From Brachybacterium sacelli (lineage in GTDB: Bacteria; Actinomycetota; Actinomycetes; Actinomycetales; Dermabacteraceae), in NCBI RefSeq assembly GCF_017876545.1, contig NZ_JAGIOD010000001.1, positions 806,001 to 870,000 on the forward strand: a stretch of 64,000 nt of DNA, in the 5' to 3' direction. Position numbers and translations under genes: made by a program. Shown here one piece after another: positions 1 to 64,000 of this stretch (the first letter of the stretch is position 1; each line of letters opens with the position of its first letter). A model generated the notes under the pieces. That model saw only the letters and a program-made list of their open reading frames with translations. It was not told where the DNA came from and ran no database searches.

Positions 1-359
1 ATCTTCGCGATCGTCAGGCCGATGATGAAGACGAAGACGGCGCCGATGATGTTGGGGATGAACCCGAGAGCCTGCTCGAGCATCGTGATCACGGGCGAGA
101 GCACCTGGGAGAGCTGGAAGATCCCGAGGATGATGATCAGGCCCAGCAACCACACGATCATCGAGGCGATGGTGCCGATCGAATTGCCGAGCGCAGCTCC
201 GTCCACTCCGGGGCGCCGCAGAGCGGGCACCTTCTGCGTCAGACCGGCCACGCCCTTCTTGACCACCATCGCCAGAATCGCGGTGATGATGAGGATGACG
301 ACGGCGGCGAGGACTTTCAGTCCCAGCCCCGCCCAGTCGAAGTTCGATAGGGAGTCCAC
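1..359 (-). CDS. Membrane protein of the mechanosensitive-channel/TM-helix type, 3' end cut by window edge
   Basis: Reading the minus strand from a GTG at 357-359 gives at least 119 residues beginning MDSLSNFDWAGLG. A GGAGG ribosome-binding site lies five bases upstream. Three hydrophobic segments are visible, about residues 14-36, 68-90 and 105 onward, joined by short basic loops. The pattern of long helices followed by GxxIxNxIGxI-like repeats resembles the TM-helix repeat proteins (CmpX/MscS-related) that form small-conductance channels. The C-terminal part lies outside the window, so the channel assignment rests on the N-terminal helices only. The roughly 200 bases upstream, to the end of selO, hold no other gene and presumably its promoter. 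Confidence 0.6.
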   Translation of the reverse strand, partial: MDSLSNFDWAGLGLKVLAAVVILIITAILAMVVKKGVAGLTQKVPALRRPGVDGAALGNSIGTIASMIVWLLGLIIILGIFQLSQVLSPVITMLEQALGFIPNIIGAVFVFIIGLTIAK

Positions 360-562
360 GGGATCCTCCGGAAAGTCGAGGTACGGGATGGTCGCCGATC
401 ACCAACGAGCCTGAGAGGCACGATCAGCAATCGACCAAGCAACCTTCACGGTTCCTTCACGAAGAGCATGGACTATGACGCAGATCACGTCCAGAGTTCC
501 TGGTGAGACGTGGAAAGTCGATACTTCACGGCAAAGTCGGTGTCCGAAACCTGCCGATTTCC

Positions 563-2095
563 TCAGGTCCCGCAGAAAGTCATGAAGTGCTCGCCCCCGT
601 CGCCCGGCCCGTCGAGGTGCGCATGCTCCTCACGGTGGGCGAAGGGCCGTCGCACGGCGTCCAGCAGGGTCCGCACCGGAGCGAGATCGCCGAGGTGCGC
701 GGCGCGCAACGCGGCCTCAAGGTGCACGTTGCGCGGGATGTGGACGGGGTTCGTGCACGCCATGGCCTCCCGGGCGGCGTCGGCCCGCGCCCCGGTGCCG
801 CGCAGTGCGAGCAGGCGCGCGTGCCAGGCCTCGAAGGCAGCGGGGTCGGTGCACAGGGCGGCCGGGTCGGCGTCGGTAAGGGCCCGGAAGAAGCCGGTGT
901 GGTCGATGCCCTGCTCCTCGAGGAGGGCGAAGAGGTCGGTGCCGAGGGCGCGGATCGCGGCCGCACGCTCCGCGGGCGGTCCGGCCTCGTGGGAATCGGC
1001 CGCCCAGGGGATGCCGAGCTTGGCGGCCAGGCCCCGGGTGTGAGCGTCGAGCACGTGCTGCTCGAACCCTTCGAGCACCGCGGTGGCCTGCTCGACCGCC
1101 GCGTTCGGATCCTCCTCGTCGAGCAGCTCGAGCAGCGTCTCGGCGAAGCGGGAGAGGTTCCACAGCGCGATGCCGGGCTGGTTGGCGTAGGCGTAGCGGC
1201 CGCCGCGGTCGATCGAGCTGAACACGGCGCCACCGCGATGGACATCGAGGAAGGCGCAGGGCCCGTAGTCGATGCCCTCTCCGGACAGCGCCATGTTGTC
1301 GGTGTTCATGACGCCGTGGACGAACCCCACCAGCATCCACTGCGCCACCAGCTCGGCCTGGCCGCGCATCACCGCCTCGAGCAGGGCCAGCGGCGGGTTC
1401 GCCGCCTCCCCGGCGGCCGGGTGATGGCGGGAGATCGTGTGCTCGGCCAGCGCTCTGCGCACCTCGAGGTCGTGGTGCCAGGTGGCGTGCTCGAAGGTGC
1501 CGACCCGCAGATGACTCGCCGCGACCCGCACCAGCATCGCGCCCGGTTCCGCGGTCACGCCCTGGCGGGGAGCGATCTGCTCCCCCGTGGTCAGGACCGC
1601 GAGGGCACGGGTGGTGGGGATCCCGAGAGCGTGGAGGGACTCGCCGACCACTGCCTCGCGCAGCATCGGGCCCAGCGGCGCCTTGCCGTCACCGGCTCGG
1701 GCGAAGGGGGTCGCCCCAGCACCCTTGAGGTGCAGGTCGCGCCGGCGTCCGAGGGTGTCGACGAGGTCGCCCAACAGGACGGCCCGGCCGTCGCCGAGCT
1801 GCGGGTTGGCGCTGCCGAACTGGTGACCGGCGTAGGCCTGCGCGGTGGTGAAGGGATGGACGGGGGCGTCGGCGCCGGCGGGCAGCGGACGCCCCTGGCC
1901 GTCGAGCCGCCCGCTCAGCAGGGCGAGACCTTCGGCGCTGCGCAGGTGGTCGGCGTCGTAGCCGAGTTCGGCGGCGAGGTCCTCGTTCAGCCAGGCCAGC
2001 TCGGGGTGCGGGGCGGCCTCGGCCTGCCAGGGGACGGACAGCTCCGGGACCGCGGCGGCATAGCTCTGGTGAAGCACCGGACCATTCATGGGCAT
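563..2095 (-). CDS. selO: Protein adenylyltransferase SelO (YdiU/UPF0061 family)
   Basis: A 510-residue protein of the SelO pseudokinase-fold family, which transfers AMP from ATP to hydroxyl side chains of proteins and is linked to redox stress. Conserved stretches are visible: GDGRAVLLGDL, LKGAGATPFAR, GPMLREAVVGE, the catalytic-loop-like HGVMNTDNM, DYGPCAF, and the C-terminal FCGT with the family's terminal cysteine. Length is complete for the shorter bacterial SelO type. An in-frame ATG also exists at 2116, but the ATG at 2095 has AGGA eight bases upstream and was preferred; a further one at 2089 is possible. It is divergent from the ROK regulator that follows. Confidence 0.9.
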   Translation of the reverse strand: MPMNGPVLHQSYAAAVPELSVPWQAEAAPHPELAWLNEDLAAELGYDADHLRSAEGLALLSGRLDGQGRPLPAGADAPVHPFTTAQAYAGHQFGSANPQLGDGRAVLLGDLVDTLGRRRDLHLKGAGATPFARAGDGKAPLGPMLREAVVGESLHALGIPTTRALAVLTTGEQIAPRQGVTAEPGAMLVRVAASHLRVGTFEHATWHHDLEVRRALAEHTISRHHPAAGEAANPPLALLEAVMRGQAELVAQWMLVGFVHGVMNTDNMALSGEGIDYGPCAFLDVHRGGAVFSSIDRGGRYAYANQPGIALWNLSRFAETLLELLDEEDPNAAVEQATAVLEGFEQHVLDAHTRGLAAKLGIPWAADSHEAGPPAERAAAIRALGTDLFALLEEQGIDHTGFFRALTDADPAALCTDPAAFEAWHARLLALRGTGARADAAREAMACTNPVHIPRNVHLEAALRAAHLGDLAPVRTLLDAVRRPFAHREEHAHLDGPGDGGEHFMTFCGT

Positions 2096-2241
2096 CCCTC
2101 GCTTCCTGTCCTCCACGCTACCGCGCGCTGCGCGTGGGCCCTTGACACCGCTCGAGGACGGGCGAAGACTGGACCTCTATTGTGCAACCGGGTTTCATAA
2201 CAGCGCGCCGGCTGCCGGGACCACGAGGGCGAGGGAGCTCG

Positions 2242-3438
2242 ATGAGGACGGCCGACGACGGCGCACCCGCTGCGCGCCCCGACCCGCGACCCGGGACGGC
2301 GGTGCGCCAGGGCAATGCCCGGGACTGCGTGCTCGCACTGCGCGAGGCCACCTCCGCCCTGACCATCGGCGAGATCGCCGCCCGCACCACCCTCTCCCGC
2401 CCCACGGTCGAGAACGTCCTGCACGACCTCCTCGCGGTCGGCACGATCTTCCGTGCACCCCTGGCCGAGGACCGCTCCGGCCGGCCCGGGCGCCCCGCCC
2501 GCCGCTTCGCCCTCGATCCCTCGGCGGCGACCGTCGCGGCCCTCGACCTCGGCGAGCGCACCGTGAGCTGCCTGGTCACCGACGCCCTCGGCGACGTGCT
2601 CACCCGAAGCACGGTGGGGGTCGAGGCCGGTGACCACCTCACCGCGATCGAGCAGGCCCTCGGGCGCACGGGCCACCGACCCGACGTGATCGGCCTCGCG
2701 GTGCCGGGCATCCTCGCCGCGGACGGGCGCCTCGCGCGCAGCCTCGCGCTGGAGGATCTCGTCGGCCGCGACCTCGCCGCAGACGTGGCCCGACGCCTGG
2801 ACTGCCCGGCCGTGGTCGAGAACGACATCAAGCTCGCCGCGCTCGCCGAGCGCCATCTGGGCCCGCCCGCCGACTCCATCGCCTACCTGCAGATCGGCCA
2901 TCGCCTCTCGGTGGCCCTCATCGTGGACGGGGTGATTCTGCAGGGCAGCCACCGGCTGGCCGGCGAGCTCGGCAGCCAGCGCGGGATGCGCTGGACCAGC
3001 ACCTCGTATCGCGGACGGCTGACCTGGTCCACCGGGGACGAGGCGAAGCCCCTGCTGGAACGGGCGGCGGCCGGGGAGGATGCCGCGAGGGACGAGATCG
3101 AGGAGTTCTGCGCCGAGATCGCGCCGCGGCTGGCCACCGTGCTGCTGACGGTCGATCCCGAGCTGGTGGTCGTCGGCGGCGGCCTGTCGCGGGAGGGCGA
3201 GACCCTGCTCGCTCCGCTGCGCAGCAGCCTCCACCATCTGCTGATGACCCCCGAGAAGCCCCAGGTGGTGGCCGCCAGGCTGCGCCGGGACGGGTCTCTC
3301 GTCGGCGCGCTCGGCCGGGCCTTCGAGCACGGCTCCGGCCACGTCGCCGGGGTGCCGGGGGTGCCCGCGCCGTGGCAGCGCTTCCTCACCCTCCCCGCAC
3401 CGCCCGACGCCGCGGAGCCGTCGGCCGCCGCTCCCTGA
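2242..3438 (+). CDS. ROK-family transcriptional regulator
   Basis: A 398-residue protein with an N-terminal winged-helix segment (about residues 25-80, TIGEIAARTTLSRPTVENVL) followed by a ROK sugar-kinase-like domain (residues about 95-385). The VENDIKLAALAE segment matches the ROK acidic loop. The usual ROK zinc motif CxCGxxGC is missing; the equivalent region reads GELGSQRGMRWTS, so it probably acts only as a sugar-sensing repressor and not as a kinase. The ATG at 2242 follows GAGGGA; an upstream in-frame ATG at 2182 lacks a binding site. A TTGACA sits at 2142-2147 in the divergent region with selO. It heads the plus-strand sugar-catabolism set and likely controls it (inference). Confidence 0.85.
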   Translation: MRTADDGAPAARPDPRPGTAVRQGNARDCVLALREATSALTIGEIAARTTLSRPTVENVLHDLLAVGTIFRAPLAEDRSGRPGRPARRFALDPSAATVAALDLGERTVSCLVTDALGDVLTRSTVGVEAGDHLTAIEQALGRTGHRPDVIGLAVPGILAADGRLARSLALEDLVGRDLAADVARRLDCPAVVENDIKLAALAERHLGPPADSIAYLQIGHRLSVALIVDGVILQGSHRLAGELGSQRGMRWTSTSYRGRLTWSTGDEAKPLLERAAAGEDAARDEIEEFCAEIAPRLATVLLTVDPELVVVGGGLSREGETLLAPLRSSLHHLLMTPEKPQVVAARLRRDGSLVGALGRAFEHGSGHVAGVPGVPAPWQRFLTLPAPPDAAEPSAAAP

Positions 3439-3505
3439 CCGCCGCGGCCGTCCCCGCATTCGACCACCGACCAGAACCCACCGACCACGATCGCGAAGGA
3501 TCCTC

Positions 3506-4402
3506 ATGACCACCGGCATCAGCCTCGGCTTCAGCTCCTACAGCTTCCATTCCCAGATCTCCACCGGCGCGATGACCCTTCCGCAGGTGATCGACTGGGT
3601 GGCGGCCCACGACGGCGAACACCTCGAGCTCGCCTCCCTCGGCGACAGCCCGGACGCCACGATCCCGAACATCGCCTCCGATCCGGCCTACGTCGACCAG
3701 ATCCGCGCAGCCGCGGAGAGGGCGGGGGTGACGCTGTCCACCCTGGCGATCGGCGCGAACTTCTTCACCGACGACACCGAGGAGCTCGCCGCGCAGATCG
3801 ACCGCGTGAAGGCCCACGTGGACCTCGCCGACCGCCTCGGGATCCGCCAGATGCGGCACGACGTGGTCGCCCACGCCGGGCTCTCCGGCGACGACACCCC
3901 GCTGTTCGAGCAGGCGCTGGCTCCGATCGTCGCGGCGAGCACGGAGATCGCGCAGTACGCCGCGACCAAGGGGGTCACCACCAGCCTCGAGAACCACGGC
4001 TTCTTCGTGCAGGCCGCGGACCGCGTGCGCCGGATCGTCCAGGCCGTCGACGAGCCGAACTTCCGCACCACGCTGGACGTGGGCAACTTCGTGTGCGTCG
4101 ACGAGGATCCCACCGTCTCGGTCCCGCAGAACCTGCCCTACGCGATGGTCGTCCACCTCAAGGACTTCTACATCCGACCGGCCGACGCCGATCCCGGCGA
4201 GGGCTGGTTCCGAAGCCGCGGCGGCAAGCACCTGCGCGGCGCGGTGGTCGGCAACGGCGACATCGACCTGCGCTCGGTGGCCCGTTCGATCACCGACTCC
4301 GGCTACACCGGATTCGTCTCGATCGAGTTCGAGGGCTGGGAGGACTGCCTGCTGGGCTGCGAGCGCGGCCTCGCGAACGCCCGCCGTCTGCTCGGCCTCT
4401 GA
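3506..4402 (+). CDS. Sugar phosphate isomerase/epimerase (TIM barrel, AP-endonuclease-2 family)
   Basis: A 298-residue xylose-isomerase-like TIM-barrel protein. Metal-binding residues expected for the family are visible along the barrel: the Glu in TSLENHG, the Asp in TTLDVGNF, the His in VVHLKDF and the terminal Glu in VSIEFEG. Relatives isomerise or epimerise sugars or inositol derivatives. The exact substrate cannot be read from sequence. The start ATG follows GAAGGA. It lies 67 bases after the ROK regulator and 113 bases before an oxidoreductase, consistent with one catabolic transcription unit. Confidence 0.85.
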   Translation: MTTGISLGFSSYSFHSQISTGAMTLPQVIDWVAAHDGEHLELASLGDSPDATIPNIASDPAYVDQIRAAAERAGVTLSTLAIGANFFTDDTEELAAQIDRVKAHVDLADRLGIRQMRHDVVAHAGLSGDDTPLFEQALAPIVAASTEIAQYAATKGVTTSLENHGFFVQAADRVRRIVQAVDEPNFRTTLDVGNFVCVDEDPTVSVPQNLPYAMVVHLKDFYIRPADADPGEGWFRSRGGKHLRGAVVGNGDIDLRSVARSITDSGYTGFVSIEFEGWEDCLLGCERGLANARRLLGL

Positions 4403-4515
4403 TCCTCCGCACCTGCGGGCCCGCCCGCACCGCCCACACCCCCTGAGCCACCCGCACCTGCGAGACCACCCTCACCCCGAACGATCGGCCTCACGGCCGG
4501 AAGGACACCCCACTC

Positions 4516-5577
4516 ATGACGAAGTTCCGAGTCGGCGTCATCGGCGCCGGAAGCATCGCCCAGTCCCACCTGACCGCCTACGCCGAGAATCCCGATGTCG
4601 AGCTCATCGCCGTCGCCGACATGAACCTCGACCGGGCGCAGTCCGTGGCCGACCGCTTCGGCGCGAAGCGGGCCTATGCCGACCCCCACGAGCTGCTGGC
4701 CGACGCCGAGATCGACGCGGTGAGCATCTGCACCTGGAACAACTCCCACGCCACCTGGGCGATCGCCGCGATCGAGGCCGACAAGCACGTGCTGGTCGAG
4801 AAGCCGATCGCCCGCACCCTGGCTGAGGCGCTCGAGATCCAGAAGACCGCCGAGGCTCGTGACCGGGTGGTGCAGGTCGGGTTCGTACGCCGTCACTCCC
4901 CCAACTGCCAGGTGCTGAAGTCCTTCATCGACGCCGACGAGCTGGGCGAGATCTACTACGCCAAGGCCAGCTGCCTGCGCCGGGTGGGCAACCCCGGTGG
5001 CTGGTTCGCCGACAAGGACATCGCCGGCGGCGGCCCGCTGCTGGACATCGGCATCCACGTGCTGGACCTGTGCTGGTACCTCATGGGGTCCCCGAAGGTG
5101 GTCTCGGTCAGCGGCAACACCTACGACAAGCTGGGCAACCGCGCGAACGTCACCACCATGCCGCGCTACAAGGCCGCCGATTACGATCCCAGCCGCAACA
5201 CCGTCGAGGACCTGGCCAATGCCGTGATCCGCTTCGAGAACGGGGCCTCGCTGCTGCTGGACTGCTCCTACTCGCTGCACGCCACGAAGGATTCGATCGA
5301 CGTGTCCGTCTACGGCGAGAAGGGCGGCGCGGAGCTCGAGCCGGCCCTGCACATCGCCACCGAGATGCACGACTCGGTGGTCAACATCGAACCGCAGATC
5401 GCCTCGCGGACCTTCGAGTTCGGGCTCGGCTTCGCGAACGAGATCCAGAACTTCGTGGACGCCGGGCTCGGGCGGGCCGAGTCGGTCGCGCCGGCCTGGC
5501 ACGGCGTGGAGATCGTGCGGATCCTGGAGGCGATCTACGAATCGGCCGAGCTGGGGAGAGAGGTCGCGATCGCCTGA
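4516..5577 (+). CDS. Gfo/Idh/MocA family NAD(P)-dependent oxidoreductase
   Basis: A 353-residue protein. The N-terminal Rossmann fold starts GVIGAGSIAQSH (dinucleotide-binding GxGxxA/S), and the family signature EKP occurs in HVLVEKPIA near residue 97. The C-terminal alpha/beta substrate domain carries GGGPLLDIGIHVLDL, where the family's catalytic His lies. Members oxidise sugars or inositols or their derivatives with NAD(P). With the isomerase upstream and the FdhA-like enzyme downstream it forms a carbohydrate/polyol oxidation module. The ATG follows GGAAGGA. Confidence 0.88.
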   Translation: MTKFRVGVIGAGSIAQSHLTAYAENPDVELIAVADMNLDRAQSVADRFGAKRAYADPHELLADAEIDAVSICTWNNSHATWAIAAIEADKHVLVEKPIARTLAEALEIQKTAEARDRVVQVGFVRRHSPNCQVLKSFIDADELGEIYYAKASCLRRVGNPGGWFADKDIAGGGPLLDIGIHVLDLCWYLMGSPKVVSVSGNTYDKLGNRANVTTMPRYKAADYDPSRNTVEDLANAVIRFENGASLLLDCSYSLHATKDSIDVSVYGEKGGAELEPALHIATEMHDSVVNIEPQIASRTFEFGLGFANEIQNFVDAGLGRAESVAPAWHGVEIVRILEAIYESAELGREVAIA

Positions 5578-5691
5578 CCTGCGGCCCCATTGACTTCGCG
5601 GGGCGCGCCGCCGAGGCTGGGGGCGTGGAGGTCACCGCACCGGGACCCCCGGCGGCGGGATGACCCCCCGAGCGGGCAAGGAGGCCTCATC

Positions 5692-6918
5692 ATGTCCAGC
5701 AATCGCGCCGTCGCCTATCAGGGCCCGGGGAAGGTCGAGGTCATCGACATCGACTACCCCGGCTACGAGCTGAAGGACGGGCCGGGGGTCAACCCGGACA
5801 ACGTCGGCAGGAAGCTGCCGCACGCTGCGATCCTCAAGGTGGTCACCACCAACATCTGCGGGTCGGACCAGCACATGGTGCGCGGCCGGACCACGGCACC
5901 CGAGGGTCTCGTGCTCGGCCACGAGATCACCGGCGAGGTGGTCGAGACCGGTCCCGGCGTCGAGTTCATCGTCGAGGGCGACCTCGTCTCGGTGCCCTTC
6001 AACATCTCCTGCGGACGCTGCGTCATGTGCAAGACGCAGCGCACCGAGATCTGCCTGAACGTCAATCCCGACCGCCCCGGCAGCGCCTACGGCTACGTGG
6101 ACATGGGCGGCTGGGTCGGCGGCCAGGCCGAGTACGTGCTGGTCCCCTACGCCGACTGGAACCTGCTGAAGTTCCCCGACAAGGACCGGGCCATGGAGAA
6201 GATCCTCGATCTGACCATGCTCTCGGACATCTTCCCCACCGGGTTCCACGGGGCGTACACGGCGGGCGTGGGCCCCGGCTCCTCCGTGTACATCGCCGGT
6301 GCCGGTCCGGTGGGCACCGCGGCGGCCGTGGGTGCCCAGCTGCTCGGTGCCGCGGTGGTCATCGTGGCGGACATGAACGCCGATCGCCTCGCCAACGCCG
6401 AGCGGTTCGGCTGCGAGACGATCGACGTCTCCCAGGAGGACCCGCGCGAAGGCATCGCCCGCATCCTGGGCCGCGAGGAGGTCGACGCCGGCGTCGACGC
6501 CGTCGGCTTCGAGGCACGCGGCCACGGCAAGGAAGCTCAGGAGGCTCCGGCCACGGTGCTGAACACGCTCATGGACGTCACGGCGGCGGGAGGTGCGCTC
6601 GGCATCCCCGGCCTGTACGTCACCGGCGACCCGGGCGGGGTGGACGAGGCGGCCCAGCAGGGCTCACTGTCGCTGCGCCTCGGCCTGGGCTGGGCAAAGG
6701 CGCTGTCGTTCACCACCGGACAGTGCCCCGTGATGACCTACCACCGCCGGCTGATGGAGGCGATCCTGCACGACAAGGTGCGGATCGCCGACGCCGTGAA
6801 CGCGACCGCGATCTCCCTGGACGACGCCCCGCAGGGCTATGCCGCCTTCGATGCGGGCGTGGCGAAGAAGTACGTCATCGACCCGCACGGCATGACCGGG
6901 AAGGTCCAGGCGGCATGA
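5692..6918 (+). CDS. fdhA: Glutathione-independent formaldehyde dehydrogenase-type zinc alcohol dehydrogenase
   Basis: A 408-residue medium-chain dehydrogenase closely resembling the glutathione-independent, NAD-dependent formaldehyde dehydrogenase of Pseudomonas putida, from the N-terminal NRAVAYQGPGKVEV through TNICGSDQHMVRGRTTAPEG and LGHEITGEV to DAVGFEARGHG. Catalytic-zinc ligands Cys (NICGSD) and His-Glu (GHE) are present, and the structural-zinc loop SCGRCVMCKTQRTEIC has four cysteines. GAGPVG is the NAD-binding turn. The family oxidises formaldehyde to formate, or acts as an aldehyde dismutase. The ATG at 5692 follows AAGGAGG; the frame is open further upstream but without a good start. 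It ends the sugar-oxidation set and is followed by a long hairpin. Confidence 0.88.
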   Translation: MSSNRAVAYQGPGKVEVIDIDYPGYELKDGPGVNPDNVGRKLPHAAILKVVTTNICGSDQHMVRGRTTAPEGLVLGHEITGEVVETGPGVEFIVEGDLVSVPFNISCGRCVMCKTQRTEICLNVNPDRPGSAYGYVDMGGWVGGQAEYVLVPYADWNLLKFPDKDRAMEKILDLTMLSDIFPTGFHGAYTAGVGPGSSVYIAGAGPVGTAAAVGAQLLGAAVVIVADMNADRLANAERFGCETIDVSQEDPREGIARILGREEVDAGVDAVGFEARGHGKEAQEAPATVLNTLMDVTAAGGALGIPGLYVTGDPGGVDEAAQQGSLSLRLGLGWAKALSFTTGQCPVMTYHRRLMEAILHDKVRIADAVNATAISLDDAPQGYAAFDAGVAKKYVIDPHGMTGKVQAA

Positions 6919-6976
6919 GGCCGACGCCGGAGCCCGACCCGGGGCTCGCGGCGTAAACGGCGGGGACGGCCCGAGA

Positions 6977-7034
6977 AGGATCGCCGCCTGGGGACCGATG
7001 TGCACGGGAACATCGGTCCCCAGGCGGCGATCCT
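6977..7034. terminator. 25-bp perfect inverted repeat (probable bidirectional terminator)
   Basis: Arms 6977-7001 and 7010-7034 are perfect reverse complements, 25 bp each, with an 8-base loop GCACGGGA. There is no T-run on either side. It lies 58 bases after the fdhA stop and before the NYN gene. Long hairpins without a U-tract are common 3' ends in actinobacteria; termination is inferred. Confidence 0.65.
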
Positions 7035-7118
7035 GCATGCCAGGCCCGACGCAGGCCGGACCCCGGTCGGGAACAGCACAGGCGACCGCCGGCGGCACGT
7101 CGGCCCCGCGCGAGCGCG

Positions 7119-7124
7119 TAGTGT
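7119..7124 (+). promoter_or_regulatory. -10 box placing the transcript start on the NYN start codon
   Basis: TAGTGT ends six bases before the ATG at 7131, and no purine-rich binding site lies between. This is the spacing expected for a leaderless mRNA. Confidence 0.45.
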
Positions 7125-7130
7125 CGAGCC

Positions 7131-7679
7131 ATGACAGATCGCACCACGTACCTCCTGGTGGACGGCGAGAACATCGACGCCACGCTCGGCATCTCCGTCC
7201 TCGGGCGCCGCCCCCAGCCGGAGGAGCGGCCCCGCTGGAACAAGCTGCTCCATCACGCGGAGGTCACGTGGGACCAGCCCGTCCGGGGTCTGTTCTTCCT
7301 CGCCGTCGGCGACAGCCTGCCCTCCGGCTTCGTGCAGGCGCTGATCGCCCTCGGGTACAAGACCATCCCGCTGCGCGGCGAGGGCAAGGTCGTCGACATC
7401 GCCATCCAGCGCACCGCCGAGGCGCTCGCGTCCCGTCCGGCCGACGTCATGCTGGTCAGCCACGACCGCGACTTCGTCCCGCAGATGGAGGACCTGGCCG
7501 CGGAGGTCGACCGCCGCACCGCCGTGGTCGGCTTCCGCGAGTTCATGGCCACGGACCTGCAGGAGATCCCGGGGATCGAGTTCCACGACCTCGAGTACGA
7601 CGTCGCGGCGTTCACCAGTCGGCTGCCGCGGGTGCGGATCATCGACATCGACGAGTTCGATCCGCTCGAGTTCATCTGA
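7131..7679 (+). CDS. NYN-domain (PIN-like) protein, DUF88/LabA type
   Basis: A 182-residue single-domain protein. The N-terminal TYLLVDGENIDATLG carries the first conserved Asp of the NYN fold, a predicted nuclease fold related to PIN domains. ADVMLVSHDRDFVPQMEDLA carries the second acidic cluster. RNA cleavage or processing is the usual prediction for the family; the substrate is unknown. The acidic C-terminus IIDIDEFDPLEFI is conserved in actinobacterial relatives (from memory). No Shine-Dalgarno sequence precedes the ATG, which instead lies seven bases past a -10-like box. It is a single gene convergent with the quinone reductase. Confidence 0.8.
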   Translation: MTDRTTYLLVDGENIDATLGISVLGRRPQPEERPRWNKLLHHAEVTWDQPVRGLFFLAVGDSLPSGFVQALIALGYKTIPLRGEGKVVDIAIQRTAEALASRPADVMLVSHDRDFVPQMEDLAAEVDRRTAVVGFREFMATDLQEIPGIEFHDLEYDVAAFTSRLPRVRIIDIDEFDPLEFI

Positions 7680-7712
7680 GGCCGCTGCGGGGTCGCCCGC
7701 CGCCGCAACACC

Positions 7713-8657
7713 TCAGGCCGTGAGGTCCAGCACGAGCCGCCCACGGACGCCTCCGGCCTCGAGCCGGCGGTGCGCCTCGGAGGCCTCGGCCGCAGGCAGC
7801 ACGTCGGCCACGCGCAGGGTGAGCACTCCCTGCTCGGCGAGGTCGCGCAGGGAGGCGAGCATCTCGCGTTCCTCCGCGACGTCGTGGACCATGACGGGTT
7901 CGACGCGCAGTCCACGCTCGCCCTCGCCCCGGTAACCGCGGAAGGTGGCCACCGCACTGCCGTCGGCGACGGCCGGCAGCACCTGCGCGGACTGGATGGA
8001 CGCGTCGGCCAATGCGTCGACACCCTGCGGCACGACCTCGCGGATCCGCTCGGCGACGTCCTCCCCGCGGCGCACGACGACGTCGGCCCCGAGGGTGCGG
8101 ACCAGCTCCTCGTCCTGCTCCGCCGCATCGGCGACCACCGTGAGCCCGTCGGCCCGCGCCAGCTGGATCAGGTACCCGCCGAGGGTGCCCGCCGCGCCGG
8201 TCACGGCCAGGGTCTGCCCCGCCTCCAGGGCGAGCAGGTCCAGAGCGTGTCGTGCGGTGAGCGCGTTCATCGGCAGCGTCGCAGCCTCCGCGTCCGAGGC
8301 ACCCGATGGGGCCCGGACCACCGATCCCACCGGCAGCACGATCTCCTCGCGGTAGGCGCCGTGGGCGCCGGAGGGCGTGACGATGCCGACCACGCGGTCG
8401 CCGACGGCCAGACCGGCCTCGCCGTCCGCCCCGAGCTCCGCGACGATCCCGGCGACGTCCATGCCGGGGACGTCTCCGGGCCCCTCCGCCTGCGTCGTGG
8501 TCGCGCGAGCTCCGCTTCGCACCCCGATGTCGGTGGGGCTCACCGCTGCAGCGCTCACCCGTACCCGGAGGGTCCCGGGCTCGAGCTCCTCGCCGGGGAC
8601 GTCGATCTCGTGCAGGGCCTCAGGGCCTCCGTACCGTGTCACTCCGATGGCTCGCAT
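7713..8657 (-). CDS. NADP-dependent oxidoreductase, quinone-reductase (zeta-crystallin) type
   Basis: A 314-residue medium-chain reductase starting MRAIGVTRYGGPEALHEIDVP. The N-terminal GroES-like domain carries the MDVAG signature and has no zinc-ligand cysteines. The nucleotide-binding segment is LAVTGAAGTLGGYLIQLA. Such zinc-free members reduce quinones or alpha,beta-unsaturated carbonyls with NADPH. The ATG has AGGAG five to eight bases upstream. It is divergent from the aldehyde dehydrogenase, with about 140 bases between the two starts. Confidence 0.85.
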   Translation of the reverse strand: MRAIGVTRYGGPEALHEIDVPGEELEPGTLRVRVSAAAVSPTDIGVRSGARATTTQAEGPGDVPGMDVAGIVAELGADGEAGLAVGDRVVGIVTPSGAHGAYREEIVLPVGSVVRAPSGASDAEAATLPMNALTARHALDLLALEAGQTLAVTGAAGTLGGYLIQLARADGLTVVADAAEQDEELVRTLGADVVVRRGEDVAERIREVVPQGVDALADASIQSAQVLPAVADGSAVATFRGYRGEGERGLRVEPVMVHDVAEEREMLASLRDLAEQGVLTLRVADVLPAAEASEAHRRLEAGGVRGRLVLDLTA

Positions 8658-8736
8658 ATCTCCTGCCTAGCACCGCCGCCGAGGCCGGGCAACAGACACG
8701 GACCACCTGGTCGCCGCCGGCCGACGCGACTCCTGA

Positions 8737-8769
8737 ACCGGCGACCGATCGGACGGTCCCCTGTACAGG
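8737..8769 (+). promoter_or_regulatory. Shared 21-bp element, copy 1, followed by CCCCTGTAC
   Basis: A 21-bp quasi-palindrome at 8737-8757 (starts ACCGGCGACC, centre CCGATCGG, ends GGACGGT) is followed at 8758 by CCCCTGTACAGG. The same 21 bp recur exactly at 11900-11920. The element ends 28 bases before the aldehyde dehydrogenase ATG, so it lies in its promoter or leader. Confidence 0.6.
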
Positions 8770-8797
8770 CCGGGCCGCGGGGCCCGAGGGTGGCGGC

Positions 8798-10174
8798 ATG
8801 GCTGGATACACGACGACCAACCCGACCACGGGACGGACCGACGAGGAGTTCGCCGGACTCGACGACGCCGGAGTCCAGGACGCACTCTCCCGGGCCCACG
8901 CGGCCCACCCCCACTGGCGCGGCACCCCGGTGCAGGAGCGCGCGGCGGTCCTGGAGCGGGCCGCCGACGCCTACGACGACCGCCGCCAGGAACTCGCGGA
9001 GCTCATCGCCACGGAAATGGGCAAGCCGCTGCAGCAGGCCCTGGGCGAGGTCGAGCTCGCCGGCTCGATCTACCGGTGGTACGCCACCCACGGACCCGAC
9101 CTGCTGCAGCCCGAGCAGCTGGACCCGCAGGGCGCCCAGGAATCGCTCGTGCAGACCGAGCCGATCGGACCGCTCATCGGCGTGATGCCCTGGAACTACC
9201 CCTACTACCAGGTGGCACGGTTCGTCGCGCCGAACCTGATGGCCGGCAACACCATCCTCCTCAAGCACGCGGGCATCTGCGCCGCTTCCTCCGAGGTCAT
9301 GGCGCAGATCCTCTACACCGCCGGCGTCCCCGAGGACGCCTACGTCAATCTCTTCGTCTCCCACGACCAGCTCGCCGACATGATCGCCGACCCGCGGATC
9401 CGCGGCGTCTCGCTCACCGGCAGCGAGAAGGCCGGTGCCGCGGTCGCCGAGAACGCCGGACGGCACCTGAAGAAGTCCGTGCTCGAGCTCGGCGGCTCGG
9501 ACCCGCTGATCGTGCTCGAGGACGCCCGCCTCGAGGAGGTCGCCCGGATCGTCGCCACGGCGCGACTGTCGAACGCGGGGCAGGCCTGCAACTCCCCCAA
9601 ACGTCTGATCGTTCCCCACGAGATGCTGGACGCGTTCGTCGCGACCGTCGTCGAGGTCTTCGAGAACGCGACGCTCGGCGATCCGCTCGATGAGCAGGTC
9701 GACGTCGGGCCGCTGTCCTCCGTCGGCGCCCGCGACGGCGTCGTCGAGCAGGTCGAGCGGGCCGTGGACCAGGGGGCGACGCTCCACACCGGCGGGGAAG
9801 CGCTCGAGGGGGACGGGGCCTTCATGCGGCCCGCGGTGCTGACCGGGGTGACGCAGGAGATGGATGCCTATGCCGAGGAGATCTTCGGTCCGGTCGCGGT
9901 GATCCACGGCGTCGGCTCGGTCGACGAGGCCGTGGAGCTGGCCAACGACGTCCCCTTCGGGCTCAGCGGCTCCGTGTGGGGCACGGACCTCTCCCGGGCG
10001 CAGGAGGTCGCCGATCGCCTGGACGTCGGGATGGCCTACGTCAACGAGCACGGCACGACGCTGCCGGGTCTGCCCTTCGGCGGGGTGAAGCGCTCCGGGT
10101 TCGGCCGGGAGCTGGGCCGCTGGGGCATGGGCGAGTTCGTCAACGTCCGCCTCCGCCGCACCGCTGTGGCCTGA
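8798..10174 (+). CDS. NAD(P)-dependent aldehyde dehydrogenase, succinate-semialdehyde dehydrogenase type
   Basis: A 458-residue class-3-fold aldehyde dehydrogenase. Visible motifs are the MPWNYPYYQVARF Asn loop, the NAD-binding GVSLTGSEKAG, the general-base Glu in VLELGGSDPLIVL and the catalytic Cys in NAGQACNSPKR. The C-terminal EEIFGPVAVIHG and GLPFGGVKRSGFGRELG are typical of the GabD-like group that oxidises short semialdehydes to acids. The start ATG at 8798 follows GAGGG; upstream in-frame starts would run through the regulatory element. It is transcribed alone, divergent from the quinone reductase. Confidence 0.87.
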   Translation: MAGYTTTNPTTGRTDEEFAGLDDAGVQDALSRAHAAHPHWRGTPVQERAAVLERAADAYDDRRQELAELIATEMGKPLQQALGEVELAGSIYRWYATHGPDLLQPEQLDPQGAQESLVQTEPIGPLIGVMPWNYPYYQVARFVAPNLMAGNTILLKHAGICAASSEVMAQILYTAGVPEDAYVNLFVSHDQLADMIADPRIRGVSLTGSEKAGAAVAENAGRHLKKSVLELGGSDPLIVLEDARLEEVARIVATARLSNAGQACNSPKRLIVPHEMLDAFVATVVEVFENATLGDPLDEQVDVGPLSSVGARDGVVEQVERAVDQGATLHTGGEALEGDGAFMRPAVLTGVTQEMDAYAEEIFGPVAVIHGVGSVDEAVELANDVPFGLSGSVWGTDLSRAQEVADRLDVGMAYVNEHGTTLPGLPFGGVKRSGFGRELGRWGMGEFVNVRLRRTAVA

Positions 10175-10426
10175 ACCGCTCACGGGCAGGAGCGGATCGC
10201 GGCGCGCCCCCTGCGGGATCACCGGCCGGGACGCTCCTGTTCGAGGGGCCCCGGCCCGGCCTGCTCCCGGAGGGAACGTCCATCCCTTCGGGGTGCTCGG
10301 CGAGGAGCTCAGCGACCTCGCCCCGGAGCGCCGAAGGGAGATCTGGGCCTGCACCCCGCTGCTCACCGGCGCCCACCACGATCCGGCCGAGCCGATCGAC
10401 GAGGTCCACGACCATCCCGGCAGCAC

Positions 10427-11251
10427 TCAGCCGCGTGCCTCGAGCACCTCGTCCACGAAGGCGGTCACGTCCGCGAGCACCTCGTCGCGGTTGGTCTCCT
10501 GGAAGATCTCGTGGCGCGCGCCGGGGTAGGTCCGCACGCGCGTGGCGGCGCCCTCGAGAGCCGACAGCCCGGCTCGGCTCGCCGGCAGCGGCACCAGCTC
10601 GTCGCCCTCGCCGTGCAGGTACAGCAGCGGATGGTCCCCGACCGTGCCCGCGGCGGTGATCATCCGCAGCGACCGCTGGATGGCCTCGAGGGTGGGGCGC
10701 TTGAAATCTCCGTGCCAGACCAGGTCGTCCTCGGCGTAGGTGCTGCCGACCATGGGATCACGGGAGAGGACGGCCGGGTCGATCGGGGTCGGCGGGATCT
10801 CCTCCAGCGCGAGCAGCTCGTCCACGATCGCCCAGGAGCCGAGCACCGGTCCGGACAGGACTGTCGCCACCAGGGATTCGGGGTGGACCTGGGTGTAGCG
10901 CGCGGCGATCATCCCGCCCAGTGAATGGCCGATGAGCACGATCGGCAGCTCCGGGTGCTGATCACGGGCGTGACCCACGACGAGGTCGAGGTCCGCGACG
11001 ACGGGTTCGAAGTCCTCGATCAGAACGCGTTCACCGTCGCTGCGACCGTGCCCGACGTGGTCCGCGGCGTAGACCGCGGCACCGGCGTCGCGGAGCCGGG
11101 CGGCGACCCACGCATAGCGGCCGACGTGCTCCCCGTAGCCGTGGGCGAGCACCGCGATCCAGCGCGCGTCGGCGAGGTCCCAGGCTCGTCCGACGAGGTC
11201 GCCGCCGTGGCCGCTGAGGGTGAAGTCCGTGGACGGTGCGTCGTTGCTCAT
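10427..11251 (-). CDS. Alpha/beta hydrolase, monoacylglycerol-lipase-like (Hydrolase_4)
   Basis: A 274-residue serine hydrolase. The oxyanion motif is in AVLAHGYGEHVGRYAW, the nucleophile elbow is GHSLGG, the catalytic Asp is in LHGEGDELVP, and the catalytic His is in YPGARHEIFQE. This arrangement matches monoacylglycerol lipases and lysophospholipases that release fatty acids from glycerides. No signal peptide is seen, so it is cytoplasmic. The ATG at 11251 lacks a clear ribosome-binding site. The 252 bases between its stop and the aldehyde dehydrogenase stop hold no recognisable gene. Confidence 0.82.
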   Translation of the reverse strand: MSNDAPSTDFTLSGHGGDLVGRAWDLADARWIAVLAHGYGEHVGRYAWVAARLRDAGAAVYAADHVGHGRSDGERVLIEDFEPVVADLDLVVGHARDQHPELPIVLIGHSLGGMIAARYTQVHPESLVATVLSGPVLGSWAIVDELLALEEIPPTPIDPAVLSRDPMVGSTYAEDDLVWHGDFKRPTLEAIQRSLRMITAAGTVGDHPLLYLHGEGDELVPLPASRAGLSALEGAATRVRTYPGARHEIFQETNRDEVLADVTAFVDEVLEARG

Positions 11252-11339
11252 GACGCCATGATGCCCGCTCGCCGATGCCCCTGCCGACGCCGTGCCCGGA
11301 CGCGGCGCGCGAGCCTCGGGGCCGCTCGCAGTGCCGGGG

Positions 11340-11573
11340 TCAGACCCGGTCGGTCGCTTCGCCGGCGCCCGCGTGACGTGCGCAGTGCGCGCAGCAATAC
11401 ATCGCGCTGCCGTTCTCGACCCCGTGGCCGATGATCCGGCAGCCGCAGTGGCTGCACTCGGGGGCCATGGCGTGGATGGCGCATTCGAAGCTGTCGAAGA
11501 CACCGGTCCGTTCACCCTGAGCCACCGTGAACGGCTTGTCGTACTCGTTGCCGCACACATCGCAGGTGGCCAT
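11340..11573 (-). CDS. Small cysteine-rich zinc-ribbon-like protein
   Basis: A 77-residue protein with three Cys pairs, CDVCGNEYD, CSHCGCRIIGHGV and CCAHCARHAG, plus FECAIHAM between them. Two treble-clef or ribbon-like metal sites are likely. Similar small actinobacterial proteins are sometimes labelled metallothionein-like (from memory). A GTG at 11582 overlaps the stop of the upstream gene; the ATG at 11573 was chosen, and both imply translational coupling with the 78-residue gene. Function is unknown; metal binding is inferred from the cysteines. Confidence 0.72.
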   Translation of the reverse strand: MATCDVCGNEYDKPFTVAQGERTGVFDSFECAIHAMAPECSHCGCRIIGHGVENGSAMYCCAHCARHAGAGEATDRV

Positions 11574-11578
11574 CGCAC

Positions 11579-11815
11579 TCACGCCCTGCTGAGCCGTTGG
11601 GCGAGCAGGGCCTTCGCCGTCTCGGCTCCCTTGGTGCTCTCGTGCTGCGCCTTGCTGAACAGCTCGGCGAGCTCGGTGTCGCCGTCACGCTCGGCGTCGG
11701 CCTTGTAGCCCTCCAGCCGGAGAGCGTTGGCCAGGCACTGTTCGGTGAACCAGACCAGGTTGTAGTTCTTGTCCTTAGTCCCGGTGACCTCTCCGCCGTC
11801 GGTCGGATGCGTCAT
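11579..11815 (-). CDS. Conserved small helical protein, first gene of a two-gene unit
   Basis: A 78-residue, predicted all-helical protein with the block GTKDKNYNLVWFTEQCLANALRLEGY... and HESTKGAETAKALLAQRL, a charge pattern like half of a ferritin-like bundle. I recognise it as a family common in actinobacteria but know no experimental function. The ATG at 11815 follows GGAAGGAG; an upstream in-frame ATG at 11860 has no binding site. It is coupled to the zinc-ribbon gene by overlap, and the shared 21-bp element lies upstream. Confidence 0.72.
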   Translation of the reverse strand: MTHPTDGGEVTGTKDKNYNLVWFTEQCLANALRLEGYKADAERDGDTELAELFSKAQHESTKGAETAKALLAQRLSRA

Positions 11816-11890
11816 GACAGGCTCCTTCCTCTGCGTGGCATGTGGCGTCCGCCACATCACGTCCGAGGCTAGTCAGGTGCCGTCGGCGTC

Positions 11891-11920
11891 GTACAGGGGA
11901 CCGGCGACCGATCGGACGGT
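11891..11920 (-). promoter_or_regulatory. Shared 21-bp element, copy 2, with CCCCTGTAC on the gene-proximal side
   Basis: 11900-11920 is identical to 8737-8757. The flank GTACAGGGG at 11891-11899 is the reverse complement of the CCCCTGTAC that follows copy 1. Read toward its gene on the minus strand, the order is again core, then CCCCTGTAC, then the start codon 75 bases on. This mirrors the arrangement at the aldehyde dehydrogenase. Confidence 0.6.
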
Positions 11921-11963
11921 ATCCGTCGGGTGCGGCGGCCCCGCGCTCGGGGCCCGGGCCGGC

Positions 11964-12953
11964 TCACTGCACCGACCAGCCACCGTCGCTGGGCAGCACG
12001 ACCCCGTTGAGGTTCACGCCGTCATCGGAGAGCAGGAAGGTGATCGAGGCGGCGATGTCGTCAGCGGGAACGACGGTGGGGATCTGGGCCTGGAACGGCT
12101 TCAGCCGCTCCGAACCGGCCTCGGACACCGACGACGGGAACGGGATCCCGGTGGCGACACCGCCAGGGGCCACGGCGTTCACGCGGATGCCATGAGGGCC
12201 GTACATGAAGGCCGCGGACCGCGTGAGGCCGACGACCGCGTGCTTGGAGACGGTGTAGGCGTTGCCGGAGGCGCCGCCGCGCAGAGCCGCTTCGCTGGCG
12301 ACGTTCACGATCGCACCGCCGGAGGCGGCCATCATCGCGGGCAGCACGGCGCGGGTGAGCTTGAAGGTGCCCGTGACGTTGACGTCGAGCACCCGGTCCC
12401 ACATCTCGTCGCTGGTCTCGTGCAGCGGGGAGAAGTCGTCGTTGATGCCGGCCACGTTCGCCAGGCCGTGGATCGTGTCCCCGGCGGCGTCGATGATCCT
12501 CTCGATCGACTCCTGGTCGGTGATGTTCCCGGCGACCGGGATGATGTCCAGGCCCTGCCGGGAGGCGGCGAACTCGGCCAGCCTCTCCTCGGAGAGGTCC
12601 ACGGCGATGACGCGGCCTCCCTCGCGGGCGAGGCGGCTCACGGTGGCGGCGCCGATCCCACCAGCGGCGCCCGTGACGATGACGGTCCTGCCCGTGAAGC
12701 GAGCAGCGCCCGCCGCAGGTGGCTCCTCGGCGGGCAGCTCGCCCCCGTTGACCTGGCGCACGAGGTCGTCGACGACCGACTGCGGGAGCTTCCCCCGGCT
12801 CTGATCGACCAGCTGCTGCAGCGGTAGCGAGGCGATCTGGGAGCGGACGTCGGCGGGGACCTCGGCCCGATCGAGCAGCCCTTCGAGCAGCGGTCGCCCC
12901 TCAGGGTGGGCGAGCCACTGGCGGAGGGTGGAGGCGGAGGTCAGAGCGGGCAT
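11964..12953 (-). CDS. Short-chain dehydrogenase/reductase with N-terminal extension
   Basis: A 329-residue protein. Residues about 88-329 form a classical SDR: NAD(P)-binding TGAAGGIGAA, NVAGIND, catalytic Ser in NVASEAALRG, YTVSKHA (Tyr-x3-Lys), and VNAVAPGGVATGIPF. The first 85 or so residues are not SDR; they are helical and contain LPQSVVDDLVRQVNGG, perhaps a separate regulatory or oligomerisation segment. The substrate cannot be predicted. GAAGGAG precedes the ATG. It is divergent from a MarR gene with an 8-bp-arm palindrome in between, so MarR control is likely. Confidence 0.85.
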   Translation of the reverse strand: MPALTSASTLRQWLAHPEGRPLLEGLLDRAEVPADVRSQIASLPLQQLVDQSRGKLPQSVVDDLVRQVNGGELPAEEPPAAGAARFTGRTVIVTGAAGGIGAATVSRLAREGGRVIAVDLSEERLAEFAASRQGLDIIPVAGNITDQESIERIIDAAGDTIHGLANVAGINDDFSPLHETSDEMWDRVLDVNVTGTFKLTRAVLPAMMAASGGAIVNVASEAALRGGASGNAYTVSKHAVVGLTRSAAFMYGPHGIRVNAVAPGGVATGIPFPSSVSEAGSERLKPFQAQIPTVVPADDIAASITFLLSDDGVNLNGVVLPSDGGWSVQ

Positions 12954-12995
12954 GAGGGGCTCCTTCGGGGAGAGAGGTGGTCGCGTCCACGAATC

Positions 12996-13016
12996 TGCTT
13001 AGCCTCACGCTAAGCA
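12996..13016. promoter_or_regulatory. Palindromic operator between the SDR and MarR genes
   Basis: TGCTTAGC, five spacer bases, GCTAAGCA: an 8-bp perfect inverted repeat between divergent starts, upstream of the MarR -10 box. Size and position suit a MarR dimer site controlling both genes. Confidence 0.6.
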
Positions 13017-13044
13017 TGATCACTGGGCAAGGCCTGGGAGCACC

Positions 13045-13050
13045 TATCCT
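13045..13050 (+). promoter_or_regulatory. -10 box of the MarR gene
   Basis: TATCCT ends six bases before the GTG at 13057, consistent with a leaderless transcript. Confidence 0.45.
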
Positions 13051-13056
13051 GAGCCG

Positions 13057-13509
13057 GTGAGCGAGGACCAGGACCGCACCCGGGCGATGCAGCGGATCGA
13101 GCGACTGCTGGTCGCGATCTCCGTCCGGTCGCTGCCCCGCCTCGTGGGCTCCCTGCTGGATGCTCACCTCACCGTGAAGCAGCTCAAGGTGCTCTCAGCG
13201 CTCACAGGCGACGAGTCCCGCACCCTCAGTGACCTCGCCGGCGAGTTCGGGGTCTCGCTGGCGACGATGTCCGGCCTGGTGGACAAGCTCGTCCAGCGCG
13301 ATCTCCTCGAGCGCACCGCCGACGCCGCGGACCAACGGATCAGGCGGCTGCGGCTGACGGCGCTCGGGCGCTCGGTGGTCGCGGAGATCATCTCCCCGGA
13401 CCCGCGCCTGGGGGATGACGTGGTGGCCGGCCTGGACACGGAGGAGCTGGAGGCGCTAAAGATCGCTCTGGATGCGGTCGATCGCGAACTGCGGCGGCTC
13501 CCCGACTGA
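13057..13509 (+). CDS. MarR-family transcriptional regulator
   Basis: A 150-residue winged-helix protein. The DNA-recognition segment is TLSDLAGEFGVSLATMSGLVDKLVQRDLL (about residues 52-80), followed by the wing ADAADQRIRRLRLTALG with the usual Arg-rich tip. The N- and C-terminal helices would form the dimer domain. The GTG start lies directly downstream of a -10 box without a ribosome-binding site. It probably represses itself and the divergent SDR through the palindrome at 12996-13016. Confidence 0.85.
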   Translation: MSEDQDRTRAMQRIERLLVAISVRSLPRLVGSLLDAHLTVKQLKVLSALTGDESRTLSDLAGEFGVSLATMSGLVDKLVQRDLLERTADAADQRIRRLRLTALGRSVVAEIISPDPRLGDDVVAGLDTEELEALKIALDAVDRELRRLPD

Positions 13510-13621
13510 CCCCGTCCGGCCGACGGAGCGCACCGACCGGAATCCAGAGCCGGGAATCCTCCCCCGGGGGGAAGGACTCCAGAATCCGTTCCGGGCGACC
13601 ATCCCACCGGACAATGAAAAA

Positions 13622-13647
13622 CCCCGGCCCACCAAGGTGGGCCGGGG
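13622..13647 (-). terminator. Intrinsic terminator of tRNA-Leu
   Basis: Twelve-bp perfect stem (13622-13633 with 13636-13647) around an AA loop. On the minus strand it is followed by TTTTTCATT, a real U-tract. It lies 12 bases beyond the tRNA 3' end. Confidence 0.85.
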
Positions 13648-13658
13648 AATTCCTGCGG

Positions 13659-13742
13659 TGCGCGAGGGGGGACTTGAACCCCCACGCCCTTTCGAGCACA
13701 CGGACCTGAACCGTGCGCGTCTACCAATTCCGCCACTCGCGC
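13659..13742 (-). tRNA. tRNA-Leu (anticodon CAG)
   Basis: On the minus strand the acceptor stem GCGCGAG (13742-13736) pairs with CTCGCGC (complement of 13660-13666). The D-arm reads TGGCGGAATTGGTAGACGC, the anticodon loop is TTCAGGT giving anticodon CAG, a long variable arm is present (class II), and the T-loop is GTTCAAGTC. The CCA end is not encoded (ACCG follows the stem), so the CCA-adding enzyme encoded at 29504-31030 is needed for maturation. Confidence 0.95.
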
Positions 13743-13860
13743 ATATCTTCGACACCGGGTCATGGAGGCGCCGAGGCCGAAGGTTCCCCTAGGTTACCCC
13801 TGCCGGTCCCTCAGCCAAAACCGGCTCGCTCGACAGTAACGAACACCACGTCCATCTCTC

Positions 13861-15324
13861 TCAGCGCATGCTCTCGGCCTCGTCGAAGGCGTCCTGGATA
13901 TCGCCCGGGTCGATTCGACGGCGGCCGACGACGACGTACAACACCGTCGCGGCCAGCACGGCCGGGACCCCGACCAGCGCGGCGATCTGCATGCTCGGTC
14001 GCACCGCGATGGTGGCGAACACCGCGAGCAGGCCCACCATGCCCAGTGCCGCGGCGAGGATCCCGCCGGGCATCCGGAAGGTCCCGCCCGTGATCCCGCT
14101 GCGGCGGAAACGGATGTAGGTGGCCAGGATCAGCGCCCACACCATGATCACGGCGAACACCACCAGGCTCATCATGTAGCCGAACACGCCGCCGACACCG
14201 CTGAAGGCGAGCAGTGCCGCCCCCACCAGGCCGATGCAGCTCAGGGCGATGCCGACCACCGGCACGCGGCGGGCCGTGGTGTAGGCGGCGAAGCGTGGGG
14301 CGAGGCCGTCGGAGGCCAGGGAGTGGATCATGCGGCTGCCGGCGTAGAGGTTCGCATTGGCTGCCGACAGTGCGGCGATGAGCACCAGCAGGTTGGTGAT
14401 GTCGGCGGCGCCGGGGATCCCGATCCGGTCGAAGACCATGACGAACGGGGAGGTCGCGACGTCGTCTTCGATGTCGGCGGCCTCCCGCCACGGCACCAGG
14501 CACAGCACGATGCCGATGCAGAACACATAGAAGAACGCCAGACGCACGATGGTGGTCCGCGCGGCGGTGCGGATGGACCGGGCGGGGTCCTTGGCCTCGG
14601 CGGCGGTGATCGAGAGCAGCTCGATGCCGCCGAAAGAGAACATCACCACCGACAGCGCGATCCACACCGGGGCCCAGCCCATCGGGGCGAAGCCTCCGTC
14701 GGCCGTGAGCTCGACGAGCCCGAGGGCCGGTGCGCTCGGCATCCCGAAGAACACCAGCACGAGGCCGATCACGATGAACACGAACACCGCGATCACCTTG
14801 ATCGAGGACAGCACGAACTCCACCGCCCCGAAGGAGCCGACGCTGGAGAGGTTGATCCCGAGGATCACCGCGGCGAACAGGATGATCCCGGCCCAGATGG
14901 GGATCGCGGGCACCCAGTAGGAGAGGTAGGCGGCGCAGGCCACGAGCTCGGCACCGGTCACCGAGACGGTGACGATCCAGTACAGCCAGCGGGAGAGGTA
15001 GCCCCAGAACGGGGAGAGGTAGCGGGCGGCGAGGGTGCCGAAGCCGCCGCGCACGGGGTGGCGGGAGGCCATCTCCCCCATCGCCAGCGCCACGGAAGCG
15101 GCGATCAGGGAGCCCAGGGCGAAGGAGATGATCACGGCGGGGCCGGCGATGCCGATCGCCTGGCCCGAGCCGAGGAACAGCCCGGTACCGAGAGCGGAGC
15201 CCATGGCGATCATCGCCATCTGGCCGTGACCGAGGGAACGGGCGAGGCCCTGGTGACCGCCCTCAGCGGGCCGGCCCGGGTCGGTGGGCGCTGAGGACGC
15301 GGAGGAGGGAGACGGGGTGTTCAC
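13861..15324 (-). CDS. APC-family amino-acid permease
   Basis: A protein of about 487 residues with 12 predicted membrane helices. The amino-acid/polyamine/organocation signature is GLARSLGHGQMAMIAMGSAL then GTGLFLGSG in helix 1. FSFGGIELLSITAAEAKDP in helix 6 resembles the AAT group (GABA, D-serine/alanine/glycine and aromatic permeases). It imports an amino acid by proton symport; the substrate is not determinable. The frame is open to a GTG at 15375. The GTG at 15324 was preferred because TATCCT lies just upstream, suggesting a leaderless start. Confidence 0.85.
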   Translation of the reverse strand: MNTPSPSSASSAPTDPGRPAEGGHQGLARSLGHGQMAMIAMGSALGTGLFLGSGQAIGIAGPAVIISFALGSLIAASVALAMGEMASRHPVRGGFGTLAARYLSPFWGYLSRWLYWIVTVSVTGAELVACAAYLSYWVPAIPIWAGIILFAAVILGINLSSVGSFGAVEFVLSSIKVIAVFVFIVIGLVLVFFGMPSAPALGLVELTADGGFAPMGWAPVWIALSVVMFSFGGIELLSITAAEAKDPARSIRTAARTTIVRLAFFYVFCIGIVLCLVPWREAADIEDDVATSPFVMVFDRIGIPGAADITNLLVLIAALSAANANLYAGSRMIHSLASDGLAPRFAAYTTARRVPVVGIALSCIGLVGAALLAFSGVGGVFGYMMSLVVFAVIMVWALILATYIRFRRSGITGGTFRMPGGILAAALGMVGLLAVFATIAVRPSMQIAALVGVPAVLAATVLYVVVGRRRIDPGDIQDAFDEAESMR

Positions 15325-15331
15325 CCGCACG

Positions 15332-15337
15332 AGGATA
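15332..15337 (-). promoter_or_regulatory. -10 box of the permease gene
   Basis: On the minus strand TATCCT precedes the GTG at 15324 by seven bases, with no ribosome-binding site, similar to the other leaderless candidates in this window. Confidence 0.35.
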
Positions 15338-15392
15338 CGAGAGACGGGCCGGGTGTGCGCGAGCGGTGTCCTCACCTGCCCTACCGGGCGGC

Positions 15393-15629
15393 TCAGTACT
15401 CCTTGCGCAACTCCTCCCGGACGGACTCGTTCAATCCCACCAGGAGCAGGATCGCGGCGGGCACGAGGACCAACAGCCCGGCGAGGCCGACGGCGGGAAG
15501 GAGAGTGAGGCCGTAGCCGATCGATCCCAGGACGATGGCAATCGCGATGAGGGGCACGGTGTGGCCACGGCGGGGCCTGCGGCGGGTCGGGGGAGGCTCG
15601 GTCTTCGTGGTCTGTTCGGTGATCGTCAT
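15393..15629 (-). CDS. Small membrane protein, two transmembrane segments
   Basis: A 78-residue protein: a polar, basic N-terminus (TKTEPPPTRRRPRRGH), two hydrophobic segments (about residues 24-40 and 43-62) and a charged C-terminal tail ESVREELRKEY. I do not recognise a named family. The ATG at 15629 has only a weak GGGA upstream. It lies upstream of the permease gene on the same strand, separated by about 70 bases. Confidence 0.6.
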   Translation of the reverse strand: MTITEQTTKTEPPPTRRRPRRGHTVPLIAIAIVLGSIGYGLTLLPAVGLAGLLVLVPAAILLLVGLNESVREELRKEY

Positions 15630-15758
15630 GTCCCGACTCTGCCCGACCCCGGAACGGGGGACATCATGCGAGGGGAGGAACCCAGATCGGAGATGGTCGA
15701 TGCTGCGGTCGACGAAGGTCGGAGGCCGCTCGGCCACCGAAGCGCGCTGGGAACGCCC

Positions 15759-16043
15759 TCAGGCAAGGCCCGCCCGATACTGGTCGATCGCGTCCTTGGC
15801 CTCCTTGAGGCCCGCCCCGGTGTGTTCGCGGTACACCTTGATGGCCGCGATGTCCTTGCCCTCGGCGACGAGCCGACGGGACTCGGCCGGGATGTTCGGC
15901 CCCACCTCACCGCGCAGGCGGAGGAGCTCCTCCTGGCCGATGTCCGCGCGTGCGGCCAGCACGTCGACCAGCCCTTCCAGATCTCGGATCTGTGCCTGCA
16001 GGCTGTCGATGTGCACCTGCTGCTGCCTGCTTCGTCCGAACAT
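15759..16043 (-). CDS. Small protein with a ribosomal L7/L12 C-terminal-like domain
   Basis: A 94-residue protein. Residues 1-45 are a predicted coiled coil (QQQVHIDSLQAQIRDLEGLV). Residues about 60-94, GKDIAAIKVYREHTGAGL then KEAKDAIDQY, match the IxxIKxxRxxTGxGLKEAKxxV core of the L7/L12 C-terminal domain, which in ribosomes recruits translation GTPases. It lacks the L12 N-terminal dimerisation domain, so it is a paralogue and not rplL. Function is unknown. The 276 bases downstream of rplI next to it contain a terminator and a short duplication. Confidence 0.75.
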   Translation of the reverse strand: MFGRSRQQQVHIDSLQAQIRDLEGLVDVLAARADIGQEELLRLRGEVGPNIPAESRRLVAEGKDIAAIKVYREHTGAGLKEAKDAIDQYRAGLA

Positions 16044-16151
16044 GCGCTGAGCCTACTGCTCCTCCGGATCCTGTATCCGGGGTGCCCGCGGTGGACGTGC
16101 CTGATCGGCCCGAGAGCAGAAACGGGCCTGGGCGAGATCCACGCGAAGAAA

Positions 16152-16176
16152 CCCCTGCACCGACGTGGTGCAGGGG
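16152..16176 (-). terminator. Intrinsic terminator of the rpsF-ssb-rpsR-rplI operon
   Basis: A ten-bp perfect stem (16152-16161 with 16167-16176) and 5-base loop, followed on the minus strand by TTTCTT. It lies about 145 bases after the rplI stop. Confidence 0.8.
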
Positions 16177-16233
16177 CTCCTCAGGACATACGCGATCAAT
16201 CCGGGCGATCAGGAACTCTCCGACTCTCCTGAC

Positions 16234-16326
16234 CTCCTACCGCTCGTACCTCGCAGTACGTCGATCAGGCCCTACCGAACTGCCCGATCTCCTACCGCTC
16301 GTACCTCGCAGTACGTCGATCAGGCC
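16234..16326. repeat. rplI: 38-bp direct duplication at the 3' end of rplI
   Basis: 16234-16271 and 16289-16326 are identical 38-bp copies (start CTCCTACCGC, end ATCAGGCC), 55 bases apart. The second copy contains the rplI stop codon; each holds a small dyad CGTAC-N6-GTACG. Confidence 0.85.
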
Positions 16327-16790
16327 TTGACGGCGCTCTTGGCGGCGACGACCTGGATGACGAGGTTCGCGAAGACGTCCTCGTGCAGGCGCACGGTGGC
16401 CTTGTGCTCACCGAGCGAGCGGATCGGCGTGGGGAACTCGACGGTGCGACGGTCGATGTCCTTGTCGAACATCGCCTTCACGCCCTCGGCGACCTCCTTG
16501 GAGGCCACGGCACCGAAGAGGCGGCCGTTGTCGCCGGCGCGCTCGGCGATGACGACGGGCTTGGACTCGAGGGTCGCCTTGAGGGACTGCGCCTCCTCGA
16601 GGCTGGCGATCGCGCGCTTGCCGCGGGCCGCACGGATCTGGTCGAGCTGACGCTGACCGCCCTTGGTCCACGGGGTGGCGAGGCCGCGAGGCAGCAGGAA
16701 GTTGCGGGCGTAGCCGTCGCGGACATCGACGATGTCCCCGGCGGTGCCGAGACCCGTGACCTCATGGGTGAGGATGAGCTTGCTGGTCAT
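16320..16790 (-). CDS. rplI: 50S ribosomal protein bL9
   Basis: A 156-residue protein. The N-terminal rRNA-binding domain starts MTSKLILTHEVTGLGTAGDI and contains VRDGYARNFLLPRGLATPWT, the bL9 signature. It is followed by the long connecting helix and the C-terminal domain (TVRLHEDVFANLVIQV). It is the last gene of the rpsF-ssb-rpsR-rplI operon. The final codons lie within the second copy of a 38-bp duplication. The ATG at 16790 was chosen from family alignment; GGAAGGGAAG lies upstream. Confidence 0.95.
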   Translation of the reverse strand: MTSKLILTHEVTGLGTAGDIVDVRDGYARNFLLPRGLATPWTKGGQRQLDQIRAARGKRAIASLEEAQSLKATLESKPVVIAERAGDNGRLFGAVASKEVAEGVKAMFDKDIDRRTVEFPTPIRSLGEHKATVRLHEDVFANLVIQVVAAKSAVKA

Positions 16791-16807
16791 GTGCTTCCCT
16801 TCCTCGC

Positions 16808-17044
16808 TCAGCGGCCGGAGGTGGAGTACGGCAGCAGCGCGATCTCGCGGGCGTTCTTCACGGCCTTCGCGATCTTGCGCTGCTCCTGGACGGTGACGCC
16901 GGTGACCCGACGGGCGCGGATCTTGCCGCGGTCGGAGACGAACTTGCGCAGCAGCGCGGCGTCCTTGTAGTCGACGGTCTCGAGACCGGCGGCCTTCAGC
17001 GGGTTCTGCTTCTTCTTCGGCTTGCGAAGAACAGGCTTGGCCAT
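16808..17044 (-). CDS. rpsR: 30S ribosomal protein bS18
   Basis: A 78-residue protein, [16 protein letters not shown] followed by [17 protein letters not shown] and [19 protein letters not shown], the bS18 core that binds bS6 and 16S rRNA on the platform. It carries no zinc-ribbon cysteines, i.e. the zinc-independent form. The ATG at 17044 with AGAAGGAG upstream was chosen over an in-frame upstream ATG at 17080. It sits 17 bases before rplI. Confidence 0.95.
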
Positions 17045-17166
17045 CGTGGTGCTCCTTCTTTCTGAGGGGAGCCCGGGCATGCACCCGGGATGGAATGGAT
17101 CTGGAACTGCAGCGATCGGTGCGGACGCCTCACGCGCTCAGGCCCGTGCGGCGTCAGCGGTCACGA

Positions 17167-17718
17167 TCAGAAGGGAGGGTCGTCGTACCCGCCCTGATTG
17201 CCGCCGCCGGCCCACGGGTCGGCGGAGGGAGCGCCCTGCGGGGCATTGTTGTAACCGCCCTGACCGCCGTAACCACCCTGGCCGCCGCCCTGCGGGGCAC
17301 CGCCCTGGGGGCCACCGCCGCCGAAGCCGCCCTGGCCGCCGCGTCCGCCGCCGCGCTGGACCTTGTTGGCCTTCGCGGTCGCGTAGCGCAGCGAGGGGCC
17401 GATCTCGTCGACGTCCAGCTCGATGCTGGTGCGGTTGTTGCCCTCACGGTCGGTGAAGGAGCGCTGCTTGAGGCGACCCTGCGCGATCACGCGGGCACCC
17501 TTCTCCAGCGACTCGGCCACGTTCTCCGCGGCATCGCGCCAGATGGAACAGCGCAGGAACAGAGCCTCGCCGTCCTTCCACTCGTTCGTCTGACGGTCGA
17601 AGCTGCGCGGGGTGGACGCGATGGTGAAGGACGCGACCGCGATGCCGGACTGCGTGAAACGCAGCTCGGGATCAGCGGTGAGGTTGCCGATCACCGTGAT
17701 GACGGTGTCATTCGCCAT
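17167..17718 (-). CDS. ssb: Single-stranded DNA-binding protein
   Basis: A 183-residue SSB. The OB-fold occupies residues 1-115 ([21 protein letters not shown], then [27 protein letters not shown] and [16 protein letters not shown]). A Gly/Gln-rich linker and the acidic tip DDPPF follow; the tip binds partner proteins. It lies between rpsF and rpsR as in most bacteria; the longer gap to rpsR (about 120 bases) may hold an internal promoter. Confidence 0.96.
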
Positions 17719-17774
17719 GGATGCTCCTCTGCTCCGGGGTCGGTAGGTGTGGTGCGGGGATCAGTGAGCGCAGG

Positions 17775-18065
17775 TCACTTGGCGTCGAGCCGCATGACCT
17801 TGGTGCGCAGGACGGACTCGTTGAGCCCCAGCTGGCGGTCCAGCTCCTGGGAGGTCTCGGTCTTCGCGGTGAAGCTGAGGACGATGTAGATGCCCTCGGT
17901 CTTCTTGTCGATCTCGTAGGCGAACTTCCGCTTGCCCCAGACGTCGACGTTGTCGATGGTGCCACCCTCATTGGGGATGACCTGCACGAGCTTCTCGAAG
18001 GTCTCGGTGACAGTCCGCTCATCGACGGACGGGTCGAGGATCACGACCATTTCGTACTTACGCAT
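17775..18065 (-). CDS. rpsF: 30S ribosomal protein bS6
   Basis: A 96-residue protein, [19 protein letters not shown] then [20 protein letters not shown], the bS6 fold that pairs with bS18. It ends [10 protein letters not shown] without the glutamate tail seen in enterobacteria. The ATG at 18065 follows AGGAGGTGGG. It is the first gene of the operon; the promoter should lie in the 18066-18215 interval. Confidence 0.95.
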
Positions 18066-18215
18066 GTTCTGGTACCCACCTCCTGTGGTCTCAGCGGCCA
18101 CGGTCTCTCCGTGGCAGGAGGGTTCATGCCATCCGCGCGGGCATCGGCGACGCACGACACGGACCGCACGATCCTACCCGGCCCCTCCGGTGAGGGCCAG
18201 AGCGGGCCGGGACGT

Positions 18216-18281
18216 GCGCGCGGCATCACAACGGAGGGCGCGCGGCATCACAACGGAGGGCGCGCGGCGTCACCACGCAGG
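18216..18281. repeat. Three tandem 22-bp repeats
   Basis: 18216-18237 and 18238-18259 are identical (start GCGCGCGGCA, end CACAACGGAGG). 18260-18281 is a diverged third copy. They lie between the rpsF start and the 3' end of the monooxygenase gene, so they are non-coding. Confidence 0.85.
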
Positions 18282-18293
18282 GAGCCGGCACCG

Positions 18294-18605
18294 TCACTCG
18301 CGCAGGGGCGACCCGACCACGTCGAACCGGAGGCCGCCGGATCCGCCCGAGAGCAGCGGGCGCGCCGCCGCGATGGAGTCGCGGACCTCAGGGCGCTGCA
18401 GCGAGGCCCGATGCGCCTCGGCACTCGTCCACAGCTCGAGCACGAACACCGTGTCCGGTTCCTCGGCGTTCACCCCGACCTCGTAGGCCAGGCACCCCAG
18501 CGCCTCGAGGGCGTCGCTGGGCCGGGTCAGGAGGGCCACCAGGTCGTCACGCCTGCCCGGTGCCGAATCGAGGGTGGCCACGTTCGCGAAGGTCATGGCG
18601 ATCAT
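18294..18605 (-). CDS. Antibiotic-biosynthesis-monooxygenase (ABM) domain protein
   Basis: A 103-residue ferredoxin-like ABM-domain protein: MTFANVATLDSAPGRRDDL, then CLAYEVGVNAEEPDTVFVLELWTSAEAHRASL. The fold is a dimeric alpha-beta barrel found in quinol monooxygenases and heme-degrading enzymes. The E-W-x-S/D-xxAxxxH pattern is present, but the specific substrate is unknown. Starts at 18605 (MIAMTF) or 18596 (MTF) are both plausible. Confidence 0.8.
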   Translation of the reverse strand: MIAMTFANVATLDSAPGRRDDLVALLTRPSDALEALGCLAYEVGVNAEEPDTVFVLELWTSAEAHRASLQRPEVRDSIAAARPLLSGGSGGLRFDVVGSPLRE

Positions 18606-18640
18606 CCTTGCACCCTCCCGCCCTCGGCGCCACAGGATCC

Positions 18641-18850
18641 TCAGCGCCTCGGCGGGCGCCCCATCGCCTTCCTGACCCGGGCGTACCAGCCGCCGGTGCT
18701 GCGGCCTCCGGCGATCCCGCCCCCGGCGACCGCCCCGGCCGTGCGCCCCTGCAGCCGGGTGCCGCAGCGCTGACACAGGTGACGACCCGTCACCGAGGTG
18801 TGGATCCTGCCTCGGATCCGGTTCCCGCACTGTTCGCATCGTGTGGCCAT
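18641..18850 (-). CDS. Small zinc-ribbon protein
   Basis: A 69-residue protein with two CxxC pairs, RCEQCGNRIRG and HLCQRCGTRL, forming a probable zinc ribbon, then a Gly-rich linker and a basic tail WYARVRKAMGRPPRR. Function is unknown. An in-frame ATG at 18880 would add ten residues. No convincing ribosome-binding site is seen for either, so the start is uncertain. Confidence 0.5.
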   Translation of the reverse strand: MATRCEQCGNRIRGRIHTSVTGRHLCQRCGTRLQGRTAGAVAGGGIAGGRSTGGWYARVRKAMGRPPRR

Positions 18851-18937
18851 ACCCGATCGTCGCACAGGAGGACCTGACATCGATGTGAGGTCGGGTCGCC
18901 GCAGTTCACGCCCCCGCTCACGGCAGGTCCGGGCGCA

Positions 18938-19738
18938 TCAGTCCTCGCGGCGACGCGGGATGACCAGGGGGGTGCCGCTCTGGGGATCGGCGGTGACCAC
19001 GGCGCGCAGCGAGAACACCTCGTCGACCAGCTCCTCGCTGAGCACGTCGGCGGGCGTCCCGGAGGCCACGATCCTCCCGGAGTCCATCACCACCAGGTGA
19101 TCGGCGTAGCGGGCGGCCTGGTTGAGGTCGTGCAGCACGGTGACGACGGTGCGCCCCTCCTCACGCATGTCCTGGCACAGGTGCAGCACGTCGATCTGGT
19201 GGGCGACGTCGAGGAAGGAGGTCGGCTCATCGAGCAGCACGTACTCCGTGCCCTGCGCGAGGATCATCGCGACCCAGACCCGCTGGCGCTGACCGCCGGA
19301 GAGCCCGGCCACCGGCCGCTCCGCGATCCGCTGGACGCCCGTGGCCTCGAGCGCGGCGGCGACCGCCTCGTCGTCCCCGGGCAGCCACTGACGCAGCGGC
19401 GAGTGATAGGGGTGGCGACCCCTGCCCACCAGCGCCCGCACGGTGATGCCCTCCGGGACGACGGGATCCTGCGGCAGCAGGGCGATGCGCCGTGCGACGG
19501 CCTTGGGTCGCCAGCGCCCCAGCGGACGCTCATCGAGCAGGGCCTCCCCGGCACGCGGGCGCAGAGTGCGGGCGAGCGTCTTCAGCATCGTCGACTTCCC
19601 GCAGCCGTTGGGGCCGATCACGGCGGTGAACAAGCCCCGGGGCACCGTGAAGTCGAGGCCCTCCAGGACCGGCTTCTCCCCGTAGGCGACGGTCGCCGCG
19701 GCCAGCCGCAGCGAGGAGGCGGTATCGGAGGCGCTCAT
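18938..19738 (-). CDS. Siderophore/iron ABC transporter, ATP-binding protein (FepC type)
   Basis: A 266-residue ATPase. Walker A is GPNGCGKST, the Q-loop is LLPQDPVVPEGITV, the ABC signature is LSGGQRQRVWVAM, Walker B is YVLLDEPTSFLD, and the switch His is in VTVLHDLN. The FecE/FepC subgroup signature ARRIALLPQ is present. It energises uptake of ferric siderophores with the two permeases upstream. The ATG at 19738 overlaps the permease stop (ATGA), indicating translational coupling, and has GGAAGAG upstream. Confidence 0.92.
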   Translation of the reverse strand: MSASDTASSLRLAAATVAYGEKPVLEGLDFTVPRGLFTAVIGPNGCGKSTMLKTLARTLRPRAGEALLDERPLGRWRPKAVARRIALLPQDPVVPEGITVRALVGRGRHPYHSPLRQWLPGDDEAVAAALEATGVQRIAERPVAGLSGGQRQRVWVAMILAQGTEYVLLDEPTSFLDVAHQIDVLHLCQDMREEGRTVVTVLHDLNQAARYADHLVVMDSGRIVASGTPADVLSEELVDEVFSLRAVVTADPQSGTPLVIPRRRED

Positions 19739-20736
19739 GCGTCGGATCTCTTCCATTCGGACAACAGCAGATAGCCCAGGTAGACGCCGCCCACCCCGGC
19801 GGTGATGACACCGACGGGGAGGTCCTCGACCGGGGCGACGTGCTGGACGGTGAAATCGGCGAGCACCATGATCAACGCGCCCACCAGGGCCGACAGCACG
19901 AGCTGGGGGCCTGGGGCGCCGACGGACCGCCGAGCGATGTGCGGGGCGGCCAGGGCCACGAAGGCGATGGGGCCGGCGACCGCGACCGCCGCGGCGGCCA
20001 GCAGCACGGCCAGCAGGATCGCCGCGGTGCGGGTACGGAGCGCGGAGCCGCCGAGGGCGTCGGCCAGCTCATCGCCCAGATCCATCATCCGCAGGTCGTG
20101 GGAGAGCAGGGCGACCGCGGGGATCAGCACCATCAGCGCGATGCCGATCAGCGCGGCCTGGCCGAGGCTGCGGGAGTTCAGGGTGCCGACCAGGTAACCG
20201 GCCAGCTGCGAGGAGCTGTCGCGCAGGGCGACGGCCACGACGTACTGGGTGACGGCCAGCGCCATCGCGGAGACCCCGATGCCGGTGATGATCACGCGCG
20301 CCGGGGAGGCGAAGCCGAGCCCGGTGGAGACGTGCACGAGGCCGATCGCGACGGCGGCGCCGAGCAGGGCGCCGACGGGGGCGGGCACGAGTCCCGGCGC
20401 GAGCAGGGTCGCCAGCGCCACCCCGGCCCCGGCGCCGGCCCCGAGACCGATCACGTCGGGGCTGCCCAGGGGGTTGCGGGTGACGGTCTGGAACAGCGCT
20501 CCGGCCAGACCGAAGGCGATGCCCGCCCCGATGCCGACCAGCAGCCGCGGCCCGCGCAGCCGCTCCAGGACGAAGGTGACCTTCGTGCCGGCCTCGCCGC
20601 GGGCGGCGGAGGCCAGCTCCCCGGGGCCGATCCCGAGCTCGCCCCAGGCGAGGGTCGCCACCGCTCCGGAGAGGATCGCCGCGACCAGCAGGATCCCGAT
20701 GCCCAGGGGGCGGGAGGACAGCGCGCGCCCGGTCAT
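19735..20736 (-). CDS. Iron-siderophore ABC transporter permease (FecCD family), second subunit
   Basis: A 333-residue integral membrane protein with about nine hydrophobic helices. FecCD-family motifs are RLRGPRLLVGIGAGIAFGLAG, NPLGSPDVIGLGAGAGAG and GPIAFVALAAPHIARR. With the adjacent permease it would form the heterodimeric channel. Start and stop overlap both neighbours by ATGA. Confidence 0.92.
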   Translation of the reverse strand: MTGRALSSRPLGIGILLVAAILSGAVATLAWGELGIGPGELASAARGEAGTKVTFVLERLRGPRLLVGIGAGIAFGLAGALFQTVTRNPLGSPDVIGLGAGAGAGVALATLLAPGLVPAPVGALLGAAVAIGLVHVSTGLGFASPARVIITGIGVSAMALAVTQYVVAVALRDSSSQLAGYLVGTLNSRSLGQAALIGIALMVLIPAVALLSHDLRMMDLGDELADALGGSALRTRTAAILLAVLLAAAAVAVAGPIAFVALAAPHIARRSVGAPGPQLVLSALVGALIMVLADFTVQHVAPVEDLPVGVITAGVGGVYLGYLLLSEWKRSDA

Positions 20737-21815
20737 GTCGTCACCTTCCCGCGACGCACCGACCACAGCAGGAACGGGGCGCCGAGGAAGGCCGTGACCA
20801 CCCCGACCATCAGTTCCTGAGGTCGGGCGATCACCCGGGCGAGGACGTCGGAGCCGAGCAGCAGTGCGGCACCGAGCAGCAGGCAGATCGGCAGCTGCCA
20901 GCGGTGGTCGCTGCCCACGAGTCCTCGCACCAGGTGGGGGACGGCGAGGCCGACGAACGCGATCGGCCCGACGGCGGCCGTGGCGGCCGCGGCGAGCAGG
21001 GTCGCCGCGAGGAGCGCCCCGGCGCGCAGCAGGCCGACCCGGGTGCCGAGAGCGGTGGCGACGTCGTCGCCCAGCGCCAGCATGTTCAGTCCCGGCGCCA
21101 CCACGATCGCCAGCACCAGGCCGAGCACGAGCGCGGGGGCGACGGCGCCGAGGGTGGCGTAGGAGGAGCCCGACAGCGAGCCCACCACCCAGTGACGATA
21201 GGAGTCGAAGACGTCGGGGCGGGTGAGGATCATGGCCTGGATGTAGGCGTACAGCACCGCGGAGACCACGGCGCCGGCCAGGATCAGCGGCACCACCGAG
21301 TGGGACCCGGCAGGGCGTCCCAGCAGGTAGACCACCACCACCGCGAGCAGCGCCCCGGGCAGGGCCACCCAGACTCCGGCACCGCTGCCGGTGACTCCCA
21401 GGAAAGCGGTGGCGGTGACCACGGCCGCCGAGGCGCCGCTGGTCACGCCGAGCAGGCCCGGCTCACCCAGGGGATTGCGGGTCACGCCCTGGATGAGCAG
21501 CCCGGAGACGCCCAGGGCGGCACCGACGGTGGCCCCGAGCACCGTGCGCGGCTCGCGGGCGGCGACCACCTGCCGCATGTGCTCCTCACCGCCGCCGCGC
21601 AATGCGGCCCACACCTCGGCCGGGCTCGCGGCGCGTGCGCCCAGCGCGAGGCTGGCCACGGCGGCGAGCACGAGCACCAGGGCGACCAGCACCACCACCA
21701 GCCAGGGCGGGAGGCGGGCCCCGGTCGGAGCCGCCGAGGCGTCTCCGGGGACGGCCGACGGCCCGTCCGACAGATCATCGGGCGGGCCGTGCGGGGCGAG
21801 AGCGGTCCTGCCCAC
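20733..21815 (-). CDS. Iron-siderophore ABC transporter permease (FecCD family), first subunit
   Basis: A 360-residue membrane protein. A roughly 35-residue Pro/Ala-rich cytoplasmic N-terminus precedes the first helix (LPPWLVVVLVALVLVLAAV). Family motifs are REPRTVLGATVGAALGVSGLL, NPLGEPGLLGVTSGASAA and GPIAFVGLAVPHLVRGLVG. The GTG start follows the binding-protein stop by one base, so the four genes form one operon. Confidence 0.9.
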   Translation of the reverse strand: MGRTALAPHGPPDDLSDGPSAVPGDASAAPTGARLPPWLVVVLVALVLVLAAVASLALGARAASPAEVWAALRGGGEEHMRQVVAAREPRTVLGATVGAALGVSGLLIQGVTRNPLGEPGLLGVTSGASAAVVTATAFLGVTGSGAGVWVALPGALLAVVVVYLLGRPAGSHSVVPLILAGAVVSAVLYAYIQAMILTRPDVFDSYRHWVVGSLSGSSYATLGAVAPALVLGLVLAIVVAPGLNMLALGDDVATALGTRVGLLRAGALLAATLLAAAATAAVGPIAFVGLAVPHLVRGLVGSDHRWQLPICLLLGAALLLGSDVLARVIARPQELMVGVVTAFLGAPFLLWSVRRGKVTT

Positions 21816-21816
21816 T

Positions 21817-22866
21817 TCAGCTCGCGGAGACCTTCGCGATGGCCTCGTCGATCATCGGCACGTAGCGCTCGAGGGCCCACGGGACGGTGAGCGGGGTGAT
21901 GATCGAGGATCCGGTGACGAAGGACTGGTCCGTCGGCGCCACGACCGCGCCCGCTTCGATGGCGGGGATGGAGGCGTAGAGGTCCTGGGCCTCGATGGTC
22001 TCCCGGTTCGACTCGTCGGAGTAGAAGGTGAAGATGAGGTCCGAGTCGGCCAGCAGGTCGGCGTTCTCCAGACCGATCATGGCGGAGTCCGTGCCGGGCT
22101 CGTCCCACTCGCCCAGCTCCTGGTTGACCGGGTCGACGGTGAGGCCGAGTGCGCGGACCATCGCCACCCGCTGCTCGTCCTCGTAGAAGACGCCGAGGGT
22201 GCCGGGGCCGGAGTTGTAGATGAAGGAGAAGGTGTGGTCGGCGTACTCGGGCCGCGCGGAGTCCTCGAAGGTCGTGTGGATCTCCTCGATCAGGGAGGCG
22301 GCCGCCTCGTCCTCGCCCAGGGCCTTGCCGATCGTGGTGATCTGCTCCTGCCAGGTGATCACCCAGGGCTGCTCCGCGTAGGCGACGGTGGGGGCGATGT
22401 CGGTGAGGATGTCGAACTGCTCCTGGGTCAGGCCGGACCAGGGGGCGAGGATGACGTCGGGCTCGAGGGCGAGGACCGCCTCGACGTCGAGCTCAGTGCC
22501 GCCGGTGAACTGCTCGGGCAGCTCGCCGCCGGCCTCGGTGACCGCCTCGTGGATCCACGGCAGGTAACCGGTGTCGTCGGCGCCCCAGGGGTACTCCTCG
22601 ATGCCCACGGGGATGCGGCCCAGGGCGACGGCCGTCTCTGCCGAGCCCTGCCCGAGGGTCACGATCCGCTGCGGCTTCTCGGTGATCTCGGCGCTGCCGA
22701 GGGCGTGCTCGAGCGTCACGGGGGTGAAGCCCGCCCCGGCTCCGCCGTCGTCGGAGGTGCCGGGGCCCCCGCCCTCTCCGTTCCCGCTGCAGGCGGCGAG
22801 CGCCAGCGGCGCGGCGAGCGCACCGGCGAGCCAGGTACGGCGGGCGAAGCGGGTCGTGACGGTCAT
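21817..22866 (-). CDS. Iron-siderophore ABC transporter substrate-binding lipoprotein
   Basis: A 349-residue periplasmic-binding (helical-backbone, FepB/FhuD-like) protein. A signal sequence with a run of Arg (RFARRTWLAGALAAP) ends in the lipobox LAAC. The mature protein begins after Cys with a Gly/Ser/Asp-rich linker. The conserved block EKPQRIVTLGQGSAE and the second domain LEPDVILAPWSGLTQEQF are typical. The ATG at 22866 has AGGAG upstream. An iron-regulator box lies 48 bases upstream of the start, so the operon is likely derepressed in low iron. Confidence 0.92.
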   Translation of the reverse strand: MTVTTRFARRTWLAGALAAPLALAACSGNGEGGGPGTSDDGGAGAGFTPVTLEHALGSAEITEKPQRIVTLGQGSAETAVALGRIPVGIEEYPWGADDTGYLPWIHEAVTEAGGELPEQFTGGTELDVEAVLALEPDVILAPWSGLTQEQFDILTDIAPTVAYAEQPWVITWQEQITTIGKALGEDEAAASLIEEIHTTFEDSARPEYADHTFSFIYNSGPGTLGVFYEDEQRVAMVRALGLTVDPVNQELGEWDEPGTDSAMIGLENADLLADSDLIFTFYSDESNRETIEAQDLYASIPAIEAGAVVAPTDQSFVTGSSIITPLTVPWALERYVPMIDEAIAKVSAS

Positions 22867-22913
22867 GGCTCTCCTGCGGGTCAAGGTCGGGCTGCCGAAC
22901 AGGCTCGACAGAC

Positions 22914-22932
22914 TTAGGCAAGACTAACCTCA
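22914..22932. promoter_or_regulatory. DtxR/IdeR-type iron box
   Basis: TTAGGCAAGACTAACCTCA matches 15 of 19 positions of the DtxR/IdeR consensus TTAGGTTAGGCTAACCTAA and lies directly upstream of the siderophore importer. Iron-dependent repression is inferred. Confidence 0.75.
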
Positions 22933-23064
22933 CGAAATTCGCCGGGGAACCGTAGGGCATGCGGACCACCCGGTGATCCTGGTAACAGGGCAGGACACCG
23001 ACCTGGCGAGCGGTGCAGCTGGGTGCGGAGAACGGCCCCGCAGCGCCGCCCGGCGACGACGCCG

Positions 23065-23601
23065 TCAGCTCCCGAGCGGGCGCTCGTAGCGCAGCAGCTC
23101 GACGAGCTGCCCATCGGGGGCGGTCTCCACGGCGTGCCCCACCAGCTCGAACGCCGAGGTGGCGAGCACCTGCTGCGAGGCCACGTTGTGGCCGGAGGTG
23201 CGCGCTGTGAGTCGTCGGAGTCCGCTACCGGCCGCGAATCGGGCTCCGAGCTCGAGTGCCGCGGCGGTCAGGCCCTTCCCGCGGTGCGCGGGATGGATCC
23301 AGAAGCCGACCTCGACCTCCGGGGCACGGACGCCGAAGAGCACCAGGCTGCCGGCGAAGGAGTCCGTCGCGGGATCGGCGATGGTCAGGACGGCGAGGTC
23401 ACCGCGCTGCAGGCCGGGTTCCACGTCGCGCCGGATCATGGCGCGCACGCTCGAGGGCGTGTACCGGGGCTCGGGAAGATGCGCGTGGGTGCGCACCGCG
23501 GGGTCCTCGGTCCCCTCGGCATAGGCGGCGGCGTCATGCAGGGCCAGTGGCCGCAGACGAGCCCGGTCGTCGGAGAGCGGGAGCAGGTCGGCGTCGAGCA
23601 T
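23065..23601 (-). CDS. GNAT-family N-acetyltransferase (RimJ/RimL-like)
   Basis: A 178-residue acetyltransferase: RLRPLALHDAAAYAEG at the N-terminus, the VEVGFWIHPAHRGKGLTAAALEL acetyl-CoA-binding motif (R/Q-x-x-G-x-G/A), and GLRRLTARTSGHNVASQQVL. RimJ/L-like enzymes acetylate N-terminal amines or small molecules; the target is unknown. Its start and that of the TetR gene flank a 25-bp palindrome, and a minus-strand TAGTTT lies six bases before the ATG. Confidence 0.85.
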   Translation of the reverse strand: MLDADLLPLSDDRARLRPLALHDAAAYAEGTEDPAVRTHAHLPEPRYTPSSVRAMIRRDVEPGLQRGDLAVLTIADPATDSFAGSLVLFGVRAPEVEVGFWIHPAHRGKGLTAAALELGARFAAGSGLRRLTARTSGHNVASQQVLATSAFELVGHAVETAPDGQLVELLRYERPLGS

Positions 23602-23604
23602 CGC

Positions 23605-23629
23605 CCTAAACTAACCTTGTTCGTTTAGG
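23605..23629. promoter_or_regulatory. 25-bp palindromic operator shared by the GNAT and TetR genes, with back-to-back -10 boxes
   Basis: CCTAAAC ... GTTTAGG with inner AAC-CTT-GTT: ten of twelve position pairs are complementary. A plus-strand TAGGAT (23626-23631) ends six bases before the TetR ATG. A minus-strand TAGTTT (23613-23608) ends six bases before the GNAT ATG. A bound TetR dimer would cover both -10 boxes. Confidence 0.75.
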
Positions 23630-23637
23630 ATCGTGGG

Positions 23638-24309
23638 ATGAGCTACTGGAACCATCGCAAGGAGGTGCGGCGCGAGCGCTCCGTGGACCACGAGGCCCTC
23701 GCCCGGGCGTCGGCGATCCTGCTCGACGACGGCGGGCCGCGGGCCCTGACCGTGCGATCCGTCGCGAGCGCGCTGCAGGTGGCACCGTCGAGCGTCTATT
23801 CGCGAGTGCACGGTGTGGAGGACCTCTTCGATCTCGCGCTCGATCACGTCCTCGGCGAGGACCAGGAGGTCGCCGCTGCTCTGCGGGGCCCCGATCTCAT
23901 GGGGCTCCTGCTCGCCCAGTATCGGCACCTGCTGCGGCACCGGTGGGCGTGCGAGGTGATCTCCCGGCGCCCGCCGCGCGGGCCGAACCATCTGCAGCTG
24001 TCCGAGCGGATGTGCGACCTGCTGGTCACGGCCGGTGCCGCGGAACCGCTGGGGACGTCCTACGCGGTCTCGAACCTCGTCATCGGCAGCGCCGTCACCG
24101 CGCCTCTCGCCGAGGCTGAGCTCGCGGCCGCGATCGACGAGGAGGCGGCGCCGGTCTACGCGAGCCTGCACCGCGATCAGGAGCCGGACCCCGAGGCGGT
24201 CCTGCGCTCCGCGCTGGCCACCCTCCTCGCACCGCTCAGACCGCCGCCGGGAACCGCTCCCACACGCGGTGGGCGCCCAGCAGGGACCGGATCTCGCCGA
24301 GCACGGTGA
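23638..24309 (+). CDS. TetR-family transcriptional regulator
   Basis: A 223-residue protein. The N-terminal helix-turn-helix lies at about residues 30-60 (ALTVRSVASALQVAPSSVYSRVHGVEDLFDLAL). A helical ligand domain follows, with a TetR_C-like LLAQYRHLLRHRWACEVI segment. The 3' end overlaps the convergent catalase gene by 74 bases, so its last 24 residues (TAPTRGGRPAGTGSRRAR) look like read-through of the opposite strand. It probably represses itself and the GNAT gene. Confidence 0.85.
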   Translation: MSYWNHRKEVRRERSVDHEALARASAILLDDGGPRALTVRSVASALQVAPSSVYSRVHGVEDLFDLALDHVLGEDQEVAAALRGPDLMGLLLAQYRHLLRHRWACEVISRRPPRGPNHLQLSERMCDLLVTAGAAEPLGTSYAVSNLVIGSAVTAPLAEAELAAAIDEEAAPVYASLHRDQEPDPEAVLRSALATLLAPLRPPPGTAPTRGGRPAGTGSRRAR

Positions 24310-26455
24310 ACGGGTCGTCCCCGAGGACGAGTCCCGCGCCACCTGGGGCCGTGTGCGCTTCGAGCGCCTGACGCCCGGCGCCCCAGGCACCCAGCGCCTT
24401 CGCGTGGCGCCAGCATTCGTCGATCAGCTTCCCGACCCGCGGTTCGACCTCCCCGGAGCTCGGTGCGCCCGCCTTCGGATCCACCGAGGGCCTGGAGTCC
24501 GGGGCGCTGAGCGGCGCGCCCGCCAGCAGCAGCGCGTCGAACTCGACGGAGGCTGCGGTGCCCAGGGTGCGACCCACCGGCACGCCGGCCACTTCACCGC
24601 CGCGCGGGGCGATGACCACAGGGGTCATCGACGCTGAGACGATCTCCTCGTGCAGCGCGAGCAGATCGGAGTTCTCGCCGTCGGGGTCGACGACGATGCC
24701 GATCATCCGGCCGTCGGTGGGCCAGGTCCCGCCGAGCTGGGACAGGGGGCCGCTGGTGATGACCTGGCCGTCGCCCTCGTCGTCGGCGGGGACCGTCGGG
24801 CCCGGAGCGGGCATCCCGAGCGCCGCGGCCACGCGGGCGCACAGCTCGCCGTCGATGTTCGCCAGGCACTGCAGCTGGCGCTCACGGATGACGTTCTCGT
24901 AGCACTTGCCCAGCTCGAAGGCGTAGGCGTCGACGATATGGTCCTGCTCCACGGGGGTCATGCTGCGCCAGAACAGGCGGGCCTGGCTGTAGTGGTCCTC
25001 GAAGGTCGCCGACAGCGCCCGCTCCTTGACGCCCTCGGGCACCCGCACCGGCAGGTCCGTGAAGGCGTCGGCCCCGGCTACGGCCATGACGGGGCAGCCG
25101 CCGTCGAGCGAGTTCGGCTGGTACGGCGCCACCCCCGCGTAGTCGGCCTGCTGGCCGTAGCCGTCGCGCAGCATGTCGTTGATCGGGGCGTGGGCGCGGT
25201 TGATCGGCAGCTGGGCGAAGTTCGGTCCGCCCAGCCGGGTCAGCTGCGTGTCGACGTAGGAGAACAGCCGCACCTGCAGCAAAGGGTCGTCGGTGACGTC
25301 GATGCCGGGCACCAGATGGCCGGGGTTGAACGCGACCTGCTCGGTCTCGGCGAAGTAGTTGCTGGGGTTCCGGTTCAGGGTCAGGCGCCCGACGGGCTGG
25401 ACCGGGGCGAGCTCCTCGGGCACGAACTTCGTCGGGTCCAGCAGGTCGATGCCCTCGAAGCTCTGCTCCGGCTCGTCCGGGAACACCTGGAGGCCGAGCT
25501 CCCAGCTCGGGTGGGCGCCGGCCTCGATCGCGTCGGAGAGGTCGCGGCGGTGGAAGTCCGGGTCGGCGCCTCCCAGGAGCTGGGCCTCCTCCCAGGTCAG
25601 CGAGTGCACGCCGAGCGTCGGCTTCCAGTGGAACTTCACCAGCGAGGTCTCCCCGTCGGCATTGCTGAGCCGGAAGGTGTGGATCCCGAAGCCCTCCATC
25701 ATCCGGAACGACCGCGGGATCCCACGATCACCCATGAACCACAGCGTGTGGTGCTGCGCCTCGGTGTGCAGGGACATGAAGTCCCAGAAGGTGTCGTGGG
25801 CGCTCTGGGCCTGCGGGATCTCCCGGTCGGGGTGGGGCTTGGCGGCATGGACGACGTCGGGGAACTTGATCCCGTCCTGGATGAAGAACACCGGGATGTT
25901 GTTGGCCACCAGGTCGAACGTGCCCTCGTCGGTGTAGAACTTGGTAGCGAAGCCGCGGGTGTCCCGGGCGGTGTCCATCGACCCGCGGGAGCCGACGACC
26001 GTGGAGAACCGGGTGAACACCTCGGTGCGCGCGCCCTTGGCCAGGAAGCCGGCGCGGCAGATCGGCTCGGCGGACCCGTAGCCCTCGAACACCCCGTGCG
26101 CGGCGGCGCCGCGCGCGTGCACCACCCGCTCCGGGATGCGCTCGTGGTCGAAGTGCGTGATCTTCTCGCGCAGGTGGTGGTCCTGCAGCAGCACCGGGCC
26201 GCGCCGTCCCGCCTTCAGCGAATGGTCCGTGTCGCGCAGGCGCGCACCCTGGGAGGTGGTGAGGTGCTCTCCCTGCTGGGCGGTGGTGGAGCGCTCCGGG
26301 CCGGGTTCGGCACCCGTCGGCGTCCGGGGCTCGGCGCCCTCCTGGTCGGGCTTCGGGGGCAGCGGGCCGGTGGGTTCCGTCGGCTCCTCGAGCGAGGGCG
26401 GGCGGCTGCTCGGGCGACCGGGGGCCGGGGTGGGGCTGTTCTTCGCGGATGTCAT
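24236..26455 (-). CDS. katE: Large-subunit heme catalase (KatE/HPII type)
   Basis: A 739-residue monofunctional catalase, long-chain clade. A disordered N-terminus of about 70 residues precedes the core. RFSTVVGSRGSMDTARDTRG and FDLVANNIPVFFIQDGIKFPD lie around the heme distal side; the distal His is in RVVHARGAAAHGVF. The proximal Tyr is in RLFSYVDTQLTRLGGPNF. From about residue 590 a flavodoxin/class-I-glutaminase-like C-terminal domain follows (MIGIVVDPDGENSDLLAL), characteristic of HPII. It dismutates H2O2 to water and O2. GGAGGG precedes the ATG at 26455. The stop lies inside the opposite-strand TetR gene. Confidence 0.95.
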   Translation of the reverse strand: MTSAKNSPTPAPGRPSSRPPSLEEPTEPTGPLPPKPDQEGAEPRTPTGAEPGPERSTTAQQGEHLTTSQGARLRDTDHSLKAGRRGPVLLQDHHLREKITHFDHERIPERVVHARGAAAHGVFEGYGSAEPICRAGFLAKGARTEVFTRFSTVVGSRGSMDTARDTRGFATKFYTDEGTFDLVANNIPVFFIQDGIKFPDVVHAAKPHPDREIPQAQSAHDTFWDFMSLHTEAQHHTLWFMGDRGIPRSFRMMEGFGIHTFRLSNADGETSLVKFHWKPTLGVHSLTWEEAQLLGGADPDFHRRDLSDAIEAGAHPSWELGLQVFPDEPEQSFEGIDLLDPTKFVPEELAPVQPVGRLTLNRNPSNYFAETEQVAFNPGHLVPGIDVTDDPLLQVRLFSYVDTQLTRLGGPNFAQLPINRAHAPINDMLRDGYGQQADYAGVAPYQPNSLDGGCPVMAVAGADAFTDLPVRVPEGVKERALSATFEDHYSQARLFWRSMTPVEQDHIVDAYAFELGKCYENVIRERQLQCLANIDGELCARVAAALGMPAPGPTVPADDEGDGQVITSGPLSQLGGTWPTDGRMIGIVVDPDGENSDLLALHEEIVSASMTPVVIAPRGGEVAGVPVGRTLGTAASVEFDALLLAGAPLSAPDSRPSVDPKAGAPSSGEVEPRVGKLIDECWRHAKALGAWGAGRQALEAHTAPGGAGLVLGDDPFTVLGEIRSLLGAHRVWERFPAAV

Positions 26456-26478
26456 GACGGTTCCCTCCTCGAGGGATC

Positions 26479-26495
26479 GGGTGTCGGTGACACCC
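26479..26495. promoter_or_regulatory. katE: Short hairpin in the katE leader
   Basis: GGGTGTC-GGT-GACACCC, a 7-bp perfect stem 24 bases upstream of the katE start codon. It could be an operator or an mRNA structure; nothing in the sequence decides. Confidence 0.35.
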
Positions 26496-26553
26496 TTCAC
26501 CGTAGGGCCGTGCCGCGTGAGGGCTCCATGAGGACCGACCGGTCAGTCCGCGC

Positions 26554-29298
26554 TCAGTCCCCTCCGTAACCCTCCCGGCCCGTCGAGCTCGGCGTCGAGG
26601 GCAGCAGTGCATCGGCCCCGCCGCCGTCTCCCTCACCGAGGCCGCCGCCCTGGCCGGTGTCACCGCCCTGGGCCTCGTCCTCGGAGGTCTCCTCCGACGG
26701 CTGCTCCGCGTCCTGGTCCCCGCCGTTGGACGGTTCCTCGCTGAGATCACCCGAGGGCTCATCGGAGGGCTGATCACTCGGCTCGTCCGACGGCTCATCG
26801 CTGGGCTCGTCCGAGGGCTCGTCGCTCGGCTCGTCCGAAGGCTCATCGCCCGGCTCATCCGACGGCTCGTCGGAGGGCTCATCGCCCGGCTCATCCGACG
26901 GCTGGCCGCCGAGCTCCTCGTCGTTCTGGGACGGCTGTTGGTCCTCCTGCACGGGCTGCTCCGGGGTGCTGCGTTCCCGGGTCTCGTTGTCCAGCGTGAC
27001 CGCCTCGTCGAACTGCAGCATCTCCTGTCCCTCCAGCGAGGGCGACATGATGTTCCCCCAGATGTCGGTGGGGTAGGTGCCGCCGGTGATGCTCTCCTCG
27101 CCGCCGAAGGCTGTCAACTGTTCCGCGGAGGTGCCGTCCTCCGAGGGCTGGAACATCCCCACCGCCGTCACCAGCTGCGGGGTGAAGCCCACGAACCAGG
27201 CGGAGCGGAAGCTCTCCGAGGTGCCGGTCTTGCCGGCCACCTGGCGCCCGTTCATCACGTTCTGGAGCTCTCGGGCGGAGCCCTTCGTCGGCGGTCCCTG
27301 CAGGGCGACGGTCGCATTCGTCGCGACGTCCTCGTCCATCACCCGCCGCTCCTCGGACTCGAACTCGTATCGCGTGGACCCGTCGGGACGGGTCACCGTC
27401 TTCACGATGTGCGAGCCGTGGTGCACGCCGCCGGCGGCGATGGTCGAGTAGACCTCACCCATCTCGGTGACGGTCGGTGACGCCGTGCCCAGCACGTTGG
27501 AGGCCGCCGAGTCCAGGCCCGGCGTGGTCTCCGGGAGGCCCAGTTCGATGGCGGTCTGCTCCGTGCGTTCCGGACCGATCTCGAGGTTCGCCTCGGCGTA
27601 CGCCGTGTTGATCGAGTGGGCGGTCGCCTCCTCCAGCGAGACGCGACCGTAGTCGACGTCCGAGAAGTTCTTCACCGTCCAGCCCGGGAAGGTCTTCGGA
27701 GAGTTGCCGTCCCAGCGGGAATCGAGCGGGTAGCCGTCCTGGAGCGCCGCGATCAGGGTGAAGGTCTTGAAGATCGACCCCGCCTGCATGCGCGACTGGG
27801 TGGCGTCGTTGCGCGGCTGGGTGACGTAGTCCGGGCCGCCGTACATGCCCTTGATCGCGCCCGTGGAGGGGTCGATCGTCACGGTGCCGACCTTGTTCTG
27901 CTCGGGGCGGTCATCGGGGAGGTCCTCGATCGCCTGGACGGTGTTCTCCTGGATGGACGGGTCGATCGTGGAGACGATCGTGAAGCCGCCGGTGTTGATC
28001 TCCTCCTCGGTGAAGCCCTGCTCGAGCAGCTCGCTGCGCACCTGCATCAGGAGATAACCGTTGGTGCCGCCCAAGGAGTTCTCGGTCCGGGGCTCGATGG
28101 TCTCGGGGAACTGCATCGCGTCGGCCTCCTCGCGCGTCAGCTGCCCGAGGTTGACCTGCCGGGAGATCACGCGGTCCCAGAGCCGGACGGCGTCCTCCTC
28201 GTTGTTGGCCGGGTCGTAGGCGGAAGGACCGGGGATGACGGCCACCAGCAGGGCGGCCTCCTCCTCGGTCATCTCGGAGGCGTCCTTGCCGAAGTACGCC
28301 TGGGAGGCCTCCTGCACGCCGTAGGCGCCGCGACCGAAGTAGATGGTGTTGAGGTACCGGGAGAGGATCTCGTCCTTGCTGAGCTCCTGGTCGATCTTCA
28401 GCGCCATGATCGCCTCCTTCGCCTTGCCGACGTAGGAGGTGGTGGTGCCGGTGTAGTACCGCTCGACGTACTGCTGGGTGATGGTCGAGGCACCCTGCCG
28501 GGAGCCGCCGGAGAGGTTGTTGACCAGAGCGCGGACGATGCCGCGCGGGGAGACGCCGCGGTTCTCGTAGAAGCTGTCGTCCTCGCTCGCGACGACCGCG
28601 TCCTTGATGTTCTGGGGGATCTCGTCGGATCCGAGCTCGGTGCGGTTGATGTCGCTGAACGAGCCCATCTCCGTCGTGCCGTCGGAGAAGTAGACGCGGC
28701 TGGTCTGGGCCAGGGCGATGTCGGAGGGCTCGGGCACCTCCGTGTCGTTGTACAGCCACACGGCGAAGCCGAGACCGGCCAGGACCAGCAGCGCCATCAC
28801 GCCGGCGATCAGGCGGAAGGACGGGAGCCAGCGCCAGGGGTTCTTCGCCCCGGCGCGGGGATAGTTCAGGAAATTGGTCGCCGCCGCCTTCTTGGTCGCG
28901 CCGCGCCGGGACCCGCCCGCGGCGGCCGTCGCGGCCCCGGCACGCTTCGCACCCGGCCGCGCGTGGCGCGCGTTGACGGAGGTGCGGCCGCCGGCGGTGT
29001 CCGAGGCCGACGCGGAGGGGCCGGACGCGGCGGCCGAGCCGGCGGCGGCACCGTGCGAGGCGGTCCTCGAGGTGGACTTCGGGGAGGTGGGCCTGCCGGA
29101 GGAGTTCGCGGCTCCCGCGCCCGCTCCTGCCGCCGTGCCGGTGCGGCTGGTGCCCTTCGGATCCGGGGTCTTCCCCGCAGGCTTGCCGGACGAGGTGCGG
29201 CGCACTCCGGCGGCGCGGCGTGCGCCACCGCTCGACGAGGCCTTCGATCGCTCGGATCGGCCCGACGAGCCATGGGACGAGCGGCGGGAATCGCTCAT
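26554..29298 (-). CDS. Class A penicillin-binding protein (transglycosylase/transpeptidase)
   Basis: A 914-residue bifunctional cell-wall synthase. Residues 1-160 are a Ser/Ala/Arg-rich, disordered cytoplasmic tail. One membrane helix follows at about 161-182. The glycosyltransferase-51 domain has its catalytic Glu in ASEDDSFYENRG (residues about 239-240), plus RQGASTITQQYVERYY. The transpeptidase has the SxxK Ser508 (SIFK), an SxN motif (HSINTAYAE) and K690TGT. Residues 800-857 are DEPS repeats, and an acidic, Gly-rich C-terminus follows outside the membrane. The ATG at 29298 follows AGGAG. It is adjacent to the CCA-adding enzyme, as in several actinobacteria. Confidence 0.93.
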   Translation of the reverse strand: MSDSRRSSHGSSGRSERSKASSSGGARRAAGVRRTSSGKPAGKTPDPKGTSRTGTAAGAGAGAANSSGRPTSPKSTSRTASHGAAAGSAAASGPSASASDTAGGRTSVNARHARPGAKRAGAATAAAGGSRRGATKKAAATNFLNYPRAGAKNPWRWLPSFRLIAGVMALLVLAGLGFAVWLYNDTEVPEPSDIALAQTSRVYFSDGTTEMGSFSDINRTELGSDEIPQNIKDAVVASEDDSFYENRGVSPRGIVRALVNNLSGGSRQGASTITQQYVERYYTGTTTSYVGKAKEAIMALKIDQELSKDEILSRYLNTIYFGRGAYGVQEASQAYFGKDASEMTEEEAALLVAVIPGPSAYDPANNEEDAVRLWDRVISRQVNLGQLTREEADAMQFPETIEPRTENSLGGTNGYLLMQVRSELLEQGFTEEEINTGGFTIVSTIDPSIQENTVQAIEDLPDDRPEQNKVGTVTIDPSTGAIKGMYGGPDYVTQPRNDATQSRMQAGSIFKTFTLIAALQDGYPLDSRWDGNSPKTFPGWTVKNFSDVDYGRVSLEEATAHSINTAYAEANLEIGPERTEQTAIELGLPETTPGLDSAASNVLGTASPTVTEMGEVYSTIAAGGVHHGSHIVKTVTRPDGSTRYEFESEERRVMDEDVATNATVALQGPPTKGSARELQNVMNGRQVAGKTGTSESFRSAWFVGFTPQLVTAVGMFQPSEDGTSAEQLTAFGGEESITGGTYPTDIWGNIMSPSLEGQEMLQFDEAVTLDNETRERSTPEQPVQEDQQPSQNDEELGGQPSDEPGDEPSDEPSDEPGDEPSDEPSDEPSDEPSDEPSDEPSDQPSDEPSGDLSEEPSNGGDQDAEQPSEETSEDEAQGGDTGQGGGLGEGDGGGADALLPSTPSSTGREGYGGD
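26728..26901 (-). repeat. Coding 12-bp repeats (DEPS/DEPG) in the PBP C-terminus
   Basis: About thirteen four-residue units of the D-E-P-S/G type in tandem, residues 800-857 of the penicillin-binding protein. Nucleotide units vary at third positions (GAGGGCTC/GACGGCTC on the plus strand), so the repeat is maintained at protein level. Confidence 0.85.
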
Positions 29299-29503
29299 GA
29301 CTGCTCCTGGTCCTTCGAGGGGACGTACGGGTGCGCACACCGGGAGGGCGCACGACTTCCCAGTATGAGCACGCTCTCCCGTCCGACGGAACGACCCCGC
29401 GTCGAACCACACAGGGTGTGCACGTCTCGTGCGGCGCCGCTCACATGGACCGTTCGGACGGTCACACGATTGTCACACCCGACCTCGACGTCGCCTCCCA
29501 GGA

Positions 29504-31030
29504 TCAGCGGTTCTCCCGCTCGCGGGCCTCCCACCAGGTCAGCAGCTCCTCGATGGCCCGTTCCTCACCGAGGGGACCGTGCTCCATGCGCAGCTCGAGC
29601 AGGTGCGTGTACGCCTCGCCCACGGCGCGGCCCGGTGGGATCCGGAGGATCTCCATGATGCGGTTCCCGTCGAGGTCGGGACGGATCCGATCGATCTCCT
29701 CCTGCGCGGCGAGCTCATCGATGCGGGCCTCGAGCTCGTCGTAAGCGCGGGCCAGCTGACGGGACTTGCGACGGTTGCGGGTGGTGACGTCGGCCCGGGT
29801 GAGCCGGTGCAGGTGCTGCAGGAGGTCGCCGGCGTCGGTCACGTACCGCCGCACCGCCGAATCGGTCCACGGCTCGTCGGCGTAGCCGTGGAAGCGCAGG
29901 TGCAGCTCGACCAGCCGCGCCACTTTCCTGGTGGTGTCCTTGTCGAAGGTCAGCGCCTTCATCCGCTTCTTCGTCAGCTTCGCGCCCACGGTCTCGTGGA
30001 AGCGGAAGGTGACCACCCCGCCCGGTTCGAAGCGGCGGGTCGCGGGCTTGCCGATGTCGTGGAACAGCGCGGCCAGGCGCAGCACCAGGTCCGGGCCCTC
30101 GCAGGGGCCGCCGGACCCGGCCGCGCTCTCGAGATCGACGGCCTGGTCCAGCACGGTGAGGGTGTGCTGGTAGACGTCCTTGTGGTGGTGGTGCTCGTCG
30201 ATCTCGAGGCTCAGCGCCGGCAGCTCGGGCAGCACGTGGGCGGCCAGGCCCAGCTCGACCAGGAGCTCGAGCCCGCCGCGCGGGTGGGCGCCGAGCATGA
30301 GCTTCACGAGCTCCTCGCGCACGCGCTCGGAGGAGACGATGGTGATCCGCTGGGCGAGCGCCTCGATCGCGTCGGCCGTGGCGTCCTCGATCCGGAAGCC
30401 CAGCTGGGACACGAAGCGCACCGCGCGCATCATGCGCAAGGGGTCGTCGTCGAAGGACTGCTCGGGCGTCACCGGGGTGCGCAGCACCGTGCGTGCCAGG
30501 TCGGAGAGGCCGTCGAAGGGGTCGACCAGCTCGAGGGAGGGGATCCGCACGGCCATCGCGTTGACGGTGAAGTCGCGGCGGGAGAGGTCGCCCTCGAGGG
30601 TGTCGCCGTACGCGACCTGCGGCTTGCGGCTGGTGGGGTCGTAGGACTCCGTGCGGTAGGTGGTGATCTCCACCCTCACGCCGTCGCGCACCCCGCCCAA
30701 GGTGCCGAATTCGCGCCCCATGTCCCAGATCGCGCCGTCGTGCGTCCACTGCCGCAGGATCGTCTCGGTCTCCTCCGGTCGCGCGGAGGTGGTGAAGTCG
30801 AGGTCCGCGCTGGAGCGGCCCAGCACCGCATCGCGCACCGGGCCGCCCACCAGGGCGAGCTCGAAGCCGGCGGCCTCGAAGCGTCGGCCCAGGTCGTGGA
30901 TCTCCTCGGGCAGGGCCCGGAACATGGAAGCGGACCGGGTGCGGGCTACCGCGAGCCGCTCCGTGGTGCCGGCGGTCTCATCAGCGGGGTCGACGGGGTC
31001 GAGGGGGTCGGGCACGGAGGGTCCTGTCAT
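29504..31030 (-). CDS. cca: CCA tRNA nucleotidyltransferase with HD domain
   Basis: A 508-residue protein. The nucleotidyltransferase head contains LALVGGPVRDAVLGRSSADLDFTTSARPEE (GG...RD...DxD metal site) and the RRDFTVNAMA block. Then come the tRNA-backbone-binding segment (DPLRMMRAVRFVSQL) and an HD-type domain (LFHDIGKPATRRFE). It adds CCA to tRNA 3' ends; the tRNA-Leu at 13659-13742 lacks an encoded CCA and would need it. It is divergent from the DUF6049 gene, as in Mycobacterium (Rv3907c/Rv3909 region). Confidence 0.93.
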   Translation of the reverse strand: MTGPSVPDPLDPVDPADETAGTTERLAVARTRSASMFRALPEEIHDLGRRFEAAGFELALVGGPVRDAVLGRSSADLDFTTSARPEETETILRQWTHDGAIWDMGREFGTLGGVRDGVRVEITTYRTESYDPTSRKPQVAYGDTLEGDLSRRDFTVNAMAVRIPSLELVDPFDGLSDLARTVLRTPVTPEQSFDDDPLRMMRAVRFVSQLGFRIEDATADAIEALAQRITIVSSERVREELVKLMLGAHPRGGLELLVELGLAAHVLPELPALSLEIDEHHHHKDVYQHTLTVLDQAVDLESAAGSGGPCEGPDLVLRLAALFHDIGKPATRRFEPGGVVTFRFHETVGAKLTKKRMKALTFDKDTTRKVARLVELHLRFHGYADEPWTDSAVRRYVTDAGDLLQHLHRLTRADVTTRNRRKSRQLARAYDELEARIDELAAQEEIDRIRPDLDGNRIMEILRIPPGRAVGEAYTHLLELRMEHGPLGEERAIEELLTWWEARERENR

Positions 31031-31111
31031 GGATCGGGGGGCGTTCGGGCGTGAGACGGACGCGATGTAAGGGTCTCGTGCACCCGGGACCCCTCTACGG
31101 TAGCGGCCGCT

Positions 31112-31117
31112 TACAGT
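31112..31117 (+). promoter_or_regulatory. -10 box of the DUF6049-murJ operon
   Basis: TACAGT ends six bases before the ATG at 31124, with no ribosome-binding site between. Predicted leaderless start. Confidence 0.5.
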
Positions 31118-31123
31118 GTCACC

Positions 31124-33559
31124 ATGCCGTCGTCCCCGCTACCCGTGCGCCCGATGCTCGCGGCACTGCTGACGGCACTGCTCATGGCCTCATCTGTGCT
31201 GGTGGGCGGCTCGGCGACCCTGATCCCGGGTGCGCGCGCCGCCGGCGTCGAGACCCCCGCCGCCCCTCCGGAACCGGCCTCCGACGCGCCGGTGAGCATG
31301 GACCTCGTCTCCCTCACCCCCACCTCGCTGGCCCCGGGCGGCACGCTGACCGCCCAGATCGAGGTGACGAACACCTCCTCCGAGCCGCTGCCCGACGTCG
31401 CTCTGGAGCTGCGCACCCGCACTTCCCGTGTCACCGATCGCGAGATGCTCACCGACTGGCAGTCCGACACCTCCCCGGACACCTCCGGCGCGGCGCTCGC
31501 CACCTCGGACGAGGTCGGTGAGCTCGCCCCCGGCGCGTCGACCACGCTGACCGTCGAGGCGAGCGCCGAGGAGCTCGACTACGACGAGGCCTCCTACTAC
31601 TGGGGGACCCGCCGCATCTCCCTCACCGCCGTCGCGGGCGACGAGCCGCTCTCGGGACTGCGTTCCTTCGTCGTGTGGCGCCCGGAGGACGCGACCGCGT
31701 CGATCACCCAGTCGGTGCTTCTGCCCGTGACCTCCCCGGATCCCGCCGCCGCGGTCACCGACCCCCAGGCCAACCAGGAGTCCCTCGCCTCCGGGCGGCT
31801 CGCCGCCCAGCAGGAGCTCGCCCTGCGCGACGACGTCGACTGGTGGCTGGACCCGGCCCTGCTGGACCCGCCGCTGCTGCCCGTCGACACCGAGGAGGGC
31901 AGCGGTGAGGACGCCCAGGACGAGGAGTCGGTCCAGCCGCCGCGCCAGTACGCGCCCGATCCCCGGTCCGAGGACCTCGCGACCGCCCTGGAGGAGGGGG
32001 CCGGGGAGCGCACCGTGCTGTCCGCGCCCTACGCCCGGGCGGACGTCGCGAGCCTCGAGGCGGCCGATGCCGGCACCCTGCGCGACGTGGTGCGCGAGAA
32101 GAGCAGTGCGACCTGGGAGGAGTCCGGTGTCGACCCACGCGCCTCGTCGATGCGCGTCGAGGGGCCGACGGCCTCGGGCGAGGCCCTGGACGGCTTGCTC
32201 GACGCCGGCGCGTCCACGGCGATCCTGCCCTCGGTCTCCCTGCGCGCCGATCTGGAGGGGAGCGTCACCCCGAGCTCGGTGGGCGTGTACGAGTCAGCCG
32301 ACGGGGACCAGTTGCCCCTGCTCGCACCGGACGCCGTGCTCTCGGACGAGTTCTCCCAGCTCACGGCCGACTCCGACACCGAGCAGACCCGCCAACGAAT
32401 GCTCGCCGAGACCGCGACCATCGCGTCCGAGTACAGCAGCGCCCCGCGCCACCTGCTGATCTCCCCGGATCCCGACGCCGCGCTGGACCCCGCCGCGGCC
32501 GGCGCGACCCTCGATGCGCTCGCGCAGGCTCCCTGGGTCTCCAGCGGGCGCACCGGCAGCCTGCTGGACGCCGCCGCGCAGGAGAACCTCACCACGGACG
32601 CCCAGGACGACGGGGGCGAGCTCTTCGCCCACGGGCGCCTCGGCGGTGCCGACGTGATGCCCTCGGCCCGCGAGGAGGACGGGAGCTGGAAGCATCTCGA
32701 GGCCGCCCGGGACCCCGAGCTCCTCGACCCCGAGACGATCGACTCGCTCGAGGACACCTGGCGACGGCTCGGCACGCTGGCCACCGTGATGGAGGACGAC
32801 TCCTCGCTGGAGCCGCCGCGCCTGGAGGTGCTCGGCGCCGTCTCGACCCGCTGGCGCGGCCAGCCCGAGATCCCCTCCGAGCGCGCCGCGCGATCCGCCG
32901 CCCTCGCCGAGGACCTGGAGGGGAAGATCGAGGTGGTGCCCGCCTCCGGGTACAACCTCATCTCCGACTCGGTGGGCGTGCCGATCACCATCTCCAACGG
33001 CCTGGACTCCCCGATCACGGTGCACACCGAGGTCTCCTCTGACCGCCCCCTGGTCCAGATCGGCGAGCACGGCGCCGTGGAGGTCCCCGCCCGCGGCCAG
33101 GTGGACGCCACCGTCCCGGTGGACGCCGTCGCCAACGGCACCGTCACCCTGACCACGGTGCTGACCACGGAGGACGGCAAGACACTGACCGAGCCGGTCG
33201 AGGTGCCGCTGACGGTCAACCCCGCCTGGGAGAACTGGACCACGCTGGTGCTGGTCATCGCCATGGGCGTGCTGGTGGTCGTCGGCGTGGCCCGGGCCCG
33301 CCGAACGGGCGCCTCCACCCGCGCCCCGGCGGTCCGCGGTCCGGAGGACCCCGAGGAGCTGGCCCTGACCGGTCGCTCGACGCCCGCCCCGGTCTCGGAC
33401 GTTGCGGACGACTCCGCCAGCACGGTCGCACGGGACGCCACGGAGGACGCGGCCGGTGAGGAGGAAGAGCGGATCCCGCCCGCGGACGACGACCCGTCGA
33501 CCGCCGACGACCCCCGCCCCGAGCCCGACGCCGACCGTCCCGAGGAGGACCGCTCATGA
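31124..33559 (+). CDS. DUF6049-family secreted/membrane-anchored protein
   Basis: An 811-residue protein with an N-terminal signal sequence (PMLAALLTALLMASSVLVGGSA). A long extracytoplasmic region begins with an Ig-like segment (SMDLVSLTPTSLAPGGTLTA...). One C-terminal helix lies at about residues 708-728 (TLVLVIAMGVLVVVGVA), followed by an acidic cytoplasmic tail. This is the family always seen directly upstream of murJ in actinobacteria (Rv3909 in Mycobacterium). Function is unknown, but cell-envelope assembly is likely from context. The stop overlaps the murJ start (ATGA). Confidence 0.87.
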   Translation: MPSSPLPVRPMLAALLTALLMASSVLVGGSATLIPGARAAGVETPAAPPEPASDAPVSMDLVSLTPTSLAPGGTLTAQIEVTNTSSEPLPDVALELRTRTSRVTDREMLTDWQSDTSPDTSGAALATSDEVGELAPGASTTLTVEASAEELDYDEASYYWGTRRISLTAVAGDEPLSGLRSFVVWRPEDATASITQSVLLPVTSPDPAAAVTDPQANQESLASGRLAAQQELALRDDVDWWLDPALLDPPLLPVDTEEGSGEDAQDEESVQPPRQYAPDPRSEDLATALEEGAGERTVLSAPYARADVASLEAADAGTLRDVVREKSSATWEESGVDPRASSMRVEGPTASGEALDGLLDAGASTAILPSVSLRADLEGSVTPSSVGVYESADGDQLPLLAPDAVLSDEFSQLTADSDTEQTRQRMLAETATIASEYSSAPRHLLISPDPDAALDPAAAGATLDALAQAPWVSSGRTGSLLDAAAQENLTTDAQDDGGELFAHGRLGGADVMPSAREEDGSWKHLEAARDPELLDPETIDSLEDTWRRLGTLATVMEDDSSLEPPRLEVLGAVSTRWRGQPEIPSERAARSAALAEDLEGKIEVVPASGYNLISDSVGVPITISNGLDSPITVHTEVSSDRPLVQIGEHGAVEVPARGQVDATVPVDAVANGTVTLTTVLTTEDGKTLTEPVEVPLTVNPAWENWTTLVLVIAMGVLVVVGVARARRTGASTRAPAVRGPEDPEELALTGRSTPAPVSDVADDSASTVARDATEDAAGEEEERIPPADDDPSTADDPRPEPDADRPEEDRS

Positions 33560-35295
33560 GCACCGCCCTCCGCGCCCAGCACGTCCCCCGCCACCGCCGG
33601 CACGGCGCGGCCTCCAGCCGCACGAAGCTCATGCAGGCCAGCGTGGTGATGGCCGCGGGATCAATGGTCTCCCGGCTGCTGGGCTTCGTCCGCAACTTCA
33701 TGTTCGGCGCGATCCTGTCCGGGTCCATGTCGTCGGCCGCCAGCGCCTTCAGCGCCGCGAACACCCTGCCCAACACGATCTGGCTGCTGGTGGGCGGCGG
33801 CACGCTGAACGCCATCCTGGTGCCCGCGATCGTGCGGGCCGTGAAGCGGCCGGACCGCGGCAGCGACTACATCTCGCGCCTGATGACCCTGGTCGCGGCG
33901 GTCTCCCTGGGCATCACCCTCGTGTGCATGCTCGCCGTCCCGGTGCTGCTGACCGTCACCAGCGGCGTGCTGCCGCCCGGGACCTACGCGCTCGCGGTGC
34001 AGCTGGGCTACTGGATGATGCCGCAGGTCTTCTTCTCGGCGCTGTACGTGATGTGCGGGCAGCTGCTGAACGCCCACGACTCCTTCGGGCCCTACCAGTG
34101 GGCGCCGGTGCTCAACAACCTCGTCGGCATCCTCGGCGCCGCGATGTTCCTGGCCGCCTGGGGCAGCGTCGGCTCCCCGGCCGACTGGACGCTGCCGATG
34201 ATCATCGCGATGGCGGCGATCAACGTCGGCGGCTCGGCCGCGCAGGTCGTGTTCCTGTCCTGGTACGTCCGACGGCTGGATCTGCGGCTGCGGCCCCGCT
34301 GGGGCTTCCGCGGCCTGGGTCTGGGCAAGCTCAGCCGGATCGGCCTGTGGACCCTGGGGATGCTGGGGCTGGGGCAGTTGGGCATCTGGGCCTCGCGCTG
34401 GGCGACCGGCGGGGCGGTGCGGATGACCGAGCAGCTGCACGACCAGCCGGAGCTCGCCGCCCGCTACCCGGCGCTGCTGACCATGGACTGGGCGTACATG
34501 GCGTTCATGATCCCCCAGGGGATCATCGCGGTCGCGGTGGTCACGGCCGTCTTCCCCGCGATCTCGCGGCGCGCGGTCGACGGGGACCACGCCGGTGCCC
34601 TCGCCCGCTACGCGGAGACAAACCGGATGCTGGCGGTGCCGATGATGCTGTGCACCGCGGTGTTCATCGCCCTGGCGGGCCCGATCATGTGGGCGATCGG
34701 CGGCGGCACCGGCGAGATCGGTGCCCGAGCCAACGGCACCGTGCTGGTCGCCTACATGCTGGGACTGGTGCCCTTCGCCTCGCTGTACCTGATCAAACGG
34801 GTGTTCTACGCCTACGAGGACGCCCGCACCCCGTTCATCTCCCAGATCCCGATCACCGTGATCAGCCTCGCTGCGGTCCCGATCATCCTGAACACGGTCG
34901 ATCCGATGTGGGCGACGATGGCCGCGGCCGGCTCCACCAGCCTCGGCAATCTCGTGGCCTGGCTGGTCGGGATGTGGCAGCTGCGCCGCCACGCGGCCGC
35001 GCTGGACACGCCGCCGCCGAGCATCACCACGGGCCTGATCGTCACGGGGAAGCTGCTCGTGGCGACCGTCGCCAGCTGGGCGGTCGGCACCGCTCTGGTC
35101 GCCCTCGCCGGTGACCTGATCTGGTGGCACCGGCTGACGGCCGTCCTGCTGGGAGGCGTCGTCGCGGTGGTGATGGCGGCGGTGTTCGCCGCCGTCGGCT
35201 GGGCGCTGAAGGTGAGCGAGGTGCACCAGCTGATCGGCTACGCCCAGCGTGTCGTGACCCGGGTGACCGGTCGACGTCGCAGGGTGACCTCGTAG
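33556..35295 (+). CDS. murJ: Lipid II flippase MurJ (MviN)
   Basis: A 579-residue, 14-helix MOP-superfamily protein. Signature segments are MVSRLLGFVRNFMFGAIL, SAFSAANTLPNTIWLLVGGG and NAILVPAIVRA near the N-terminus, and LVPFASLYLIKRVFYAYEDARTPF in the second half. It moves lipid II across the cytoplasmic membrane for peptidoglycan synthesis. In Mycobacterium MurJ is fused to a pseudokinase and extracellular domain. Here the protein ends after the membrane domain (VTRVTGRRRRVTS) and those parts are encoded by the next gene. Translationally coupled to DUF6049. Confidence 0.93.
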   Translation: MSTALRAQHVPRHRRHGAASSRTKLMQASVVMAAGSMVSRLLGFVRNFMFGAILSGSMSSAASAFSAANTLPNTIWLLVGGGTLNAILVPAIVRAVKRPDRGSDYISRLMTLVAAVSLGITLVCMLAVPVLLTVTSGVLPPGTYALAVQLGYWMMPQVFFSALYVMCGQLLNAHDSFGPYQWAPVLNNLVGILGAAMFLAAWGSVGSPADWTLPMIIAMAAINVGGSAAQVVFLSWYVRRLDLRLRPRWGFRGLGLGKLSRIGLWTLGMLGLGQLGIWASRWATGGAVRMTEQLHDQPELAARYPALLTMDWAYMAFMIPQGIIAVAVVTAVFPAISRRAVDGDHAGALARYAETNRMLAVPMMLCTAVFIALAGPIMWAIGGGTGEIGARANGTVLVAYMLGLVPFASLYLIKRVFYAYEDARTPFISQIPITVISLAAVPIILNTVDPMWATMAAAGSTSLGNLVAWLVGMWQLRRHAAALDTPPPSITTGLIVTGKLLVATVASWAVGTALVALAGDLIWWHRLTAVLLGGVVAVVMAAVFAAVGWALKVSEVHQLIGYAQRVVTRVTGRRRRVTS

Positions 35296-35349
35296 CATGG
35301 GGACGCTCGCGAGGGGCGCAGGAGGGCAGGACGAGGAGAAGGACGGTCC

Positions 35350-37851
35350 GTGAACACGATCCCGCATCAGGACGCACTGCGTTCTCGGTGGACGCTGGAG
35401 GGGAAGATCCCCCTGTCCGGCGTCGCCGACGACGCGGTCTGGCACCGCGCCCGCACGGTGGCCACCGGTGAGTCCGTCATCCTGTTCATCGTGCGAGGTG
35501 AGGCCGCCTTGGAGGCGGCCGACGCCGTCAGGCGCGCCTATCTGGTCGAGGACCCGCACCTGCTGCCGGTCCGCGAGATCGTCGTGCTCGACGATCCCCG
35601 TGAGACCGGGGAGGAGGATCCCGCCGACGACGGGCCGACGACGATCGTGGAATATGCGCTGCCGCCCGCCCCACCGCTCGCGGCGCTGCTGAGCAAGGCG
35701 CCTCTGCACCCGGAGACGGCCCGTTCGATCATCGGCGAGGCCGCGACCGGGCTCGAGGTGGCCCGCCGTCGTGGTGTGCGCCACCAGCTGCTGGATTCCA
35801 ACCGCCTGTTCGTCGACACCCGCACCGGCGCCGTCGTGGTGCTCGGCGTCGGCGTCGAGGCGGCGGCGCACGTCGGCCTGGACCGGTCGCGGGAGACCGC
35901 CTCCTTCCAGGACACCGCCGCGCTGGTCGCCCTGCTGTACCGCACGCTGACCGGTCGCAGTCCCCAGCACGACGCCTCGGGCACCGTGCCCCGGCCGAGC
36001 ACTGTCGTGGACACCGAGACCCCGCAGGACCTGGATCTGCTGTGCGACCTGGTCCTGAACGGGTCCGCCGAGGACATCCCCGAGACCACCCGGGAACTGA
36101 TCGCCGCGCTCGAGCCGTGGCAGTCGATCCCCGTCACCCTCGAGGCCTATCCGAATCCGGCCCCGCACCGCCGCCCCGCTGCAGGAACACAGCCCGCAGC
36201 TGCGACGACGGGCGAGGCGGCGACGGGCGAGGCGGCGGCAGGCGAGGCGACGGCAGGAGCACGGACGACGGACGCCGAACCGGACCCGGCGAGCTCGACG
36301 GCCTCGGTGGACCCGACAGCCTCGGCGGATGCGGTGGACGCGGACACGACCACGCACCCGTCAGCCGCCGCCGCAGCCGGGGTCGCGGGGGCTGCCGGAG
36401 CGGCCGGTGCCCTCGGAGCGGTCGGGGCCACCGAAGCGGTCACCGGCCACCCGGACCGCACCGCGGGATCGGGCTCGGCGCAGTCCGAGGAGCCGGCCGA
36501 CGCGGAGCGGGACCCCTCCGTCCCGGATGCCGCGACCCGGGCAGCAGAGGAGGAGCCGGCTCGCCGCTCCGCCGATGCCGAGGCGATCGTGCACGATCTC
36601 CATCTCGACGAGAAGCGCGGGACCAGTCCGTTCCCGGGCCACCTCGACATCGCCGCGCCGGAATCCAAGCAGCCCGCGGTCGGCGACGAGCCATCACCGC
36701 AGGCCGACGGGGCGACGTCGGAAGACGATTCGTCGGCGTCGGCCTCTGAGCAGCCGACGTCCACGCTCCCGGCCGCAGTGGGAGGAGCCGCCGCAGGAGG
36801 AGCGGCTGCCGCCGGGGTCGACGCCGCCGCGGCCCCGTCCCGCGGATCGGGCAGCCAGTGGCCGCTCGCCCCGTCGCCGTCGTCCGCGGACTCCGCGGCC
36901 GCTGCCGCGAGGCCGTTCCCGGCTGCGACGCACACACCCACCGAGGCGCAGACTCCGTCAGAGGCTCCCGAGGTGGCCTCCGCGACGGCCCCCGTGGCGG
37001 TCGCAGGTCGCACCGAGTCCCTCGCACCGACGAGAACCGGTCCTATCGTGGTGCACGGACGCGGACGATCCTCCCTCGACGACCACCCCGTGGAGACCAC
37101 CGTGCCCGCCTCCGGCAGCTCGTTGCTGCGGGACGTGGTCAGCGTCGCCACCGACCACGACGATCCCGGCAGCTATGCCTGGGGCCCCCAACAACCCGAA
37201 GAGCGCTCGCGGCAATCGCAGTGGATCATCGCCGGCGCCGTGCTGCTGACCCTGATCGCCGCCGTCTTCGCCGTGACCACCGCGACCTCGGGTCTGCGCG
37301 ACCGAATGTCCGATCCTCTGGACACCGCTGCGGCGCCGGCCCCGACGGAGACGGACACCGGGGACGCTCCCGTGGAGCCGACCCCGGAGAACACCGAGGA
37401 GCCCGAGCTGCCGTCCCCGGAGATCGACGGCGTCGAGCTGTCCTCCCAGGGTGGCGGGGACCCGGACCACACCGACCAGCAGGACCGCCTCACCGACGAG
37501 GACCCGGCGACCTTCTGGTCCACCCAGCACTACGCGAGCCCGGACTACGGCGGGCTGAAGGAAGGCATCGGTCTCCGCATGGACCTCGCGGAGAAGTCCA
37601 AGGTCTCGGCAGTGACCGTCACCACCGCCCGCAACACCGGCGGCACCCTCGAGCTGCGGACCGTGAACGAGGACGGCTCGCCCGGCGACGTCCTCGCCTC
37701 CGGGGCCTTCGCGGGCGACGGGCAGGTGCGACTGGAGCCCGATGAGCCGGTGGAGACCGGCCGGGTCATGCTGTACATCCCTGAGCTGCCTCCGGACAGC
37801 AACGAGGCGGGGCGGTTCCGCGCCCGGATCGCGGAGATCAGCGTCGAATGA
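35350..37851 (+). CDS. Membrane-anchored pseudokinase with extracytoplasmic discoidin-like domain
   Basis: An 833-residue protein. Residues 1-265 have a protein-kinase-like outline but lack the catalytic residues: no Lys in ESVILFIV, no HRD (RGVRHQLLDSNRLFVD instead) and no DFG (VVVLGVGVE). Residues about 270-600 are Ala/Thr/Glu-rich and disordered. A single helix lies at about 624-645 (WIIAGAVLLTLIAAVFAVTT), and residues about 695-833 form an F5/8-type-C-like domain (DEDPATFWSTQHY...). The layout equals the C-terminal half of mycobacterial MviN (Rv3910), whose pseudokinase recruits the FHA protein FhaA. It probably regulates MurJ. GTG start after AAGGA. Confidence 0.8.
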   Translation: MNTIPHQDALRSRWTLEGKIPLSGVADDAVWHRARTVATGESVILFIVRGEAALEAADAVRRAYLVEDPHLLPVREIVVLDDPRETGEEDPADDGPTTIVEYALPPAPPLAALLSKAPLHPETARSIIGEAATGLEVARRRGVRHQLLDSNRLFVDTRTGAVVVLGVGVEAAAHVGLDRSRETASFQDTAALVALLYRTLTGRSPQHDASGTVPRPSTVVDTETPQDLDLLCDLVLNGSAEDIPETTRELIAALEPWQSIPVTLEAYPNPAPHRRPAAGTQPAAATTGEAATGEAAAGEATAGARTTDAEPDPASSTASVDPTASADAVDADTTTHPSAAAAAGVAGAAGAAGALGAVGATEAVTGHPDRTAGSGSAQSEEPADAERDPSVPDAATRAAEEEPARRSADAEAIVHDLHLDEKRGTSPFPGHLDIAAPESKQPAVGDEPSPQADGATSEDDSSASASEQPTSTLPAAVGGAAAGGAAAAGVDAAAAPSRGSGSQWPLAPSPSSADSAAAAARPFPAATHTPTEAQTPSEAPEVASATAPVAVAGRTESLAPTRTGPIVVHGRGRSSLDDHPVETTVPASGSSLLRDVVSVATDHDDPGSYAWGPQQPEERSRQSQWIIAGAVLLTLIAAVFAVTTATSGLRDRMSDPLDTAAAPAPTETDTGDAPVEPTPENTEEPELPSPEIDGVELSSQGGGDPDHTDQQDRLTDEDPATFWSTQHYASPDYGGLKEGIGLRMDLAEKSKVSAVTVTTARNTGGTLELRTVNEDGSPGDVLASGAFAGDGQVRLEPDEPVETGRVMLYIPELPPDSNEAGRFRARIAEISVE

Positions 37852-38480
37852 CCCCCGAGGCGCCTCGTGACCCGCAGCGACCGAGAGCGACTTCGGTCCT
37901 GCGTCGTCTCCGCGCCCTGCCCACGCGGCAGGGACGCAGGCGTCCGCGGCGCCGTACCTCCTCGCGCACGGGGGCTTCCGCAGTCCTCGGCGTCCCTGTC
38001 CCGCTGCTGCTCACCGCCCTCGCGATGGCCGCGCTGCTCGGTCTGCTGCTCTCGGTCACGCTGGAGGCCTCGACGGGGAACCGCTCCCACAGCGTCTCCT
38101 CGTCCGTGGACCAGGCCTCGGGCGCCGGGAAGAATTCCTCCGGTCTCCCCGTTGTGACGGAGGCGAGCTTGGGCACGGAGGTGCAGCGGCTCGTCGATTC
38201 CGGCATGATCCAGCCGCCGACGAGCTTCGATGCCACCGCCTGCCTGCGGGCGTTGGGAGAGCAGGATTCGGTACTGATCATGGAGGAGGTCGCATGGAGC
38301 GCCGAGGAGACGCAGTCCTGGCTGCTCGTGCACGGCCCCATGGACCGCGAGACCCTGCGCGCGAACGGCGGCACGGTCTCGGCCACGGTGGTGCGCCCGG
38401 ACTGCGGCCCCGCGACCACCGGCGGCGACCCGACCGAGAGCCGGCTGTGGTCCGGCGAGGTGATGATCGGCTCCATCTGA
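37848..38480 (+). CDS. Single-pass membrane protein of unknown function
   Basis: A 210-residue protein. A strongly basic cytoplasmic segment (LRRLRALPTRQGRRRPRRR) precedes one membrane helix (about residues 49-70, PLLLTALAMAALLGLLLSV). An extracytoplasmic domain of about 130 residues with two cysteines (ACLRAL, PDCGPA) follows. It starts inside the stop of the pseudokinase gene (ATGA). In Mycobacterium this position is held by sigM and its anti-sigma factor; I see no sigma factor here and no zinc-anti-sigma motif. No family recognised. Confidence 0.7.
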   Translation: MTPEAPRDPQRPRATSVLRRLRALPTRQGRRRPRRRTSSRTGASAVLGVPVPLLLTALAMAALLGLLLSVTLEASTGNRSHSVSSSVDQASGAGKNSSGLPVVTEASLGTEVQRLVDSGMIQPPTSFDATACLRALGEQDSVLIMEEVAWSAEETQSWLLVHGPMDRETLRANGGTVSATVVRPDCGPATTGGDPTESRLWSGEVMIGSI

Positions 38481-38582
38481 CAGCTGCCCGCCCCCTGACA
38501 CCTCCCGCACCGCACTCACCGCCCGCCCCGCTCCTCCCTCGGACCTCCTGACCCACGACCACTCCGGAAGGACATCATCGAC

Positions 38583-39674
38583 ATGTCACAGCCCATCCAG
38601 GCTCTCAACATCCTCGGCGCGCCCTCGGCCCCGCCGGCCGCGACCGCCACCGCCGCGGCGCCGACGACACCGGCCGACGACACCGTCCATGAGGTCGTCA
38701 TCGTCGGCTCCGGACCCGCCGGGTACACGGCGGCGATCTACAGCGCCCGCGCCGAAATGAAGCCGATCGTCATCGCGGGCGCGCTCGACGCCGGCGGCGC
38801 TCTGATGACCACGACCGACGTGGAGAACTTCCCGGGCTTCCCCGAGGGCATCCAGGGCCCCGAACTGATGACGCAGATGCAGGAGCAGGCCGAGCGCTTC
38901 GGTGCCGAGGTGATCTACGAGGACGCGGCGGACCTGCAGCTCGAGGGCGACGTCAAGACCGTCACCCTCGACGACGGCACCGTGTACCGGGCGAAGACGC
39001 TGATCCTCTCCACCGGATCCGCGTATCGCGAGCTCGGGGTCGACGGGGAGAGGCAGCTCTCGGGCAAGGGCGTGAGCTGGTGCGCGACCTGCGACGGCTT
39101 CTTCTTCAAGGACCAGGACATCATCGTGGTCGGAGGCGGCGACAGCGCCGTCGAGGAGGCGACGTTCCTGACTCGTTTCGGCAAGTCGGTCACCCTCATC
39201 CACCGCCGCGACGAGCTGCGCGCCTCGAAGATCATGGCCCGCCGCGCCGAGGCCGATCCCAAGCTCCAGTTCGCGTGGAACAGCGAGATCGTGAGCATCA
39301 ACGGGGCCGACAAGGTCGAGTCCGTGACCCTGCGCGACACCGTCACCGGGGAGGAGCGGGTCATGCCGACCACCGCAGTGTTCGAGGCGATCGGGCACCT
39401 CCCGCGCACCGACCTGCTGCGCGGCAAGCTCGAGCTCGACGAGCAGGGCTACATCGTCGTCCAGGGTCGTTCCACCTACACCTCGGTGCCGGGCGTGTTC
39501 GCCGCGGGCGACGTCGTGGATCACACCTACCGCCAGGCGATCACCGCCGCGGGCACCGGATGCCAGGCGGCGCTGGATGCGGAGCGCTGGCTGACCGACC
39601 AGGCGGCCCTCGCCGACGAGCAGGCGAAGGCGGAAGCCCCGATCGTGGCCGCCGCGGAACCGGCGGCCCGCTGA
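38583..39674 (+). CDS. trxB: Thioredoxin reductase
   Basis: A 363-residue flavoprotein. FAD-binding GSGPAGYTAAIYSARA, redox-active C167ATC170 in SWCATCDGFFF, NADPH-binding VGGGDSAVEEATFL, and the C-terminal GVFAAGDVVDHTYRQA are all intact. It transfers electrons from NADPH to thioredoxin. The N-terminus carries about 33 extra Ala/Pro/Thr-rich residues before the first strand. The next gene, where thioredoxin is expected, encodes a thioredoxin fold without cysteines, so its true partner must be elsewhere. Confidence 0.95.
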   Translation: MSQPIQALNILGAPSAPPAATATAAAPTTPADDTVHEVVIVGSGPAGYTAAIYSARAEMKPIVIAGALDAGGALMTTTDVENFPGFPEGIQGPELMTQMQEQAERFGAEVIYEDAADLQLEGDVKTVTLDDGTVYRAKTLILSTGSAYRELGVDGERQLSGKGVSWCATCDGFFFKDQDIIVVGGGDSAVEEATFLTRFGKSVTLIHRRDELRASKIMARRAEADPKLQFAWNSEIVSINGADKVESVTLRDTVTGEERVMPTTAVFEAIGHLPRTDLLRGKLELDEQGYIVVQGRSTYTSVPGVFAAGDVVDHTYRQAITAAGTGCQAALDAERWLTDQAALADEQAKAEAPIVAAAEPAAR

Positions 39675-39703
39675 CCGCCCTCACCGACGTTTCTGGTTCC
39701 CCG

Positions 39704-40117
39704 ATGTCCACCGCAGACGGCGACCTCGACCCCACATCAGGGCCCGAGGTCGCCGTCGTGCTGGTGACGGCCGACTGGTCAGCGCCGGCACGACCCGCGC
39801 CCACTGTGCTCCGGGAGCTCGCACGACGGTGGGGGCCGGCGGTTCGCGCCCTCGTGCTCAAGGATGCGGACGATGGCGTCCTCGAGACCCTGGATGTCTC
39901 GAGCATCCCGACGTGGCTTCGCTTCACACGAGTCGAGACCGAGGGGGAGCCCCGGGATCCCTCCGCGCCAGTCGTCCGCGATCTTCGAGGTGCGGACCTC
40001 GCCGGAGAAGACGTCGTCCTTCCCGGTGCCTGGGAACTCACCCATCGCCGATCGGGTGCGGTGCCGAAGCACATCGTGGCGGAGGAGTTCGGCCCGCAGG
40101 ACGCCGCCTCAGGCTGA
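39704..40117 (+). CDS. Thioredoxin-like protein lacking both active-site cysteines
   Basis: A 137-residue protein. Residues about 16-110 read as a thioredoxin fold: VAVVLVTADWSAPARPAPTV aligns with the usual WCGPCR site, with Ser26 and Ala29 in place of the two cysteines, and the cis-Pro segment is SIPTWLRF. The fold and flanking Trp25 and Pro28 are kept, so dithiol chemistry is lost while the scaffold remains. Position right after trxB is that of trxA in many actinobacteria. It may be a structural or binding protein. The ATG at 39704 is 29 bases after trxB, without a strong binding site. Confidence 0.72.
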   Translation: MSTADGDLDPTSGPEVAVVLVTADWSAPARPAPTVLRELARRWGPAVRALVLKDADDGVLETLDVSSIPTWLRFTRVETEGEPRDPSAPVVRDLRGADLAGEDVVLPGAWELTHRRSGAVPKHIVAEEFGPQDAASG

Positions 40118-40252
40118 CAGCCCCCTCGGGCATCGGCACAGCATGGCTCGATCTCGGCCGACCCGGGCGGCCCAGCGATACCTCTGTCAAGTTACATAGG
40201 TCTGCCGCGGCTGACGTGGACGGACGCCCGGTCCACATCGCTCCCCACATGG

Positions 40253-40310
40253 TTGTCCACACGAATCGTCGCGTCTATCCACAGTCTTATCCACATCGGA
40301 TTGTGGATAG
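40253..40310. promoter_or_regulatory. DnaA-box cluster, left of the parS-like array
   Basis: TTGTCCACA (40253-40261, +), CTATCCACA (40275-40283, +), TTATCCACA (40287-40295, +, exact classical box) and TGTGGATAG (40302-40310, minus-strand box, 8 of 9). The two middle boxes start 12 bp apart. Two weaker boxes follow at 40453 and 40475. Confidence 0.8.
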
Positions 40311-40452
40311 CCTCCTGCCGACCCTCTCACGCCCACGTGAGCGGACCGACCCCATGACCAGCATTGACAATCTCGTGCCCATGATGTCACGGAGCGAGAC
40401 TTTCTTTCCCTTGCACAGAGAGTGTGATGTCACTCACTCGGCAGCACTTGAG

Positions 40453-40483
40453 TTTTCCACAGAGTTACTCACACTGTGTACAA
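40453..40483. promoter_or_regulatory. Two further DnaA-box-like sites
   Basis: TTTTCCACA (40453-40461, +, 8 of 9) and TGTGTACAA (40475-40483, minus strand TTGTACACA, 8 of 9), in a locally more AT-rich stretch. Confidence 0.5.
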
Positions 40484-40653
40484 GCGATCTGCTCCGCCTC
40501 ACGGGCCCGGCCTACCGCCACGGCCGACCGTCCCGTCAGGAGGGGCGAGGGGAGAACGGTGGCCGCTCCACGTGACCGGAGGGGTTCCGGTCTCCCGGCT
40601 CTGCGGTCATATGGCGCATGGCGATCCTTTCGAGGCCGGTGCTTGCGAAGCAC

Positions 40654-42543
40654 GGTCCACGTGGAACACCGCGAGGAGGATGGGGCCCGGGGTAGCAGCG
40701 ACACGATCCTTCATGCCCGAGTCGAGGGCAGTCCGCCATTCCGCGTCCACCTACCGTTCATGGACCGCCAGAGCGGCGAGGCCGCAGCTTCGCGTGAAAC
40801 TCTCGCCGAAGGTCCCCTCAGCAGCGCCCTGAAGCAGCCTGGCTAGAGTACGCCGGTAAGCTCGTCTACTCAGCCAGTGTCCGTGACCGCCAGGACGAGC
40901 GTGACCGCGCGACCAGAGTGCGATGTTCCCCGTGAAACATCGCTCGCCCACGCCCCGGAGTTCGTAGGCAAGCCACTCGCCGGCCACGAGCACTGCAGAC
41001 GAGTCCCGGTTCTGCGCGACGCACTTGGCGGCGCTCCACCGAGCGCCACAGCTTCAGCGAGCCTCGTACGGTGTCACTCGCAGTTTCACGTTGAACATGA
41101 GCAGCTCCTTCATACGCCTTCCGCCTCACCGAAGGGCCCCACAAGCAGTAGTGGGCGTCAGGCTAGGCGTCGGATCTCGCGTTTCCCGTGAAACCCCGCG
41201 GCGACCTGAAGTGTGCGGGCATCTGCGCCCGGCGACGCGCAAGAGACACGATCTGCACAGTAGCCCAGCCTCGCTCGTCCACCTCTCCTCCCACTCGAGG
41301 ACCTCAACTCAATGGAGTGCATATGGCGGGACGCTGAGTGGCGGCGAGACAGGAGCGACGCCCCCTGATTCGCGGCATACGACGCGCGATCTCACTCTGT
41401 GGCTCCCGGGGAGCCCGTGAGCGATCCACCCCGTCGGCGGTCGCCACGACAAAAGTTTCCCGTGAAACCCGCTCGGCGTCACCACCTCACGATCGGGCTG
41501 CACTGACGCTGCCGCGTAGACGGAGCAAGCGACGTCGCCCTGTATGTTGAGGCCGTTTCACGTGAAGCGCCAGAGGCACGGAAGGTAGCTGCTAGCTCGC
41601 ACCAGTGAGACTTACGCTTGGTAAGGGGGCGACTGTAGAGACGCACTTGTCACAACGCCACGAAGTACCGAACGGGATCGTGCCGCAGTTTCCCGTGAAA
41701 CTACCGTTGCATCCGCTCAGTAGGCTCAGGAACGCGTCTCTGGTGAAGACGCTTTGAGCCCAGATGCAATCAGCCAGCGACATCGACCCCGCACAGAGTA
41801 GAGAGAGTCTGGCAGTCGCTGGCATAGCAGCAGAGGGCATTCATTCGAATCGCCACCCCGACGCCGGCCTCGCGCCGCCCACGGACAACGCAGGGCGGCC
41901 TCGGACTCGCAGAAGAGCTCCGACACCCCCCGTATTCCACGGGAAACTTGACGGTACACCCCCACAACCAGGAGCGAGCACCTCTCCCATCGCTCTCCGG
42001 TAATGCATGTGAACGTTCCACGGGAAACTACACGCGTCGCAATCCAGCTCCCTCGGCACCCGGTACGGTCACTCCTCACCACCGTCAAGCGTTACATGTG
42101 AAGCGACTTCATCAGCGCGTGCATGAGCAACGCCAATGGCGGTTTCACGAGGAACACCGATCCTGCCGACTCCGGGAAACAGAGTCCAGCCACTCTACGT
42201 AAAGCGACCATCCGGCCAGGTCAGAGCGCTTTCCTGATGGCCGTTCCCCGCCCCAATCCTTGTGGCCGGGTTTCACGTCGAACCGTGAGGCGGTGCCGAT
42301 TCGCACCAGCACAAGCCGCCCAGGTCGCATCCGGCGGAAGGGAAGGTCGCTGCCCACGCCACAGGAGCGGAGCGGGACCTCGCACCGTCGGCCGCGGCAA
42401 CCCACTCCCCGCCGACGCGCGTGGGCCGTCTGGGCTTCCTGCGTCAGACTCTGCTCCGCTCATCGACTCATCTGCGTCCCTGCACGTCTCGGCCGGCCCG
42501 ACGCAGCCAGAGTCGCCAGCACACACGGCGTTCCACGTGGATC
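40654..42543. other. parS: Array of 14 degenerate parS (ParB-binding) sites
   Basis: Each 14-mer is compared with GTTTCACGTGAAAC. Sites (start, matches): 40654 (11), 40787 (12), 40925 (12), 41083 (12), 41181 (13), 41455 (13), 41555 (13), 41688 (13), 41934 (11), 42015 (12), 42091 (11), 42142 (12), 42270 (12), 42530 (11). None is perfect. Nine keep one half-site (GTTTCAC or GTGAAAC) intact. Four central variants CCCGTG occur left of 41701; the reverse-complement form CACGGG occurs only at 41934 and 42015. A weaker site (9 of 14) is at 40565. Spacing is 51 to 274 bp. ParB, encoded just to the right, would nucleate here. Confidence 0.82.
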
Positions 42544-42573
42544 GTCCACAACGCTATGCACAACGGTGGACAA
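42542..42573. promoter_or_regulatory. DnaA-box pair, right of the parS-like array
   Basis: TCGTCCACA (42542-42550, +, 8 of 9) and GGTGGACAA (42565-42573, minus strand TTGTCCACC, 8 of 9), facing each other. The first box overlaps the last parS-like site by two bases. Confidence 0.55.
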
Positions 42574-43039
42574 CTGAGCACAGGTCCCTGAACTACGGAA
42601 AAGCGGCGAGACTGGAGCAGGAGAGGCGGCACCATCGTCAGACAACCTGAATCGCACCGACAGCGATGACAGGACCTCAGAATCGTGCCCGGACACCGAC
42701 CTGACTTTCATGCCTCGCCTGTCATATACGGGAACAGACTCGGCGTGTGAGCCAGCTCACCCTTGTACAGCCGTGAGCGCCGAGTGCGCCCCACGATCCG
42801 CTGCTTCTCTTCCACCAGCCTCGCGCCCGGAGAGAGGGGCCGGCACAGTCCACGACGGGTCACCACGGAGACAGCAGCGGTCCGGGCGAGTTAAAAGGGC
42901 CACCGGAGCGAACTGAGCCGGAGTCCAGGCCGAACGACTCGCCCGCGACACGCACCTTCGTGCAGCGGGAACCACCCGGCGCGGCCGAGAGGACACCCGG
43001 AACACGCCCACGTCCCAACATGCCGCACGGACCGGGGAC

Positions 43040-43075
43040 GAGGAAGGGGCCGGCGAGAACGCCGGCCCCTTCCTC
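43040..43075 (-). terminator. Terminator hairpin after parB
   Basis: A 16-bp perfect stem (43040-43055 with 43060-43075) and AGAA loop, 15 bases beyond the parB stop codon. No U-tract. Confidence 0.75.
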
Positions 43076-43090
43076 TGCGGTGTGCTGAGA

Positions 43091-44986
43091 TCAGCCCTCG
43101 GGCTCGTCCTCGGAACCAGGACCCGGGGTGCCCAGTCCCATGGACTCGATGACGCGGTCGAGGTCCTCGAGGTTCGTGAACTCCAGGGTGATGCGACCCT
43201 TCCGTTTCCCCACGTCGATGCGCACCGGGGTCTCCAAGCGATTGGAGAGGCGGCTGGTCAGGTCGACGACATGCGGGTCGTACGTGCTGCGGCGGGCCGT
43301 GCGGGCGGGGGCCTGCTGCCCGCCACGAGCCACCAGCCGTTCCACGGCTCGGACCGACAGTCCCTCGGACACGATGCGCTGGGCGAGCTCCTCCATCAGC
43401 GTGGGGTCGTCGAGCGAGAGCAGGGCACGGGCATGTCCGGCGCTCAGGGCCCCACTGGCAAGTCGGCGCTGGACGAGAGCGGGCAGGCGCAGCAGACGGA
43501 GCGTATTGGTGATCTGGGGGCGCGAGCGGCCGATCCGATCTCCCAGCTCGTCCTGGGTGCAGCCGAAGTCGTCGAGCAGCTGCTGGTAGGCGTTGGCCTC
43601 TTCCAGCGGGTTCAGCTGCGTGCGGTGAAGGTTCTCCAGCAGGGCGTCGCGCAGGAGATCGTCATCGCTGGTCTCGCGGATGATCGCGGGGATCGAGGTG
43701 AGCCCGGCGCGGCGAGCTGCCCGCCAGCGGCGCTCGCCCATGACGAGCTCGAAGGACTCGCCCTCCTCGGTGACCGGGATGGGGCGGACGACGACGGGCT
43801 GCAGCACGCCGACCTCGCGCAGCGAGAAAGCCAGTTCGTCGAGCTCGTCGTCGTCGAACAGTGTGCGCGGGTTCCGCGGGTTCTCGCGGACCTCATGGAT
43901 CGGGATCTCCGCGAACTCGGCTCCCGGGACGCTGAGGAGACCCTCGCGGCTGCGATCGGTCGCCTCGTCAGGAGCGTTGTCGGTGTCGGGCGAGGCATCC
44001 GACGGGGCAGTGTTCTCCGGCTCGACCGCAGTGGAAGTCGGCTCGGTCTCCCACTCGTGGTCGGTCTTTAGCTCGGGGTCCGTCTCCGGCACCGGCTCCG
44101 CATCCGTCTCTTCTCCGCCAGCGGCATCTGCCGCCGCGGCAGACCTCACCACGGGCTCGGCGGCATCCGCGGGCGCCGACGTCGCCTGCTCGGCATCCAC
44201 CGGCGTGCGCTCCACGGCCTCGACCTCGACGGTCGGACTCTCCTCGGCGGTCGCCACGGGGACCTCCACCGAGGGCGCGCTCGCGGCGGCCGGCGTGGAC
44301 GTGATCTCCTCCGGCTCCGCGGGAGCCGCACCGGTGGTCGAGGTGCTCTTCGCCGGAGCCGACGACGCGTTCGACGACTTCCTCCTCTGCGTCGTGGACG
44401 CGCCGCTCCCGGTCTTCGTCGCCGTCGAGGTGGTGGCCTTCGCTCCCGCGGTCTTAGCTCCCGCGGTCTTAGCTCCCGAGGTCGTGCGCCCGGAGGTCGC
44501 CCCGCTCTTCGAGGCCGAGGTCCGCTGTGCAGGCGCGGACTTCTTCGCCGAGGACGACGACGTCGAAGCCTTCTTCGCGCCACCGGAGCGCTTCGTCGAG
44601 GAGGAGCTGGTGGTCGAGCGCTTCGCGGGGGACCGGTTCGACGTCGGTGCGGGCTTCTGGTCCGACTCCTCGACCTCGGCTCCCGCCTCGTCGGACTCCG
44701 CGCCGGCACGCGCGGACGCGGCCCGTCCCCGACGCTGCGCCGCCGCACGCGCCATGTCACCGGCGAGGTCAGGTCGGCTCCCGCGCTCGCGCTGGGGCCA
44801 GTCCTCCTCCGAGGAGGCCTTCTCCCCGGAGAAGAACATGTCGACCGGGCGATTGCTGGGAGCGGACTCCTCCTCGGCGGACTCCGGACGCACCCGAGTG
44901 CGCAGCTCCTGCTCGGGAGCGGGGCTCGACCCCGCGCCCGGGATCAGGGCACCGAGTCCTCGTCCGAGTCCTCGCTTCTGCGTCAT
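43091..44986 (-). CDS. parB: Chromosome-partitioning protein ParB with a very long internal low-complexity insert
   Basis: A 631-residue protein. Residues 1-18 are the conserved ParA-contacting motif MTQKRGLGRGLGALIPGA. The ParB core starts at residue 359 (AEIPIHEVRENPRNPRTLF) with the CTP-binding GERRWRA and ENLHRTQLNPLEEA boxes, a helix-turn-helix at about 475-503 (QDELGDRIGRSRPQITNTL) that reads parS, and the C-terminal dimer domain. Residues 19-358, about 340 residues, are inserted: first Ser/Thr/Lys/Ala-rich with AKTAG repeats, histone-H1-like, then acidic. ParB is usually 280-380 residues in total. As a CTP-dependent clamp it loads at parS and is moved by ParA. Second gene after parA, followed by a terminator and the parS-like array. 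Confidence 0.95.
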   Translation of the reverse strand: MTQKRGLGRGLGALIPGAGSSPAPEQELRTRVRPESAEEESAPSNRPVDMFFSGEKASSEEDWPQRERGSRPDLAGDMARAAAQRRGRAASARAGAESDEAGAEVEESDQKPAPTSNRSPAKRSTTSSSSTKRSGGAKKASTSSSSAKKSAPAQRTSASKSGATSGRTTSGAKTAGAKTAGAKATTSTATKTGSGASTTQRRKSSNASSAPAKSTSTTGAAPAEPEEITSTPAAASAPSVEVPVATAEESPTVEVEAVERTPVDAEQATSAPADAAEPVVRSAAAADAAGGEETDAEPVPETDPELKTDHEWETEPTSTAVEPENTAPSDASPDTDNAPDEATDRSREGLLSVPGAEFAEIPIHEVRENPRNPRTLFDDDELDELAFSLREVGVLQPVVVRPIPVTEEGESFELVMGERRWRAARRAGLTSIPAIIRETSDDDLLRDALLENLHRTQLNPLEEANAYQQLLDDFGCTQDELGDRIGRSRPQITNTLRLLRLPALVQRRLASGALSAGHARALLSLDDPTLMEELAQRIVSEGLSVRAVERLVARGGQQAPARTARRSTYDPHVVDLTSRLSNRLETPVRIDVGKRKGRITLEFTNLEDLDRVIESMGLGTPGPGSEDEPEG

Positions 44987-45074
44987 GGCCGTTGTCCTTC
45001 CGGAAAGATGTGGTCCACCAGGGGAGAAACCAGGAGCACGCGAGGCGTCGGCGCGGCGGTGCTCCAGGCGGGGA

Positions 45075-45998
45075 TCAAGGGGCGGGGCGGATGGTGAGCT
45101 CGTGGGCGGCGGCCCGGTAGGCCAGCGCGCCGCTCGAACCGGGATCGTAGGTCAGCACCGTCTGGCCGTAGCTCGGTGCCTCGGAGATCCTCACGGAGCG
45201 CGGGATCGACGTCTCGAGGGTCTGGTCCGGGAAGTGGTCCCGGACGTCCTGCGCGACCTGTGCGGCGAGCCGGGTTCTGGCGTCGTACATGGTCAGCATG
45301 ATCGAAGAGACCACCAGCTCGGGGTTCAGATGCTGGCGGATCAGATCGATGTTGTTCAGCAGCAGGCTCAGGCCTTCCAGCGCGTAGTACTCGGCCTGGA
45401 TGGGGATCAACACCTCGCGCGCCGCGACCAGTGCGTTCACGGTCAGCAGGCCCAGCGAGGGCGGGCAGTCGATCAGCACGTAATCCAGGCGCGGCAGCCC
45501 CTGTTCGTCGCGTGCCTCGAGGTAGTCGCGGATCGCATTGCGCAGCCGATTCTCACGGGCCACCAGCGAGACCAGCTCGATCTCGGCACCGGAGAGATTG
45601 ATCGTGGCGGGCGCGCAGGAGAGCCGCTCGAGATCCGGGACGTCCTGGACCACGTCGATCAGGGGCGCGGACTCCACCAGCACCTCGTAGATGCTGGGGA
45701 CCTCGGCGTGATGCTCGATGTTCAGCGCGGTCGAGGTGTTGCCCTGCGGGTCCGCGTCGATCACCAGCACGTTCATTCCGCCCATGGACAACGCGGCCGC
45801 CAGGTTCACGGCGGTGGACGTCTTGCCGACGCCGCCCTTCTGGTTCGCCACCGTGATCACCCGGGTCGTCTCGGGAGGGCGGAAATCGGCCTTCTCGAGC
45901 TGCTTGCGTCGCGCGTGGTCCCGGGTGAGCTCACGCATCAGCGGAGTGTCTTCCATCGCACTGCCCGCCCGGGAGGAATCTTCGCGCTGATCAGCCAC
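45075..45998 (-). CDS. parA: Chromosome-partitioning ATPase ParA (Soj)
   Basis: A 307-residue Walker ATPase. Deviant Walker A KGGVGKTS is within VITVANQKGGVGKTSTAVNL. NVLVIDADPQGNTSTAL (A') and the Walker B segment YVLIDCPPSLGLLTVNAL are intact. A roughly 35-residue charged N-terminus precedes the fold. It binds DNA non-specifically as an ATP dimer and pulls ParB-parS complexes. The GTG at 45998 overlaps the rsmG end by eight bases and has AAGGGAG upstream; the internal ATG at 45956 has no binding site. Spacing to parB is 88 bases. Confidence 0.94.
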   Translation of the reverse strand: MADQREDSSRAGSAMEDTPLMRELTRDHARRKQLEKADFRPPETTRVITVANQKGGVGKTSTAVNLAAALSMGGMNVLVIDADPQGNTSTALNIEHHAEVPSIYEVLVESAPLIDVVQDVPDLERLSCAPATINLSGAEIELVSLVARENRLRNAIRDYLEARDEQGLPRLDYVLIDCPPSLGLLTVNALVAAREVLIPIQAEYYALEGLSLLLNNIDLIRQHLNPELVVSSIMLTMYDARTRLAAQVAQDVRDHFPDQTLETSIPRSVRISEAPSYGQTVLTYDPGSSGALAYRAAAHELTIRPAP

Positions 45999-46656
45999 GT
46001 GTCTCTCCCTTCCTGGTCGCCTGTGCTCGGCGACGCACTTGGACCACTGTAGTGGGAACCTCGACCTCGCCGATCCCGTACTGCTCGATGCGAGGATCAC
46101 GGCCGCCGAGCTTCCCCAGCACCGTGCCCGCCTTGTCCACTTCGTCCGCCGCGGACCCGCCCTTCAGAGCCAGCAGCTGACCGTCCTCGGCGACCAGCGG
46201 CAGAGTCCACCGCGCCAGCTTGTCCAGCGCCGCCACCGCCCGGGCGGTCACCACGTCGAAGGTACGCACCCCGTGCAGCTCCTCGGCGCGGGAGCGCACC
46301 ACCTCCAGGCCCAGACCGAGCTCGGCGTCGACCTCCTCGAGCCACGTGGTCCGACGCTGCATCGTCTCGATGAGAGTGACCTCGAGGTCCGGTCGGGCGA
46401 TCGCGAGGACGACACCGGGCAGGCCGGCACCGGAGCCGACGTCGGCGAGCGTGGTCGCGGCCGGATCGACCGCCTCGACCATCAGCGCGCAGTTGAGGAT
46501 GTGCCGCTCCCACAGCCGCTCCACCTCGCGCGGGCCGATCAAACCGCGCTCGGGGCCCTGCTCGGCGAGCAGGGTGGTGAAGCGCTCCGCCAGCTCGAGA
46601 CGGTCAGCGAACAGACGCTCGGCCGACGGGCGCAGGGAGTCGGGCAGGGGCAGCAC
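45991..46656 (-). CDS. rsmG: 16S rRNA (guanine527-N7)-methyltransferase
   Basis: A 221-residue SAM-dependent methyltransferase (GidB): GPREVERLWERHILNCALM, SAM-binding LADVGSGAGLPGVVLAI, and VTLIETMQRRTTWLEEV. It methylates G527 in the 530 loop of 16S rRNA. The GTG start lies eight bases after the jag stop, and the end overlaps parA, as in the usual jag-rsmG-parA order. Confidence 0.94.
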   Translation of the reverse strand: MLPLPDSLRPSAERLFADRLELAERFTTLLAEQGPERGLIGPREVERLWERHILNCALMVEAVDPAATTLADVGSGAGLPGVVLAIARPDLEVTLIETMQRRTTWLEEVDAELGLGLEVVRSRAEELHGVRTFDVVTARAVAALDKLARWTLPLVAEDGQLLALKGGSAADEVDKAGTVLGKLGGRDPRIEQYGIGEVEVPTTVVQVRRRAQATRKGETRG

Positions 46657-46664
46657 GGAGAGCC

Positions 46665-47336
46665 TCAGGATTCCGGGTAGACGACGACGTGACGGTTCTT
46701 GCCGTCCCCGTCGGACTCGGATCGCAGACCCTCACGCTTGGCGACGTCATGGACGACCTTGCGCTCGAAGGGGTTCATCGCACGCAGCGGGACCGGCTCG
46801 CCGCCGTCCTTGGCCTCGGCCACCGCCTTCTCTGCGAGCTCCTCCAGGCCGTCCTTGTGCTCGGCGCGGAAACCACCGATGTCCAGCATCAGGCGCGAGC
46901 GATTGCCGGTGCGGGTCTGCACGGCCAGACGCGCGAGCTCCTGCAGGGCATCCAGCAGCTCTCCCTTGGGGCGGTTGAGCGTCGCCAGGCGGTCGGCCCC
47001 GGCGATCTCCACGGAGGCTCGGTCGCCGTCCACGTCGATGTCGATGTCGCCGTCGAGGTCCGTGATGTCCAGCAGCTCCTCGAGGTAGTCGGCGGCGATG
47101 TCGCCCTCCTCCTCGAGGCGCTGCATGCGGTCGCCCACGGATTCCGCGTCGTCAGCGGCCTCGGCGTCGTCCGCGGAATCGCCCGCCTCTGCAGGATCGG
47201 CAGCCTCAGCGAGCTCGGCGGACTCAGCGACCTCGGCCGTCGAGCCCGTCTCGGGCGACGCCGTCGCATCCGTCGTGGGCTGCTCGTCGCTCTCCTGAGC
47301 GGCGGGGGCCTCAGGGGTGGTGTCGATCTCGTTCAT
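46665..47336 (-). CDS. jag: R3H/KH-domain RNA-binding protein Jag (KhpB)
   Basis: A 223-residue protein. The acidic Ala/Glu-rich N-terminus (residues 1-75) replaces the Jag-N domain. A KH-like domain lies around residues 100-160 (VEIAGADRLATLNRPKGELLDALQEL), and the C-terminal R3H domain carries the family motif (MNPFERKVVHDVAKREGLRS). It binds RNA and is linked to cell-size and cell-wall control in other bacteria. GGAGG precedes the ATG at 47336. Confidence 0.92.
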   Translation of the reverse strand: MNEIDTTPEAPAAQESDEQPTTDATASPETGSTAEVAESAELAEAADPAEAGDSADDAEAADDAESVGDRMQRLEEEGDIAADYLEELLDITDLDGDIDIDVDGDRASVEIAGADRLATLNRPKGELLDALQELARLAVQTRTGNRSRLMLDIGGFRAEHKDGLEELAEKAVAEAKDGGEPVPLRAMNPFERKVVHDVAKREGLRSESDGDGKNRHVVVYPES

Positions 47337-47377
47337 TGGGATCCTCCGGGGAACATGCTCGGGATGTGGCAGAGGCA

Positions 47378-47403
47378 CCCCGGGAGCGTCGGCGCTCCCG
47401 GGG
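47378..47403. terminator. Strong hairpin between yidC and jag
   Basis: An 11-bp perfect stem (47378-47388 with 47393-47403) around TCGG, seven bases after the yidC stop and 42 before the jag start. No U-tract. It may reduce read-through or set an mRNA processing point. Confidence 0.5.
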
Positions 47404-47409
47404 GCAGGG

Positions 47410-48516
47410 TCACTTCTTGCGCTTCTTCTTCGCGCCCTTGTTCAGCGGTGAGGAGCCCGAGGACGGCGGCACGGGGAAGTCTCCGGCCTCCTCCTGCGCC
47501 TGGCGACGCTCCTCGGCCGCCTTCTCACGGGCCGCGCGGGCCCGCTCGAGCTTCTCCTGGTCGGTCATCTTCTTGCCACCGCGGTTCTTGCTCGTCGGCT
47601 GCACCCGGATGTTCGGCTCAGGCTCCGGCTCGGCGGAGACCTTCTTGGGCGGGGTGAAGTCGAGAGGCTCCAGGCCCTTCTTCTCGCGCTTGTCGTTGAT
47701 GCGCGCCTGGCGCTCCTTCTCGGCATCCGACCCCGGGGTGGGGGTGGCGCGGATGACGATGTACTGCTGGCAGAAGGTCCACACGTTGGTGGTCAGCCAG
47801 TAGATGAGCACACCGATCGGCATGCCGGGCCCCGTGATCACGTAGATGAACGGGAGCATGTACAGCATCATCTTCTGGGTGCTGGCCATGGGGCCCTCGA
47901 GGGCCGCCTTGGGCATGTTCTTCATGGTCAGCGACTTCTGGGTGAAGAAGGTGACCGCACACATGCAGGCGATGATGATGCCGGCGACGATCTTGGTGGT
48001 GATCCCACCGTCGCCCGAGTTCAGGAAGCTGTCGGCGATGGTGACGTCGCCGAAGATCGTGGAGTGGCTGGCACTCTTGGCCAGCTCGGGGGTCAGCGGG
48101 CCGAATCGGGTGCCCCCGGTGGCCTCCGGCAGCTTGTTGTACAGCACCCGGAACAGGCCGAAGAAGATCGGCATCTGCAGCAGCACCGGCAGGCACGAGG
48201 AGAACGGGCTGGCCCCGGCCTCCTTGTAGATCCCCATGGTCTCCTCCGCCATCTTCTGGCGGGAGGCCTGGTCGGTCTTGCCCTTGTACTTCTTCTGCAC
48301 GGCCTGCAGCTCGGGCGAGACCATCTGCATCGCGCGGGAGGCGCGGATCTGCCGCACGAACAAGGGGATGATCAGGGTTCGCACCACGACGGTGAGGCCC
48401 ACGATCGAGAGCACCCAGGTGATGCCGGAGTCCGGCTCCATGAACACCGATAGCAGCGCATGGAACTTCACCATGAGCCATGCGACGGCCCATTCGATCG
48501 GAAACAGGGGGTTCAT
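47410..48516 (-). CDS. yidC: Membrane protein insertase YidC (Oxa1 family)
   Basis: A 368-residue protein of the Gram-positive type without the large periplasmic domain. The first helix region, MNPLFPIEWAVAWLMVKFHA, is followed by the hydrophilic-groove helix with its key Arg in TVVVRTLIIPLFVRQIRASR. The insertase motif is LPVLLQMPIFFGLFRVL. A C-terminal Lys/Arg-rich tail (NKGAKKKRKK) can contact ribosomes. It inserts and folds membrane proteins with or without SecYEG. Confidence 0.94.
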   Translation of the reverse strand: MNPLFPIEWAVAWLMVKFHALLSVFMEPDSGITWVLSIVGLTVVVRTLIIPLFVRQIRASRAMQMVSPELQAVQKKYKGKTDQASRQKMAEETMGIYKEAGASPFSSCLPVLLQMPIFFGLFRVLYNKLPEATGGTRFGPLTPELAKSASHSTIFGDVTIADSFLNSGDGGITTKIVAGIIIACMCAVTFFTQKSLTMKNMPKAALEGPMASTQKMMLYMLPFIYVITGPGMPIGVLIYWLTTNVWTFCQQYIVIRATPTPGSDAEKERQARINDKREKKGLEPLDFTPPKKVSAEPEPEPNIRVQPTSKNRGGKKMTDQEKLERARAAREKAAEERRQAQEEAGDFPVPPSSGSSPLNKGAKKKRKK

Positions 48517-48601
48517 CGGCCTGGTCTTCCTGCCGCACGGATGCGTATGACGTTCATACGAGGTGCCGGCTCTGGTCGGTAATCTTGGACAAGGGTAGGC
48601 C

Positions 48602-48898
48602 CTAGAGGGCTGGGTGCCGCAGTCGGCGTGGATTCCTCCACATGCCCGGCGCGGGCACCGGGTCGGGACCTCCGCGGCTCAGCGGATTGCAGCGCACGAT
48701 CCGTCCGGCGGTCAGGAGTGTTCCCTTGACCGCGCCGTGCACCCGCAGGGCGTCCATGCCGTACTGGGAGCACACCGGGTCGTAGCGGCAGGCCGGAGGG
48801 GTGTACGGCGAGATTCCCACCTGATAGCCCCGCACCAGGACGGACAGAGCCCGACGCGGTAGGCGCAGCGCCGAGCGCAGGAGCCCGACCCTGCTCAT
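48602..48898 (-). CDS. yidD: Membrane protein insertion efficiency factor YidD
   Basis: A 98-residue protein with the whole YidD signature: GYQVGISPYTPPACRYDP, CSQYGMDALRVHG, and RCNPLSRGGPDPVP. The amphipathic N-terminus associates with the membrane near YidC. Its ATG overlaps the rnpA stop (ATGA). Confidence 0.93.
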   Translation of the reverse strand: MSRVGLLRSALRLPRRALSVLVRGYQVGISPYTPPACRYDPVCSQYGMDALRVHGAVKGTLLTAGRIVRCNPLSRGGPDPVPAPGMWRNPRRLRHPAL

Positions 48899-49263
48899 CG
48901 CGCGGCCTGCCGGCGACGCTCGAGCTTCGTCGTGGCCGAGCCGAGGGCAGAGGCGACCTCGGACTCGAGCTCCGCGAACGGCTGGAGGTCGATGCCCGGC
49001 AGGGAGCGCACGACGACGGCGGCTCCCTCGGGCAGCTCGGCCAGACGCGGACGCACGATCTCCCGCAGCCGACGGGTCACGCGGTTGCGGACCACGGCGT
49101 TGCCGACCTTCTTGGACACGACGAATCCCACGCGGGGTGCGTCCCCTTCCTGCCCCAGCAGGGAGAGGTGCACGACCACGTGGGATCGGGCGCTGCGCAC
49201 GCCACCGCGGGTGACGGCGCGGAACTCGTCACCGGTGTGCAGCCGGCGACTAGACCAGTTCAC
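48895..49263 (-). CDS. rnpA: Ribonuclease P protein component
   Basis: A 122-residue basic protein: HTGDEFRAVTRGGVRS, GFVVSKKVGNAVVRNRVTRRLRE (the RNR motif that contacts RNase P RNA), and AAVVVRSLPGI. It supports 5' maturation of tRNAs. GTG start with AAGGG upstream. Followed by yidD with overlap, preceded by rpmH. Confidence 0.94.
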   Translation of the reverse strand: MNWSSRRLHTGDEFRAVTRGGVRSARSHVVVHLSLLGQEGDAPRVGFVVSKKVGNAVVRNRVTRRLREIVRPRLAELPEGAAVVVRSLPGIDLQPFAELESEVASALGSATTKLERRRQAAR

Positions 49264-49305
49264 GGAGCCCTTGCGCGCTGCCCCTGGTCACGTCGGAGAT
49301 CCGGG

Positions 49306-49443
49306 TCAGGAGGTGATCTCGGCGCGGCCCTTGGCGCGGCGGGCGTTCAGGATGGCGCGGCCGGCGCGGGTGCGCATCCGCGCGCGGAAGCCGTGCTTCT
49401 TGGCGTGACGACGGTTGTTCGGCTGGAACGTGCGCTTGCTCAT
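49306..49443 (-). CDS. rpmH: 50S ribosomal protein bL34
   Basis: A 45-residue basic protein, [19 protein letters not shown] then [17 protein letters not shown], complete bL34. The ATG at 49443 follows GAGGAGAA. It is divergent from dnaA across the origin-proximal spacer. Confidence 0.96.
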
Positions 49444-49808
49444 CGGTTCTCCTCGATCATGGGCACGGGCGTACCCCTCGCGGTGGTCTGTGGTCTGCTG
49501 CACGAACGGACTGTCCGGGCGCACCCGCGGGGCGGGGCGGCTGCCGGGGTCCGGATCTGGACGGCGCGCAGCGCTGACTGCACGATCTTAGAAGTGCGGT
49601 CGCGAGGGGTCAACGGGAAGAGGCCCGCCAGGGCTGGTTGTGGCCAGATTCTCACGAATGCTCGCCGCTCCCCGGCGTTTCGCCTCCGCCCCGGTGGACG
49701 AGGAGGGGGACCTCTCATGGGTGATTGTCCACAGCGTGGATCCACAATACAGCGGCTACTGTGGAAAACTACCTGGACCGCCGAACCATGCCTGTACGGA
49801 GAGACCTG
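49444..49808. other. rpmH-dnaA divergent intergenic region
   Basis: This 365-bp stretch carries a perfect DnaA box TTGTCCACA (49725-49733, +), a 7-of-9 site at 49738-49746, and TGTGGAAAA (49760-49768, minus-strand box, 8 of 9), all within 85 bases of the dnaA start. They are suited to autoregulation by DnaA or to being part of the origin. The dnaA and rpmH promoters must lie here; none is unambiguous. No gene seen. Confidence 0.75.
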
Positions 49809-51473
49809 ATGCCTGACGCGAACGTCGCTGCGATCTGGGAGCGCACCCTGGCCACCCTGCGCCGTGACGACACCGTGTCCCAGCGGGTGATCGCCCTGCT
49901 GACCCTGTCCCGTCTGATGGCGGTCGTCGCGGACACCGCCCTGCTCGCAGCCCCCTCGACCTCGGCGAAGGAGCTGTTCGAGCACCGGGTCGCGGGCTCG
50001 TTGAAGGCCGCGCTCAGCGAGGCCGTCGGACGGGAGATGCGCTTCGCGGTGACGGTCGACGAGTCGCTCCTGCTGGAGGAGGACACCGACGAACCCGCTG
50101 TGACCTCCACGTCGGGGACCGACAGTGCACATTCTGTGGACAACGATGTGGACAGTGGCGTGCGTGACGTCCACACCGCCCCCTTCCGCCGCGACGAGGG
50201 CTCGGTCCTGCCCCCGAGCGGGCAGTCCGGCCACGCCGCCCTGCCGGATTCCCCCTCCGCCTCCGCGGCCTCCGCGGAGCGCCTCTCCAGCGGCACCGCT
50301 GCCGAGGATCCCGGTGCCTTCGCGGGCTTCTCGGCACTGACCGGCTCCTCCGCTCCGTCGCCCGGTCCGGCCCCGCAGCGTCCGTCCGCCACTCCCGGGC
50401 CCACCCTCGGCGAGGACTCCCGCCTGAACGCCAAGTACACCTTCGACACCTTCGTGATCGGGTCCTCGAACCGCTTCGCGCAGGCCGCGGCCTCGGCCGT
50501 CTCGGAGACGCCGGCCAAGGCGTACAACCCGCTGTTCATCTACGGCGGATCCGGTCTGGGCAAGACGCATCTGCTGCACGCCGTCGGCCACTACGCCCAG
50601 AGTCTCTACCCGGACGTGGTGGTGCGGTACGTGAACTCGGAGGAGTTCACCAACGACTTCATCAACTCCGTGCAGTCCGGCCAGTTCGGCAAGGCCCAGG
50701 AGTTCCAGCGCCGCTACCGCGACATCGACATCCTGCTCATCGACGACATCCAGTTCCTGCAGCGCGCGCCGGAGACGATGGAGGCCTTCTTCCACACGTT
50801 CAACACGCTGTACAACACCGACAAGCAGATCGTGATCACCTCGGACCTGCCGCCCAAGGAGCTCGGTGGCTTCGAGGACCGCATGCGCTCCCGCTTCGAG
50901 ATGGGCCTGATGACGGACGTGCAGCCGCCGGACCTCGAGACCCGCATCGCGATCCTGCGCAAGAAGGTCGCCCAGGAGAACACCGGCGAGGTCCCGCACG
51001 ACGTGCTGGAGTACATCGCTTCCCACATCGCCACCAACATCCGCGAGCTCGAGGGCGCGCTGATCCGCGTGCAGGCGCTGCACTCGCTGTCCCGCCAGCC
51101 GATGGACGTCACCCTCGCCGAGAGCGTGCTGAAGGATCTGCTCTCCCACGACGACGGCGCCCAGATCACCGCGTCGACGATCATCGCCCAGACGGCGACC
51201 TACTTCGGGATCTCCGTCGAGGAGATCGTGGGGACCGGGCGCTCACGGCGGCTGGTCTCGGCCCGGCAGATCGGCATGTACCTGTGCCGCGAGCTCACGG
51301 ACATGCCGCTGATCCGCATCGGCGAGGAGTTCGGCGGCCGTGACCACACCACGGTGATGCACGCCAACAAGAAGATCAGCGAGCTCATGAAGGAGCGCCG
51401 GGCGATCTTCAACCAGGTCACGGAGCTCACCGCCCGCATCAAGAGCTCCAACTCCTCGTCCGCCCGCCAGTGA
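49809..51473 (+). CDS. dnaA: Chromosomal replication initiator DnaA
   Basis: A 554-residue AAA+ initiator. Domain I is at residues 1-85 ([16 protein letters not shown]). Domain II is an unusually Ser/Pro/Ala-rich linker to about residue 205. Domain III holds Walker [10 protein letters not shown], Walker [11 protein letters not shown] and sensor segments. Domain IV is a box-binding helix-turn-helix whose signature [14 protein letters not shown] is intact. It opens oriC and loads the helicase. The ATG at 49809 follows GGAGAG; an upstream frame extension lacks support. Two DnaA boxes lie inside the linker-coding part. Confidence 0.97.
50135..50155 (-). promoter_or_regulatory. DnaA-box pair inside the dnaA linker-coding sequence
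   Basis: TGTGGACAA (50135-50143, perfect box on the minus strand) and TGTGGACAG (50147-50155, 8 of 9), starting 12 bp apart, in the part encoding residues about 109-116 (SVDNDVDS). Confidence 0.65.
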
Positions 51474-51947
51474 GGGAATGACACTCCTGGTCAGAAGACA
51501 GTTCTCCCCAGATGTGGACAACTCTGTGGACAATGTGGAGTGCTCGGCATCCGGGCAGGAGCCGATGTGCACGAGTGAATGACACGAATCCTCTCGGGCG
51601 ACGAGGCGTGCACAGGCCACCCCCTGCGGTCACAGCGCGATCAACGATCCGTCCACGCCCCTGTCATACGTACTGACCTGCGAGGATCGAGGTTGTCCAC
51701 GGAATCCACAGCCGTGATGAAGAGGACTGTAGTTCTTTGCTCGACGGGGATGTGGACGGGACGGGCTGCGGGGAAGGCCGCTCGGATCCTGTGATCCGGG
51801 GTGCCGGGGCGCGGGAGGAAGCCCGGACGAGGAGGGGTCGGTGTCAAGGATCGGCGCCGGTGTGTCGGCGGAACCCCGTGGAAACCGATACGCTGTGCTC
51901 CGTCCGTGCCTGTTCTGGCTATCGACCACTGCGAAGGAGTGGCAACG
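51474..51947. other. oriC: dnaA-dnaN intergenic region, candidate oriC
   Basis: This 474-bp stretch has two perfect head-to-tail minus-strand boxes TGTGGACAA at 51513-51521 and 51525-51533 (12-bp period), a partial box at 51534, TTGTCCACG (51693-51701, 8 of 9), GAATCCACA (51702-51710, 7 of 9) and TGTGGACGG (51751-51759, 7 of 9). The dnaA-dnaN gap is the established oriC position in Streptomyces and Mycobacterium. I see no strongly AT-rich unwinding stretch; the most AT-rich part is near 51720-51740. The last 15 bases hold the dnaN ribosome-binding site. Confidence 0.7.
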
Positions 51948-53072
51948 GTGAAGTTCCACCTCGACCGCGGCGTCCTCGGCGACGCCGTCTCCTGGGCCAC
52001 CCGAACCCTCCCCGTGCGACCGGCGATGCCGATCCTGCAGGGCGTGCGGATCGTCGCCGACACCAGCGGCGAACTGCAGCTGTCCACGTTCGACTACGAG
52101 GTCAGCGCCCAGATCCGGCTCGATGCCGAGGTCGAGCAGCCCGGCGAGGTGCTGGTCCAGGGACGCATGCTCTCCGACATCGTGCGCGCCCTGCCCAACA
52201 AGGACGTCTCCATCGCGCTCGAGGGCACGAAGCTCCAGGTCCGCTGCGGCAGCGCCCGCTTCGCCCTGGCCACCCTCCCGGTCGAGGAGTACCCGCAGCT
52301 GCCGGCGATGCCGCCGGTCGCCGGCTCGGTCCCGGCCGACGTGTTCGCCGAGGCCATCGGCCAGGTCACGGTCGCCGCCTCCAAGGACGACACCCTCCCG
52401 CTGCTGACAGGTGTGAAGGTCGAGATCTCCGGCGAGACCATGACGCTCATGGCCACCGACCGCTACCGCCTCGCCCTGCGCGAGCTGACCTGGAACCCCG
52501 CGACCCCCGGCGCCGAGCAGACCGCCCTCGTGCGCGGCCGTACCCTGCACGAGGTCGCCCGCTCCCTGGCCACCGGAGGCAGCGTCGACATCGCCCTGTC
52601 CGAGGACGACTCCGCGACGCTGATCGGCTTCGAGGCCGGCGGTCGCCGCACCACCTCGACCCTGGTCGACGGCGAGTACCCGCCCGTGCGACGACTGTTC
52701 CCCGACACCACGGCGATCACCGCCGTCGTCGCGACCGGCCCCCTGATCGACGCGGTCAAGCGCGTCTCCCTGGTCGCCGAGCGCAACACCCCGGTACGGC
52801 TGTCCTTCACCGAGGGCCAGGTCGCGCTCGAGGCCGGCGCCGGTGACGAGGCCCAGGCCAGCGAGGTCCTCGAGGCCCAGCTCGAGGGCGAGGACCTCGT
52901 CGTCGGCTTCAACTCCGGCTTCCTGCTCGACGGACTCGGCGCCCTGGGGGCGGAGTTCGTGCGGCTGACCTTCACCGACTCCATCAAGCCGTCGGTCATG
53001 AGCGGCCAGGAATCCCTCGAGGGGACCCCGGACAGCTCGTACAAGTACCTGATCATGCCGATGCGGATCTGA
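51948..53072 (+). CDS. dnaN: DNA polymerase III sliding clamp (beta subunit)
   Basis: A 374-residue protein in three repeats of the clamp fold. It starts MKFHLDRGVLGDAVSWATRT and contains FDYEVSAQIRLDAEV, LLTGVKVEISGETMTLMATDRYRLA and the C-terminal YLIMPMRI that forms the partner-binding pocket. The GTG at 51948 has GAAGGAG eight bases upstream. It is followed after 19 bases by recF. Confidence 0.96.
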   Translation: MKFHLDRGVLGDAVSWATRTLPVRPAMPILQGVRIVADTSGELQLSTFDYEVSAQIRLDAEVEQPGEVLVQGRMLSDIVRALPNKDVSIALEGTKLQVRCGSARFALATLPVEEYPQLPAMPPVAGSVPADVFAEAIGQVTVAASKDDTLPLLTGVKVEISGETMTLMATDRYRLALRELTWNPATPGAEQTALVRGRTLHEVARSLATGGSVDIALSEDDSATLIGFEAGGRRTTSTLVDGEYPPVRRLFPDTTAITAVVATGPLIDAVKRVSLVAERNTPVRLSFTEGQVALEAGAGDEAQASEVLEAQLEGEDLVVGFNSGFLLDGLGALGAEFVRLTFTDSIKPSVMSGQESLEGTPDSSYKYLIMPMRI

Positions 53073-53073
53073 G

Positions 53074-53091
53074 GGAGGGAGAGCTCCCTCC
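53074..53091 (+). promoter_or_regulatory. recF: Hairpin covering the recF ribosome-binding site
   Basis: GGAGGGAG-AG-CTCCCTCC: an 8-bp perfect stem between the dnaN stop and the recF GTG, abutting the start codon. The left arm is the only Shine-Dalgarno-like sequence for recF, so folding would hide it unless ribosomes finishing dnaN open it. Confidence 0.5.
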
Positions 53092-54351
53092 GTGCAGCTG
53101 ACCTCGCTCGACCTCACCGATTACCGCTCCTACCCGCGCCTGACCCTGGCCGTGCGTCCGGGCATCACCGTGATGGTCGGCCAGAACGGGCAGGGCAAGA
53201 CCAACATCGTCGAGGCGCTGTGGTACCTCGCGACCCTGTCCAGCCATCGCGTCCCCCACGACGCCGCCCTCGTCCACCGGGGCGAATCGACAGCGATCAT
53301 CCGCGCGAGCTTCGTCCGCGCCGACCGGCCCCTGCAGGTCGACCTCGAGATCACGCCGGGGAAGTCGAACCGCGCCCGGCTGCAGGGACAGAACGTCGCC
53401 CGCCTGCGAGACGTGCTCGGCGAGGTGCGGGCAGTGCTCTTCGCCCCCGAGGACCTGGGACTGGTCAAGGCCGACCCCGAGGGCCGCCGCCGTTTCCTCG
53501 ACGAGCTGCTGTTCGAGATCGCCCCGCGCTACGCCTCGGTCAAGGCCGACTACGACCGAGTGCTCAAACAGCGCTCCAACCTGCTCAAGCAGATGCGGTC
53601 GATGCGTCGCGGGGGCGGTGGGCGCAGCGTCGGCGGACTCGATCCCGCGGACTCCGCCGCCTCCACCGTCGAGGTCTGGGACCAGCAGCTGGCCCGTTTC
53701 GGCGCCGAACTGCTGCGTGCACGGCTGCACCTGGTCAATCGCCTGCGCCCGCACGTGGGGTACTCCTACCTGCGAGTCTCGACGGACGAGGGTGCCGAGG
53801 AGTCCTTGGATCTCCCGCCCGACCAGCGTGGCAACCTCTCCTCCCCGGCCGACGTCGCCTATCGCTCCACGGTCCTCGACGAGCTCGGCAGTGCCCCGGG
53901 CGAGCTGCCCTCGACCCTCGAGATCCATGACGTCCTGCTGCGGCTGCTGGCGAGCCGCCACGACGAGGAGGTCGACCGCGGCATCACCCTGACCGGCCCC
54001 CACCGCGACGACCTCGAGATCCGCCTGCACGACTTCCCGGCCAAGGGCTACGCGAGCCACGGCGAGTCGTGGTCCTTCGCTCTCGCCCTGCGCCTGGCCT
54101 CCTACGACCTGCTGCGCCTCGAGGAGGGGGACCTCGGCGACGGCGAGCCGATCCTGATCCTCGACGACGTGTTCAGCGAGCTCGACACCCGTCGCCGCGA
54201 GCGCCTCGGCGGCATCGTCACCGGCGCTTCGCAGGTGCTGATCACCACCGCCAACGACACCGACATCCCGGACTCCTTGGACGGGGAGATCCACCTGGTC
54301 GACGTGAGCCTCGGCGCCGCGGTGCCGCGTGAGAGCGGCAGCTGGTCATGA
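53092..54351 (+). CDS. recF: DNA replication/repair protein RecF
   Basis: A 419-residue SMC-like ATPase: Walker A GQNGQGKTN in an otherwise standard N-terminus (MQLTSLDLTDYRSY), GPHRDDLEIRLHDFPAKGYAS near the signature region, and Walker B ILILDDVFSELD. It loads RecA at gaps with RecO/RecR. A slightly long insertion at residues about 165-190 (RRGGGGRSVGGLDPADSAAS) is Gly-rich. GTG start; the stop overlaps the dciA start. Confidence 0.95.
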   Translation: MQLTSLDLTDYRSYPRLTLAVRPGITVMVGQNGQGKTNIVEALWYLATLSSHRVPHDAALVHRGESTAIIRASFVRADRPLQVDLEITPGKSNRARLQGQNVARLRDVLGEVRAVLFAPEDLGLVKADPEGRRRFLDELLFEIAPRYASVKADYDRVLKQRSNLLKQMRSMRRGGGGRSVGGLDPADSAASTVEVWDQQLARFGAELLRARLHLVNRLRPHVGYSYLRVSTDEGAEESLDLPPDQRGNLSSPADVAYRSTVLDELGSAPGELPSTLEIHDVLLRLLASRHDEEVDRGITLTGPHRDDLEIRLHDFPAKGYASHGESWSFALALRLASYDLLRLEEGDLGDGEPILILDDVFSELDTRRRERLGGIVTGASQVLITTANDTDIPDSLDGEIHLVDVSLGAAVPRESGSWS

Positions 54352-55019
54352 GCACGGCTCCCCGCCGGCCCCGGCTCGCCAACCCCTACGACCTCTCGAC
54401 CTGGAACCCCGCCGCCGGAGAGGCACCACCGGAGCCGGTCGAGCCGACGCCGCAGTCGGAGCCGGCAGGTGAGTTCTTCGATCCGCCGGAGCTGCCGGTC
54501 CCGTCGGACCCCTTCGAGCTGGCCCGTCGCACCGTGAACCGCTCGCGCGCGGCCGCCCGGGACCGCGGCCTCTTCCCGATCTCCGCGAAGACGCAGGCCC
54601 GGGACGTCCGCGACCGTTCCGGGAAGGCCCCCGGCTACTCCGGCTCCCGCCCCGACCCCCGCGACCCGCAGGGCATCGACCTGGTGCTGAAGAAGGTGCT
54701 GGGCAATCTCGGGTGGAACGCCGGCATGAGCGCCGGCCGCGTGCTCGAGGAATGGGACCAGATCGTGGGCGAGAAGGTCAGCGCCCACTGCCGCCCCGTC
54801 TCCCTCGAGGACGGCGTGCTGGTGGTCAGCGCCTCCTCCTCCGCCTGGGCCTCCCAGCTGCGGATGCTCACCGGTCACCTGGTCACCACCATCGAGGAGC
54901 ACGTCGGGTCCCATGTCGTCTCCGAGCTCAAGGTCACCGGACCCGCCGCGGCCGAACGCTCCTGGAAGAAGGGTCGGCGCACCGTCACCTGGCGCGGCCC
55001 TCGTGATACCTACGGCTAA
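54348..55019 (+). CDS. dciA: DciA/DUF721 family protein (helicase-operator)
   Basis: A 223-residue protein. Residues about 110-200 form the DUF721/DciA domain (VLGNLGWNAGMSAGRVLEEW, then ALSVSASSSAWASQL-like VVSASSSAWASQLRML). The N-terminal 100 residues are Pro/Arg-rich. DciA proteins act in loading the replicative helicase in bacteria lacking DnaC/DnaI. Located after recF as in Mycobacterium (Rv0004). ATGA overlap with recF. Confidence 0.9.
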   Translation: MSTAPRRPRLANPYDLSTWNPAAGEAPPEPVEPTPQSEPAGEFFDPPELPVPSDPFELARRTVNRSRAAARDRGLFPISAKTQARDVRDRSGKAPGYSGSRPDPRDPQGIDLVLKKVLGNLGWNAGMSAGRVLEEWDQIVGEKVSAHCRPVSLEDGVLVVSASSSAWASQLRMLTGHLVTTIEEHVGSHVVSELKVTGPAAAERSWKKGRRTVTWRGPRDTYG

Positions 55020-55971
55020 CCTGCTCGATGTGACCCATCGCCTCCGCTGGGCGGATCTCCCCCTCCCGGTGCGCACCCGCGTGGAGACCCGGCTCGGCGC
55101 ACCGGTCCTCGAGACCCGCTCCGCCATTGGCGGGTTCTCCTCGAGCTCCGCCGAGATCGTGACCACCGCGGGCGGTCGCCGCGCCTTCGTCAAAGCCGTC
55201 ACGTCCCGGATCAACGCGGCCTCCGAGGAGCTGAACCGACGCGAGGCCGCGACGCTGGCCGACCTGCCGCGCGACGTGCCCGCACCTCGGCTGCTGGACG
55301 CCTTCAGCGAAGGGGACTGGTTCGTCCTGCTCATCGAGGTCGCCGACGGGGAGCTCCCGCAGCAGCCCTGGCAGCCCCGCGAACTCGACGTCGTGCTGGA
55401 GGCGCTGGACACCCTGGCGCAGGTCGCGACGCCGACCCCGCTGCCCGAGGTCCCTGCCCTGGAGACGCTGCTGGGCCCGGACCTCAAGGGCTTCGATCGG
55501 GTGGCAGCGGATCCGCCGCCGGATCTCGACCCCTGGCTCCGCGAACGCCTCGATCCTCTGCGCGAGGCGGCGGAGCTCGGGGTGGCCTCGTTGGCCGGTG
55601 ACATCCTGTGCCACAGCGATCTGCGCGCCGACAATCTGCTGGTCACCGCCGACGGACAGGTCAGGATCGTCGATTGGGCGTGGGCCGCCCGCGGCGCCCG
55701 TTTCGCCGATGCGCTGCAGCTGCTCGCCTCGGTGGACGACCGCTCCGGCACTCTCGGGGTCTCCGCCCGGATCGACGCGGTCATGGCGCGCCACGGGACC
55801 CCGACCGAGGTCGCGACCGACCTGCTGGCGGGCATCCTCGGGTTCTTCGTCGATGCGGCCCGGCTGCCCACGGACCCGAGCCTCCCGACCCTCCACGAGC
55901 ATCGCCGAGCCACCCGCGACCAGCTGTTCCCGATGGTCAGGGCGCGATGGAACCGCGAGGGCCGCGACTGA
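55003..55971 (+). CDS. Aminoglycoside-phosphotransferase-like kinase
   Basis: A protein of about 322 residues with the APH/choline-kinase fold: GGFSSSSAEIVTTAGG as nucleotide loop, FVKAV with the ATP-binding Lys, DFSEGDWFVLLIEVADG-like hinge (SEGDWFVLLIEVADGELP), catalytic LCHSDLRADNLLVTADG (HxDxxxxN) and metal-binding VRIVDWAWAARGARFADAL. The substrate is unknown; most chromosomal relatives are not resistance genes. The start is uncertain: GTG at 55003 overlaps dciA by 17 bases, and GTG at 55030 is an alternative. Confidence 0.75.
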   Translation: MIPTANLLDVTHRLRWADLPLPVRTRVETRLGAPVLETRSAIGGFSSSSAEIVTTAGGRRAFVKAVTSRINAASEELNRREAATLADLPRDVPAPRLLDAFSEGDWFVLLIEVADGELPQQPWQPRELDVVLEALDTLAQVATPTPLPEVPALETLLGPDLKGFDRVAADPPPDLDPWLRERLDPLREAAELGVASLAGDILCHSDLRADNLLVTADGQVRIVDWAWAARGARFADALQLLASVDDRSGTLGVSARIDAVMARHGTPTEVATDLLAGILGFFVDAARLPTDPSLPTLHEHRRATRDQLFPMVRARWNREGRD

Positions 55972-56083
55972 CCGCACGGGCGGCACCGAGGCGACCGGCT
56001 GTGAGACGCCGTTCATCGCCCGTCACGAACTGCCGCCGGCGCCGGTCGACTGCTAGCGTTGACCCCAGACGAGCTGACAAGCT

Positions 56084-56211
56084 CGCGTGTACTGGGGTCG
56101 GTGAAATTCCGAGCCGGCGGTGACAGTCCGCGACCCGATGGCCTCTGGCCCTCGGCTGACCAGGTGGAACTCCTGGACCGACGGTCAGAGTCCGGATGGG
56201 AAGCGCACGCG
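56084..56211 (+). promoter_or_regulatory. FMN riboswitch (RFN element)
   Basis: The conserved core is present in order: GGTGAAATTCC (56100-56110), CCGGCGGTGACAGTCCGCGA, CAGGTGGAACTCCTG, GACCGACGGTCAGAGTCCGG, ATGGGAA. The closing stem P1 is CGCGTGT (56084-56090) with GCACGCG (56205-56211). It lies 100 bases upstream of ribD. FMN binding would lower expression of the riboflavin operon, here probably at translation or by Rho since no clear terminator follows it. Confidence 0.95.
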
Positions 56212-56311
56212 TACGTCGTCCTCCGGACGGCTCTCGGCCGTGCACCCCGTGCGCAGCCGACGCGACCCCTCCCTCACTCCGGACCGCGAGCAGCGGACCG
56301 GAGGAGAGAGA

Positions 56312-57337
56312 ATGCTGACCGGCATCGAGCAGGACGCCCTGCGCCGAGCCCTGGAGATCGCGGCGGATCCCGCCGTGCCTCTCGGGCCGAACCCCCGCGT
56401 GGGCTGCGTGCTGCTCTCTCCCGCCGGTGTTTTCCTCGCCGAGGGCCACCACCGCGGCGCCGGCACCGCGCACGCCGAGGCCGACGCCCTGGATCGCGCC
56501 ACGGCTCCCCTCTCCGGTGCCACCGCCGTGGTCACCCTCGAGCCCTGCGCCCACGTCGGCCGCACCGGGCCCTGCGCCGACGCCCTGATCGCCGCCGGCA
56601 TCTCCCGCGTGATCATCGCCCGGCGGGACCCGAACCCCGTCGCCACCGGCGGCCTCGAACGACTGCGCACCGCCGGTGTCGACGTCGAGCTCGCGGTTCC
56701 CGAGCACCTCGCCGCCGCGGCCGCGGAGCTGAATCGCGGGTGGGAGCACGGGCTGCGGCACCAGCGGCCCCTGGTCACGGCGAAGCTCGCCCTCACTCTC
56801 GACGGACGGGCCGCCGCGGCCGACGGCACCAGCCGCTGGATCACCGGGCCGGCCGCCCGCGCCGAGGTCCACGCGATGCGCACCACCTGCGACGTCGTCC
56901 TTGTCGGCGCCGGCACCGCCCGTCTCGACGCCCCCACCCTCACCGCGCGCCGCCACGACGGCACCCTCCACCCCCGCCAGCCCGTGCGCGCCGCCATGGG
57001 CACCGGGGCCGTCCCCGAGCTGCCCTCCCCCGAGGGGGCCGGGGAGGCGTTCACCCTGCGCACCCACGACCCGTCGGACGCCCTCGCAGCCCTCTTCGAG
57101 CGCGGCCTGCGGCACGTGCTGCTCGAGGGCGGACCCACCCTGGCCGCCGCCTTCCTGCGCGCCGGGTGCATCGACGAGCTGATCGTCCATCTGGCCCCCA
57201 CCCTGCTCGGCGCCGGACCCCCGGGCCTGGCCGACCTCGGCATCACCACGATCGCCGACCGCCTCGACCTCGATCTCGTCGACGTCGCGCCGCTGCCCCC
57301 CGACCTCCGCCTCACCCTGCGGCCCCGCACCGCCTGA
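56312..57337 (+). CDS. ribD: Bifunctional diaminohydroxyphosphoribosylaminopyrimidine deaminase / 5-amino-6-(5-phosphoribosylamino)uracil reductase
   Basis: A 341-residue protein. The deaminase domain (residues 1-145) has the zinc motif HAEADAL and PCAHVGRTGPC with its two cysteines; NPRVGCVLL is the family start block. The reductase domain from about 150 contains LVTAKLALTLDGRAAAADGTS and VLLEGGPTLAAAFL. It catalyses the second and third steps of riboflavin synthesis from GTP. The ATG at 56312 follows GGAGGAGAG; further upstream the frame runs through the riboswitch. Confidence 0.94.
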   Translation: MLTGIEQDALRRALEIAADPAVPLGPNPRVGCVLLSPAGVFLAEGHHRGAGTAHAEADALDRATAPLSGATAVVTLEPCAHVGRTGPCADALIAAGISRVIIARRDPNPVATGGLERLRTAGVDVELAVPEHLAAAAAELNRGWEHGLRHQRPLVTAKLALTLDGRAAAADGTSRWITGPAARAEVHAMRTTCDVVLVGAGTARLDAPTLTARRHDGTLHPRQPVRAAMGTGAVPELPSPEGAGEAFTLRTHDPSDALAALFERGLRHVLLEGGPTLAAAFLRAGCIDELIVHLAPTLLGAGPPGLADLGITTIADRLDLDLVDVAPLPPDLRLTLRPRTA

Positions 57338-57352
57338 CCTGGAAGGACCCTC

Positions 57353-57967
57353 ATGTTCACCGGAATCATCGAGGAGCTCGGCACCGTCGAGTCCCTCGAC
57401 CACCGCGCCGGCTCCGCGCGACTGACCCTGCGCTCCCCGCGCGTCCTGGAGGGCATCTCCCTCGGCGACTCGATCGCGGTCAGCGGGTGCTGCCTCACCG
57501 TCACCGCCCATGACACCCGGAGCTGGACGGCCGACGTCATCACCACCACCCTCGAGGCCACCTCGCTGGGTGCCCTGGAGCCGGGCGACCGCGTCAACCT
57601 CGAACGCTGCGTGCGGGCCGACGGGCGCCTGGACGGTCACATCGTCCAGGGTCACGTCGACGGCGTCGCCGAGATCATCGGTCGCGAGGAGAGCTCCGGC
57701 ACCACGCTGCTGCGTCTCGCCCTGCCCGCCGGGCTCGAGCGCTACGTCGTCGACAAGGGCTCCCTCGCCGTGGACGGGATCAGCCTCACCGTCGCCGGGC
57801 TCGACGGTGAGGTCGCCACCATCGGCCTGATCCCCGAGACCCTCGAGCGCACCACCCTCGGGACCAAGGGGGTCGGCGACGAGGTGAACCTCGAGGTCGA
57901 CGTGCTGGCCAAGTACGTCGAGAAGCTCAGCGCCTCGCTGCTGCCCGGGCGGGAGGACCGGCGATGA
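57353..57967 (+). CDS. ribE: Riboflavin synthase (alpha chain)
   Basis: A 204-residue protein of two lumazine-binding barrel repeats. It starts MFTGIIEELGTVESLDHRAG; GDSIAVSGCCLTVT and GHIVQGHVDGVAEI lie in repeat one, and KGSLAVDGISLTVAGL in repeat two. It dismutates two lumazine molecules to riboflavin. GGAAGGA precedes the ATG, and the stop overlaps ribBA (ATGA). Confidence 0.95.
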   Translation: MFTGIIEELGTVESLDHRAGSARLTLRSPRVLEGISLGDSIAVSGCCLTVTAHDTRSWTADVITTTLEATSLGALEPGDRVNLERCVRADGRLDGHIVQGHVDGVAEIIGREESSGTTLLRLALPAGLERYVVDKGSLAVDGISLTVAGLDGEVATIGLIPETLERTTLGTKGVGDEVNLEVDVLAKYVEKLSASLLPGREDRR

Positions 57968-59205
57968 CCGCGCTGCGCCTTGACCCCGTCGAGGAGGCGC
58001 TCACCGCGATCGCCGCCGGTCAGCCGGTGGTCGTCGTCGACGACGAGGACCGCGAGAACGAGGGCGACCTCATCCTCGCCGCGTCCACCGCGACCCCCGA
58101 GCTGCTCGCCTTCGCCGTGCGGTACTCCAGCGGGCTGCTGTGCGCTCCGATGACCGCCGCCCGCGCCGACGCCCTGCAGCTGCCGCTGATGGTGGCCGAG
58201 AACGCCGACCCCCTGCGCACCGCCTACACCGTGAGCGTCGACGCGAGCACGGGCGTGACCACCGGCATCAGCGCCGCCGACCGCGCCCGCACCCTGCGGG
58301 TCCTCGCCGACGAGCAGTCGACCCCCGCCGACCTGATCCGCCCCGGACACGTGCTCCCCCTGCGGGCCCGGGACGGCGGGGTGCTCGAGCGCCGCGGCCA
58401 CACCGAGGCGGCCGTCGACCTCACGCGCCTGGCCGGACTGCCCGCGGTGGGCATGATCGTCGAGCTGATCCACGACGACGGCACCATGATGCGCGGACCC
58501 GCGCTGCGCGCCTTCGCCGACGAGCACCACCTGGTGATGATCTCCATCGAGGAGCTCGCCGCCCACCGGCACCGTCACGATCCCGAGCCGCTGGAGATCA
58601 CCGCGCCGGTCACCCTGCCCACCGCCCACGGCACCTTCGGCGCGCTGGCCGTCCGCGACGGCACCGCGGAGCACCTGGTCCTGGTGCGCGGGGACGTCAC
58701 CACCGCCGAACCGGTCCTGACCCGCATCCACTCCGAGTGCGTGACCGGCGACGTGTTCGGGTCCCGCCGCTGCGACTGCGGCCCCCAGCTGCAGGAGGCC
58801 CTCGCCCGGATCGACGCCGCCGGGAGGGGCGTGCTGATCCTGCTGCGCGGCCACGAGGGACGCGGCATCGGACTGGTCGAGAAGCTGCGCACCTACGCCC
58901 TGCAGGAGACGGGCCGCGACACGGTCGACGCCAATCTCGACCTGGGCCTGCCTGTCGACGCCCGCTCCTTCGCGATCGTCCCGCGGATCCTCGACCACCT
59001 CGGCGTCGGCTCCATCTCCCTGCTGACCCACAACCCCGTCAAGACCGGCGCCCTGCGTGCCGGCGGCGTCGAGGTGGTCTCCGCGGTGGAGCTGGACACG
59101 CACGCCACCGCCGAGAACCTCGCCTATCTCACCACCAAGCGGGACCGACTGGGACACCACCTCGTCGGCCTGCCCACCACCGACCCGAACGGAGAGTCCT
59201 CATGA
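57964..59205 (+). CDS. ribBA: Bifunctional 3,4-dihydroxy-2-butanone-4-phosphate synthase / GTP cyclohydrolase II
   Basis: A 413-residue fusion. The N-terminal RibB domain contains [19 protein letters not shown] and [28 protein letters not shown]. The C-terminal RibA domain has the zinc site [33 protein letters not shown] and [14 protein letters not shown]. Both halves look catalytically intact. They supply the two committed precursors from ribulose-5-phosphate and GTP. ATGA overlaps with both neighbours. Confidence 0.95.
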
Positions 59206-59678
59206 GCGGACACGGAAGCCCCACCCCCCGGATCCCGCACCTGCCCACCGCGCGCGTCGCGATCGTCGCCGCCAGCTGGCACCAGCAGGTCATGGACGGC
59301 CTGCTCGACGGCGCGCTGCGCGGCTGCGCCGAGGCCGGCATCGACGAGCCCACCGTGGTGCGGGCCCCCGGCTCCTTCGAGCTGCCGGTGATCGCGGACC
59401 GCCTGGCCCGCACCCACGACGCCGTGATCGCCCTCGGCGTCGTCATCCGTGGCGGCACCCCGCACTTCGAGTACGTGTGCGAGGCCGCCACCGAAGGGCT
59501 CGGCCGGGTCGCGCTGGACCACGGGGTCCCCCTCGGATTCGGCCTTCTGACCTGCGATGACGAGCAACAGGCGCTGGATCGGGCCGGTCTTCCCGGCTCC
59601 GTCGAGGACAAGGGGCACGAGGCCGCGGCGGCCGCGCTGACGACGGTGGAGGTGCTGAACGGTCTCCCCGTGTCCTGA
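59202..59678 (+). CDS. ribH: 6,7-dimethyl-8-ribityllumazine synthase
   Basis: A 158-residue protein. The [20 protein letters not shown] substrate loop, [33 protein letters not shown] and [16 protein letters not shown] blocks identify lumazine synthase, which condenses the RibA/D and RibB products. The ATG overlaps the ribBA stop; GGAGAG lies upstream. Confidence 0.95.
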
Positions 59679-59721
59679 GCGCGGAGCCGGGGTCGCCAGA
59701 CGGCGCTGTGGCGCGATATCA

Positions 59722-59759
59722 CCCGGGGAGGCGTACGGGGCCCCGTCCGACTCCCCGGG
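59722..59759 (+). terminator. Hairpin terminator after ribH
   Basis: Outer 9-bp stem (59722-59730 with 59751-59759) and inner 6-bp palindrome (59735-59746) separated by 4-base internal loops, 43 bases past the ribH stop. No U-tract. Confidence 0.6.
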
Positions 59760-59810
59760 AACGGCTTCCAGAGGCCGCTGCGAGCCGCCTGATGCCCGAT
59801 CCGCGTCGCG

Positions 59811-59864
59811 TTGTCCACAGAATCGCCGAGGTTAATAGGTTCAGAGGCCTCCATCGGCTAGAAT
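59811..59864 (+). promoter_or_regulatory. DnaA box and -10 element upstream of gyrB
   Basis: A perfect DnaA box TTGTCCACA lies at 59811-59819. TAGAAT at 59859-59864 is a good -10 hexamer, giving a gyrB leader of about 210 bases. No convincing -35 at standard spacing. The remainder of the 59679-60081 gap holds the ribH terminator and a direct repeat CGACGTC (59879-59900) and no gene. Confidence 0.5.
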
Positions 59865-60081
59865 ATGAGCCAGTTCGACCGACGTCTTCCGACGTCCTCG
59901 CGGACTTCGAAGCCGTCGGCTCGATCGCTGTGGCCTACGGGTGCCGCTCGCGCGTGCGCGCGCGAGGCGCCTCCGTGGGCCGCATGTGTGCTGAGCCGGA
60001 GGATTCGTCCCCGCGGCCGGCCGGACCACCCTCGGCGCTCTCCGGGCCGAGGGACCCCAGGACTGCGAGGAGCCACATCAG

Positions 60082-62184
60082 GTGAGCGACAGCGACCGAC
60101 CCCTTCCCGACCAGGACGCGCCTCCGGCCGTCCCGGACCCGTCGCCCGGCGAGACCGCCGGGGAGCGCGCGGCGCACGCCCCGGAGCACTACGAGGCGTC
60201 GGACATCACCGTCCTCAAGGGCCTCGAAGCGGTCCGCAAGCGCCCCGGCATGTACATCGGCTCCACCGGTGAGCGCGGCCTGCACCACATGGTCCAGGAG
60301 ATCGTCGACAACTCCGTGGACGAGGCGATGGCCGGCCACGGCGAGACCATCGAGGTGACGCTGCTGGCCGACGGCGGCGTGCGCGTCGTCGACCACGCCC
60401 GCGGCATCCCCGTGGACATGCACCCCACCGAGGGCAAGCCCGCCGTCGAGCTCGTGCTCACGGTGCTGCACGCGGGCGGCAAGTTCGGCGGCGGCGGCTA
60501 CGCCGTCTCGGGCGGCCTGCACGGCGTGGGCTCCTCCGTGGTCAACGCGCTGTCCATCCGCATGGAGGTGGAGATCCGGCAGAAGGGCCACGTGTGGCGC
60601 CAGTCCTACTCGCGCGGCGTGCCCGAGGCCCCGCTCGCCCAGGGCGAGGAGACCGACGAGACCGGCACCACGATCAGCTTCTGGGCCGACGAGGACATCT
60701 TCGACGAGACGGTCTACGACTTCGAGACGTTGCGCAAGCGGTTCCAGCAGATGGCGTTCCTCAACAAGGGGCTGCGCCTGACGCTGACCGACGAGCGCCC
60801 GGTGGAGGAGGACGAGACCGAGGACGAGGATCTGGTCGACGTCGAGCTCGAGGCCGAGGGCGTGGAGCAGGACTCCGGTCCCCGCTCCGTCTCCTACCTG
60901 TACGAGCGAGGCCTGCAGGACTTCGTCGAGTTCATCAACACGGCCAAGCGGGCCGAGGTGATCCATCCCGAGATCATCTCCTTCGAGTCCGAGGACACCG
61001 GGGTGCACATCTCCGTCGAGGTCGCCATGCAGTGGACCGGGGCGTACTCGGAATCGGTGCACACCTACGCCAACACGATCAACACCCACGAGGGCGGCAC
61101 CCACGAGGAGGGCTTCCGCTCGTCGCTGACCTCGATCGTCAACCGTTACGGGCGCTCCCAGGGCCTCATCAAGGAGAAGGACGCCAACCTCACGGGCGAG
61201 GACATCCGTGAGGGCCTGACCGCCGTGATCTCAGTGAAGCTCGGGGAGCCGCAGTTCGAGGGCCAGACCAAGACCAAGCTGGGCAACACCGTGGCCCGCA
61301 CCTTCATGGTCAAGGTGATGACCGACCAGCTGCAGGACTGGTTCGAGTCCCACCCGGCAGAGGCCAAGTCGATCGTGCTCAAGGGCCAGGCTGCCGCGGC
61401 CGCCCGCGAGGCGGCCCGCAAAGCCCGTGACGCCACCCGGCGCAAGTCGCCGCTGGAGACGGGGGGCATGCCCGGCAAGCTGCGCGACTGCTCCTCGCGC
61501 AACCCCTCCGAGTCCGAGATCTTCATCGTCGAGGGCGATTCCGCCGGCGGCTCCGCCGTGCAGGGCCGCGACCCGCACACCCAGGCCATCCTGCCCATCC
61601 GCGGCAAGATCCTGAACGTGGAGAAGGCACGGCTGGACCGCGCCCTGGACAACCAGGAGGTCCGCTCGCTGATCACCGCCTTCGGCACCGGCATCGGCGA
61701 CGACTTCGACGCCACCAAGCTTCGGTACCACAAGATCATCCTGATGGCCGATGCCGACGTCGACGGCCAGCACATCTGCACCCTGCTGCTGACGCTGCTG
61801 TTCCGCTACATGCGGCCGCTGATCGAGCTGGGCCACGTGTTCATCGCGATGCCGCCGCTGTACCGCCTGAAGTGGTCCAACGCCCCGCACGAGTACGTGT
61901 TCAGCGACGACGAGCGCAACGAGCGCCTCGAGGCCGGCCGCGCCGCCGGTCGCCGCATCCCCAAGGACAACGGCATCCAGCGCTACAAGGGTCTGGGCGA
62001 GATGGACTGGAAGGAACTCCAGACCACCACGATGGACACCGCCTCGCGCACGCTGAAGCAGGTCACGGTCGACGAGGCCGCGGACGCCGACACCATCTTC
62101 TCCGTCCTGATGGGCGACGACGTCGAGTCCCGGCGCCGCTTCATCCAGGAGAACGCCAAGGACGTCCGCTTCCTCGACATCTGA
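60082..62184 (+). CDS. gyrB: DNA gyrase subunit B
   Basis: A 700-residue protein. The GHKL ATPase has [22 protein letters not shown] (a His replaces the more common Asn/Gly in VVDNGRGIPV) and [14 protein letters not shown]. The TOPRIM domain has [11 protein letters not shown] and [13 protein letters not shown]. The C-terminal RYKGLGEMD motif is intact. A short acidic insert ([20 protein letters not shown]) lies in the transducer domain. GTG start; GGAG lies upstream. Forms gyrase with GyrA, 31 bases downstream. Confidence 0.95.
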
Positions 62185-62215
62185 TCTCGGCCCCTTTCGA
62201 AAGGCCTTCCGCACC

Positions 62216-64000
<1,785 letters not shown>

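Follow-up and report, generated by a model that had tools for sequence, protein, structure and literature searches.

The gene-free DNA beside parB in Brachybacterium sacelli contains a dense array of 14 near-consensus parS sites, none of them perfect, which on the evidence of the sequence is probably the centromere of the chromosome. The array was found in a 64-kb stretch, referred to below as the window, of a genome of 4.87 Mb in 2 contigs. In our view it is rather likely that this compact, non-coding stretch holds the only parS locus evident on the chromosome and that selection acts on each of its sites by a threshold of strength. The gene order in the window is trxB, a trxA-like gene, the gene-free stretch, parB and parA on the opposite strand and, farther on, dnaA:

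38583..39674, + strand: trxB, thioredoxin reductase, the left neighbour (NCBIfam TIGR01292, 395 bits, above cut-off)
39704..40117, + strand: thioredoxin-like ORF (trxA-like), reading towards the array
40118..43090, no strand: gene-free stretch flanked by the trxA-like gene and parB, which converge
40253..40483, no strand: DnaA-box cluster on the trxA side, with starts at 40253, 40275, 40287, 40302, 40453 and 40475 (two exact, four with one mismatch)
40654..42543, no strand: array of 14 near-consensus parS sites (motif scan of the window and the genome, conservation in the genus)
parS site starts: 40654, 40787, 40925, 41083, 41181, 41455, 41555, 41688, 41934, 42015, 42091, 42142, 42270 and 42530
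42542..42573, no strand: two DnaA-box-like sites at the parB-side edge of the array, starting at 42542 and 42565, with one mismatch each
43091..44986, - strand: parB (Pfam PF02195, PF17762 and PF23552 over their cut-offs; NCBIfam TIGR00180)
45075..46100, - strand: parA (Pfam AAA_31, 183.8 bits, and CbiA)
49725..51473, + strand: ORF presumed from its sequence to be dnaA, with relatives located by tblastn
51513 and 51525: exact DnaA boxes behind dnaA

The trxA-like ORF has no match in Pfam or NCBIfam; its name rests on a WADWCAPC-type motif, which we presume to mark a thioredoxin. A tblastn relative of this ORF adjoins the array in 32 of 34 genomes of the genus, the window included, and in G017 the relative carries WADWCAPC. 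Wholly within the gene-free stretch there are 24 ORFs of at least 60 aa, of which six were tested and have no Pfam match, and a search of the stretch against Rfam at E 0.1 gave zero matches. Together with the drift of the spacers described below, this bears out the original prediction that the stretch holds no genes.

Scanning the window with GTTTCACGTGAAAC at up to three mismatches yielded 14 matches, every one within the array (four with one, six with two and four with three mismatches), whereas 100 dinucleotide shuffles of the window gave a mean of 0.57 and a maximum of 3. The predicted cluster of 14 imperfect sites therefore stands. A genome-wide scan, which had been proposed as a check, found 41 places within three mismatches of GTTTCACGTGAAAC, and the array holds all four of the one-mismatch places and six of the eight two-mismatch places. 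Since the reversed pattern, used as a control on the whole genome, gives 21 places, most of the 27 places outside the array look like chance matches. The scan detected neither a perfect GTTTCACGTGAAAC in the entire 4.87 Mb nor a second parS cluster elsewhere in the genome.

For the comparison within the genus we used parB stretches from the genomes with a chromosomal parB match (34 of 38), and the array adjoins parB in all 34. These stretches contain 461 sites within three mismatches of GTTTCACGTGAAAC, with only 3 matches in the remainder of the stretches, and each genome possesses 10 to 17 sites, G017 apart. In G017, six sites fall within the stretch first taken and 14 lie within two mismatches of the Y4 consensus (defined below) in a longer sequence, where the array forms two blocks parted by an insertion carrying transposase-like genes. 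The transposase-like gene pair of this genome, which we take to be IS21-like, is present in two inverted copies (L154:1169-6969), one between parB and the array and one splitting the array; despite the insertions the genome retains 14 sites and the outer DnaA boxes. Distant ParB-like genes with ~26-32% identity were observed in six genomes (G004, G012, G013, G014, G030 and G036), in place of the chromosomal parB match in G030 and as an extra gene in the other five.

A perfect GTTTCACGTGAAAC is missing in 36 of the 38 genus genomes, and the remaining two carry four and one, all inside the array. At least one perfect site is present in 243 of 296 genomes of an even sample of the class, which includes two Brachybacterium, and in 24 of the 25 genomes of that sample from the same order outside the family.

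The expectation that relatives would conserve the sites while the spacers drift was confirmed. Spacer identity has fallen to roughly the random level in 23 of the 24 species pairs compared (43-50% in forced global alignments), while parB DNA is 85-92% identical; the exception is the closest pair, G013/G034, with a spacer identity of 78.5%. Between 1 and 13 sites in each of the 23 more distant pairs nevertheless align with a site of the partner genome. G034 and G013 share 13 aligned sites, at which changes affected 3 of 21 mismatched positions and 0 of 161 consensus positions, compared with 21.5% of spacer columns, in counts that take only places that are sites in both genomes and so favour consensus positions. 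Conservation of mismatched positions in this pair was 21/22 in a local alignment and 18/21 in a global alignment in the other direction, neither of which is relied on alone.

The mean gap between sites is 146 bp. Among the 33 genomes other than G017, gaps shorter than 60 bp number 26 of 418, compared with 119 under random placement, and the coefficient of variation is 0.50 compared with 0.86. The spacing is thus irregular, as originally described, but it is not random: the sites keep apart, as if each loading event needed free DNA. No helical phasing at 10-11 bp was found among the site gaps. The worse half of the site faces parB in a fraction of 0.62 of sites at the parB end of the array, falling to 0.43 at the trxA end.

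The best-bound heptamers of Pseudomonas aeruginosa ParB are given in passages of one report as GTTCCAC and GTTTCAC (PMC10419367), and because of this published preference we adopted GTTYCACGTGRAAC, a consensus with T or C at position 4 (Y4). Compared with GTTYCACGTGRAAC, the sites of the window distribute as 0/11/2/1 at 0/1/2/3 mismatches. The suggestion of a graded platform was not supported by this analysis, as most sites have exactly one mismatch and the mean number of mismatches in successive parts of the array is 1.6, 1.5, 1.4, 1.4 and 1.9. The 475 sites of the genus distribute as 39/339/79/18, about 5 of the 18 three-mismatch sites being expected by chance. Nine other genomes of the family, scanned up to 5.5 kb downstream of parB, have 77/33/5 sites at 0/1/2 mismatches, of which 67/33/5 belong to eight sister-genus genomes and 10/0/0 to G044. 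The 20 loci from other families have 85/4/3, a biased set in which ten were fetched for listed perfect sites and ten were chosen among loci with sites. The median zero-mismatch fraction per genome is 0 in the genus vs 0.6 in the nine others (Mann-Whitney 5e-6, ignoring phylogeny).

Enrichment over spacer base composition amounts to 76,000-, 15,400-, 183- and 3.5-fold at 0, 1, 2 and 3 mismatches, that is, a 5-fold step from zero to one mismatch (2.5-8.4 by bootstrap over genomes) and an 84-fold step from one to two, with sites from related species entering the counts as if they were independent. Within each half-site, changes are tolerated chiefly at positions 2, 4 and 6, and positions 1, 3, 5 and 7 show little variation (G stands at position 1 in 247 of 249 sites). 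The greatest variability is at position 6, which accounts for 204 of the 339 single mismatches; the most frequent single variant (149/339) is A6C, in which one half has C at this position, and A6C in both halves was found once. In the two-mismatch sites, both mismatches occur in one half in 44 cases and one per half in 35, thus the total strength of a site, not one intact half, seems to count.

The ParB of the window consists of an N-terminal GLGRGLGAL motif, which we assume to be ParA-activating, a long low-complexity linker, ParB_N with GERRWRA, HTH_ParB and ParB_C. Over the best segment it shares 78-93% identity with records from Brachybacterium and Helcobacillus, both of which are placed in Dermabacteraceae, Micrococcales. 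The residues at positions 173/179/184/201 are R, T, R and G, with numbers mapped by hand from an alignment to Caulobacter ParB (6t1f). R173 and G201, described in parts of one study as conserved in all ParBs (PMC7383237), are kept in all 32 aligned genus genomes (G018 and G027 were left out), and all four residues in 31 of the 32, the other having K at the third. With canonical ParB domains, an adjacent ParA-type ATPase, conserved above-chance parS sites near parAB and dnaA, and R173 with G201, the locus has the features of a chromosomal ParABS system. It is separated from Noc, which is marked by Q173, K179 or K184, R201 and an A at position 1 of its sites, by the R, T, R, G residues, by the G at position 1 of the sites and by a TIGR04285 score of 202.6 bits vs a cut-off of 315. 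The linker that joins the N-terminal motif to the CTPase domain has 339 residues in the window and 233-460 across the 34 genus genomes; its length, measurable in few loci outside the genus, was rejected as a cause of the near-miss sites, having no clear relation to them (it is 391 residues in G042, yet that genome has 7 perfect sites).

According to the explanation that we favour, ParB dimers would recognise the 14 sites and load as CTP clamps, and the loaded clamps would slide into the spacers, building the complex that ParA moves. Selection would hold each site only above a strength threshold located about one mismatch from GTTYCACGTGRAAC, so that zero-mismatch and the best one-mismatch sites would be nearly equivalent and two-mismatch sites strongly selected against. 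Drift on this plateau would leave most sites one letter short, because far more sequences lie one step off the consensus and because the genome is GC-rich. The large enrichment step between one and two mismatches, together with the positional drift, fits sites drifting above a threshold. We also counted in favour of the threshold that G201, which lacks a side chain, is described as unable to contact thymine -6 specifically (PMC7383237, in part), and in these sites position 6 varies the most. In line with the one-to-two step, two-mismatch sites of P. aeruginosa are reported, in the text available from PMC5098823, to be unbound in vivo and to give no support for segregation. Excerpts of a further P. 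aeruginosa study place the single mismatch of parS1 and parS4 outside the 14-mer and describe an intact CACGTG core as important (PMC4368675). A6C breaks this core, which speaks against A6C sites being of full strength; it made us slightly less confident in the plateau and slightly more receptive to selection for weakness. For comparison, the accessible part of PMC3778016 describes Myxococcus xanthus ParB assayed on a parS with two substitutions.

Several other causes of the near-miss sites were tried and rejected. Strong avoidance of perfect sites (5 vs 115 expected by half-site independence) was dropped, since under the Y4 consensus zero-mismatch sites are as enriched as A6C. Palindrome avoidance fails as the main cause, as 18 GTTCCACGTGGAAC palindromes are present; symmetric double variants number 19 vs 30 expected (shuffle P 0.0012), and a weak effect of this kind is possible. 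CACGTG is not avoided in the genus stretches (349 found vs 324 expected). Redundancy as the sole cause is ruled out by 12 genomes of a large-genome genus, probably Streptomyces, which have 18-43 perfect sites among 23-49 within one mismatch; these were chosen from the 27 genomes of that genus in the sample for having at least 18 perfect sites.

The alternatives to a threshold differ in what they take the present sites to be. Intermediate strength itself could be selected if 14 strong sites ~140 bp apart retained ParB too long or blocked the sliding clamps; such selection for weakness is possible, and on balance we find it doubtful. It is favoured by the finding that in a core of 22 genomes A6C is 3.7-fold above zero-mismatch enrichment (Poisson 5.6e-7 if sites are independent), an excess which a pure plateau does not predict and which would suggest weak selection against full strength, in agreement with the disruption of the CACGTG core by A6C. 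The 22/12 split was drawn after seeing the counts and roughly tracks ParB identity, and is no independent test; in the other 12 genomes A6C is at 0.21-fold, genus-wide zero-mismatch and A6C sites are enriched alike after correction for base composition (ratio 1.02), which agrees with drift on a plateau, and the remaining one-mismatch variants in the core reach only 0.12-1.36 times zero-mismatch enrichment. The half-site odds ratio of 0.048 fits weakness, though it is also expected if doubly faulty sites are purged, and the avoidance of short gaps agrees with it too, but in sister genera zero-mismatch sites lie about as close together. We hold it quite improbable that ParB specificity has shifted and that the present sites are its true optimum, e.g. 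an asymmetric GTTTCCC/GTTYCAC. A6C is indeed the commonest single variant, and the Noc site NBS has a C at position 6 (PMC7383237, in part); however, Noc needs R at 201, where these ParBs have G, a doubled A6C was seen only once, and the ParB recognition region is nearly identical to that of sister genera with perfect sites, which makes changed specificity unlikely. It is scarcely credible that the array is a relic in decay, with ParB acting at sites elsewhere. The source genome does lack a perfect site, as a relic would suggest, but it has no other cluster, the array is present in 34/34 genomes, and in the four closest pairs the consensus positions are 97-100% identical at aligned sites, counted only where there is a site in both.

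A further reading is not opposed to the threshold explanation and could be the cause behind it: loss of SMC-ScpAB would have relaxed the sites, as parS would then serve ParA transport only, with no condensin loading. We regard this as a tentative possibility. Profile matches for ScpA and SMC suggest that SMC-ScpAB is missing from most of the family. Among the 47 family genomes (G000-G046), ScpA (PF02616) was found only in G044, which is also the only one with canonical SMC (TIGR02168) above the cut-off (900 bits; the best other has 44 bits). In the source genome there was no ScpA match, and the best SMC score was 31 bits vs a cut-off of 567. The same searches in 14 named control genomes detected ScpA in 9 and SMC in 14 (10 over the cut-off), Corynebacterium glutamicum having both, and ScpA was detected in 284 of the 296 class genomes. 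ParB loads SMC at parS in C. glutamicum, as stated in sections of PMC7083940. The zero-mismatch share falls from 10/10 in SMC-bearing G044, whose ParB is only 59% identical to that of the window, to 67/105 (64%) in the SMC-less sister genomes and 39/475 in Brachybacterium, which suggests that condensin loading keeps parS strong. SMC loss cannot be a sufficient cause, since zero-mismatch sites still predominate in the SMC-less sisters, and at most one evolutionary event is involved. The association in the class sample is slight: no perfect site is found in 5 of 12 ScpA-less genomes vs 48 of 284 others (Fisher 0.044), the 12 including two Brachybacterium and several incomplete genomes. Three ScpA-less genomes nevertheless have perfect sites, namely G245 with 20 (100% complete, 320 contigs), G308 with 3 and G315 with 2 (both 99% complete). 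A 1145-residue protein of G019 with AAA_29 and SbcC_Walker_B (L159:823-4260) is presumably a MukB/JetC-like ATPase, which would also count against this reading. Another candidate SMC-like protein, from L162, was rejected, as it has no Pfam or NCBIfam match.

DnaA boxes, counted within one mismatch of TTRTCCACA in the 32 genomes in which both borders were found, occur at a density of 10.2/kb between the array and trxA (172 in 16.9 kb), 3.5/kb between parB and the array (54 in 15.35 kb) and 0.28/kb inside the array (17). The parB-side boxes are few: at least one is present in 22 of 29 genomes and an exact one in 6. At least three boxes are found on the trxA side in 28/29 genomes and behind dnaA in 25/29, with means of 5.4 and, in 420 bp behind dnaA, 3.5; the lowest local GC is alike for the two regions. 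Among the nine loci of the other family genomes, seven (L135 and L137-L142) have at least two boxes beyond the far end of the array, L143 (G044) has a single box and the L136 sequence stops at the array; L137, L138 and L141 have boxes on both sides. With DnaA boxes beside the array, origin and centromere are possibly one element. It can be speculated, and we think it rather unlikely, that SMC-ScpAB was lost in most Dermabacteraceae, that the parS locus came to serve purely as a centromere carried by ParA, linked to a DnaA-box cluster that is perhaps the origin, and that selection actively keeps the sites of the core Brachybacterium one step short of full strength, with clamps loading often and leaving fast. 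If so, the centromere would be tuned by site number and weakness, not by a few strong sites.

The parS motif is usually regarded as highly conserved, and a genus with at least a dozen sites that are seldom of full strength opens the question of what purpose the final base pair of parS serves. The seeming lack of SMC-ScpAB makes it a natural test of whether condensin loading keeps parS perfect elsewhere. In the partly covered literature on Brachybacterium and parS we found only one mention of the genus, in a review, and Brachybacterium and Dermabacter are absent from the best-matching condensin literature, also covered in part.

The locus shares with the chromosomal ParABS (ParB/Spo0J with parS) the position of the sites next to parA and parB and not far from dnaA, the 14-bp palindromic motif, the canonical ParB domains and GERRxRA, and differs in that ~14 sites, all imperfect, are packed into 1.9 kb of non-coding DNA. 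A bipartite bacterial oriC has DnaA boxes flanking a spacer. Here, too, boxes lie on both sides of a spacer, but that spacer consists of the parS array, only a few boxes are on the parB side, and further boxes are found behind dnaA. Noc binding sites resemble many Brachybacterium sites in the C at position 6 of one half; however, Brachybacterium ParB is without the Noc specificity residues and position 1 of its sites stays G. The GTTCCAC/GTTTCAC preference that underlies the Y4 consensus is shared with the half-parS of P. aeruginosa (PMC10419367, in part), where half-sites are genome-wide, whereas the sites here have two halves and are clustered. A further parallel is M. xanthus, for which passages of PMC3899335 report the consensus TGTTCCACGTGGAACG, the C4 form, and 22 putative parS sites in a 3-kb cluster ~4 kb upstream of parA, so a dense array is less unusual than the original prediction held. 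Both are dense parS clusters near parAB, with 14 sites in 1.9 kb here and similar numbers in relatives; M. xanthus belongs to another phylum and its cluster is on the other side of parAB. Dense parS arrays are already known from Myxococcus, and the Brachybacterium array is a new form of them, built of near-miss sites.
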